Shown here piece after piece: positions 1-38,999 of a DNA stretch of 38,999 nucleotides. The notes below the pieces were generated by a model. That model made no database searches. It worked only from the letters and a program-made list of their open reading frames with translations, and was not told the origin of the DNA. The DNA comes from Acidobacteriota bacterium. GTDB lineage: Bacteria; Acidobacteriota; Terriglobia; Acidiferrales; UBA7541. How positions within the stretch are numbered: position 1 is the first letter of the stretch; each line of letters opens with the position of its first letter. The translations under genes were made by a program, and so were the position numbers. The stretch lies in the NCBI GenBank assembly GCA_003224055.1, contig QHYE01000054.1, positions 1 to 38,999 of the forward strand. Reading direction: 5' to 3'.

Positions 1-38
1 AAGATTCGAGGCCAGGATGGATTCGCTAGTTCCTTTCC

Positions 39-62
39 TGTAGGGCTCTTGCATCCCCTACA
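39..62. repeat. degenerate short palindrome (TGTAGGG stem)
   Basis: A 7-bp inverted repeat, TGTAGGG at 39-45 and CCCTACA at 56-62, encloses a 10-nt loop. Its outer arms match the outer arms of the longer perfect palindrome at 11326-11355, so it may be a decayed copy of the same element. It lies just upstream of a broken SDR gene. The relationship is an inference from arm sequence only. Confidence 0.4.
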
Positions 63-128
63 ACATGCCGGTTTACCCCGGCGCTCCCGAGCTGCCCGTC
101 ATTCGAACTCAATCGCCAATGCGACAGG

Positions 129-215
129 GCGGACCACATCTTCCTCGCTTCCGACCAAAGTAGCTACGTCACCGGCATCGAGCTTTTCGTCGACGGCGGC
201 ATGACCCAAATCTGA
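129..215 (+). pseudogene. 3' remnant of a short-chain dehydrogenase/reductase (SDR) gene
   Basis: Reading 129-215 in one frame gives ADHIFLASDQSSYVTGIELF followed by VDGGMTQI and a TGA stop. This is the near-universal C-terminus of classical SDR oxidoreductases (FLASD..SYVTG..LxVDGG), the strand-helix that closes the Rossmann fold and subunit interface. Upstream, the same frame (about 102-128) no longer resembles an SDR: the preceding helix and the catalytic YxxxK region are absent, and a short palindrome sits at 39-62. I therefore read it as a truncated, non-functional remnant. A frameshift joining it to an intact gene left of the window is possible. The stretch 216-399 after the stop holds nothing I can assign. 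Confidence 0.75.
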
Positions 216-399
216 CCAGCTTGACCGCTGGCGTTTCGAGGCGATCTCCGCGACACACGAGGTGACTAATGTCGTCAATCTGAAGCCCTCGTGTGCAAGA
301 GCGAAGACTTGCAGAATATTCGTAAGATCAAAACGCGATTCAAGCAAGGTTTTCTCATAGAGTCACGGAAGCAAGACGCGCCATAGACCGCGGGCGCCC

Positions 400-1089
400 C
401 TACATGCTGGTGGTTCCTTCAATTCCCTCGGCCCAGGATGCGGCCTCCTCCGCCAGCTCCCGCAACACCTCCGGGTCGCCCCTTCCGGATTTCTTCAGCA
501 CGTGAAATGAATGATCCGCCGTTTCAATCACGTGCAACGTCGCCCGCGAGCCTAGCTTCGTACACACGGGACGCCACAGCTCGAGATCGGCGAACGTATC
601 CCGCGTTCCCTGCAGGAACAGCATCGGCATTGCAACCTTCGCGAGGTGGTCCGCTCGTTTCGTTCCCGGCTGGTTGGGCGGGTGCAGCGGAAAACCAAAG
701 AACACCAAGCCTCGAACGCCATCCAGTGGACGCTGTGCCGCGGCCTGTGAAGTCATTCGTCCTCCCATGGACTTGCCTCCCGCCAACAACGGCAAGCCTG
801 GAGCCGCCTCCGCAGCCGCTCGCACCGCAGCCACGACCGTGGCCGTCAACACCGCGGGCGCGTCCGGAACCCGCCGTCGTGCTTCCATGTAGGGAAACTG
901 GTAGCGTAACGTCGCCACGCCCACGCCAGCCAATTCGCCCGCCAGCTTCTCCATAAATGGGTGACACATCCCCGCCCCAGCTCCATGCGCTAGCACCAGG
1001 AGCCGCCGCGCCTTCGCCGGGCGCAACAGCAGCGCGGATACCTCGCCTCCACCCTCCACGCCGAATTGAAACGGTGCGAGCGCTGCCAT
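400..1089 (-). CDS. small alpha/beta hydrolase (dienelactone hydrolase-like / KANL3-Tex30 type)
   Basis: A 229-aa soluble alpha/beta hydrolase without a signal peptide. An HGAG oxyanion-type motif lies at residues 35-38, the nucleophile elbow G-K-S-M-G puts the serine at about 107, the acid is probably Asp164 in GTRDTF, and the base is His193 in TADHSFH, giving a complete Ser-Asp-His triad in the right order. Length and motif spacing fit the small predicted hydrolases related to dienelactone hydrolase and the KANL3/Tex30 group. The substrate cannot be told from sequence. The gene stands alone: no co-directional neighbour lies within 300 nt. The ATG at 1089 is the only start giving the full N-terminal strand. 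Confidence 0.85.
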   Translation of the reverse strand: MAALAPFQFGVEGGGEVSALLLRPAKARRLLVLAHGAGAGMCHPFMEKLAGELAGVGVATLRYQFPYMEARRRVPDAPAVLTATVVAAVRAAAEAAPGLPLLAGGKSMGGRMTSQAAAQRPLDGVRGLVFFGFPLHPPNQPGTKRADHLAKVAMPMLFLQGTRDTFADLELWRPVCTKLGSRATLHVIETADHSFHVLKKSGRGDPEVLRELAEEAASWAEGIEGTTSM

Positions 1090-1466
1090 TTCGACGCGAT
1101 TCTAGCAGAACATCCCATGTGCAACGAGGACCGGAAGGAAAAGGATTGCGGCGTTTAGGAATCCATCTGCCCATCTTTACGTGGGCTAGAACAAGCCTCA
1201 TGAACAGAACGGCCTAAATCATCGTGGACCTCAAGAGCTAAAACCCCCGAATCTTCACGCTTTTCCACATGGATAGCGCCGCGCCCTTCCCCAAGTTCCT
1301 TTGAGAGGATGGCTCGTAAGTATGGACACGCAAATGCCCATGTGCTATATGGAACACATTCTTTGGTCGAGTCCTGCCATTGTAGGGCGGCAAAGTAGCA
1401 GAACCTGATGTCCCGCAGGCGTCAAGTTTGAAGGATCAGACAAAGTAAGTCGAAAGATAGGACTTG
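1090..1466. other. intergenic stretch with no recognised gene
   Basis: About 380 nt between the divergent hydrolase and VWFA genes. Short open frames here lack family resemblance and ribosome binding sites. It presumably carries the promoters of both flanking genes, but I could not pick out a convincing -35/-10 pair. Confidence 0.5.
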
Positions 1467-1467
1467 G

Positions 1468-1474
1468 AAGGAGG
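1468..1474 (+). promoter_or_regulatory. strong ribosome binding site fixing a GTG start
   Basis: AAGGAGG at 1468-1474 lies 8 nt before the GTG at 1483. It decides the start of the VWFA gene, which has no upstream ATG in frame with comparable support. Confidence 0.8.
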
Positions 1475-1482
1475 CAAACCCT

Positions 1483-2601
1483 GTGGGTGCTTCTCGAGTC
1501 TCGATATCTGGCGGGAGAGCTCTCGCGGCTTTTCCACTGTTGATCCGCCCAAGATGGGTGCATCTATTTCTCGCGTTCGGTTTGTCGCTGGGTGCCAGCG
1601 TTTCGGTGCAAGCGCAGGCAAGACCCCCCGTACAAATTAATACTAACGTGCAGCTGGTGCAGGTTCCCGTCATCGTTTTTGATGATAAGGGCGGTGTGGC
1701 CAGTGATTTGAAGAAGGATGATTTTCGGCTGTTCGAGGACGGGGTGGAACAGAGAATTTTGTATTGCGAACGGGAACGAGAATCCGTTTCTTTCGTGATT
1801 CTGGATGACCTGAGCTCGAGCATGACGCGAAAGATTCCTTTCGTGCAAGAAGCGACGCTTTCGGTTCTGGATTCCGATGAGCAACAAGAGCGGTACCGGG
1901 ACGAGTTTTCGGTGTATGGAATCGCATCGCGGGCAAAAAATCTTGTTCCCTTCACGCGCGATCTGAAAGACCTGGAACGCAGGCTTCCCTGGCTGCTTAC
2001 GCCGACAAACGGAAGCACGGCGCTTTTTGATGGCATCTACCTCGGGATTTCCGAAGCCCGCGAGCGGGCAGAAAACAAGCATCGGGCGATGATTATTATT
2101 TCCGACGGCGGAGACAATCACAGCCGCTATAACTTGCGGGAGACGAAGAGTCTTTTGGAGGAGGCGGACGTTCCGGTGTTTGCGGTGATGGCGGGATCGT
2201 CGTTTGAGCTTCCCGAGATTTTTGCAGGACCGAAAAAGAAATCGGGAATGCAAGGGAAGGCGCCGTTTCCGAGCACGCCTGCGGGTGCGGAAGACTACAT
2301 CGGACCGGCAGAACGGCGCGGGCCGCGCAACCTTCAGACCCTCACGGAAGCCACGGGCGGCGGTGTTTTTACAGCCAAGCATGAAGAGGATCTTCCGCGG
2401 ATTGTGCGGACCATCAGCAATGCGGTGAGATATAGGTATGTCCTCAGCTACAAGCCACCGGAAACGCCAGCTAAGGCCGCTGCAGAAGGAGCGAGCGGCG
2501 AGAGCAAGTGGCACAAGATCTTCCTGGAGTTGAACCCGAAAGAGAAATTCAAAGGGTTCGGCATCCCTTACTACAAGCGCAAGTACTATAAATTCGACTG
2601 A
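1483..2601 (+). CDS. secreted VWFA-domain protein (Acidobacteria VWFA-related family)
   Basis: A 372-aa protein starting at GTG 1483. A basic stretch and hydrophobic segment (about residues 22-44), with a likely cleavage site after VQAQA, indicate export. A conserved pre-domain follows (residues about 52-93, including VPVIVFDDKG and DFRLFEDGVEQ), then a von Willebrand factor A domain with a metal-ion-dependent adhesion site: DLSSS at 109-113, Thr179 in NGSTALFDG, and ISDGGDN with Asp208. This arrangement is the VWFA-related family found in many copies per acidobacterial genome. The ligand is unknown. The C-terminus is basic and aromatic (PYYKRKYYKFD). The gene is monocistronic and converges on the tRNA-Sec gene. 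Confidence 0.88.
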   Translation: MGASRVSISGGRALAAFPLLIRPRWVHLFLAFGLSLGASVSVQAQARPPVQINTNVQLVQVPVIVFDDKGGVASDLKKDDFRLFEDGVEQRILYCERERESVSFVILDDLSSSMTRKIPFVQEATLSVLDSDEQQERYRDEFSVYGIASRAKNLVPFTRDLKDLERRLPWLLTPTNGSTALFDGIYLGISEARERAENKHRAMIIISDGGDNHSRYNLRETKSLLEEADVPVFAVMAGSSFELPEIFAGPKKKSGMQGKAPFPSTPAGAEDYIGPAERRGPRNLQTLTEATGGGVFTAKHEEDLPRIVRTISNAVRYRYVLSYKPPETPAKAAAEGASGESKWHKIFLELNPKEKFKGFGIPYYKRKYYKFD

Positions 2602-2671
2602 GCGACGGCCGGAACGTTGCGCGACACGATGCGGCGCCGACGTTGTTTCGGGTGTGCGCGTATGCATGGGA

Positions 2672-2770
2672 TGGCGGAGGCGTGTGGAAGTCGAATCCAC
2701 CATTCGACCCGCGAAGGACCGAATCGCCGGCTTTGAAGGCCGCGGAGATCACCGGACCCCTTTCGCCCCC
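2672..2770 (-). tRNA. selC: tRNA-Sec (selenocysteine, anticodon TCA)
   Basis: Read on the minus strand this 99-nt segment has every mark of a bacterial selenocysteine tRNA: anticodon loop CTTCAAA (TCA anticodon at plus 2734-2736); a D-arm with the CGGT loop seen in E. coli selC; a long extra arm with about a 9-bp stem (ATTCG/CGAAT plus inner pairs); a 5-bp T-stem around TTCGACT; an acceptor GGGGGCG pairing with CGCCTCC (one G-T); and an encoded GCCA 3' end. Oddities: the eighth acceptor pair would be A-A and the outermost anticodon-stem pair G-G. It inserts selenocysteine at UGA with SelA, SelB and SelD, none of which is in this window. A TATACT box (plus 2777-2782) sits 6 nt before the 5' end, with no good -35. 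Confidence 0.93.
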
Positions 2771-2791
2771 GCGAGAAGTATAGCTGGATAT

Positions 2792-2824
2792 CGTGACTCG
2801 TGACTCGTGACTCGTGACTCGTGA
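2792..2824. repeat. 7-bp tandem repeat (CGTGACT, about 4.7 units)
   Basis: Four perfect copies and one partial copy of CGTGACT stand directly upstream of the tRNA-Sec gene, in the place where its -35 region would lie. No coding frame uses it. Such perfect short arrays are prone to slippage. Confidence 0.9.
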
Positions 2825-2894
2825 AAAACTTGAATTGGGCCGGGGCGTGATGGCTGATTACCATTGAATTTTGGAGCGAAAAACCAGGCAGAGG

Positions 2895-5381
2895 TTAGGC
2901 GCGGGCGGAGACTAGTTCGGCGGCTTGATGGGTGCGGATGAGGGCGGCGACGAGATCATAAAGAGCGGGGCTGGTGCAGACTTCGTAGTAGGGATGCTGG
3001 GAAGCGGCGCCGATCTGGCCGTCGGGCAAGAGATGACGGGCAAGGCCCTTGCGAAGAACGAGGAGCTCGACGGATTCGCCCAGCGGGACTTCGCCGTAGT
3101 ACAGGGTGACGTTTTCCTTGCCCCAGGGCATTTCGAGCTTGGTCTCGATGGAGTCCATCGAAATCTCTTCGGAAAGTTTCTGGAAGCCTTCTTCGTTGAC
3201 TTCGATGCCGTTGTGATTGTAGCGCACAAGGAATTCGTCCAATTCTTCCGCTGACGCGCCTTCCATGGTGTTCAAGAACTGAAAGATCGAGAAATGCGAT
3301 TTCTGCCTGGAGAGCATGCGCTTGGCGAGCTTGGCACAGCCGGAGAGGCGGTCGGAGAGATTCAGCGCCTTCGAAATCATGATGCGCGAATCGCCGTCGG
3401 TCCAATAGGTGGGCGCGGAGCCTTGAAAGGCAACGCCGAGACCGAGCTCGAGCGCGGGGAGATCGTTGGTGGAAGCGCCTTCGTTGTAGGAGTTGCAGAC
3501 GGTGAGAATCTGTCGCGAAAGGATGCAGGCCTTGGCGACGGGGCGCGCGTAGGCGATGGTCGCTTCGGTTTCGAAAATGGCGAGAATGATGGCGTCGCCT
3601 TCGATGAAGACTTTTTTGGCTGCGTAACGGTCCAGAAGTTTCTTGACCGGTTCATGCAAATTGAGGCTGAAGTGCGAAGCCGGGTTCAAGCCGCGGGAGA
3701 GCAGGTCCTGGGTCATCCTGGTCGAGCCGCGCACGTCGGCCTTGATGATGACATGGGAGACGACTTTGTCCTGCTGGGGCCTGGCTTCGTCGGGCATGAC
3801 ACATTCATAGAGCCGGTTGTTCATGCGGGAAAGCTCGCGGGCTTGTTCGGTGGTGACGAGGCTGATACGTTCCATGCAGGCGCTCAGATGGTCCGCGTCG
3901 CGGAGGTCGCGGCGGAGGCGGAGGAAGTCGGTGGCAAAACGCAGGACGAAACCCTGTATTTCTTCGCGGGAGTAGCGATGAATCTTTCTCGAAAGTTCCT
4001 CGATGGCCTTAAGGGACAATTTTTTCGCGGGCACCTGCTTGATAACCTGCTCGATCTGTTTCATCTCCTCTTTGGACACCAGCGCCTTGCGCAACTGCTG
4101 CAAGTGGACCGGCGGGCAATACTCGGAAACAATCGGCCGGATTTCATAGCCGGCGAGGACATGGTACAAAACCTGATGCTGTTCCAGGCGATCGAGGAGC
4201 CGCAGCAGCAGGCGTTCCCGCACCGGCGCTTCCGCTTCATTGGCGGAGCCGGCATCGAATAAACGTTTGGCGTTCTCCGGTTCGTTGAGGTACTCGCCGA
4301 GTTTTCCGGAGTGATCCTTGACAAAGAAATCGAGTTTCTGGCGGGCGGAGTCAATCTGCGGCGCCAACTCCTCGAATTTTAATTCCTGATGCTTCAGGCG
4401 AAGTTCGAGATCATTGAGAGATGCTTTCAAATCAGCAGGGGCGCCGGAATTCATGAATTTCCTGAAAAAACTTTCGCCGCGTTCGAGGCGCTTGCGGGTT
4501 TCTTCGCGCTGCTCTTCGAGCAAGGCGATGTCGTTGCGAATGGTCTGAACGGCTTCCAGCAGGGCGGTATGTGCCTGAATCGCTTCGGTGTGCGGGGGCT
4601 CTTGGCTGACGGTGAAGCCAGCTTCGCGCAGAAACTCCTGGAACAGCTCGTCCATGGCCTCGAAGCGATCCGGGTCGCGGGCGTAGTTCCCCAAAAGGAC
4701 GTAATTCTCCAGAAAATAAACGTCGTCCTTCATGCCGTCGAGGAAGATGAGGCGGTTCTTGCAAAGCTCGTAGAAGGGCGCGAAGTCCTCTCCGAAGAGG
4801 GCGCGGCGGGTCTTGGAGATGACGTTGTCTTCGACGTCCACGACGATTTGCGCGACTTGCAGTCCGATGCGGCGGATGACGGCGCGGCGCGCGGACTGCA
4901 ATTCCGATAACCGGGCTTTGATAACGTGGGCTTGCTGGCTGCGTTCGAAGTGCTCGCCACGCTGGCGAATCCACACCTTGCCTTCGTGGATGAGATTGGC
5001 AAATTGATTGCCCATTTCATAGGTCAGAAATTTCAGGACGGACAGGCGGAAGACCAGGTCGATTTCGATATTTTTTTGGTACTTGGCCTGGGTCAGAGCG
5101 CTTTGCAGCAGCTCGGAGAGAAGTTTGCGGAAGCCGGAATGGTCCGGCGCGCGCGTGTTGCGGAGCTCCATGCCGGGAAAGAACGCGGCGCTGGTGCTCT
5201 GGCGGAAGAGATCGAAAAGATAGTCGCGCGCTGCCTGGACGAACTTCGGACTCAAGAATACGTCGTGGTGAATGTTGTCCACGCCGATCGACAGCGACCC
5301 CATGGGGATCGTGACGTTATAGCTCTTGAGATCGATCCGGGCCGCTTCGCCCGCGCTGGGTGATGCGAGTTCGTTGGCCAT
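2895..5381 (-). CDS. large protein with C-terminal class III nucleotidyl cyclase-like domain
   Basis: An 828-aa soluble protein. Residues about 1-520 are mostly helical and charged, with heptad-rich stretches (about 270-370), and match no family I recognise. From about residue 543 a class III adenylate/guanylate cyclase-like domain begins: IIKADVRGST gives the first metal Asp (about 549), FIEGDAIILAIFE the second (about 596), and ISKALNLSDRLSGCAKLAKR occupies the place of the VNxAxRL helix. The last about 120 residues form an extra unassigned segment. Whether it makes cAMP, cGMP or nothing cannot be said. No transmembrane segment is seen. I take the ATG at 5381 behind GGGGAATTGG; an in-frame TTG at 5435 would add 18 residues. 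Confidence 0.75.
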   Translation of the reverse strand: MANELASPSAGEAARIDLKSYNVTIPMGSLSIGVDNIHHDVFLSPKFVQAARDYLFDLFRQSTSAAFFPGMELRNTRAPDHSGFRKLLSELLQSALTQAKYQKNIEIDLVFRLSVLKFLTYEMGNQFANLIHEGKVWIRQRGEHFERSQQAHVIKARLSELQSARRAVIRRIGLQVAQIVVDVEDNVISKTRRALFGEDFAPFYELCKNRLIFLDGMKDDVYFLENYVLLGNYARDPDRFEAMDELFQEFLREAGFTVSQEPPHTEAIQAHTALLEAVQTIRNDIALLEEQREETRKRLERGESFFRKFMNSGAPADLKASLNDLELRLKHQELKFEELAPQIDSARQKLDFFVKDHSGKLGEYLNEPENAKRLFDAGSANEAEAPVRERLLLRLLDRLEQHQVLYHVLAGYEIRPIVSEYCPPVHLQQLRKALVSKEEMKQIEQVIKQVPAKKLSLKAIEELSRKIHRYSREEIQGFVLRFATDFLRLRRDLRDADHLSACMERISLVTTEQARELSRMNNRLYECVMPDEARPQQDKVVSHVIIKADVRGSTRMTQDLLSRGLNPASHFSLNLHEPVKKLLDRYAAKKVFIEGDAIILAIFETEATIAYARPVAKACILSRQILTVCNSYNEGASTNDLPALELGLGVAFQGSAPTYWTDGDSRIMISKALNLSDRLSGCAKLAKRMLSRQKSHFSIFQFLNTMEGASAEELDEFLVRYNHNGIEVNEEGFQKLSEEISMDSIETKLEMPWGKENVTLYYGEVPLGESVELLVLRKGLARHLLPDGQIGAASQHPYYEVCTSPALYDLVAALIRTHQAAELVSARA

Positions 5382-5504
5382 CCAATTCCCCGGAAGGGCT
5401 ATTTCCAAGTTAGCAGCCGAGGTGAGACGGGGCAAGGAATCCGGACGGGTGCGTAACCAGAGAGTAAGGAGAGAGGGGCCGAAAAAGGAGCTTCCTGACG
5501 CCGG

Positions 5505-5924
5505 TTAAAGGACGGTGATGCGGCGGGAGTCGCCGCCGAGGTGCTCGAGGCGGAGGCGAACCTGGGGCCAGGGGGAGGGGAGGGGGAATCGCTCCGACCA
5601 CTCCAGAATGACGACGGCGGGGGAGGTGAACATGTCCTCCAGGCCGAGAGTTTCGAAGTCGTGGAACGTCTCGATGCGGTAGAGGTCGGCGTGATAGACC
5701 TTGGCGGCTTTGCCGTAGACATGGACGAGGGTGAAAGTGGGGCTGGTGACGTCGTCCTCGGCGGCGGCGCCGAGGCCGGAGACGAGACCCTTCGTGAGAG
5801 TGGTTTTTCCCGTGCCGAGATCGCCGGTGAGCAGGACGAGGATGGGAGGCTTGAGGCGTTCTGCGAATTCCCTGCCCCAGTGGGTCGTTTCTTCGGAGGA
5901 ATGCGTGATGATTTCTTCAAGCAC
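5505..5924 (-). CDS. tsaE: tRNA threonylcarbamoyladenosine biosynthesis ATPase TsaE
   Basis: A 139-aa P-loop protein beginning at GTG 5924, which overlaps the end of nnr by 8 nt. The Walker A motif is GDLGTGKTT (Lys about 40), followed by the family signatures SPTFTLVHVY, YHADLYRI and LEWSERF. TsaE binds TsaB-TsaD and uses ATP to drive t6A formation at position 37 of ANN-decoding tRNAs. A longer frame back to 6089 exists, but its extra N-terminus lies inside nnr and is unlike TsaE. The nnr-tsaE overlap implies translational coupling, and this gene pair is common in bacteria. Confidence 0.95.
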   Translation of the reverse strand: MLEEIITHSSEETTHWGREFAERLKPPILVLLTGDLGTGKTTLTKGLVSGLGAAAEDDVTSPTFTLVHVYGKAAKVYHADLYRIETFHDFETLGLEDMFTSPAVVILEWSERFPLPSPWPQVRLRLEHLGGDSRRITVL

Positions 5925-7527
5925 GCTGTTGCAGCTCCGCAACAAAGCGGCGGTAGGTCTCCGGAAGATGATCGGCGATTTCACCGGAGAGGAGCGCGGC
6001 CTCCGCGCGGGATGCAGTGGCATCGTCGGCGGCGAGGCCGTGCAAAAAGATGCCGAGCGCGAGGGCCCGTTCCCAATTTGTGGGACCAAATTGCGCAGCC
6101 ATACCGGCCAGGATTCCGGTCAGGACGTCTCCGCTGCCGCCCTTGGCCATGCCGGGATTTCCCGTGGTATTGACGAAGGCGCGTCCATCGGGCGTGGCGA
6201 GAATGGTGTGAAATCCTTTGAGGATCACGTAGGCATTCCAGGATTTTGCGGATTTCAAGGCCAGGCCAAGGCGGTCGGACTGCACTTTGTCGTTCGAAAG
6301 GCCGCAGAGGCGGGCCATCTCGCCGGGATGCGGTGTGACGGCGAGTTGCGGAGATTTTCGTTTGGCGAATTCCTTGGCGCGGCCGGCGAAGGCATTCAGT
6401 CCGTCGGCGTCGAGGAGGAGCGGCTGCTCCGCTTTCTGGACGAGAGATCGTACGAAGCGCTGAGTTTCTTTGTGAGTTCCCAGGCCCGGCCCGATGGCGA
6501 GCAGAGTTTTGTTTTTGGCAAGCGCGCTGAAGCGACCGGCCTTTAGATTCGCGGCCGAGATGGTCCCCAGTTTCGTGGAGAGCAGCGGTTCGGTCATGAA
6601 TTCGGGCTGCGCGGAGGCGACGAGCGGGAGCACTGCATCGGCGGTCGCGATCGTAACCAAACCGGCGCCAGCCCGAAGGGCTGCGCGCCCGGCTAAAATC
6701 GCGGCTCCCGTTTTGCCGCGCGAGCCGGCGACGATCAAGACGTGGCCGAAATTGCCTTTGTGAGAATCCGCCTTTCGAATCAGCGGAAGGTCGCGAAATT
6801 CTTCGGGTTCACTCCACCGCACGCTGCTTTTTCCCACCTGTTCGATCAATTCACGAGGCGAGCCAATTTCTCGGACGAAGAGTTTTCCGCTGGAGCCCGC
6901 GTCTCTCGAAACGAGCTGGCCGATCTTCGGCGCGGTAAACGTAACTGTGGCGTGAGCGCGGATGATCGGACCTGCTGCGGACTCGCCATCCGAGGGCAGG
7001 CCGGACGGCGTGTCTACCGCGACGACGGCATCGGGACGGGTGGCAGTGGCGTCGCGCGAAATGGTGTTCACGTCGGTGATCACCGATGCGAGGAGACCTT
7101 CCACGCGGCCCTTCAAGCCGGTTCCCAAGAGGGCGTCCACAACGACGCGAGATTTCGCGAGCTCGCCGCGCGTTGCATGCCAACCGTCGGGATCAGGGAT
7201 GATTCGAATGTCAGCGCCGGATTTCTTGAGGCGTAAGAAATTCTCCGCCGCGTCTCCGCGAAGGGTTTGCGGATCGGCAAACAGATATACGCAGGGCTGG
7301 AGGCCTGCCTCCTGAAGAAGACGAGCGACTACATAGCCATCGCCGCCGTTGTTCCCTTTGCCACAGAGAACGGAGGCGTGGCTCGCGGCGGCGTCACCGC
7401 CAAAGGAGCGAATGTAGTCAAAAACGCTCTTCCCCGCGTTTTCCATCAATTGGAGACTGGGAATGCCATGGCGCTCGGTGGTGAGACGATCCACTTCGTG
7501 CATTTCGGCGGCGGTGAGTGCTTTCAT
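5917..7527 (-). CDS. nnr: bifunctional NAD(P)H-hydrate repair enzyme (epimerase + dehydratase)
   Basis: 536 aa, the normal length of the fused enzyme. The N-terminal YjeF_N epimerase half (about 1-215) carries GKGNNGGDGYVVARLL and the VAVDTPSGL region. The C-terminal dehydratase half (about 225-536, ribokinase-like) carries LLIDADG-type residues as LLLDADGLNAF, then VTPHPGEMARL and NPGMAKGGSGDVLTGILAGM. It repairs damaged S- and R-NADHX/NADPHX, using ADP or ATP in the dehydration step. The ATG at 7527 opens the conserved MKALTAAEMHEVDRL start. It is followed directly by tsaE and preceded at 40 nt by the SpoIIE phosphatase gene. Confidence 0.96.
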   Translation of the reverse strand: MKALTAAEMHEVDRLTTERHGIPSLQLMENAGKSVFDYIRSFGGDAAASHASVLCGKGNNGGDGYVVARLLQEAGLQPCVYLFADPQTLRGDAAENFLRLKKSGADIRIIPDPDGWHATRGELAKSRVVVDALLGTGLKGRVEGLLASVITDVNTISRDATATRPDAVVAVDTPSGLPSDGESAAGPIIRAHATVTFTAPKIGQLVSRDAGSSGKLFVREIGSPRELIEQVGKSSVRWSEPEEFRDLPLIRKADSHKGNFGHVLIVAGSRGKTGAAILAGRAALRAGAGLVTIATADAVLPLVASAQPEFMTEPLLSTKLGTISAANLKAGRFSALAKNKTLLAIGPGLGTHKETQRFVRSLVQKAEQPLLLDADGLNAFAGRAKEFAKRKSPQLAVTPHPGEMARLCGLSNDKVQSDRLGLALKSAKSWNAYVILKGFHTILATPDGRAFVNTTGNPGMAKGGSGDVLTGILAGMAAQFGPTNWERALALGIFLHGLAADDATASRAEAALLSGEIADHLPETYRRFVAELQQRA

Positions 7528-7567
7528 AGGAAAGAAAGTGGAGTATAGCGTAGCGCGAAAGGAGCGA

Positions 7568-9625
7568 CTAGCGAAGGCGCGCCACGATGACGGTCATGTC
7601 ATCGGCTTGCTCGGGAGTGCCGGCCCACTCTTCGGCTGCGGCCATGAGCGATTCGGCGACCATGAGCGGCGCTGCGCCGTGCAGACGGACGGCGGATTCC
7701 TCCAAGCGGCGAATCCCAAATTCCTCGCCGTAGACATTTTCCGGTTCCACGAGCCCGTCACTGTAGCCGATGAGCAGCGCGTCCGGCCCCACAACGATGG
7801 AGCCCTCTTCGTAGCCGTAGTCCTCGAGCACGCCGAGGACCATGCCGCCTTTGTCCAGGCGCTCGGACTTTCCGTGACACACAAGGAATGAGGGCAGGTG
7901 GCCCGCATTCGTGTAACGGAGGGTCCGAGTGGCGCTGTCATAAACAGCGATGAAAAAGGTGGCGAAGCGATCGTCGCCCGTGTTGCGCACAAGATGCTTG
8001 TTCAAGCGGGCGACGAGTTCGGCGGTGCAGAGACGTTCCGTGCCGTCGGTGAGCATCTGGCTGCGGAGCGCGGCCTGAAGGCTGGCCATCAAAAGAGCGG
8101 CGGAGATCCCTTTACCGGAAATATCCGCGATGGCGATGGCAACATGTGTCGGGCTGAGCTGGATGAAATCGTAGTAGTCGCCGCTCACGGAACGAGCCGC
8201 TTTGCAGATGGCTTCGATTTCCACGCCGGGCACGGAGGGCAAGGTGCTGGGAAAGAGCTGATTCTGCACTTCGCGCGCGATGGAAATCTCATTCTCGAGG
8301 CGCTGGCGTTTGTTTTGTTCTTCGATGAGCCCGCTGATCGAGCCGGTCATTTCATTAAAGGACTGTCCTAATTCGCCCAGCTGGTCGTGATGCTCGATCG
8401 GCACGCGATGAGAGAAGTCGCCCGATTTGACGTATTGGGTGGCGCGATAGAGATCGGCGATGGCCCTAGTGATCCTGCGAGTAAGGACAAATCCAGTCAC
8501 GAATGCGGCGGCCTCGATCAGCAGGAAGACTACTGCCGCCAAGATAAAGCCGAAGAGGTAGAAGAGACGCAACTCACCGAAGGAAGCGAAAATCCTGCCG
8601 TTTAGTTTGGATGGCCGCGCATTGAAGACGGCCAGAACCGGCCGCAGCGGATCGACTTTGCCATCCTTGCCGACGAAGACGGAATCAAAGCTGGAGACGA
8701 CGTTTACGGGAGTATCCATCCAAAATGCGGCAGGCTGCAGGCCGCGATTGTGCGCCGGGATGGGCTTGGCCACCCTGTACTGCTCCACTCCGGAAGAATA
8801 GACGGGTTCCTTGCCACTCGTGTAGTGCTCCATGAGGTTTAGCTGGATGGCGCCGAGGTCCGGCGCAATGGTCGCCAGGAAAACCGGCGTGACGGGAACC
8901 CGCACAGTAACGACGCGTTCCCCCTTGCGATCCGGAATGACCTTGAGACTAGTCAGAGATAGCTCATCCGCTTGCTGCAAGAGCCCCGCAAACGACTTTT
9001 TGCCGGACTGGTCGAGCTTGCGAAGGAGAGAGGAATCGCTACTAAAAGTAATGGCGAGTCCAGGCAGATCGCGGTCATGAACTGCGCGGTATTGCGCGGC
9101 GAGGATGCGCTCGGACTCTTCTTGCGTGACTCCCGGAGGGAGCGCCTGGTGCGCGACAGCGATGTGCTCCGAGATATCCTCAATCATCTCGATGCGCTGC
9201 TGGATGTCCTCGTGCAGCAGGTAGGCGCCAAGCTGGGAATAGAGAATGCGCCCGGCAAGAAAAACGAGCGTCAGAATTAGAAGAATCGGGACAAAAGCGA
9301 TAAACAGATACGCGACAATCAGGCGGTTGCGCAGGCTCCAGAGCAGACGACTCCTCCACCAGCCGATGAAGCGCACGAGAAGGTAGAGGGCGGCGAGGAC
9401 GGCGAGATACTTCAGAAAATTGGAAGGACCGGCATTGAAGTTGAGGAGCTGGAGCGCAGATCCGGCGATGACCAAGAAAGCAGAAAGAAGATCGAGCCAG
9501 GAGAGGTGGTTCCAGACTTCTTTGAGTGTAGCGCGGATGGGTGTCATCTTGCCGTCGTGGAAAACACTACTGTACCTGAATCGGTGCACGGAAGGCAGCG
9601 GAAGCGTCGGCTTGGAAAGAACCAT
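7568..9625 (-). CDS. membrane-bound SpoIIE/RsbU-type PP2C serine phosphatase with HAMP domain
   Basis: 685 aa. Two or three hydrophobic segments in the first about 150 residues and one at about 355-385 flank an extracytoplasmic sensor region. A HAMP linker follows (about 380-432), then a coiled stretch (EEQNKRQRLENEISIAREVQNQL) and a PP2C-type SpoIIE domain with the metal motifs SGDYYDF, ISGKGISAALLMASLQ, TNAGHLPSFLV, GYSDGLVEPEN and the final ADDMTVIVARL. Such proteins dephosphorylate anti-sigma factor antagonists in partner-switching pathways. No such partner lies nearby, so target and signal are unknown. The first ATG (9625) has a poor ribosome site; Met27 (9547) is an equally possible start. 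Confidence 0.9.
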   Translation of the reverse strand: MVLSKPTLPLPSVHRFRYSSVFHDGKMTPIRATLKEVWNHLSWLDLLSAFLVIAGSALQLLNFNAGPSNFLKYLAVLAALYLLVRFIGWWRSRLLWSLRNRLIVAYLFIAFVPILLILTLVFLAGRILYSQLGAYLLHEDIQQRIEMIEDISEHIAVAHQALPPGVTQEESERILAAQYRAVHDRDLPGLAITFSSDSSLLRKLDQSGKKSFAGLLQQADELSLTSLKVIPDRKGERVVTVRVPVTPVFLATIAPDLGAIQLNLMEHYTSGKEPVYSSGVEQYRVAKPIPAHNRGLQPAAFWMDTPVNVVSSFDSVFVGKDGKVDPLRPVLAVFNARPSKLNGRIFASFGELRLFYLFGFILAAVVFLLIEAAAFVTGFVLTRRITRAIADLYRATQYVKSGDFSHRVPIEHHDQLGELGQSFNEMTGSISGLIEEQNKRQRLENEISIAREVQNQLFPSTLPSVPGVEIEAICKAARSVSGDYYDFIQLSPTHVAIAIADISGKGISAALLMASLQAALRSQMLTDGTERLCTAELVARLNKHLVRNTGDDRFATFFIAVYDSATRTLRYTNAGHLPSFLVCHGKSERLDKGGMVLGVLEDYGYEEGSIVVGPDALLIGYSDGLVEPENVYGEEFGIRRLEESAVRLHGAAPLMVAESLMAAAEEWAGTPEQADDMTVIVARLR

Positions 9626-9668
9626 GCCAGGCAGCGGGGCGGCCCGGCCTGCTGTGGAGTAGCCCCTT

Positions 9669-11258
9669 CTACTGTTGCGCGTTGCTGATGCGGCTGTGGT
9701 AGCGACTGTAGGTGAAATAGATCACTAAGCCGATGCCCAGCCAGATAATTAGGCGAGCCCAATTGACCCAGCCGAGCTTGTACATCATATAGCCGTTGAA
9801 AAGTATGCCCAGAATCGGAACGACCGGCACCCACGGGGTCCGAAAGGGGCGCGCTTGATCGGGGTTCGTGTTGCGCAGAATCATTACCGCAATGCAGACA
9901 ATGACGAAGGCCAGCAGCGTGCCGATGTTCACCATCTTTCCGATGTCGTCGATCGGCGTGATGCTGCCCACGATCGCGGCGAGCAAGCCGACGAGCATAG
10001 TGTTCTTGTAGGGAGTGCGAAACTTGGGGTGTACCGCGGCGAAGAACTTCTTCGGCAGCAAGCCGTCGTTGGCCATCGAGTACAGTACGCGGGTCTGGCC
10101 AAGGAGCATGACCAGCATGACGCTCGTGAGGCCAGCAAGCGCCCCCAGGGTGATGACGTGCGACGCCGTGGTAAGGCCGCGATCCAGAAAAGCGCGTGCG
10201 ATGGGCGCTTCGATGTTAACGTCCTGCCAATGAACCATGCCCGTCAGCACACCGGCCACGGCAATGTAAAGAATCGTGCAGATGAGCAAGGAAACGATGA
10301 TGCCGATGGGAAGATCGCGCTGGGGATTCTTGGCTTCCTGAGCGGTTGTGGAGACGGCGTCAAATCCGATATATGCGAAAAAGATGTACGCGGCGCCAGC
10401 CCCGATGCCGGAAAAACCCATCGGCGCGAACGAATGCCAGTCGTGGCCCCAGTTGGAAAAGTCGACGTAGTGGATTCCCAGACCGATGACGAAGAGCACG
10501 ACCGCCACTTTGATGGTCACGATGGTGGCATTGAAGCGAGCGCTCTCTTTGATGCCGATGATCAGGATCGCCGTGATGACCAGGGCGATTACGAACGCGG
10601 GCAGATTAAACCCGATCTCCACTCCAAACATTGTCGGAGCGTTTAGCAGCGTGTGCGCGCTTTGGACCAATTCCGGTGACTGCGCCTTTATGATGGCATC
10701 GACCTTGTCGAGAAAGGCTTGCGTGCCCGGTTGCAGTGCGGCGTCCGATGCTTGCGCCATCTGGCGCGCGACGATTTTCGTGGCAGTGTGCAGCCCGGTC
10801 CAGTGATCATAGGCCAGCCACAATGGCATTTTGATATGGAAAATATTGAGCAGCTCGATGAAGTGGTTCGACCAGCCGGAGGAAACCGTGCTGGCGCCCA
10901 TGGCGTATTCCAGGGTGAGATCCCAGCCAATGATCCAGGCGAAGAGTTCGCCGAGGGTGGCGTAGGCGTACGTGTAAGCGCTGCCCGCCAGCGGAATCAT
11001 GGCCGCAAACTCGGCGTAGCAGAGGCCGGCGAAAGCGCATCCCAGCCCAGAAAGCACGAAGGAGAGCATCAGGCCGGGACCCGCGTAGTGCGCGCCCAGT
11101 CCTGAGAGCACGAAGATGCCGGCGCCGATGATGGCTCCGACGCCGAGCGCCGTGAGCTGGAAAGGGCCGAGCGTGCGCTTCAGACTGTGCCCGCCTACTT
11201 CCTTAGCCTCCTCGAGCAACATGCTCATCGGTTTTCTTGCGAACAAGGGGTTGCCCAT
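9669..11258 (-). CDS. APC-superfamily amino acid permease (cationic amino acid transporter type)
   Basis: 529 aa with about 12 transmembrane segments. The first carries the LeuT-fold signature GVGAIIGAGIFVLSG, and CYAEFAAMIPLAGSAYTYAYATLGELFAW in the following helices is typical of the CAT (2.A.3.3) branch. A hydrophilic insertion of about 70 residues follows the third or fourth helix (from DHWTGLHTATK to LNAPTMFGVEIGF). The substrate is probably an amino acid, without further resolution. The start at 11258 has an excellent ribosome site (AAGGAGGAG). It lies 43 nt upstream of the phosphatase gene and 108 nt downstream of another permease gene, from which it is separated by a strong palindrome. 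Confidence 0.9.
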   Translation of the reverse strand: MGNPLFARKPMSMLLEEAKEVGGHSLKRTLGPFQLTALGVGAIIGAGIFVLSGLGAHYAGPGLMLSFVLSGLGCAFAGLCYAEFAAMIPLAGSAYTYAYATLGELFAWIIGWDLTLEYAMGASTVSSGWSNHFIELLNIFHIKMPLWLAYDHWTGLHTATKIVARQMAQASDAALQPGTQAFLDKVDAIIKAQSPELVQSAHTLLNAPTMFGVEIGFNLPAFVIALVITAILIIGIKESARFNATIVTIKVAVVLFVIGLGIHYVDFSNWGHDWHSFAPMGFSGIGAGAAYIFFAYIGFDAVSTTAQEAKNPQRDLPIGIIVSLLICTILYIAVAGVLTGMVHWQDVNIEAPIARAFLDRGLTTASHVITLGALAGLTSVMLVMLLGQTRVLYSMANDGLLPKKFFAAVHPKFRTPYKNTMLVGLLAAIVGSITPIDDIGKMVNIGTLLAFVIVCIAVMILRNTNPDQARPFRTPWVPVVPILGILFNGYMMYKLGWVNWARLIIWLGIGLVIYFTYSRYHSRISNAQQ

Positions 11259-11325
11259 GCAACTCCTCCTTCTGGGAGATGTTCCCTGTTTCCGGGTATG
11301 CCTGCCAATTTGGCTTTATAAATAT

Positions 11326-11355
11326 TGTAGGGGCGCAGGATGCCGCGCCCCTACA
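11326..11355. repeat. perfect 11-bp-stem palindrome between permease genes
   Basis: TGTAGGGGCGC at 11326-11336 is the exact reverse complement of GCGCCCCTACA at 11345-11355, with an 8-nt loop. It lies 11 nt beyond the stop of the upstream permease gene. Neither side has a clean T-tract, so it is not a textbook terminator. It has the form of a REP-like intergenic palindrome and may still stabilise the upstream mRNA 3' end. Confidence 0.8.
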
Positions 11356-11366
11356 AGAAAATTCAC

Positions 11367-12929
11367 TTATTCCGTGTTGCGCACGGGGGCGACCCGCTTC
11401 GACCACCACGACCATAGAAAATAAACCGGCAACCCGATAAGAACAATCACCAGCCCCGCGCCGGAGGTCTGCGTCTGGTAAAGCAGCAGGACCAACATGA
11501 TGGCCGCGGCCGCCAAAATATAGAGTGCGGGAACAAAGGGGTAGCCGAAGGCACGATAGGGGCGCTCGGCATCAGGCCTCTTAACGCGCAGCAGAAAAAT
11601 CCCGATTGTCGTCATAACGTAGAAAAGCAACGCGGCAAATACGACATAGTCAAGGAGGTTGCTGTAGAGATTGCCGTACGTCACTGTTCCCAAGGCATCC
11701 ACGCGGCGGGTGCGCAGCAGGATCAGGACGGTAATCCAGATCCCTTGAAAGACAAGCGCCGAGCCGGGCACGCCGTTGCGATTGAGCTTGCCCGCGGATT
11801 TGAAAAACAGTCCATCCCTGGCCATGGCATAAGAAACGCGGGCGCCGGCCAGGATTAAGCCGTTGTTGCAGCCAAACGTGGAAATGATGATGGCCACGGC
11901 CATCATCATGGCGCCGATGGGACCGAAGATGGCGTTCAGTGCCGCGCTTGCCACGCGATCATCCGGAGCGGTTTGAATTTGCACGAGGGGCAGAGTGAAA
12001 AGGTAGGCGAGATTCGCAAGGCAATAGAGGGTGATGACGATCATGGTGCCAAACGCCATCGAGAGCGCGACATCGCGTTTGGGGTTTTTCACTTCCGCGG
12101 CGGTGAAGCCAATGTTGTTCCAGGCGTCGGCGGAAAAGAGCGAGCCGACCTGCGCGACGCCTAAGGCAACGAACAAGCCGAACGCGCCGCTTGCGGCAGT
12201 GACGGCGGGTACAAAGCTGCGAAGGAAATCCGCGCCGGGCTCAAGGGTCTTGGCGTTTCGGATTTCCCAGAAATGGCTGAAATTCTCGGTCATGGCGCCG
12301 GCATTCTTCCCGACAAAAATGCCCAGGATAATCAGGCCCAGTAAAGCGAGGGTCTTGGCGCTGGTGAAAACGTTTTGGATGAGCTTTCCGAGTTGAACGC
12401 CCAGCGTGTTGATAAAGGTCAGAAAGAGGATCATCAACACGCCCACTAACTGCTGAACCGAAAGGCTAATGGCGTACTTCGAGCCCAGCGCGATGGGGTG
12501 GACAATCCACGTGTTGGGGGAGATGGACGGCAGCAAGACGCCGAGATAGCGCGCGAAGCCTACGGCGACGGCGGCGATCGTACCGGTCTGGATTACGAGG
12601 AAGAGTGTCCAACCGTAGAGAAAACCCCAGAGTGGTGAGTACGCTTCGCGCAGATAAACATATTGGCCACCCGCATGCGGAAACAACGCAGCCAACTCGC
12701 CATAGGAAAGTGCGGCGGAGATCGTCAATAGTCCGGTGAGAATCCAAGTGAGAATCAGGCCGCCGGGGGATCCCGTCTGCCGCGAAATATCTGCAGCCAC
12801 GATGAAGATACCGGAGCCGATCATCGAGCCGACAACGATCATGGTGCCATCGAATAATCCGAGGGCGCGCACAAAACCGGGTTCGTTCTTCGTGCTGGTC
12901 GTTGAGAGCGGGCGAGTAGTGTCAGACAT
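11367..12929 (-). CDS. APC-superfamily amino acid permease (SteT/LAT-like)
   Basis: 520 aa with about 12 hydrophobic segments. TM1 has GTMIVVGSMIGSGIFIVAADI, TM2 ends in SYGELAALFPHAGGQYVYLREAYSPLWGFLYGW, the signature of L-type and Ser/Thr exchanger permeases, and WNNIGFTAAEVKNPKRDVALSMAFGT marks the central loop. It differs clearly from the next permease gene, so the two are not a recent tandem duplication. The N-terminus is a cytoplasmic Ser/Thr-rich tail. It follows thiE by 12 nt and is probably read on the same transcript. The transported amino acid is not predictable. Confidence 0.9.
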   Translation of the reverse strand: MSDTTRPLSTTSTKNEPGFVRALGLFDGTMIVVGSMIGSGIFIVAADISRQTGSPGGLILTWILTGLLTISAALSYGELAALFPHAGGQYVYLREAYSPLWGFLYGWTLFLVIQTGTIAAVAVGFARYLGVLLPSISPNTWIVHPIALGSKYAISLSVQQLVGVLMILFLTFINTLGVQLGKLIQNVFTSAKTLALLGLIILGIFVGKNAGAMTENFSHFWEIRNAKTLEPGADFLRSFVPAVTAASGAFGLFVALGVAQVGSLFSADAWNNIGFTAAEVKNPKRDVALSMAFGTMIVITLYCLANLAYLFTLPLVQIQTAPDDRVASAALNAIFGPIGAMMMAVAIIISTFGCNNGLILAGARVSYAMARDGLFFKSAGKLNRNGVPGSALVFQGIWITVLILLRTRRVDALGTVTYGNLYSNLLDYVVFAALLFYVMTTIGIFLLRVKRPDAERPYRAFGYPFVPALYILAAAAIMLVLLLYQTQTSGAGLVIVLIGLPVYFLWSWWSKRVAPVRNTE

Positions 12930-12941
12930 TCGCTGGGCGCC

Positions 12942-13586
12942 TCATACAGCGGCCGCATGATTCGCGGCTTCAAGTAGTTCGATGTACTGGCGCGCGCGCC
13001 GGCCGGGGTCTGGCGCGCGCAGTATGTCGCTGGCTACAGCAACCGAATCCGCTCCGGCTCGGATTACTTCGGCCGCCCGGTCCACGGTAATGCCTCCAAT
13101 GGCCACGACCGGCTTGTTTGTGAGCGTGCGAACGCGCCGAATGAAATCGATGCCCACAACTGGATCGGGGCTGGTTTTAGTCGAAGTGCAAAACACGGGG
13201 CCGACCGCAATATAGTCCGCGGAAGTAGCGGCCGCGCGTTCGAATTGCTCCAGATTGTGCGTGGAGACGCCGACCCATTTGCCTGTTCCCATCACCTGCC
13301 GGGCGGCGGTGGCGGACAAATCCTCCTGGCCTACATGAACGCCAGTGGCCTCCACCACGGAGGCGACATCGGCGCGGTCATTTACCAGAAACGAGACGCC
13401 CTGGGGAACCAATAGAGAGGAGAGCCGGCGGGAGGATTCGAAGAGTTCGCGCGAAGACGCGGCCTTGTTCCGGCACTGGAGCAAGCGGACTCCGGCATCG
13501 GCGAGCTTCTGGGCGCAATCCGCTTCAGGAACGGTAAGCAATGCTGCGTCTAATATCACATACAGCCGCGGGAGAACAAGGCGCAT
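12942..13586 (-). CDS. thiE: thiamine-phosphate synthase
   Basis: A 214-aa TIM barrel. It shows LYVILD at the start, LLQCRNKAASS in the place of the QxRxK pyrophosphate-binding segment, FLVNDRADVA, GVHVGQEDL, YIAVGPVFCTSTKTSPDPVVG (canonical GPxxxTxTK) and VVAIGGITVDRAAEVIRAGADSVAVASDI. ThiE joins HMP pyrophosphate and thiazole phosphate to make thiamine phosphate. It starts 6 nt after accC, so it sits at the distal end of the acc operon rather than in a thiamine cluster. No TPP riboswitch-like element precedes it. Confidence 0.95.
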   Translation of the reverse strand: MRLVLPRLYVILDAALLTVPEADCAQKLADAGVRLLQCRNKAASSRELFESSRRLSSLLVPQGVSFLVNDRADVASVVEATGVHVGQEDLSATAARQVMGTGKWVGVSTHNLEQFERAAATSADYIAVGPVFCTSTKTSPDPVVGIDFIRRVRTLTNKPVVAIGGITVDRAAEVIRAGADSVAVASDILRAPDPGRRARQYIELLEAANHAAAV

Positions 13587-13592
13587 GGAGGA

Positions 13593-14942
13593 TTATTTTC
13601 CGTTCGTGCCGAGTAGTCTTTCAATAAAATGCGTGTCGAACCGGCCGCTGGCGAATTCGGGGTCGGCGAAAATCTTGCGGTGCAGCGGAATGGAGGTCTT
13701 GATGCCCTCGATGACGAACATCTCCAGCGCGCGCTTCATGCGGCCGACGGCCTCGGTGCGATCGCGGCCTTTGACGATGAGCTTGGCGATCAGCGAATCG
13801 TAGTATGGCGAAATGACCGCGTCGGCGTGGGCGGCGGAATCCACGCGGACGCCCGTGCCACCCGGCGCTTGAAACGTGGTGATGCGCCCCGCCGAGGGGA
13901 CAAACGTGCTGGGATCCTCGGCATTGATGCGGCATTCGATGGCGTGGCCGGAGGGAATAATCGCGCCGGTGGCACTTTCCATCTTTTCCCCGGCGGCAAT
14001 GCGGATTTGGGCCTTGATCAAGTCCACGCCGGTGACCAGCTCGGTCACGGGATGCTCGACCTGAATGCGCGTGTTCATCTCGATGAAATAGAGCGCGCCG
14101 TCCTGATCCATCAGAAATTCGACAGTTCCGGCATTGGTATAGCCGATGTCCTCCAGCGCCTTTACAACCTTAGTGCCAAGTTCCTTTCGTTGCGCCGCTT
14201 CCACCACCGGCGAAGGCGATTCCTCCACGAGTTTCTGGTGCCTCCGCTGGATGCTGCACTCGCGTTCGCCAAGATGGATTACTTTGCCATGCTGGTCGCC
14301 CAGGACCTGAAACTCGATGTGGCGGGGATGCTCGAGGAATTTCTCTGCGTACACGTCCGGCGTGCCGAAGGCCTGCTGCGCTTCACTCCGCGCCGTCTGG
14401 TACGCTGCCAGCAGCTCCTCCTGGCGGCGAACCACGCGCATGCCGCGGCCGCCGCCACCCGCGGAAGCCTTCAAGATCAGGGGATACCCGATGCGCGCTG
14501 CTTCCTTCGCAAGCTGCTCTTCGCCTTCGACGATGCCGTCGCTCCCCGGAATGGTAGGCAACCCGGCCGCCTTCACTTCGCGGCGCGCGCGGTCCTTTTC
14601 ACCCATCATTTCGATAATTTCCGGCCTCGGACCGATGAAGGTGATTTCGGAAGCTTCACAAACCTTGGCGAAATTGGCGTTTTCGCTGAGGAAGCCATAG
14701 CCAGGATGGATGGCGTCGACGTTGGTAATTTCCGCGGCGCTGATCACCTGCGGGATATTTAGATAGCTCTCACTGCTGCGGGGCGGGCCGATGCACACCG
14801 CTTCATCGGCAAAACGAACATGGAGCGCGTTGCGGTCCGCCTCGGAATAAACCGCGACAGTGGAGATGCCGAGCTCCTTGCAGGCACAAATAACCCGCAA
14901 GGCGATTTCCCCGCGATTGGCGACTAGGATTTTTTGGAACAT
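13593..14942 (-). CDS. accC: biotin carboxylase subunit of acetyl-CoA carboxylase
   Basis: 449 aa, the expected length. The pre-ATP-grasp domain opens with [25 protein letters not shown]. The ATP-grasp domain holds [16 protein letters not shown], the [12 protein letters not shown] and [23 protein letters not shown] segments, and [23 protein letters not shown] with the catalytic Glu/Asn/Arg set. It carboxylates biotin on AccB using ATP and bicarbonate, the first half of malonyl-CoA formation. It follows accB by 15 nt in the usual accB-accC order. Confidence 0.97.
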
Positions 14943-14957
14943 GTCCCGAGGCGCCGG

Positions 14958-15479
14958 CTACTTTTTCCGGCTCGGACGAATGCCGAAGAGGGGTTGTCCG
15001 TACTCTACGGGCTGTCCATTTTCGGCGAAAATGCGGACCACTTCGCCGGCGGCATCCGCTTCAATCTCGTTCATGAGCTTCATGGCTTCCACGATGCAGA
15101 GCACTTGCCCGGCTTCCACGTGAGAGCCAACCTTCACGAAGGCATCCGAGCCTGGGCTGGGGGATCCGTAGAAGGTTCCTACGATGGGCGACTTGACCAT
15201 ATGCAGATCCTCACTCGCTCGCGCTTCGGTATGGGGCGTGGCGGCGGCGTGAGGAGCGTCTCCTGGGTTGTGTGCAGCGAACTCTGAGGAGGTGGAGCCC
15301 CGTGCGGCTGGCATGACGACTCCAGCAGACGGCTTGCGCAAGCGAATCCGAAGATCACCCCGGGAGTATTCAAACTCCTCGAGATTGTGCTCCGTCATGA
15401 ATTGCAGGAGCTCCTCGATCTGCTGAATTTCCGGGCTGGCGAACGCCCCAGTCGACTTCGAAGGCTTTTTCCGTTTCAT
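14958..15479 (-). CDS. accB: biotin carboxyl carrier protein of acetyl-CoA carboxylase
   Basis: 173 aa. The N-terminal part (about 17-50) is the conserved IQQIEELLQFMTEHNLEEFEY helix pair. A flexible Ala/Pro/Thr linker (about 55-90) leads to the biotinyl domain with SPIVGTFYGSPSPGSDAFVKVG and VEAMKLMNEIEAD, where Lys134 is the biotinylated residue. It shuttles carboxybiotin between AccC and the carboxyltransferase (accAD not in the window). The gene starts 7 nt after the upstream peptidase gene, the pepP-accB-accC order known from other bacteria but without efp. Confidence 0.97.
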   Translation of the reverse strand: MKRKKPSKSTGAFASPEIQQIEELLQFMTEHNLEEFEYSRGDLRIRLRKPSAGVVMPAARGSTSSEFAAHNPGDAPHAAATPHTEARASEDLHMVKSPIVGTFYGSPSPGSDAFVKVGSHVEAGQVLCIVEAMKLMNEIEADAAGEVVRIFAENGQPVEYGQPLFGIRPSRKK

Positions 15480-15486
15480 GCCTGTT

Positions 15487-16569
15487 CTAAATCTCGATGA
15501 GATCCCGCGGAACGCGGGTCAGTATTTCGGTACGGTCAGCGTGCACGGCCACATCGTCCTCGATGCGAATGCCCCCGATGCCTTCCGCGTACACGCCGGG
15601 TTCAATGGTAATGACGTTTCCCGGTTCCAGGCGCTTCTTCTGCCCCCGCGTCACCCTGGGGTCCTCATGGACTTCCAACCCCAGCCCATGGCCGGTGCTA
15701 TGCAAAAACAAATGGTCAAGATGGTAACCCGTCAGGACCCGCCTTGCAGCAGCATCCACGTCGCCGCAGCGCGCGCCATTCGTTGCCGCGGCAATGGCTG
15801 CCGACTGCGCTTCCAGAACCCCTCTGTACCACGTCCGGATGCGCCTGGAGGCCCGCCCCACAAAGACCGTACGGGTGATGTCGCTGCAATAATGGCCGAG
15901 TATAACACCCAGGTCCAGGACCACCAACTCATTTTTCCTCAGTCGTTTGGCGGTCGGACGCGCATGCGGCAGGGCAGCGTGAGCACCGAAGGCCACGATG
16001 GTCTCGAAGGCTGGTCCCGAGGCGCCCTTCTTTCTCATTCGGTATTCGATTTCGGCACCCACTTCAAATTCCCGGATTCCAGGCTTCAGAAGCCCGATCA
16101 CTTCTTCTACCACCTCACCTGCCAGAACGGCCGCCTTTCGCATCTGCGCGAGTTCCGCTGCATCTTTTCGCATGCGGAGGGCTTCCACCATGGCTGGGGC
16201 AGGAATCCATCTCAGGCGGGGCCCGGCTGCTTTTCTAGTGCTCCCCAGCTGGGCGACAGTAAGCAATACGGGATCGAATCCCACCCGTCTTGCCGAAATT
16301 CCCTTCAAGAACAGTCCTGCCGATTCGAAAAGAGAGCCTTTTTGCATCACGATCCGGACTCCGGAGGTTTCCTTCCGGGCTTGGACTGTGAACCGGCCGT
16401 CGGTAACCAGAGTAGCTCCACGCGGCGAGACAATCAGTGCCCCAGACTCCCCCGTAAAACCCGTCAAGTAATACCAACTGGCCGGGCCGGTGACGAGCAG
16501 GCAGTCCAGTTTCGATTCCTTGAGCTTCGAAACCAACGCACTGCGGCGACCTTGGAATGGCGTCTTCAT
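15487..16569 (-). CDS. M24-family Xaa-Pro aminopeptidase/dipeptidase
   Basis: 360 aa. The N-terminal creatinase-like domain (about 1-125) is followed by a pita-bread metallopeptidase domain. Its five dimetal ligands are visible: Asp in ELVVLDLG, Asp in HYCSDITRTVFVG, His in FLHSTGHGLGLEVHEDP, Glu in VITIEPGVY and Glu in GIRIEDDVAV. It should remove N-terminal residues preceding proline, or act on Xaa-Pro dipeptides; sequence alone does not separate PepP from PepQ. It is the first gene after pilQ and heads the accB-accC-thiE run. A 12-bp palindrome lies immediately upstream of its ATG. Confidence 0.92.
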   Translation of the reverse strand: MKTPFQGRRSALVSKLKESKLDCLLVTGPASWYYLTGFTGESGALIVSPRGATLVTDGRFTVQARKETSGVRIVMQKGSLFESAGLFLKGISARRVGFDPVLLTVAQLGSTRKAAGPRLRWIPAPAMVEALRMRKDAAELAQMRKAAVLAGEVVEEVIGLLKPGIREFEVGAEIEYRMRKKGASGPAFETIVAFGAHAALPHARPTAKRLRKNELVVLDLGVILGHYCSDITRTVFVGRASRRIRTWYRGVLEAQSAAIAAATNGARCGDVDAAARRVLTGYHLDHLFLHSTGHGLGLEVHEDPRVTRGQKKRLEPGNVITIEPGVYAEGIGGIRIEDDVAVHADRTEILTRVPRDLIEI

Positions 16570-16575
16570 AAATGA

Positions 16576-16601
16576 AACGAGGAGACCAGGGTCTCCTCGT
16601 T
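16576..16601. terminator. 12-bp inverted repeat between pilQ and the peptidase gene (possible terminator)
   Basis: AACGAGGAGACC (16576-16587) and GGTCTCCTCGTT (16590-16601) are perfect complements with only 2 nt between, so the effective loop is 6 nt. On the minus strand it is followed by TTTCATTT and then the peptidase ATG. It could end the pil transcript weakly or cover the peptidase ribosome site: GAGGAG, the only Shine-Dalgarno-like run, lies inside the stem. Confidence 0.55.
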
Positions 16602-16635
16602 TTGAACCTCGATGAAAGTGCGCTACGCGGAATTC

Positions 16636-18663
16636 TCAGAGAATAATCCGCGGCGTCAGGAAGAACAAGAGTTCCTGCGACTGCGTGGTCGTGTTGGTGC
16701 GCCGGAAGAGATGCCCGATGAGCGGCAGACTGCCGACCAGGGGCACTTGGCTGATGTCCACCCGCTGCTGCGAGACGATAATACCACCGATGACCACCGT
16801 GCCGCCGTCGGCAACAGTGACCTTGGTTTCGGCGGACTGCGTATTCAGCGCGGGAATGCCTTGCACGCGAGGAATACCAGTATCAATCTGCGTGTTTTCG
16901 ACCAGCACGTCCATGAAGATCGTGCCTTCGGCCGTGATTTGCGGGGTTACTTCCAGCTTCAGAACGGCGTCAATGAACTGCACCGAAATGGTGTTATTGA
17001 TGGTCGTCTGAATCGGGATTTTTGTACCCTGCTTGACCGTCGCTTTTTCGTTGTTCTGGGTGATGACCTTAGGCTTCGAGAGCAATTTGCCGACGCCCTT
17101 GGATTCTGCGGCGGTGATGAACAAGTCCACCGCGAAATTCGGTGAACGGTGCCCGAGGAACAGTCCACTCGTCGGTGCACTGGCTCCGAGGTTGGTGTTC
17201 AACGGTATGGCTGAGGTACCTTTCGCGGCAAGAAAAGGATCCGGCTTGTTATCGACATTGCTGACACCTACCGTCGAATCTCCCCCAATTACTGACCGGC
17301 CGCTCGTTGTTCTTCCTTCGAAGCCAAGTTGGGTACCAATATCCCGCGCAAAAGAACGGGACGCGGACACCACGCGCGCTTCGATTTCCACTTGCTGCGA
17401 TTTGCGGTCCAGTTGACGGATGAGATTGTCAATGACCGGGATGACCGATGGAATATCGCGGATAATCAACTGGTTTGAGCGGTCATCGGACAAAATGTCT
17501 CCGCGCGAGCTCAGGAATTTCTTCAGCGTGTCCTTCAGCGTTGCCGCCTTGCTATAGCTGAGCACGCGGGTAACGGTGACCGGAGCAACCGCTTCGGCTT
17601 GCGCCTTTTCGAGATCCCGCTGCGTTTCCGCTTCATTTTTCATCGTGGCGCGCGTCGCAATGCGCAGAACATTTCCATTTAGTTGCTTGTCGAGGCTGTT
17701 GTTCTGCAAAACGATGTCGAGCGCCTGATCCCACGGCACTTCATCGAGAACGATCGTAAGACTCCCCTTTACCGCGGGGTCCAGCACAACGTTCAGGCCG
17801 CTGATTTCGTGGATTAGGCGGAAAAAGTCGCGCAGGTCCACGTCCTTCAGGTTAACGGAGATCGGCTCCCCGGTGTATTTTGCGGCGGCTGCCGCTGGCG
17901 CAGGGGCTTGGCTTGCTGTGGAAGACTGCGCTTGTGAAGCCGAGGTAGCAAGCGTGGTTGCGGCAGTGGTCGCCTGCTGGACAGCTTGCTGGGCCGCCTG
18001 GTTCACCGTTCCATCTGGCCGAGCCGGTTCACCCTTCCCGCTGAACGAGGCTAGAACGAATGAGGGCTGGGTCAGTTCGCTCGGCAACATGAAGCGAGGA
18101 GCGGAAATCTGCGAATTCCTGGAAGAGCGGAGCACCGACAGCCGGGGCGTTGCATCGGTATACCGGAATTCCGGGCGCGACAGTTTGTTCTGTGAGGTCA
18201 GCGTCGTGGCATTCGCCGGAGTCACAGCAGGTTCGGCCGGCTGCGCATTGAAATAGATCACCACTGCGCCGGCATCGCGCGAAAGTTGATACGGCGTCGC
18301 CGACGTGAGGTCGATCACCACGCGCGCAACATCCGGACGATATTGCCCAATGCGCACTCCGCGCACGGGCGCCGAAACACCCGGGATGACCGTCTTTTGG
18401 ACGGCGAGCCGGGCGCCCGCAAAATCCAGCACCAGGCGATCCGGGTCTTGCATCCGGGCGGCATGAACGTCAAGCCGTCCCTCGCCCTCCACCCGCACGG
18501 CCGAGCGCTGCGGCGCTTGCGTGATGGCAACGCTGGAGATCACCGCCCCGGTCGTGGTTGTGCCGGAGGGCTCCTTTGTCTGAGCAAGCGCGGGACTTGC
18601 CGCCACCGCGATGCTCACTAGGATCAGGCAGCCATGCCGTAAGGCCGGCCAATTCGTCTTCAT
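16636..18663 (-). CDS. pilQ: type IV pilus outer-membrane secretin PilQ
   Basis: 675 aa with a signal peptide ending near SPALAQ (about 28). An AMIN peptidoglycan-binding domain spans about 45-135 (GRLDVHAARMQDPDRLVLDFAGARL). A Gln/Ala/Thr linker follows, then a secretin STN domain (ISVNLKDVDLRDFFRLIHEISGLNVVLDPAVKG), an N1-type domain (LSSRGDILSDDRSNQLIIRDIPSVIPVIDNLIRQLD) and the secretin channel ending in VPLVGSLPLIGHLFRRTNTTTQSQELLFFLTPRIIL. It forms the outer-membrane ring through which the pilus passes. Its start overlaps the pilP stop by 4 nt. Only one AMIN domain is present. Confidence 0.96.
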   Translation of the reverse strand: MKTNWPALRHGCLILVSIAVAASPALAQTKEPSGTTTTGAVISSVAITQAPQRSAVRVEGEGRLDVHAARMQDPDRLVLDFAGARLAVQKTVIPGVSAPVRGVRIGQYRPDVARVVIDLTSATPYQLSRDAGAVVIYFNAQPAEPAVTPANATTLTSQNKLSRPEFRYTDATPRLSVLRSSRNSQISAPRFMLPSELTQPSFVLASFSGKGEPARPDGTVNQAAQQAVQQATTAATTLATSASQAQSSTASQAPAPAAAAAKYTGEPISVNLKDVDLRDFFRLIHEISGLNVVLDPAVKGSLTIVLDEVPWDQALDIVLQNNSLDKQLNGNVLRIATRATMKNEAETQRDLEKAQAEAVAPVTVTRVLSYSKAATLKDTLKKFLSSRGDILSDDRSNQLIIRDIPSVIPVIDNLIRQLDRKSQQVEIEARVVSASRSFARDIGTQLGFEGRTTSGRSVIGGDSTVGVSNVDNKPDPFLAAKGTSAIPLNTNLGASAPTSGLFLGHRSPNFAVDLFITAAESKGVGKLLSKPKVITQNNEKATVKQGTKIPIQTTINNTISVQFIDAVLKLEVTPQITAEGTIFMDVLVENTQIDTGIPRVQGIPALNTQSAETKVTVADGGTVVIGGIIVSQQRVDISQVPLVGSLPLIGHLFRRTNTTTQSQELLFFLTPRIIL

Positions 18664-19388
18664 TGCTGTTCTCCTGAACTGGAGTAAATTCGTTTATTCA
18701 CCTGGCGTTCCATGGGCTTGCCGAATGCATCTTTGCCCTCTTCGTGGAATGAAACGCCATCCATCGAAATCTTCTCCACCGTGCCATCGTAAAGATGATC
18801 CCCTTCGCGGAGGAAATAGGTACGCGCTTGTGGATTCGAAACCACGGCGATCATTCCATTGGGGGCTTTCACAATTCCGTCAAGCCGAAGTGTGCTGACT
18901 TGCAGGCCAGCCTTGCCCGGGGGCAAATTAGGCGCTCCCTTGCCTTGCTGCCGGCCGATGAGCGACTCGAACGGATCGCGCCGCGCCATCCTAATCTCGC
19001 TCTCTGCTGGTGCAGATGTGCGGGGAGCTGCAGCCTTTTTCGCGGCAGGCTTAGCGGCCGCCTTGGCTGCAGGTTTTGCAGAAGATTTTACCGCGGGCTT
19101 CGCGGCAGGTTTCGCTGCGGGTTTGGCAGCCTGAGGTGCTGGCTTGGTTGCAGCAGGCGCCACGGGTTTGGCAGCCTGAGGCGCGGGCTTGGTTGCAGCT
19201 GGTGCTGCGGGCTTCGCCGCAGGTTTGGCGGGTTGCTGCGCGGGCTTAGCGGCGCCTTGTAGCGCGGACTTCACACTGTTGGGCCTCGACGGGCTGACCT
19301 GCGCGAGCACGCCGGGTGCGGCTGCCGCGATCATGATCCCTAGTCCGAGAGTTATCGCTGAACGCATAGTTCGCTCATTCCCGTTCAT
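18660..19388 (-). CDS. pilP: type IV pilus assembly protein PilP, Ala/Pro/Lys-rich
   Basis: 242 aa. After a signal-like segment ending near GVLAQ comes a low-complexity region (about 45-130) of repeating PAAKPA and AATKPAPQAAKP units. The conserved PilP part follows: ARRDPFESLIG, LRLDGIVKAPNGMIAVVSNPQARTYFLREGDHLYDGTVEKISMDGVSF. PilP links the inner-membrane PilNO complex to the secretin PilQ. I see no lipobox cysteine, so it may be held by the N-terminal segment instead. It overlaps pilO and pilQ by 4 nt each. A second possible start is Met8. Confidence 0.88.
   Translation of the reverse strand: MNGNERTMRSAITLGLGIMIAAAAPGVLAQVSPSRPNSVKSALQGAAKPAQQPAKPAAKPAAPAATKPAPQAAKPVAPAATKPAPQAAKPAAKPAAKPAVKSSAKPAAKAAAKPAAKKAAAPRTSAPAESEIRMARRDPFESLIGRQQGKGAPNLPPGKAGLQVSTLRLDGIVKAPNGMIAVVSNPQARTYFLREGDHLYDGTVEKISMDGVSFHEEGKDAFGKPMERQVNKRIYSSSGEQQ
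19030..19260 (-). repeat. degenerate in-gene repeats encoding the PilP Ala/Pro/Lys linker
   Basis: Within pilP, two near-identical 45-nt units (about 19117-19206) encode the 15-residue repeat AATKPAPQAAKP plus three residues, flanked by shorter PAAKPA units on both sides. The number of units is likely to vary between strains by slippage. Confidence 0.7.
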
Positions 19389-20041
19389 CGTTTACCCGCC
19401 GCTGGCGCTGGCGCCGGCCCCTTCGCTCCAGCAGCCGGAGCTGCACCGGCATCAGCGGGCTTGGTGAAAAATGTAGTTGCCGTGAAAATCCCCGAGACCG
19501 TGGTGCCGGGCCGCAAGGGATACTTCGTACCTTTCGATTTGTCCGGATCGTCAAACGTCAGGTCGCCCACGTTGATGATCCGCGACAATCGCCCCAGCCT
19601 TCCGAAAAAATCCAAAACGTTGAAATATGGCCCGTCCGCTTGTACTTCGAACGGCATTTCGTAGTGATATTCTCTGGGCACGATGGCCTGCGACGTCAAA
19701 CGCCGCAACTGCACATTCGAAGCGCTCGCCGCGCCCTGCAGCAAGCGGATGAATTCATCCACTTCCTTCTCTTCCGGCACGATCGTCTTCAAGGTGTCCA
19801 ATTGCTTGGAGAGCGCGTCCATCTGCTGTTTCAATTCGCCATAGCGCTGCTTGTAGACACTGAGCTGCTGGACTTCCTGATTTAGCTTGGTCCTTTGCTG
19901 AACCGCACGGTCCACTTCGTCGCGCTCCCGTGCAATAGGCGATCCGGGTACATAAACCCCGACGAGGACCAGCACCACGGCAACCGCCGCAGCCACCAGC
20001 GCCTGCATGATCACCGACATATCCCGAAACGGATTGGCCAT
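19385..20041 (-). CDS. pilO: type IV pilus inner-membrane platform protein PilO
   Basis: 218 aa. One transmembrane helix (about 11-30) follows a short cytoplasmic tail. A coiled-coil then runs to about residue 85 (RDEVDRAVQQRTKLNQEVQQLSVYKQRYGELKQQMDALSKQLDTLKTIVPEEKEVDEFIRLLQ), and a ferredoxin-like periplasmic domain carries PFEVQADGPYFNVLDFFGRLGRLSRIINVGDL. The C-terminal about 25 residues are Ala/Pro/Gly. PilO pairs with PilN and contacts PilP. It starts 9 nt after the pilN stop and overlaps pilP by 4 nt. Confidence 0.93.
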   Translation of the reverse strand: MANPFRDMSVIMQALVAAAVAVVLVLVGVYVPGSPIARERDEVDRAVQQRTKLNQEVQQLSVYKQRYGELKQQMDALSKQLDTLKTIVPEEKEVDEFIRLLQGAASASNVQLRRLTSQAIVPREYHYEMPFEVQADGPYFNVLDFFGRLGRLSRIINVGDLTFDDPDKSKGTKYPLRPGTTVSGIFTATTFFTKPADAGAAPAAGAKGPAPAPAAGKR

Positions 20042-20050
20042 GGCGCCTCC

Positions 20051-20689
20051 TTATCCTTTCTTCGCCGGCGCCTTAGCAGTTGCGGGCGGGGCCGCGGAGC
20101 TGGCCGGACGTGCCTGCACTGCCGGTGGCGGAGTAATTTCAGCAGAAATCTGGAATAGGAACGTTTGCACGGCCACATTCTTTTCGTCCTGCTTGGATTC
20201 CTTGATTTCCACTTTCGAGAAATACCCAGAGCGCTTCAATGAAGTAATAAAATTCGCGACGGAGTTGATGGAAGCCGAGGAACCTTCCATGGCCAGCGTA
20301 TTGCCTTTGCGCGTCATCTCCGTAAGCCACAGATTCTCCGTCCGCGACACGGTGTTGGCGACCATGTCGAGCAATTCCTGCCCGCCCGTCCGGTCGCGCT
20401 GCAACTGTTCGATCGTGGCAACACGCTGCTGCAAGACCACTTTCTGCTTCTCGAACGCTTCCACTTGCAGCTTGGTTTGCTCCAGATCCGCCTTCTGCGC
20501 AGTCAGCACCTTGATCCGGGCGTTCTCTTCATTCAACTGCTTCTGCCAGGTGTAATAGAAGAAGCCAAGAACCAGCGCGCCGAGAACCAAGCCCGCGCCA
20601 ATGAAAACGACGGGAAGCGCAGCTCCCGTGTCCACGGGACGGCGTGAGGACTTCGGTCGAACTTGTCCAAGCAGGTTTATTCGAATCAT
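20051..20689 (-). CDS. pilN: type IV pilus inner-membrane platform protein PilN
   Basis: 212 aa. It begins with MIRINLLG, the cytoplasmic motif that inserts into PilM, then a transmembrane helix (about 25-46), a coiled-coil (about 48-100) and a periplasmic domain (about 105-185). An Ala/Pro-rich tail ends in PAKKG. It couples cytoplasmic PilM to the PilO/PilP periplasmic bridge. It starts 2 nt after pilM, consistent with coupled translation. Confidence 0.94.
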   Translation of the reverse strand: MIRINLLGQVRPKSSRRPVDTGAALPVVFIGAGLVLGALVLGFFYYTWQKQLNEENARIKVLTAQKADLEQTKLQVEAFEKQKVVLQQRVATIEQLQRDRTGGQELLDMVANTVSRTENLWLTEMTRKGNTLAMEGSSASINSVANFITSLKRSGYFSKVEIKESKQDEKNVAVQTFLFQISAEITPPPAVQARPASSAAPPATAKAPAKKG

Positions 20690-20691
20690 GG

Positions 20692-21741
20692 CTAGTCAAA
20701 GCTCCTCAGCGCCAGACCTACGGCAATGGCCAGCCGCGGGGACATTTCGCGGATCTGGTCATCGCTGTGCCGGCTGGGATTGATGAGCACTTTGCGGAAC
20801 GGGTTCAACTCTTCCACGGGCATGGCAAACTCTTCGCGCAGCAGGTCCACCAGGCCGGGAACGCGCGCCGTGCCTCCCGCTACCACAATGCGCTGGATGC
20901 TTTCGCCGCTGGCCGTGGCCCGGAAGAAGTCAAACGTCTTCTGGATTTCCAGTGTAAGAATGTCAGAAACGCTGCGCAGGATCTGTTGCTTCTGCTCGTC
21001 GGTTACGCTCGGCAGCGAATCGCCCCTCTTCAGGCGCTCCGCATCCTCGAAGCTCAGGTCCAATTCCTTCTGCAGTGCGTCGGTGTACTGGTTGCCGCCC
21101 ACGCTGACGTCGCGAGTGAACAGCGGCACGCCGCCGCGCACGATATTGATGTTCATGACGCTGGCGCCGATGTTCAGCAACGCCACCGTCTGTCCCGCAT
21201 CCGGCTCGTAGTTGACTTCGAAGCAGTTCTGCAAACCGAAAGCATCGATGTCCACGACCACCGGCGTCTTGCCTGCCTGCGCCAATACGTTGGTGTGATT
21301 CAGGATTTTGTCTTTTTTTACCGCCACTAGCAAAACGTCCATCTGCGCGTCCATGGATTCGAGAAGCTGGTAGCTGAGGTTCACGTCGGCAATGTCAAAA
21401 GGAATATGCTGGCTGGCCTCGGAAGGAATCCGATCGTAGAGTTCATCTTCCGTCATCAGCGGGAGCGGCACGCGCTTTACAATTACGGAATGTCCCGAAA
21501 CGGATGTGGCCACATTCTTCGTCTTGATGCGCTGCGCGTCGAAGATCTTGCTGATCGCGTTAGCGACCTGCGGAGCGTCCATGATCGCGCCGTCTACCAC
21601 GGTGTCCTGCGCCAGCGTTTCCATCCCAAAGCTCACGAGCTCGTAACCCGCCTTCGTCGATTTCAGCTCGACCGCTTTGATGGAGCTGGATCCGATGTCC
21701 AGTCCCACGAGTTGTCGGCTCCTTTTGCCCAATCCCAACAT
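20692..21741 (-). CDS. pilM: type IV pilus actin-like ATPase PilM
   Basis: 349 aa, FtsA/actin-like fold. The phosphate-1 loop is LVGLDIGSSSIKAVEL (about 11-26), followed by ATSVSGHSVIVKRVPLP, DIDAFGLQNCFE, ALLNIGASVMNINIVRGGVPLFTRDVSVGGNQYTDALQ and the adenosine loop IVVAGGTARVPGLVDLL. It forms the cytoplasmic ring that binds PilN and talks to the assembly ATPases. PilB, PilT, PilC and the prepilin are not in the window. It lies 45 nt after a small HTH gene. Confidence 0.96.
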   Translation of the reverse strand: MLGLGKRSRQLVGLDIGSSSIKAVELKSTKAGYELVSFGMETLAQDTVVDGAIMDAPQVANAISKIFDAQRIKTKNVATSVSGHSVIVKRVPLPLMTEDELYDRIPSEASQHIPFDIADVNLSYQLLESMDAQMDVLLVAVKKDKILNHTNVLAQAGKTPVVVDIDAFGLQNCFEVNYEPDAGQTVALLNIGASVMNINIVRGGVPLFTRDVSVGGNQYTDALQKELDLSFEDAERLKRGDSLPSVTDEQKQQILRSVSDILTLEIQKTFDFFRATASGESIQRIVVAGGTARVPGLVDLLREEFAMPVEELNPFRKVLINPSRHSDDQIREMSPRLAIAVGLALRSFD

Positions 21742-21786
21742 ATCGCGGCCCCTTTTCTAGCAAGCGTTCCTGTCGCCCACGCCAGC

Positions 21787-21984
21787 CTAACGGCGCCTTG
21801 CCGTCGCCTGGCTCATCTTGCGTTCCATCCAGCGGTCCAGGATCGTTTTACGCAGTTTCCAACGATTTCCAAGTTTGAATGCGGGAATTTCGCCCTCCGT
21901 GATGTAACGGTACAGGGTATCCGGGGAGATGCCCAGATACTGCGACGCCTGTCGTACGTTCATCACTTCGCGCGATTCACTCAC
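21787..21984 (-). CDS. small MerR/excisionase-type helix-turn-helix protein
   Basis: About 65 aa from GTG 21984. The core MNVRQASQYLGISPDTLYRYITEGEIPAFKLGNRWKLRKTILDRWMERKM is a complete winged HTH of the excisionase/BldC type, with the recognition helix at SPDTLYRYI and the wing at KLGNRWKL. In-frame alternatives are ATG 21963 and a farther GTG at 22041. It is the first gene behind the promoter at 22087-22115 and precedes pilM, so it may be an autoregulator of the pilus operon. That role is inferred from position only. Confidence 0.8.
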   Translation of the reverse strand: MSESREVMNVRQASQYLGISPDTLYRYITEGEIPAFKLGNRWKLRKTILDRWMERKMSQATARRR

Positions 21985-22086
21985 GAGGAACGCCACCCCG
22001 GCATTCAATTGCAAGCCTGCAATCACGACCGTTTGTTGCACCCGACCTGCGCTGCGGACTTCCAGAGGGGTGCGGCCCGTGGGAGC

Positions 22087-22115
22087 TTTATGACATTGTG
22101 CACTCCGAGCGTCAA
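22087..22115 (-). promoter_or_regulatory. predicted sigma-70 promoter of the HTH-pilMNOPQ operon
   Basis: On the minus strand TTGACG (plus 22110-22115; 5 of 6 to consensus) and CATAAA (plus 22087-22092; 4 of 6) are 17 nt apart, in the only gap upstream of the HTH and pil genes. It was found by eye. Confidence 0.45.
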
Positions 22116-22123
22116 GGGAATCT

Positions 22124-22200
22124 ATAGGGCTGTTGCCCTATGAATACGGGTAGTTCTAGGCAGTTTGGGGGGTATTATGGGGTAGTACCCGAAGTTCTAG
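22124..22200. promoter_or_regulatory. inverted and direct repeats upstream of the pil promoter (possible operators)
   Basis: ATAGGGC/GCCCTAT forms a perfect 7-bp hairpin at 22124-22141, just upstream of the -35 box. Farther up are two copies of AGTTCTAG (22152-22159 and 22193-22200, 41 bp apart, about four helical turns) and the small palindrome GGGTAGTACCC (22180-22190). The arrangement fits binding sites for a dimeric or looping regulator, the adjacent HTH protein being the obvious candidate. Confidence 0.4.
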
Positions 22201-22295
22201 TGGGCGAATTTCATCACTACCACAATGGGTTGTGGATTTCAGGAATTTCGCACCTGTCCGCCGGGACAGTTATCCTTTGTAAGCAATCCGCACAA

Positions 22296-23774
22296 TCAGG
22301 ACCCCAATTGCAAACTTTTCCAGATGGATTGGATTCGTGCCTTCGTATTTTCATCCATGACGATCTCGTCCGGCCACGGTCTCGCAAAACCTTCGGCGGG
22401 CCACTTGCGCGTGGCGTCAATCCCCATCTTCGAGCCGAAATCTTGCAAGCGTGCGGCGTGATCCAGCGTGTCCATGGGCCCCAGACTGAATTGCACGTCG
22501 CGTTCGGGGTCCAGAGCACAAAGCGTCTTCCAGACTACCTCGCTGTAATTGTGGATATCCACGTCATGATCGACGACCACGATCACCTTCGTGAACATCG
22601 CTTGTCCCAAGGACCAAATCGCGTTCATGATTTTGCGTGCGTGACCCGGATAGGACTTTCGAATCGCCACAATCATTAAGTTGTGGAAGATCCCTTCGGC
22701 CGGCATGGCCACATCCACAATTTCCGGGTATTGCATTTTCATGACGGGCAGGAACACGCGCTCGACGGCGTAACCCATGTAGAAGTCTTCCTGCGGCGGC
22801 GGACCCACGACGGTCGTTAAATAGATAGGATTTTTGCGGTGCGTCACGCATTCGACATGAAACACCGGATATTCTCCTTCCAATGAATAGAAGCCCGTGT
22901 GATCGCCGAAGGGACCCTCGGTTCGCATCTCGTTCAGATTGATGTAGCCCTCCAGCACGATTTCCGCATTGGCCGGCACCTCCAAATCATTCGTCTCGCA
23001 AGTCACCATCTCCACCGGCTCGCGCCGCAAAAAACCAGCGAACATCATTTCGTCCAGATCCGGCGGGATCGGCAGCATGCCGGAAAGTGCCGTCGCCGGA
23101 TCAGCACCAATCGCCACTGCAACAGGGATACGCCCCTCCGGGTTTGCGGCCCGTGCCCTTCGAAAATGCTCCGCGCCATGTTTCTGCGTCTGCCAGTGCA
23201 TTCCAGTCATCCGCTCGTCGTAGACTTGCATCCGGTACATCCCCACGTTGCGCTTCCCCGTTTCCGGATTTTTGGTAAACACGAGTGGAAAGGTGATAAA
23301 CCGTCCGCCATCCTGGGGCCAGCATTTCAGAATTGGAAAATCGAAAAGATTGACGTCGCTTCCCTTTTGAATGACTTCCTTGCAGGCCCCGGATTTTACG
23401 CTCCTTGGGAAGAACGACCCCAGTTCCGCCAGCTTGGGCAGCATCTTGATCTTGTCAAAGAGCCCCTGAGGCGTTTCCATTTTCAAGAATCCCTGAATGC
23501 GCTCAGCGACTTCGTCGAGCTCTTTCACCTCAAACGCCAAGGCCATTCGCCGCACGCTGCCAAAAGTATTGATCAGCAACGGGTACCTCGACCCCTTTGG
23601 CTTTTCGAACAAGAGCGCCGGGCCCACTGAATTCGACGCCCGCTTCACGTCACGCGCCACGCGCTGCGCCACTTCCGTGATCTCCAGCACGGGGTCTACT
23701 TCCGCGTGAATGCGCTTCAGCTCCCCTTCCTTCTCGAGCCGCTTCACAAATTCCCGCAAATCAGCGTACCCCAC
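22296..23774 (-). CDS. UbiD-family (prenyl-FMN) decarboxylase
   Basis: 492 aa, the usual UbiD length. MGYADLREFVKRLEKEGELKRI opens it. The prenylated-FMN and metal site region is present as NVGMYRMQVYDERMTGMHWQTQKHGAEHF, and the catalytic stretch as EGYINLNEMRTEGPFGDHTGFYSLEGEYPVFHVECVTHRKNPIY, followed by PPPQEDFYMGYAVERVFLPV. UbiD enzymes decarboxylate unsaturated or aromatic acids with a cofactor made by UbiX (not in the window). A role in quinone synthesis is the default guess, but aromatic-acid members look the same. It is not obviously operonic. Confidence 0.92.
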   Translation of the reverse strand: MGYADLREFVKRLEKEGELKRIHAEVDPVLEITEVAQRVARDVKRASNSVGPALLFEKPKGSRYPLLINTFGSVRRMALAFEVKELDEVAERIQGFLKMETPQGLFDKIKMLPKLAELGSFFPRSVKSGACKEVIQKGSDVNLFDFPILKCWPQDGGRFITFPLVFTKNPETGKRNVGMYRMQVYDERMTGMHWQTQKHGAEHFRRARAANPEGRIPVAVAIGADPATALSGMLPIPPDLDEMMFAGFLRREPVEMVTCETNDLEVPANAEIVLEGYINLNEMRTEGPFGDHTGFYSLEGEYPVFHVECVTHRKNPIYLTTVVGPPPQEDFYMGYAVERVFLPVMKMQYPEIVDVAMPAEGIFHNLMIVAIRKSYPGHARKIMNAIWSLGQAMFTKVIVVVDHDVDIHNYSEVVWKTLCALDPERDVQFSLGPMDTLDHAARLQDFGSKMGIDATRKWPAEGFARPWPDEIVMDENTKARIQSIWKSLQLGS

Positions 23775-24275
23775 TGTTCTCTCCTGTCTCGCCGAACTCT
23801 ATCATGAACGCCTCTCGGTACTCGTCAATGTCGAGCGTCAGTCCCGAGGGGCACTTGCTGATGTCGCAGGAGCGAAAGGCCCCACAGTCCAATCCTCTTT
23901 CAATCGCACTATGAGTCGCAGAAGTTTCAAGCTGACACAATCTGTCTCAGACTGACCATAAACGGCCGAAGCATGCCACCTCTCCCTTTTGAAAGGTATT
24001 CCGTGCCGGGCCAAATAGCAGTGCCATAACGACTTACTGGGCACCAGCAAGACTACATCTCGTTCCGAGGCACGCCGCGAATTGGCCTCCCAATTGCACC
24101 CTCTCTTGAGGGAGTCGGTTGCTCGCACGTCATCCGCGTGGCATCTCCCAAAAACCCTGGAACCATTCGTTGATCGGGCAACAGAATTTCACCTTTAAGA
24201 AGGAGAGCCATAGACGTAAGTTCGCCAGCTGAATATTCCATCGAGCTTCGCTTCGCTCCGGCTCATCGGCCCAAT
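23775..24275. other. about 500-nt intergenic stretch without a recognised gene
   Basis: Lies between the divergent ubiD-like gene and a small membrane-protein gene. Short open frames on both strands show no family resemblance. An AAGGAGAG run at about 24199 is not followed by a start codon. No tRNA, riboswitch or clear terminator was recognised. Confidence 0.5.
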
Positions 24276-24518
24276 ATGCTGAATACGCTCCACATGATTC
24301 GACTCGATTATGTCTCTTGCATTTTGACCGTCCTGGCGACTGTGCTCATTGGCAAGAAGCTCTGGCAAGGCTGGGTCGTTGCTGCCGTTAACAGCGCGGT
24401 CGTTTGTGTCATTGGCGTCCAAACCGCGCAGTTCGGATTCGTCCCCGCCAATCTTCTCTGCATCGCCCTGTACACCAGCAACCTGGTCAACTGGCGCCCC
24501 AAAAAGCAGCACCAATAA
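24276..24518 (+). CDS. small hydrophobic membrane protein
   Basis: 80 aa (74 if the ATG at 24294 is used). Three hydrophobic segments are visible (about 11-27, 32-51 and 55-71), with IGKKLWQGWVVAAVNSAVVCVIG in the middle and the basic tail NWRPKKQHQ. The pattern of short helices with a central W..W..N motif faintly recalls one repeat of PnuC-type vitamin transporters, but the resemblance is too weak to name it. No good ribosome binding site is seen for either start. It stands alone between two long non-coding stretches. Confidence 0.55.
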   Translation: MLNTLHMIRLDYVSCILTVLATVLIGKKLWQGWVVAAVNSAVVCVIGVQTAQFGFVPANLLCIALYTSNLVNWRPKKQHQ

Positions 24519-24895
24519 TCCCTAGACGCCCCCCCCGGTTCGCCGTGTTTTGCGTCTAAGTTCAATTTCCTCAGTCACTTCGAATAACCCACTAGTTATC
24601 CTTAACATGCTTAACCATTGTGCTAGCATGCTGTTTGGGCAAAAGCCCGTCTTGCCGTTCTCAGTTTTGACTTCCGTGCGGAAGTTGATTTCCCTCGCTC
24701 ATGGCCATTAAAGCCTTTAGAATCAACACTTATAGAAAACAGGGGGTATTGTTTAGCCAAAAATCACCAAGACCTATCGCTCGACCCGTCCTCGAAGGCC
24801 GCCCGGAAGACATTCCTGCTCCCAGCGGAGCGAGCTTTTCGCCGCAGCACCAGCACCCAACTTATGTCCGCTGGTAGTATCCTGTGGGTAGCCTT
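24519..24895. other. AT-richer intergenic region upstream of iscS
   Basis: About 370 nt, clearly more AT-rich than its surroundings. It contains small hairpins (ACTTCC/GGAAGT near 24668-24683 and GGGC/GCCC near 24638-24650), either of which could act in regulation of iscS. I saw no Fe-S regulator site or riboswitch that I can name. Confidence 0.4.
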
Positions 24896-26098
24896 ATGAA
24901 CCGCGTCTACTTCGATTACAACGCTACGACCCCCGTCGAGCCGGAAGTCCTCGACGCGATGCTTCCCTACTTCTCGGGAGAATTTGGCAATGCAGCCTCC
25001 ATTCACACCCCCGGCCAGCGGGCTCGCGGCGCCGTCGAAACCGCTCGCGAACAAGTCGCCGCCCTGATCGGCGCCCGCGCCCAGGAAATCGTCTTCACCA
25101 GCGGCGGCACCGAGTCCGATAACCACGCCGTCTTCGGTGTTGTAGTACAGGCATTCCTGCCTGTCCCTACTTCAAAAAATCCCGATCCTTCTCCCCACAT
25201 CATCACCACTGCCATCGAACACGAAGCGGTGCTGAACGCGTGTCAGGCTCTGGAGAAGAGCGGTGTGCGCGTTACTTTCCTCGCGGCAAATCGTGAAGGT
25301 CAGATTGATCTCGACGAATTGCGGCAAGCTGTACGACCGGAGACTGTGCTGATCACCGTCATGCACGCCAACAATGAGCTCGGCACCGTCCAGCCGCTCG
25401 AAGAGGTTGGCCGCATCGCTAAAGAGCGAGACATCTATTTCCACACCGACGCCGTGCAGTCTGCAGGAAAAGTACCGATCGATGTGAACAAGCTTGGAGT
25501 CGACCTCCTCTCCCTCTCCGCTCACAAGTTCTACGGTCCAAAGGGCATAGGCGCTCTTTACATTCGCGGCGGAACGCGTTTGCGCCAGCTTCTGTATGGC
25601 GGGCATCACCAGCGCGGCTTCCGCCCGGGAACGGAGAACGTTGCGGGCATCGTGGGACTCGGCAAGGCCGCGGAAATCGCGCGCGAGTCACTCGCAGCAG
25701 ACGCGCGTCGCGTGTCCACCCTGCGTGACAAATTAGAACAGGGATTACTGGCACGCGTGCCGCATGCACGTGTTAACGGCGGCGCCTCTTTGCGCACTCC
25801 GAATACGACGAACCTCGTTTTTCCGGGTATCGAAGGCGAAGCGCTCCTCATTGCCCTCGACTTGAAAGGGCTCGCTTGCTCGACCGGAGCCGCCTGTTCT
25901 TCCGGCGCGGTGGAACCGTCGCACGTTCTGACGGCCATTGGTCTGCCCCCGGAAGAAGCTCGCGCCAGTCTGCGATTCAGTCTCGGCCGCCACACTACAG
26001 AACAGGAAATTGACTTTGCGCTGCAAGTCGTTCCTTCCGCCGTGGAGCAGCTTCGCGAGTTGTCGCCAACCTATCCAAAAGTGGCGGAAGCCCGGTAA
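24896..26098 (+). CDS. iscS: cysteine desulfurase (IscS/NifS) with an in-frame palindrome insertion
   Basis: 400 aa from ATG 24896 (MNRVYFDYNATTP); a GTG 12 nt upstream is in frame. This PLP enzyme takes sulfur from cysteine for Fe-S clusters and tRNA thiolation. Visible marks are FTSGGTESDN, the aldimine lysine Lys211 in SLSAHKFYGPKG, RPGTENVAGIVGLG, and the catalytic Cys334 in TGAACSSGAVEPSHVL. Residues 83-98 (from VVQAFLPVPT to DPSP), between the GTESDN strand and HIITTAIEHEAV, are about ten residues longer than in E. coli IscS. The DNA there (25142-25170) is a palindrome related to the one at 27360. It is 48 nt ahead of mnmA. Confidence 0.95.
   Translation: MNRVYFDYNATTPVEPEVLDAMLPYFSGEFGNAASIHTPGQRARGAVETAREQVAALIGARAQEIVFTSGGTESDNHAVFGVVVQAFLPVPTSKNPDPSPHIITTAIEHEAVLNACQALEKSGVRVTFLAANREGQIDLDELRQAVRPETVLITVMHANNELGTVQPLEEVGRIAKERDIYFHTDAVQSAGKVPIDVNKLGVDLLSLSAHKFYGPKGIGALYIRGGTRLRQLLYGGHHQRGFRPGTENVAGIVGLGKAAEIARESLAADARRVSTLRDKLEQGLLARVPHARVNGGASLRTPNTTNLVFPGIEGEALLIALDLKGLACSTGAACSSGAVEPSHVLTAIGLPPEEARASLRFSLGRHTTEQEIDFALQVVPSAVEQLRELSPTYPKVAEAR
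25142..25170. repeat. short palindrome inserted in frame within iscS
   Basis: The arms ACAGGCA and TGCCTGT, with outer GTAG/CTAC, make a 29-nt imperfect palindrome that exactly fills codons 83-92 of iscS. Its reverse complement aligns with the palindrome at 27360-27383 (GGGACAG-x-CA-x-GAATG core). The outer pairs next to GTAG have decayed (TA opposite CC). Confidence 0.75.
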
Positions 26099-26146
26099 AC
26101 TAAATAGGCAGGCGCCGTTGCCACGGCGGGCGTCCTTCTTGAACGC

Positions 26147-27298
26147 ATGACCACGACTACCCAATTCGATACGCTTCCGGAACGCGCAGAAATCCAGCGC
26201 GGCCTCGTCGCCGTCGCCATGTCCGGCGGTGTAGATTCCTCCACCGTTCCAGCGCTGCTCCAGGAACAAGGCCGCCCTGTCGTAGGCTTGACGATGCAGC
26301 TCTGGAATCAGCGCCGCCTTCCCGAACTGCAAGGCGATGGACCCGCACAGCACCGCTGCTGCTCGCTCGATGATGTCTACGACGCAAAAGCGGTGGCGCA
26401 GCATTTGAAGTTCCCGCATTACGTGGTGAACTTCGAGGCGCAATTTGAAGAGCGCGTCGTTCGCCCTTTCGTTAATCAATACCTTTCCGGCCGCACGCCC
26501 ATTGCCTGCACCAACTGCAACACGGACGTGAAGTTTGAGCCGCTGCTACGCATGGCGCGTCAGATCGGCGCCGAGCGGCTCGCCACCGGGCACTACGCAC
26601 GCATCCGCAAGAACGACGTCACCGGTCGCTGGGAATTGTTGCGCGCAAGAGACGAGAGCAAGGATCAATCCTATTTCCTTTGGGGCTTGTCGCAGCAGCA
26701 GCTTTCGCGCAGCGAATTCCCTTTGGGCGAACTCACCAAGGAAGAAGTCCGCGCCGTCGCGCGCCGCGCGCAGCTTCCCGTGGCGGAAAAGCCCGAAAGC
26801 ATGGAGCTATGCTTCGTGCCGAATGGAAATTACGTTCAATTCATTCAGGCGTATTCGCGCGCGAGCGGAATCTCGCTGCACGGCAGCGAAGGCGAAATCG
26901 TGACCGAAACGGGCGAGGTCATCGGACGCCACAATGGTGTGCATGAGTTCACCATCGGCCAGCGCAAAGGCCTCGGCTTTGCCGTAGGCAAGCCGCTCTA
27001 CGTGATCTCCATCGATCAAAAGCAGAATCGTGTGGTCGTGGGAGATGACGACGCTCTGCGCACCACGGCGTTTCAAATTGAAGATGTGAATTGGGTTTCG
27101 TGCGACACGCCCGATGCGCCCCTATACGCGTTCGCAAAAATTCGCCACAAGCACGAGCCGGCAGCCGCAACCATTGAGCCACTCGGAATGAATCGCGCGC
27201 GCATCACTTTCGATTCGCCCCAGCGCGCGATTACCCCCGGACAAGCGGCTGTCTTCTATGACGGGGATCGCGTGCTGGGCGGCGGCTGGATCCGCTGA
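26147..27298 (+). CDS. mnmA: tRNA-specific 2-thiouridylase MnmA
   Basis: 383 aa. The PP-loop is VAMSGGVDSSTVPALL (about 23-37). The catalytic cysteines are Cys124 in CTNCNTDVKF and Cys222 in SMELCFVPNGNY. GAERLATGHYARI, SKDQSYFLWGL and HEFTIGQRKGLG are standard MnmA segments, and the C-terminal beta-barrel closes with AVFYDGDRVLGGGWI. It adds sulfur to C2 of U34 in Lys, Glu and Gln tRNAs, receiving persulfide that originates on IscS, encoded just upstream. The insertion around PELQGDGPAQHRCCSLDDVYDA is longer than in E. coli but occurs in other bacterial MnmA proteins. Confidence 0.96.
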   Translation: MTTTTQFDTLPERAEIQRGLVAVAMSGGVDSSTVPALLQEQGRPVVGLTMQLWNQRRLPELQGDGPAQHRCCSLDDVYDAKAVAQHLKFPHYVVNFEAQFEERVVRPFVNQYLSGRTPIACTNCNTDVKFEPLLRMARQIGAERLATGHYARIRKNDVTGRWELLRARDESKDQSYFLWGLSQQQLSRSEFPLGELTKEEVRAVARRAQLPVAEKPESMELCFVPNGNYVQFIQAYSRASGISLHGSEGEIVTETGEVIGRHNGVHEFTIGQRKGLGFAVGKPLYVISIDQKQNRVVVGDDDALRTTAFQIEDVNWVSCDTPDAPLYAFAKIRHKHEPAAATIEPLGMNRARITFDSPQRAITPGQAAVFYDGDRVLGGGWIR

Positions 27299-27348
27299 AG
27301 AACCTTGTGAAACGGAAGGACGCGACTCCTTCTGCGCTCGCAATGCAC

Positions 27349-27383
27349 AAAAATAAAAAGGGACAGACAAGAATGTCTGTCCC
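27349..27383 (-). terminator. intrinsic terminator of the DUF948 gene, built from a repeat palindrome
   Basis: GGGACAGACA (27360-27369) pairs perfectly with TGTCTGTCCC (27374-27383). On the minus strand the hairpin is followed at once by TTTTTATTTTT (plus 27349-27359), the textbook terminator form, 30 nt after the DUF948 stop. In the plus direction there is no T-tract, so it would serve mnmA poorly. Confidence 0.85.
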
Positions 27384-27412
27384 CGTCTAATATCGAATCG
27401 CGGTTGTTCAGC

Positions 27413-27928
27413 TCAAATAAATAGCTCTTCTTCTTGCTGTTCGCGCGGATCGTCGCGGCGGGAGCCTCGGCCGCGCCGCGAGCGGAGAAGATCGAGGCCC
27501 ACCTTAATTCCCTGCACCAGCGCAGACGCCTTCTGCACCGGACGCCAAAAATTGTGCTTGAACTTCGATCCCGCATCTTCCACAGCTTCGAGCGTGCCCG
27601 TCAAAATTCGGTCGGCATGAACGAGTTGGCCGCGCAACCGGTCCGAGGCCTCCGTCAATACGCGGTCGATTTTCTGCGCCTGGCCGCGCGCCAAATATAC
27701 GACGTGCGACGCGTCGTTCACCATGCTGGAAATTTTCGGTTGCGTATCGTCCAACAGGATCTGGACGCGTGTAAGGATGGGACCAACACGCGCCTGTAAA
27801 TCGCTCGTCAGCCGGTTGACGTTCTCCGACGTGCGGCGCATCTGAAAAAATAACAGCGTCAGCATCACCACCTGTACGACCAGCGCTATCGCCGCGATGA
27901 TGCTGAAGAATTCGAGCCAGAATTGCAT
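27413..27928 (-). CDS. DUF948-type single-pass membrane protein
   Basis: 171 aa. One N-terminal transmembrane segment (about 6-28, FSIIAAIALVVQVVMLTLLFFQM) is followed by a long amphipathic helix region (about 30-115, with TSENVNRLTSDLQARVGPILTRVQILLDDTQPKISSMVNDA) and a basic then acidic tail. This is the shape of DUF948 proteins, whose function is unknown and which often neighbour YtxH proteins, as here (58 nt upstream). A transcript of ytxH-like plus this gene ends at the hairpin at 27349-27383. Confidence 0.8.
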   Translation of the reverse strand: MQFWLEFFSIIAAIALVVQVVMLTLLFFQMRRTSENVNRLTSDLQARVGPILTRVQILLDDTQPKISSMVNDASHVVYLARGQAQKIDRVLTEASDRLRGQLVHADRILTGTLEAVEDAGSKFKHNFWRPVQKASALVQGIKVGLDLLRSRRGRGSRRDDPREQQEEELFI

Positions 27929-27986
27929 AGGCGCCCCACCCGCCCCACTAGGAGGCGGAACCCCGTGCTACCGTCCTGCCAAGTCC

Positions 27987-28274
27987 CTACGACTTCGATT
28001 CGCGCAGATAAGCTTCGCGCCCGGCTTCGACCGCCGCCGAGATGGAATCCTTCTTGCGCACTGCAACATCCTTGCTGCGCTCGATCAACTCATCTGCGCG
28101 CTCGCGGAGCTCGCGAGCCTTCTTCTGCGCGTAATCCTTGCCTTCATCGGCCTTCTTCGCTAGGAACTCGCGCGTGTCCTCACCAGACTTCGGAGCGAAG
28201 AGAATCCCTACCAGCGCTCCAACTCCCAGCCCTACGAGGAAATATGTCACCTTGGATCCTACATTGTCCGCCAT
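27987..28274 (-). CDS. YtxH-domain protein
   Basis: 95 aa from the ATG at 28274, chosen because GGAGG lies 5 nt upstream; a longer frame to 28319 lacks this. MADNVGSKVTYFLVGLGVGALVGILFAPKSGEDTRE is the YtxH glycine-zipper membrane segment with the APKSG motif, followed by a Lys/Glu/Ala-rich helix (about 40-95). YtxH proteins are linked to envelope or general stress in Firmicutes; here the role is unknown. It is followed by the DUF948 gene. Confidence 0.88.
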   Translation of the reverse strand: MADNVGSKVTYFLVGLGVGALVGILFAPKSGEDTREFLAKKADEGKDYAQKKARELRERADELIERSKDVAVRKKDSISAAVEAGREAYLRESKS

Positions 28275-28352
28275 GGCAACCTCCACAGAAACCGTAGCAT
28301 AGCAGCATCGCGGGTGCAATGTGAGCTAACCTGTATCTGGCGCCGAAACTGG

Positions 28353-30200
28353 TTATTCCTTTGAAACACTCCCTAAATGCTCGAGAATTTTCTCCGCGCT
28401 TTTTCGCGTCACCAGCTGGCTTAATTTCTCCACTCCCGCTCGCTGCACATTGGCTACACTTCCAAATTCCTTCAGCAGTTTTTGCGCGGTCCTTGCCCCC
28501 ACCCCAGGAATATCCTTGAGCGCTGTTTCCGTCTGACGTTTGCCGCGACGCTGCCTGTGGAAGGAAACCGCGAAGCGGTGAGTCTCGTCTCGGATTTGCT
28601 GAATCAGGTGGAGCACGGGCGAGTGGCGGTCCAGCACGACCGGTTCGTCCTCCTGCCCATAGACGTAGAGGATCTCTTCCCTTTTTGCGATGCTGGCCAT
28701 CGGCTGATTGATGACTTGCAGCGATTCCAGGGCCTGAGCGGCGGCATGAAGCTGGCCAATTCCGCCGTCAATCAGAATCAACCCGGGCAGTTCTTTCTTC
28801 TCCTCCAGGACGCGCCGGTAGCGGCGCGTGACCGCTTCGCGCATGCTTGCAAAGTCATCGTTGAGCCTGGGCAGTTGAGCGCTGCCTCCGTCTTCTCCGC
28901 GGCCGTCCTCCCCGCGAATGATGAATTTCCGGTAGTCCGATTTTTTCATCCGTCCATTTTCCCAGACGACCATCGAAGCGACGGTATCTGTCCCCTGGAT
29001 ATGAGAAATGTCGAAGCTCTCGATGCGCTTGGGTTCGTCGGCGAGATTGAGCGCATTTTGCAACGCTTCGCCAATGGCTTTCGAACTCGGCTTCAGCACG
29101 CGAAAACGCTGCTCGAACGAATGTTTTGCGTTGTTCTCCACCAGATCGAGAAACGCGCGCTTGCTCCCGCGCTGCGGCGTGAAGATCTCGACTTTGTGGC
29201 CCGCGCGCTCCGTCAGCGTCTCCTCCAGAAGTTCGCGGTCCTCGAAATCCGCGAAGACGTGGATGGCTTTCGGCAAATACTCCGCTTCCAGATAGAGCTG
29301 CTTCAGAAGAGAAGGAACGAATTCCTGCGCATCAAATTCTTCCAGGTCCTCACAATAAAATTCCCGCCGATCGACAACCCGCCCGCCGCGCAAATGAAAA
29401 AGATTCGCGGCCACCAGCGGCGGTTCGGCATAGTACGCAAGGACGTCCGTGTCGTCACCCTGCGCGGAAGCGATGCGCTGGCGCTCTTCAATATCTTCAA
29501 GCGTGCGCAGCAGGTCGCGGTACGATGCAGCCTGCTCGAAATGTTCTTTCTCCGCGGCCGCGCCCATGCGTTCTTCGAGGCTTTTGATCAGGTCGTGCCG
29601 CCGACCTTCCAGGAAGAGCCGCACATCGCGCGCGGCTTCCGCGTAGCGATCGTCCGTCGTCAGCCCGGTAACACAGGGGCCCAGGCACCGTTTGATGTAG
29701 TACTGCAAGCAAGGCCGCGGGTGAGATCGCGAGAGGTCCACCGTGCAGGACGGAACCATGAACCGCTTGTGGACAAAATGGAGAATCCGCCGCGCCAGAC
29801 TCGACGGGAAGTACGGACCGAAATACAGCGACCCGTCCTTCTTGATGCGCCGCGTGAAATACACGCGCGGATATTTTTCCGCGGCCGTGAATTTGATGTA
29901 CGGATAGGTCTTGTCGTCGCGCAGCACGACGTTGAATTTCGGGCGGTACTGCTTGATGAGGTTGTGCTCGAGCGCCAGGGCTTCGCGCTCATTGCCGACG
30001 AGAATCGTCTCCATGTCGGCGATTTCCCGCGCCAGCGAACCCGTCTTGGCATCGGCCCAACGTGATTCCAGGAAATATGAGCGCACGCGGCTTCGCAGGT
30101 TGCGCGCCTTCCCGACGTAAAGCACGGTGCCGCCAGCGTCTTTGAACAGGTAGACACCTGGCGTTTCAGGGAGCAAAGCGGCTTTTTCGCGGGGTTCCAT
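28353..30200 (-). CDS. uvrC: excinuclease ABC subunit C
   Basis: 615 aa from ATG 30200; an in-frame TTG eight codons upstream is less likely. The GIY-YIG nuclease domain (PGVYLFKDAGGTVLYVGKARNLRSRVRSYF) makes the 3' incision. Then come the Cys-containing region (CTVDLSRSHPRPCLQYYIKRCLGPC), a UVR motif (about 195-235), the RNase H-like 5' nuclease (FDISHIQGTDTVASMVVWENGRMKKSDYRKF, LILIDGGIGQLHAA) and a C-terminal helix-hairpin-helix pair (DIPGVGARTAQKLLKEFGS). It cuts on both sides of the lesion in UvrA/UvrB repair. uvrA lies 4 kb away on the same strand but in a separate unit. Confidence 0.97.
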   Translation of the reverse strand: MEPREKAALLPETPGVYLFKDAGGTVLYVGKARNLRSRVRSYFLESRWADAKTGSLAREIADMETILVGNEREALALEHNLIKQYRPKFNVVLRDDKTYPYIKFTAAEKYPRVYFTRRIKKDGSLYFGPYFPSSLARRILHFVHKRFMVPSCTVDLSRSHPRPCLQYYIKRCLGPCVTGLTTDDRYAEAARDVRLFLEGRRHDLIKSLEERMGAAAEKEHFEQAASYRDLLRTLEDIEERQRIASAQGDDTDVLAYYAEPPLVAANLFHLRGGRVVDRREFYCEDLEEFDAQEFVPSLLKQLYLEAEYLPKAIHVFADFEDRELLEETLTERAGHKVEIFTPQRGSKRAFLDLVENNAKHSFEQRFRVLKPSSKAIGEALQNALNLADEPKRIESFDISHIQGTDTVASMVVWENGRMKKSDYRKFIIRGEDGRGEDGGSAQLPRLNDDFASMREAVTRRYRRVLEEKKELPGLILIDGGIGQLHAAAQALESLQVINQPMASIAKREEILYVYGQEDEPVVLDRHSPVLHLIQQIRDETHRFAVSFHRQRRGKRQTETALKDIPGVGARTAQKLLKEFGSVANVQRAGVEKLSQLVTRKSAEKILEHLGSVSKE

Positions 30201-30277
30201 GGAGCTCTTTGCAGAACGCTGCAATCGCGGACAACTTCCATCATACTAGAGGGAATCCAAGAGGTGGGAGAGCCTCT

Positions 30278-30784
30278 GTGCCCAGCATGAGATTCAGGAT
30301 AGCGATTCCAATTCTCGCGGCGCTCTTGCTATTGTGCGCTGCATCGCTTGTGCACGCGCAAGACCCGCCGCAGGAATCCTCCTCTAAACCTGCTGACGCG
30401 CCAAGTCCCGCGCCGGAAAAGCCAACCGGTAAGCCCGCAAAGAACGATAAGAAGAATAAGGATACCGCGACAAATTCAGCGCCGGATCAGCCCACTTGGG
30501 ATCCGCTGCGAGCTGAAAAAGATCTCGAAGTGGGCCAGTACTACATGCGGAAGGGCGATGTGGACGCGGCGATCGACCGCTTCGAGGACGCCACACTGGC
30601 AAAACCCGGCTACGCGATTCCCTTTCGATTTCTGGGCGAGGCGCAGGAGAAGAAGGGCTTGAAGAAGCAGGCCATCAAATCCTATCAGCGGTATTTGGAT
30701 TTGTATCCTCACGCGGAAGATCGAGAGAAAATTCAAAAGCGAATCGAAAAGCTCCATAAGGCAACGGAGAAACAGAAGAATTAG
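30278..30784 (+). CDS. exported TPR-like protein
   Basis: 168 aa from GTG 30278, preceded by GGGAGAG at 6 nt; ATG 30287 is the alternative. The N-terminus is a signal peptide (RFRIAIPILAALLLLCAASLVHAQ). A Pro/Lys/Ser-rich linker (about 30-70) leads to two TPR-like repeats (EVGQYYMRKGDVDAAIDRFEDATLAKPGYAIPFRFLGEAQEKKGLKKQAIKSYQRYLDLYP). It probably acts as a periplasmic scaffold. The fold resembles the C-terminal repeats of BamD-like proteins, but the protein is too short to call that. It diverges from uvrC, with start regions only about 80 nt apart. Confidence 0.8.
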   Translation: MPSMRFRIAIPILAALLLLCAASLVHAQDPPQESSSKPADAPSPAPEKPTGKPAKNDKKNKDTATNSAPDQPTWDPLRAEKDLEVGQYYMRKGDVDAAIDRFEDATLAKPGYAIPFRFLGEAQEKKGLKKQAIKSYQRYLDLYPHAEDREKIQKRIEKLHKATEKQKN

Positions 30785-30868
30785 TCCTGGCGCTTGTCTT
30801 CTCTGGCCTGTTCCCCGGCGGCACCGACAATCATTTCGTCGCCGTGAGCGTACTCGCCCTTGCAAAAA

Positions 30869-31597
30869 TTAACGCGCGAGACGGTCGAGGACGCGGCGGG
30901 CTCGGTCAAATTCGGCGAAGCGCTTTTCCTCCGCGCGAAATTCCTTTGAATGCGAAACCAGGCTGCAGCCGGAACGACGGGTAGGATGCTTCACGTGCAG
31001 CATTTCGTGAAACAAAACATATTCCACGGCGCATTGCGGAACCCTTGCGCGGTCCATTCGCCGGTTTAGCAGAATCTGATTGGGACCGGGATCGTAGCAG
31101 CCGAATTGCCGCCGCCAGTTTTTCGAGCTCCACCCGATACGCGGACGCTGCAATTCTCCGCCGAAATATTTTCCATTCAGATCCTCGAAGAGCTTCTCTA
31201 AATCAAAAAATTCCCCGCGAGGATTCGCGGCTGCCAGCCGGACGCGTCCGCCGCGCATGCGGTTCATGCGCGCCCGGGTTCGATCGCTGCGCGCGTACTC
31301 CAAATACGGTTCGACAAGAGACCGCGGCGCTTTCCGGCGGTACACTCGTCCGAGCAGCAAAGCCGCCGCTCCCTCAAGCACCGGGCGCGGCGCACGCCGC
31401 AAAAGGTCCGAGAACCGTACGTAAATCATCTCCTCGCGCCGCCGGATCGTCAGCACCAGACTCGAATAAGCGTAAAATTCGACGCGGAAACGCGGAGGCC
31501 GGCCGTCACACCCAAGCCGCGTAAACACCCGCTGAAAAAGCGGCGCGCCGCCTGGCACGGGATGATTTTCTCGCTGATTCGCGTTCGCCAATCTCAT
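30869..31597 (-). CDS. SprT-like / YgjP-type zinc metallopeptidase
   Basis: 242 aa. The zinc site is HEMLH at 197-201 in AVEYVLFHEMLHVKHP, with a third ligand probably His216 in VSHSKEFRAEEKRF. LNGKYFGGELQRPRIGWSSKNWRRQFGCYDPGPNQILLNRRM is typical of the SprT-like/WLM fold preceding the active-site helix. No signal peptide, so cytoplasmic. Human and yeast relatives cut DNA-protein crosslinks; a DNA-repair role here would fit its place downstream of uvrA but is speculative. It starts 16 nt after the preceding small gene and is the last of the run. Confidence 0.82.
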   Translation of the reverse strand: MRLANANQRENHPVPGGAPLFQRVFTRLGCDGRPPRFRVEFYAYSSLVLTIRRREEMIYVRFSDLLRRAPRPVLEGAAALLLGRVYRRKAPRSLVEPYLEYARSDRTRARMNRMRGGRVRLAAANPRGEFFDLEKLFEDLNGKYFGGELQRPRIGWSSKNWRRQFGCYDPGPNQILLNRRMDRARVPQCAVEYVLFHEMLHVKHPTRRSGCSLVSHSKEFRAEEKRFAEFDRARRVLDRLAR

Positions 31598-31613
31598 CAG
31601 ATTTTCAGGCCCA

Positions 31614-32138
31614 TCAATTCTTGCGGCGGACCGGCGGAGGCGCCACTTTTTTCTTGGCCTTCTCCGCGTCGTTCAGGGCGTCCCGCGTTCCTTCGATGGC
31701 ATCGTCGAGATTATCCTTATAAATCTCGCGTTCCGCGCCTTCCGCCGACAGCTTTTCAAGGATAACCAGAAACTCCTTGGTGCGCACGGACATCAGTTCA
31801 ACTCCTTTGCGGATGTTGTCCTGTTTTTCAATCCCCAGCTGGATGAGATCCGCTGCGTCGTCCACGCAGCCCACGTACGCATTGAGGAGCGAGTTCAGCA
31901 TGTCCGCATGACGGTTTGTGGAAGGATGCTCCAGTTCATATTGAAATTTTTTCAAACGGTCTTCCGCGAACAGGAGAAAAAGCCGGATGCGCTCGTTGGT
32001 ATTGTTTTCCGCATCGCGGATTTTGTCAGCTTCGATGGATGAGAGATAGTCCTTCTGTTGCTGAAGGCCGGCGTTCGCGGCCTGCGAACCGCTGAGAACC
32101 AGATAGGAAGCGAATAGGACGCGCGTCAGGAATCTCAC
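31614..32138 (-). CDS. small exported helical protein, unknown function
   Basis: 174 aa. Signal peptide about 1-22 (MRFLTRVLFASYLVLSGSQANA-like, cleavage near ANAG). The mature part is almost wholly predicted helix (YLSSIEADKIRDAENNTNERIRLFLLFAEDRLKKFQYELEHP, then a second bundle to about 160) with a Lys/Pro tail PPPVRRKN. I do not recognise the family. Its ATG overlaps the stop of the next small exported gene by 4 nt, so the two are probably made in equal amounts and may interact. Confidence 0.75.
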   Translation of the reverse strand: MRFLTRVLFASYLVLSGSQAANAGLQQQKDYLSSIEADKIRDAENNTNERIRLFLLFAEDRLKKFQYELEHPSTNRHADMLNSLLNAYVGCVDDAADLIQLGIEKQDNIRKGVELMSVRTKEFLVILEKLSAEGAEREIYKDNLDDAIEGTRDALNDAEKAKKKVAPPPVRRKN

Positions 32139-32650
32139 GGTTGTTTCTCCGGTGGAGGCGGATTTTTCGCCTTCTGGTTCAGCGGACGGTTTGGGAATAG
32201 CAGTTTCAGCAGCTCGTCATCCATGGCGGCTAGATCCTCGCGGACGATTTCGAGCGGTGGCTTGAAAGGCTCGGGAGCCACGAGCAAACTCTCTGCAATC
32301 TCGCGAATTCCCTTGCGTGCCTGGATCTCCAACTGGCGGTAGCCATTCGGCTGTTTCTCGGCGTTGGGGTGTTGCTTTTTCAAAGCATCGAGCGTCGCGC
32401 GAACATTGTCCCGATATTTTTCGAGCGTCAGGCCGACGGTACTGTTGTCACCGGCCTTTTCGGCTTGCCTGACGGCTTCGAACTGAGTTTCGCCGAGTTT
32501 TTGGAGAAGTTTTGCTTTGCGAACAGAATCCGATTCCCGATCGAATCGCGTCTGGAGATCTGCCAGCTGGCCTGCTGCGAAAGGAGGCCATACAAAAAGA
32601 ACAAGCGCGAGGCCGAAAGCCGCTCCCAGGGATGTGCCGCGAGCCTTCAT
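32135..32650 (-). CDS. small exported helical protein, unknown function
   Basis: 171 aa with a signal peptide (about 1-28, GAAFGLALVLFVWPPFAAGQ). The mature protein is helical (LADLQTRFDRESDSVRKAKLLQKLGETQFEAVRQAEKAGD, possibly one TPR-like hairpin) and ends in the basic, proline-rich NPPPPEKQP. No family recognised. It lies 4 nt after the TPR-protein gene and overlaps its partner by 4 nt. The shared features of both partners (size, signal peptide, helical body, Pro/Lys tail) suggest one functional unit. Confidence 0.75.
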   Translation of the reverse strand: MKARGTSLGAAFGLALVLFVWPPFAAGQLADLQTRFDRESDSVRKAKLLQKLGETQFEAVRQAEKAGDNSTVGLTLEKYRDNVRATLDALKKQHPNAEKQPNGYRQLEIQARKGIREIAESLLVAPEPFKPPLEIVREDLAAMDDELLKLLFPNRPLNQKAKNPPPPEKQP

Positions 32651-32654
32651 GCGG

Positions 32655-34022
32655 TCACCTTTTTTGCTCCAGCATGCGTTTCAAAACCTTGCTGCGCTGT
32701 TGCGCCTGCCAGACCTGATCGGGATTCTTGTCCTGATCCAGCTCGAGAAATTTCTGGTAAGCCTCCAGCGCGGGCTTCGGCTGGTTCAGTTTATCGTAGC
32801 AAATTGCGCGGACAAACCACGTCCCGGCAATAGGCTGTTCCACTTTGGCAATTTCATCCAGCGTCGCGAGCGCGGCTGGATAATTCCCACCCAGAAAGAA
32901 TGCGGAGCTGAGGTCCTTCCAATACACAGTGTTTTTCCCATCCAGGCGCAATGCAGCACGAAGCTCCTTCTCCGCAGCCGAAAAGTCGCGCTTCTGCATA
33001 TATACGCGGGCGAGACCGCCGTGGAGTTCCGCTTCGCCGGGGGCCAGGGCCACTGCCTCCTGAAGAGTATGAGCGGCATCGTCCCATTTTTTCCGGCCAA
33101 TCTGGATGTCGGCACGAAGCTTCAGCAGTTGCAGAGACGGCTTTCCGGAATCCGTGCGGCTGAGTTCGGCATCGGCGGCGTCGAATTTCTCTTGCTCCAG
33201 ATACAAGTGCACCAGCCGCGCGCGCGCGCCAGAATCCGCAGGCTGCACGGCCAAGTATTGTTCATATGCTTCGGTGGCTTCCGGTTTCTTCTGCTGGTCG
33301 AGGCTGCGCGCCAGGCCTAGCAGCGCGCGCGATTCCTTCGGCTGGCGCTCGATGGCGTTACGGAACTTCTGCTCAGCGTGCGCGGGGCGATTCAAGGCGA
33401 GATACGTCTCGCCCAGATGCAGCAACGTGTCCACGTCCAGCGGATCGAGGGCCACGGCATTTTCGAAAGCCGTGGCAGCGGTGCTTGCGTTGCCACTGCG
33501 TTCCAACGCGACTCCCAGAAGAAAGTGCGGGCGGCTTTGCGCCGGCAGGAGTTCCGCGGCTTTGGTGAGCGGCGCGACGGATGCGGCGGGGTCTTTGTCC
33601 AGAAGAAGAATCCCGAGGTCCAGATGGGCTTCGGACATTTTGGGGTCGATGGCGATGGTGCGTTCGTACTCGGCGCGCGCCTCGCTGGTTTTCTTCAGCG
33701 CGGTGTAAACATACGCAAGCTGAAAGTGCGCATAAGCCGAATCCGGCTGTTCGGCAATGACTCTCTGAAGTGGAGTGATTGCCGCTTCGAATTCATTCTT
33801 GTCGATATCGCGCTTCGCTTCGTCCAGCAGGTCGTTCAAAGGATTGGCAACCTTCTGCGACTTAGATTGCCCAGCAGCTTTTTGTTTTGGAGAAGCTTGC
33901 GCAAAAGCAATCAGTTTGTCACCGAAGAGTGGCGTAGCACGCAGCGCCGCTGCGAAGAGGATACTGCAGAGCGTGTACCGGAGAGTTCGTGAGGCCAATG
34001 GACGGTGACGCGAATGCATCAT
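32655..34022 (-). CDS. exported tetratricopeptide-repeat protein
   Basis: 455 aa. A hydrophobic N-terminal segment (about 13-42) suggests export. From about residue 63 there are roughly ten TPR units, for example FEAAITPLQRVIAEQPDSAYAHFQLAYVYTALKKTSEARAEYERTIAIDPKMSEAHLDLG and later KKWDDAAHTLQEAVALAPGEAELHGGLARVYMQKRDFSAAEKELRAALRLD. It probably scaffolds an envelope complex. Its start overlaps the stop of uvrA by 4 nt, and the two small exported proteins follow without gaps. Such coupling of an envelope protein to uvrA is unusual. Confidence 0.88.
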   Translation of the reverse strand: MMHSRHRPLASRTLRYTLCSILFAAALRATPLFGDKLIAFAQASPKQKAAGQSKSQKVANPLNDLLDEAKRDIDKNEFEAAITPLQRVIAEQPDSAYAHFQLAYVYTALKKTSEARAEYERTIAIDPKMSEAHLDLGILLLDKDPAASVAPLTKAAELLPAQSRPHFLLGVALERSGNASTAATAFENAVALDPLDVDTLLHLGETYLALNRPAHAEQKFRNAIERQPKESRALLGLARSLDQQKKPEATEAYEQYLAVQPADSGARARLVHLYLEQEKFDAADAELSRTDSGKPSLQLLKLRADIQIGRKKWDDAAHTLQEAVALAPGEAELHGGLARVYMQKRDFSAAEKELRAALRLDGKNTVYWKDLSSAFFLGGNYPAALATLDEIAKVEQPIAGTWFVRAICYDKLNQPKPALEAYQKFLELDQDKNPDQVWQAQQRSKVLKRMLEQKR

Positions 34023-37000
34023 GGTTCGACCGGAGGAGTCTTGGCTCCATTCAAAACCGTAGCAGTTGGGCCTGCTGCTTTGGATGCGCCGTTCGCTCCG
34101 CGCTTTGCCTGCCCATTACCGTTCAGGACACGCGCCAGGTAGCGGCCGGTATGCGATTGCGGATTCCGCGCCGCCTGTTCCGGCGTCCCCGTTCCGATAA
34201 TTTTGCCGCCGCGGTCGCCGCCTTCCGGCCCCAGATCGATCACCCAGTCCGCGGACTTGATGACGTCCAGGTTATGTTCGATTACCAGGAGCGACGCTCC
34301 ACCCTCGAGCAGCTTGCGGAACGCACTCAGAAGTTTCGCGATGTCATCGAAGTGCAATCCTGTCGTCGGCTCGTCGAGGATGTAGAGCACCCCGTAATTG
34401 TCCGTGCGTGAAAGATGGGCGGCCAGCTTCAATCGCTGCGCTTCGCCCCCCGAGAGCGTCGTTGCGGACTGCCCCAGCCGCAGATACCCAAGCCCAATCT
34501 CATTCAGAATTCTAAGCTTTGAAACGACCTTAGGCACATTCGCGAAAAAGGCCAGCGCCTCCCGCACCGTCAATTGCAGCACTTCATGCACATTCTTCCC
34601 GCGATAGCGCACTTCGAGCACACCGCTCTTAAAGCGCGTGCCCCGGCATTCTTCGCAAATCAGCTCCACGTCCGCCAGAAACTGCATTTCCACGGTGACG
34701 GTGCCGTCGCCCTGGCACGTCTCGCAGCGCCCGCCCGGAACGTTGAATGAAAAATGTCCCGGTGCATAGCCGCGGCGCTTGGCGTCCGGCGTCTCGGCAA
34801 AGACATCCCGGATGGCGTCGAAAGCCTTCAAGTAAGTGGCCGGATTCGAGCGCGGGGTGCGTCCGATGGGCGACTGATCGACGATGATCACTTCGCGGAC
34901 GTTTTCATCGCCTTCCAGTCGGTCGCAGAACTCTTTCACGCTCCCGCCATTCTGTTTGGCCGCGAGCGCTTTGTACAAAACATCATGGACCAGCGTGGAT
35001 TTGCCCGACCCGCTGACTCCCGTAACGACAACGAGCGTGCCGAGCGGAATCATCACATCCAAATTTTGAAGATTGTGCAGGTTCGCGCCGTACAACCGCA
35101 GGAATTTTCCTGCCGGCTTGTGCCGGACGTTTGGCACCGGAATGCGCAGTTCCCCGCTGAGGTAGCGCCCCGTCAGCGATTTATGTTCCGCCAGCATCGC
35201 CTCATACGTACCAGCGAAGAGCAGCTTCCCGCCGAGTTCCCCCGCTCCCGGTCCAAGATCGATGACGCAATCCGCCGCTCGAATCGTGTCCTGGTCGTGT
35301 TCGACGACGAGCACGGTGTTCCCCAGGTCGCGCAACGATTTCAGGATATCAATCAGCCGTTGCGTGTCACGCGGATGAAGACCGATCGACGGCTCATCCA
35401 GCACGTACAGCGCACCGACCAGATGCGAACCAAGCGATGTCGCAAGCTGAATGCGCTGCGATTCTCCGCCGGAAAGCGTGGACGTCAAACGATCCAACGA
35501 CAGGTAATCCAGCCCAACTTCATCCAGGAACTGCAAGCGCGTGCGGATTTCCTCGAGGATCTTTTCCGCAACTTTCCGTTGGCCTTCGGAAAGCTGCAGC
35601 GTAGAGAAGGACACACGCGCTTCCTTCACTGTGAGTTTGCAGACTTCCGTGACCGCTCTTCCCGCCACGCGAACCGCTCGAGCTTCCGCGCGCAAGCGCG
35701 TCCCGCCGCACTCCGGACAAGTGGCGTAGCCGCGATAGCGGCTCAGGAAAACGCGAACATGGAGTTTGTACTTCTTGCGCTCCAGCCAGTTGAAAAATCC
35801 CTTCACGCCTTCGTAGTCGTTTTCTGAATCGCCTTCGAGAATCAGCCTGCGATGTTCCGCGCTAAGCTGCCGCCACGGCACGCTCGTCGGAATGCCTCGT
35901 CCCCGCGCCCATTTCTTCGCTTCTTGAAAAAGCGCGCGATACCGGGGCTTGGTCCACGGCTCGATGGCGCCCTCATCAAAAGACTTGCTCGGGTCCGGGA
36001 CCACCAAATTCAGATCGAAGTCGATTGTGTTTCCGAAACCCTGGCAGCGCGGACAAGCTCCGTAGGGATTGTTGAACGAAAAAAGGCGCGGCTCCGGCTC
36101 CTGGTAGAGCGTGCCGTCATTCTTGCATTCGAATCGTTCGTTGAACGTCAACCGCTCGGCAGCGTTTCCCGCGCCGTCGGCGATAAATTCCAGAATGGCT
36201 TCGCCCTGCCCTTCGCGATAACAAATCTCGATGGAATCCACCAGACGCGAGCGCGACTCTGCATTTACCGCCAGCCGGTCCACAAGCACATAAACCGGCT
36301 TCGAGAAATCCACATCCAGCAGCGTCTCCGGCGAAGAAAATTCGTGGATTCGTCCCGCCTGGACCAGCCGGTTGAAACCGCGTTTCTGCAGATCGAGCAG
36401 CCCTTGGCGAAGCGCGTCCGGCGAGGGAGCTGCCGCAGCCTTTTTCGCGGTGCGTTTCGAAACCACCGTGCTTACAGGCAATGCGATTCGAAACCGATGC
36501 AACACGTAAAACCGTCGCCCCGGCGCCAGCGACAAGATGCGCGTGGCAATTTCGTCCGGGCTGTCCTTCCGAACCTCGGCTCCGCACTTTACGCAAAACG
36601 TCTGCCCGCACCGTGCAAAAAGCAGCCGCAAGTAATCGTAGATTTCCGTTGCTGTGGCCACCGTCGAGCGCGGGTTTCGCGTGGAATTTTTCTGCCGGAT
36701 CGCCACCGCCGGCGCGATGCCAGAAATCTCATCCACATCAGGCTTTTCCATGCGCTCCAGGAACTGCCTTGCGTAGGCAGATAGTGACTCCACGTAGCGC
36801 CGCTGCCCTTCCGCATAGATGGTGTCGAACGCCAGCGAGGATTTTCCCGATCCGCTGACGCCCGTAACCACGGTGATGGCGTTATGCGGAATGTCCACGC
36901 TGATATTTTTCAGATTGTGGACGCGTGCGCCCCGGACGCGGATGGACTCCTGCTCCAGCTGAATTTCTTTCGTGGTGTGGGTGATCTCTTTCGTCGCCAA
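34019..37000 (-). CDS. uvrA: excinuclease ABC subunit A
   Basis: 993 aa, slightly longer than E. coli UvrA. Two ABC ATPase modules are complete: Walker A GVSGSGKSSLAFDTIYAEGQ and GVSGSGKSTLVHDVLYKAL, with signatures TLSGGESQRIQLA and TLSGGEAQRLKLA. Zinc-finger cysteines appear in CPRCQGFG / CPECGGTRL and in CETCQGDGTV...CEECRGTRF; an extra pair, RCGQTFCVKCGAEV, precedes the UvrB-binding region. It finds DNA damage and loads UvrB. The only start giving the N-terminus is TTG 37000 with a weak ribosome site. It heads the run with the TPR, exported and metallopeptidase genes. Confidence 0.97.
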   Translation of the reverse strand: MATKEITHTTKEIQLEQESIRVRGARVHNLKNISVDIPHNAITVVTGVSGSGKSSLAFDTIYAEGQRRYVESLSAYARQFLERMEKPDVDEISGIAPAVAIRQKNSTRNPRSTVATATEIYDYLRLLFARCGQTFCVKCGAEVRKDSPDEIATRILSLAPGRRFYVLHRFRIALPVSTVVSKRTAKKAAAAPSPDALRQGLLDLQKRGFNRLVQAGRIHEFSSPETLLDVDFSKPVYVLVDRLAVNAESRSRLVDSIEICYREGQGEAILEFIADGAGNAAERLTFNERFECKNDGTLYQEPEPRLFSFNNPYGACPRCQGFGNTIDFDLNLVVPDPSKSFDEGAIEPWTKPRYRALFQEAKKWARGRGIPTSVPWRQLSAEHRRLILEGDSENDYEGVKGFFNWLERKKYKLHVRVFLSRYRGYATCPECGGTRLRAEARAVRVAGRAVTEVCKLTVKEARVSFSTLQLSEGQRKVAEKILEEIRTRLQFLDEVGLDYLSLDRLTSTLSGGESQRIQLATSLGSHLVGALYVLDEPSIGLHPRDTQRLIDILKSLRDLGNTVLVVEHDQDTIRAADCVIDLGPGAGELGGKLLFAGTYEAMLAEHKSLTGRYLSGELRIPVPNVRHKPAGKFLRLYGANLHNLQNLDVMIPLGTLVVVTGVSGSGKSTLVHDVLYKALAAKQNGGSVKEFCDRLEGDENVREVIIVDQSPIGRTPRSNPATYLKAFDAIRDVFAETPDAKRRGYAPGHFSFNVPGGRCETCQGDGTVTVEMQFLADVELICEECRGTRFKSGVLEVRYRGKNVHEVLQLTVREALAFFANVPKVVSKLRILNEIGLGYLRLGQSATTLSGGEAQRLKLAAHLSRTDNYGVLYILDEPTTGLHFDDIAKLLSAFRKLLEGGASLLVIEHNLDVIKSADWVIDLGPEGGDRGGKIIGTGTPEQAARNPQSHTGRYLARVLNGNGQAKRGANGASKAAGPTATVLNGAKTPPVEP

Positions 37001-37485
37001 GGGGAAGCCCAGACAGCGCGTTTAGCAGGCACTGCCTAAACTTCAAATTATACGACTGCCGTCAAACCGTAGCAAACAGCCCAATTTCGAGCTACAGCGC
37101 CGCCCACCTTCCTAAAGAACGTCTGACAAGCGGGTCGTTCAAACAGGCGGAACCGTTGGCCTGGGTAGACCCGCTTCTCAGGTCAACCGATTAGCCAGGG
37201 AGCGAATCGAGCGCCCTGCAGGACTCCGCACTATTGTCATAATAGACACATCTGTGTCATGGTTTCCCTTTTCTTTCGTCTCCACTCTGTATACTAAGCA
37301 TAGAAAAGCATGCTTGTTTCCTCCCTCGGGCTGGGAGGGCAAGCCTAACCAAAATAGCCTCAAGCAAGAGCCAGTTCAGAATTCCCCGCAGGACTGGTCA
37401 GGGGCACTCTCTTTCGCATTCCGCTTGTTGAACTGATTGAGTTGCCTGTTTTTTAGGTCGCTGATCGACTACAAGGAGGTCTGCC
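37001..37485 (+). promoter_or_regulatory. long promoter and structured 5' leader of the Asp-box protein gene
   Basis: A dyad GACACA/TGTGTC (37245-37258) precedes a TATACT -10 box (37290-37295; weak -35), which would give a leader of about 185 nt. Within it I can fold by hand: a stem GCTTG+CCTCCC with GGGAGG+CAAGC (37312-37344); a stem CCAGTTC/GGACTGG (37371-37377 with 37391-37397) whose loop CCCC (37384-37387) can pair with GGGG (37401-37404) as a pseudoknot; and GGCACTC/GAGTTGCC (about 37403-37446) followed by TTTTTT at 37449-37454. The last overlaps the pseudoknot G-run, so they may be exclusive. No known riboswitch class is recognised. Confidence 0.4.
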
Positions 37486-38999
37486 ATGGTTCACCGCAAG
37501 AGTTGGGGTCGCATTGTCGCAATTGTGATCCTCGGTTTAGCAGCGCTATGCGCACCCGCCAGTTCGCAACAGTTTTCCACGCCAAAGAATGTTTCAAACA
37601 ACTCGGATTTTTCATTCACTCCACAGCTCGCCGTGGATCTGGGTGGGAACATCTACGTGGTGTGGGAAGATGATACCGACACGAACTCTAATATCTTGTT
37701 CAGCCGTTCGACGGATGGCGGAACGTTTTCGGCCCCAAAGGGCGTCTCCAACAGTGCTGGCTTCTCTTTCAACCCTCGCATTGCAGTGGACTCCGGCGGC
37801 ACCATCAATGTGGTCTGGCAGGATAGTCCTGACTTCTTTAGAACCTCGAATGTGTTCTTCAGCCGCTCGAACGATGGGGGTAATACTTTCTCCACGCCAA
37901 TAAACCTCTCCCAGACGATTGTCTCTGCTTTCTACTCCGTCCCGCAGATCGCAGTGGATACCGCCGGCAACATCAGCGTTGTTTGGGAGAGCGACACTGG
38001 TAACTTCGCCATTTGGTTCAGTGGCTCGAGCGACGGTGGGACCACGTTTTCGGGGCCGAAGATGCTCTCCACCAACACTGGTGGCTCGATAGATCCGCAA
38101 ATCGCCGTGGATAAGAACGGCAACATCAATGTCGTTTGGGAAGATGATATTGCCGGCCATTCAGACATTTCTTTTAGGCGCTCGATCGATGGGGGTGCGA
38201 CCTTCCTCCCGATCCTGATGCCAAAGAATCTCTCGAACCCCGATGGTAGCTTTATTGCTAGCTCCCACAGTCCCCGGATCGCCGTGGATCTTAGCGGCAA
38301 CATCAACGTGGTTTGGGCGGGTACTGACCCCATTGACTTTAATGCGGACATCTTCTTCAGCCGCTCGAACGATAACGGCGAGAACTTCTCGCCCCCGAAG
38401 AATCTCTCGAAGAATACTGTTCTCTTTGGTGACTCTGGCATTCCGCAGATCGCGGTGGATCTTGTCGGCAACATCAACGTGGTTTGGGAAGCCCCTGACA
38501 CTAATCCGGACATCTTCTTTGCTCGCTCTAGTGACGGGGGCGCCAACTTCTCTACGCCGCCACCAAAGATTTCCAACGGCCTCGGCTCCTCGCGCAATGC
38601 ACGGCTGGCCTTGGATACCCACGGCAATATCGATGTGGCCTGGGAGGACAGCACCGGCAATCGGGACATCTTCTTCACACGTTCGACAGATTCAGGCACT
38701 TCATTTCCCACGATAGTCAACCTTTCCAACGACTCGGGCCTGTCCTTAGCCGCACAGATGGCCGCGGACAAGGACGGCAACCTCAACGTGGTCTGGCAAG
38801 ACAACACGCCGGGTATCTCACAAATCTTTTTCAGCCGCTTGCCCGCCGACGCAGGAGCAAACCAGCCGCCGACGATCGTGACTCCGCCAGCGAATCAGAC
38901 AGTCACGGCGGGTCAGACGGCGACGTTCTCGGTGACGGCCTCCGGCACCGCGCCCTTGAGCTATCAGTGGCAAAAGAATGGCGCGGACATCAACGGGGC
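37486..38999 (+). CDS. secreted Asp-box (BNR/sialidase-like) repeat protein with Ig-like domain, truncated by window end
   Basis: 504 complete codons, open at the right edge. ATG 37486 follows AAGGAGGT by 5 nt. Signal peptide about 1-28 (WGRIVAIVILGLAALCAPASSQ). Then come eight repeats of about 50-58 residues with the pattern PQIAVDxxGNINVVWED, DIFFSRSxDGGxxFSxPKNLS; the SxDGGxxF part is the Asp-box of BNR/sialidase-type propellers. The eighth repeat is degenerate (SRLPADAGAN). From about residue 463, PPTIVTPPANQTVTAGQTATF and LSYQWQKNGADI begin an immunoglobulin-like domain. It is likely a cell-surface or secreted adhesin-like or binding protein; enzyme activity is not supported, since no sialidase arginine triad is evident. 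Confidence 0.88.
   Translation, partial: MVHRKSWGRIVAIVILGLAALCAPASSQQFSTPKNVSNNSDFSFTPQLAVDLGGNIYVVWEDDTDTNSNILFSRSTDGGTFSAPKGVSNSAGFSFNPRIAVDSGGTINVVWQDSPDFFRTSNVFFSRSNDGGNTFSTPINLSQTIVSAFYSVPQIAVDTAGNISVVWESDTGNFAIWFSGSSDGGTTFSGPKMLSTNTGGSIDPQIAVDKNGNINVVWEDDIAGHSDISFRRSIDGGATFLPILMPKNLSNPDGSFIASSHSPRIAVDLSGNINVVWAGTDPIDFNADIFFSRSNDNGENFSPPKNLSKNTVLFGDSGIPQIAVDLVGNINVVWEAPDTNPDIFFARSSDGGANFSTPPPKISNGLGSSRNARLALDTHGNIDVAWEDSTGNRDIFFTRSTDSGTSFPTIVNLSNDSGLSLAAQMAADKDGNLNVVWQDNTPGISQIFFSRLPADAGANQPPTIVTPPANQTVTAGQTATFSVTASGTAPLSYQWQKNGADING

Follow-up and report, generated by a model that had tools for sequence, protein, structure and literature searches.

A palindromic repeat inside a cysteine desulfurase gene

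The window, which is the whole 38,999-nucleotide stretch of DNA that was analyzed, carries an IscS/NifS-type cysteine desulfurase gene (iscS) whose coding sequence contains a short palindrome of the GTAG-tagged REP type (Table 1). The host gene is assigned from its Aminotran_5 fold together with a conserved Lys and Cys. These residues, K210 and C333, are invariant across 38 aligned sequences, and we take them to be the PLP lysine and the catalytic cysteine, respectively. The protein scores 535.5 bits with the NCBIfam cysteine desulfurase NifS model TIGR03402 (cut-off 530.75), and lies below the cut-offs of the IscS equivalogs NF010611 and TIGR02006. The downstream ORF, judged by eye from its SGGVDSS motif, presumably encodes an MnmA-like tRNA 2-thiouridylase. 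A second REP of the same family separates this gene from a convergent minus-strand ORF (27413-27928). The minus strand at 27359-27384 resembles an intrinsic terminator in form, with a T run after a hairpin. A terminator-like scan produced a match there (27384-27359); the whole stretch yielded 3 such matches, and 4.1 were expected in shuffles.

Table 1. Coordinates of the desulfurase locus, its repeats and the transposase fragment (window positions unless a locus is named)
Feature	Position	Strand	Basis or remark
IscS/NifS-type cysteine desulfurase gene	24899..26098	+	Pfam Aminotran_5 (PF00266), E 3.6e-87; 399 residues
Expanded desulfurase loop VVVQAFLPVPTSKNPDPSP, residues 81-99	25139..25195	+	Loop extraction
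GTAG-tagged REP	25142..25166	+	In frame in iscS; direct read, model R1, family pattern
REP tag, GTAG	25142-25145
REP stem, ACAGGCA / TGCCTGT	25147-25153 / 25158-25164
REP loop	25154-25157
Downstream gene, MnmA-like	26147..27298	+	ORF, SGGVDSS motif
Second REP of same family	27361..27385	-	Family pattern with 2 mismatches; R1 28.3 bits
C-terminal RAYT-like fragment	L112 1405-1842	-	145 aa
REP variant	L112 1234-1258	-	About 150 nt beyond stop of RAYT-like fragment

Positions 25142-25170 read GTAGTACAGGCATTCCTGCCTGTCCCTAC. A direct reading agrees with the first-pass annotation of this DNA that the palindrome lies in frame, and without a stop, inside the cysteine desulfurase gene. Counting from the ATG at 24899, it falls in codons 82-91, not 83-92 as was given there. 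The same annotation credited the 29-nt length with keeping the frame; however, 29 is not a multiple of three, and it is the whole loop, not the palindrome alone, that keeps it. The repeating unit of the family is about 25 nt (25142-25166), which in iscS codes for V-V-Q-A-F-L-P-V, and its stem has 7 bp in the iscS copy and 8 bp in the family. A GTAG/CTAC pairing that reaches 25170 belongs to the iscS copy; other copies printed with their flanks have different bases there. The unit is free of stop codons in five of its six frames, and the GTAG tag closes the remaining one.

REPs are defined by a GTAG or GTGG tag 0-2 nt before a hairpin in the available text of PMC6006769; the iscS tag stands 1 nt before the 7-bp stem. 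The palindrome, at 25 nt with 7 bp, is within the ranges that PMC3733652 gives for GTAG-tagged REPs (20-40 nt, stem 6-13 bp), and it has many dispersed copies in the genome, inverted pairs among them. With the covariance model R1 it scores 34.3 bits (E 2.4e-7, whole-genome search), and it matches the degenerate family pattern perfectly. When the RNA of 25130-25185 is folded, z is -5.2, and none of 200 shuffles folds equally well.

The expanded loop is placed between the helix that follows FTSGGTESDN and the strand HIITT. An AlphaFold2 model of the host protein (mean pLDDT 89.6) has a helix at residues 70-85 and a strand at 100-104. Confidence is lower in the loop, with block pLDDT values of 78 and 71 in residues 81-100. 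The REP insert is thus predicted to occupy the last part of this helix together with the coil leading to the strand.

The REP family in the genome and genus

An 18-nt core at 25147-25164 (plus strand) recurs at 27363-27380 (minus strand) with 3 mismatches, and no such copy arose in 100 shuffles of the window. This is the match to an intergenic palindrome 2.2 kb away that had been noticed in the first reading of the sequence. When the genome is searched with a degenerate pattern of 24 nt, 46 copies are found at ≤2 mismatches, of which 27 match perfectly; a reversed control pattern finds none. The usual sequence of these copies is GT[AG]G-N-ACAG[GA]CATTCYTG[CT]CTGTC. Inverted pairs occur at C10, C44, C48, C128, C130 and C133, among others, and in several of them the members start some 50-80 nt apart.

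The model R1, built from 20 copies from the genus, produces 70 matches in the genome at E≤1. In its stems, 18 cells of the 20 copies are changed on both sides versus 5.6 in shuffles, with paired change at two stem positions; because the copies were picked for variety, this covariation is only descriptive. The GACAGGC element present in iscS is here termed type A. At ≤1 mismatch, the 24-nt pattern is found in 35 of the 61 genomes searched (own genome included), with 1 to 50 copies in each. A second pattern, with CAGCC/GGCTG stems, is present at ≤2 mismatches in 32 of 36 genomes of the genus, and some of its matches have other, still complementary, stems.

Mobilization of REPs is ascribed to RAYT (TnpA-REP) transposases, represented by NF047646 and PF01797. 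These are present in congeners, whereas a search of the own genome (95.6% complete) found no intact RAYT and only fragments. Both of its PF01797 matches are weak: one is a 145-aa fragment covering profile positions 57-121, and the other reaches 27 bits in a short frame. The former has a REP variant close by (Table 1), and the two are perhaps the remnant of a mobilizing locus. R1 matches at E≤0.1 occur in 3 of 42 transposase loci (L109, L112 and L141). PF01797 is found in 51 of 61 genomes, and NF047646 has a match in G014, whose RAYT stands among other GTGG-tagged hairpins (the finder required 9 pairs; type A has 8).

Copies inside genes

ORFs spanning a REP were listed for all 46 copies, and 51 distinct ORFs extend for 20 codons or more to either side of the repeat. 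Context was judged from these ORFs and from Pfam, as a codon-usage classifier was too weak and did not flag iscS. At least 4 of the 46 copies reside in three genes with Pfam domains that span or flank the repeat, namely, iscS, a helicase and a DnaE-type polymerase. This count is a lower bound because Pfam was run on 27 of the 51 ORFs. In the helicase, a single REP lies within the match to the MZB domain. The polymerase fragment has an NTPase match (210-465) and a finger match (509-652), and an inverted REP pair lies between the two. We use the term "DnaE-type" because both more specific names were rejected: the NCBIfam error-prone (DnaE2) model scores 571 bits against a cut-off of 939, and the best NCBIfam score for a DnaE equivalog is 724 against 1002.

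Other REP-spanning ORFs were set aside as hosts when their Pfam domains lie only downstream of the REP, as in genes for endonuclease III-like protein, iPGM, TIM, GH20, laccase, PIG-L and SDR; those REPs are therefore taken to be 5' of the gene. Two further REPs are candidate intragenic copies, one in a biotin carboxylase ORF (L118), at its C-terminal tail, and one in a PAP2 ORF (L072). For the remaining copies, the 27 ORFs given to Pfam yielded no spanning or flanking domain, and several of these copies are just 5' of a domain-bearing gene.

The iscS loop in relatives

The loop was sought in 80 homologous loci, of which 13 did not fit the extraction pattern and were dropped. It has 10 residues in 61 of the 67 readable homologues. 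Among 33 genomes of the genus (own included) the shortest loop has 9 residues and the longest 44, and that of the own genome has 19; three of the 36 genus genomes (G012, G025 and G026) have no iscS orthologue among the matches listed. The insert had initially been put at about ten residues. This is nearly right for the loop, which has 9 residues more than usual, but some of these lie after the REP itself.

R1 matches the iscS loop in 10 of the 33 genus genomes at E≤0.0041, finds no match there in the other 23, and matches none of the loops in 8 genomes outside the genus at this threshold. When IscS is compared among close relatives, as the initial annotation had advised, most lack the stretch or have something else in its place. 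Six genomes carry type A in one register (G000, which is the own genome, G013, G027, G011, G028 and G014), and in G028 the hairpin is broken by mutation. The loops of G023, G016, G031 and G021 hold variant or degenerate hairpins. In G023 both arms of the stem have changed together (GCAGCCA/TGGCTGC) and pairing is kept. This stem resembles another REP type of the genus, of which G023 has one copy at ≤2 mismatches, and replacement of one REP by the other is possible. Three more loops give no significant R1 match (G029, 10 bits; G015, none; G017, 8.3 bits), and their genes are open. Here the element has decayed, and other inserted sequence stands next to it. The R1 search also matched the flanking DNA of 6 of 41 iscS loci at E≤0.0041, including the second copy in the window; REPs are therefore frequent around iscS as well.

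REPs in polymerase and helicase loops

For two other proteins, loops were read in a chosen set of 24 genus genomes, 3 of which yielded no DnaE loop. In this set hypervariability is likewise seen in the linker of DnaE and in the loop of the helicase. A strict finder of tagged hairpins detects 7 among 21 DnaE loops (0.1 expected from shuffles) and 3 among 24 helicase loops (0.12 expected), the sequences being related and not independent. The DnaE linker holds the type A inverted pair, with a similar spacer, in G000, G027 and G028 (L182, L183 and L184). In G008, G011, G030 and G032 (L187, L188, L191 and L189) the same linker holds a hairpin of an unlike, GTAGGGGC type. The type A pair is absent from G023 and G014, which the tree puts closer to G000. 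The DnaE loops of G008 and G011 are near-identical (RTLRPVGAGLAPPA...), and these genomes are not sisters on the three-gene tree. Both distributions complicate any count of insertions in DnaE, and could reflect gene exchange, loss or mixed bins. The helicase loop has type A in forward orientation in G023 and G000 (L207 and L206), and reversed in G014 (L208).

Depending on the gene, frame and strand, the REPs are read as VGQAFLPV, RTGIPACP, VGQTFLSV or GQTGMSV. Because frames and strands differ between genes, it is the DNA element that recurs, not the peptide. Peptides similar to SEAKDL, SEVEG and SGVEG recur in helicase loops L218, L222, L221, L224 and L226, and also in iscS loops L021, L022, L023 and L038. 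They perhaps derive from a further dispersed repeat, a possibility probed by a crude motif count made without a control.

Origin of the insertion

Very probably, one member of a dispersed REP family with GTAG/GTGG tags inserted into the desulfurase, at a surface loop that is short and permissive, and the insertion survived. This reading builds on the observed family membership, copy number and frame of the element, its absence in most other relatives, and the position of the loop in the model. The first-pass view of a repeat-derived element that colonized a coding sequence is in this respect supported by the relatives' loops and by the number of genomic copies. The REP would have entered the loop after the helix that follows FTSGGTESDN, presumably mobilized in trans by a RAYT-type tyrosine transposase, as the literature suggests. 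Translation of the insert would be expected to give VVQAFLPV with a short tail behind it. The core of the enzyme is left intact, and the cost to the enzyme would be small. The frame is open because the REP unit lacks a stop in five of six frames; with this open frame, the untouched core and a loop that tolerates changes in length, the insertion could therefore survive. More generally, intragenic REPs may persist only in loops that tolerate such changes. Three observations count against this explanation: no intact RAYT was found in the own genome, synonymous conservation of the insert is high, and REPs are common in the flanks of iscS.

The timing of the event is addressed by two trees built without the loop. 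In both, the six type A genomes form one clade with G023, G029, G015 and G017. In a three-gene tree of 25 genomes, this clade has a local support of 0.78. Most likely, the insertion dates to the common ancestor of this ten-species clade, in which five hairpins are intact and the sixth is mutated. A less favored alternative, to which we give somewhat less than a one-in-three chance, is a single older insertion in the ancestor of the genus, followed by variants and losses and with no repeated insertion at the same loop. G016 and G031 neighbor the type A clade on the three-gene tree (support 0.98), so that one gain suffices for these genomes, and all R1 matches in iscS require 3 changes by parsimony on this 25-genome tree. 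However, G021 stands apart and needs another gain or several losses. Thus, a single gain accounts for the type A clade, and possibly for G016 and G031 too, whereas G021 calls for another. The palindrome also occurs in differing codon registers (FG/VAQ, FGV/VGQ and FGVISSQ/VAQ), and a history without repeated insertion fits poorly with the DnaE loops, which hold two unlike REP families, and with the helicase loops, which hold two orientations.

Another reading, which we consider unlikely, is that the hairpin has been domesticated as a regulator within iscS and is kept for a role of the mRNA or DNA, such as slowing of ribosomes, stability of the message or binding of protein to DNA. Synonymous sites in the REP codons are identical in 88 of 105 pairwise comparisons; the corresponding figures are 719 of 1072 for the codons upstream of the REP and 2209 of 3727 for those downstream. 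This places the REP among the highest windows of the gene: only 9 of 364 eight-codon windows reach its identity, and five of these begin no more than three codons from where the REP starts. Such conservation is not required of a pure passenger; its cause may be constraint, codon preference or exchange with other REPs. The strong local fold and the joint change of both arms in G023 also agree with a retained function. However, the G023 stem is like that of another REP type, so replacement could account for it. Moreover, the gene remains open where the hairpin is broken (G028) or where R1 has no significant match (G029, G015 and G017), and most genus genomes have no R1 match in the loop at E≤0.0041. 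Insertion of a REP that the loop tolerates is the preferred explanation. A chance palindrome in a fast-evolving loop has next to no probability: the loop is indeed hypervariable in the genus, but the recurrence of the core, the genome census with its perfect pattern match and empty reversed control, and the 5 tagged hairpins that the strict finder detects in 41 iscS loops versus 0.1 expected from shuffles (again in related, not independent, sequences) speak against it.

Relation to known repeats

In the available text of PMC3733652 (Di Nocera, De Gregorio and Rocco 2013), GTAG-tagged REPs are dispersed palindromes of 20-40 nt with an end tag that occur mostly in intergenic regions, also as pairs in opposite orientation, and that are recorded for Proteobacteria, Cyanobacteria, Chloroflexi and the PVC group. 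The repeats described here share the tag, the palindrome size, the dispersal, the inverted pairs and the in-frame copies in genes. As far as that text extends, GTAG REPs in frame inside genes are already in print, and their hosts include DnaE2 and RNA helicases. It also gives one same-site case, in which recB of two Xanthomonas carries different REPs; our data go further, since within a single genus the same loops hold two families or two orientations. Acidobacteria are named a single time in the main text of PMC3733652, in connection with tyrosine transposases in four species; Koribacter appears there in connection with transposases whose terminal repeats are unrelated. The words "desulfurase", "iscS" and "nifS" are absent from it.

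The first-pass annotation likened the insertion to the RPEs of Rickettsia, palindromic repeats that lie in frame in genes likely to encode functional proteins (PMC3733652, available text). The likeness holds as an analogy, since an in-frame palindrome is common to both. It does not extend to the tag: RPE-4 and RPE-6 belong to a CGTC-tagged class, and RPE-1 is longer, in the same source, whereas the tag here is GTAG/GTGG. Among titles and the openings of abstracts, a coverage that mostly excludes subscription journals, we found no description of such a REP insertion for Acidobacteriota, nor one for any cysteine desulfurase. Within that coverage the phylum, the desulfurase host and the turnover of REPs in the same loops of three proteins were not found in print.

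Implications

The findings extend the intrusion of REPs into coding sequences to a cysteine desulfurase gene in a probable acidobacterium; by this protein, the nearest named records are MAGs of Terriglobia and Acidobacteria. Annotators should be aware that GQAFLPV, RTGIPACP, TGRNACPT and similar peptides, when met in proteins of this group, can stem from translated REPs instead of domains. Three proteins now offer natural series of orthologues with and without an insert, and these bear on the question of whether the hairpins are carried along without harm or have an influence on loops and expression. The repeated turnover of REPs in the same loops merits further attention. We tentatively propose, at somewhat less than even odds, that the loops of IscS, the DnaE-type polymerase and the MZB helicase are landing sites that unrelated REP families repeatedly occupy, vacate and reoccupy. 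If so, selfish hairpins would continually supply proteins with new loop sequence.
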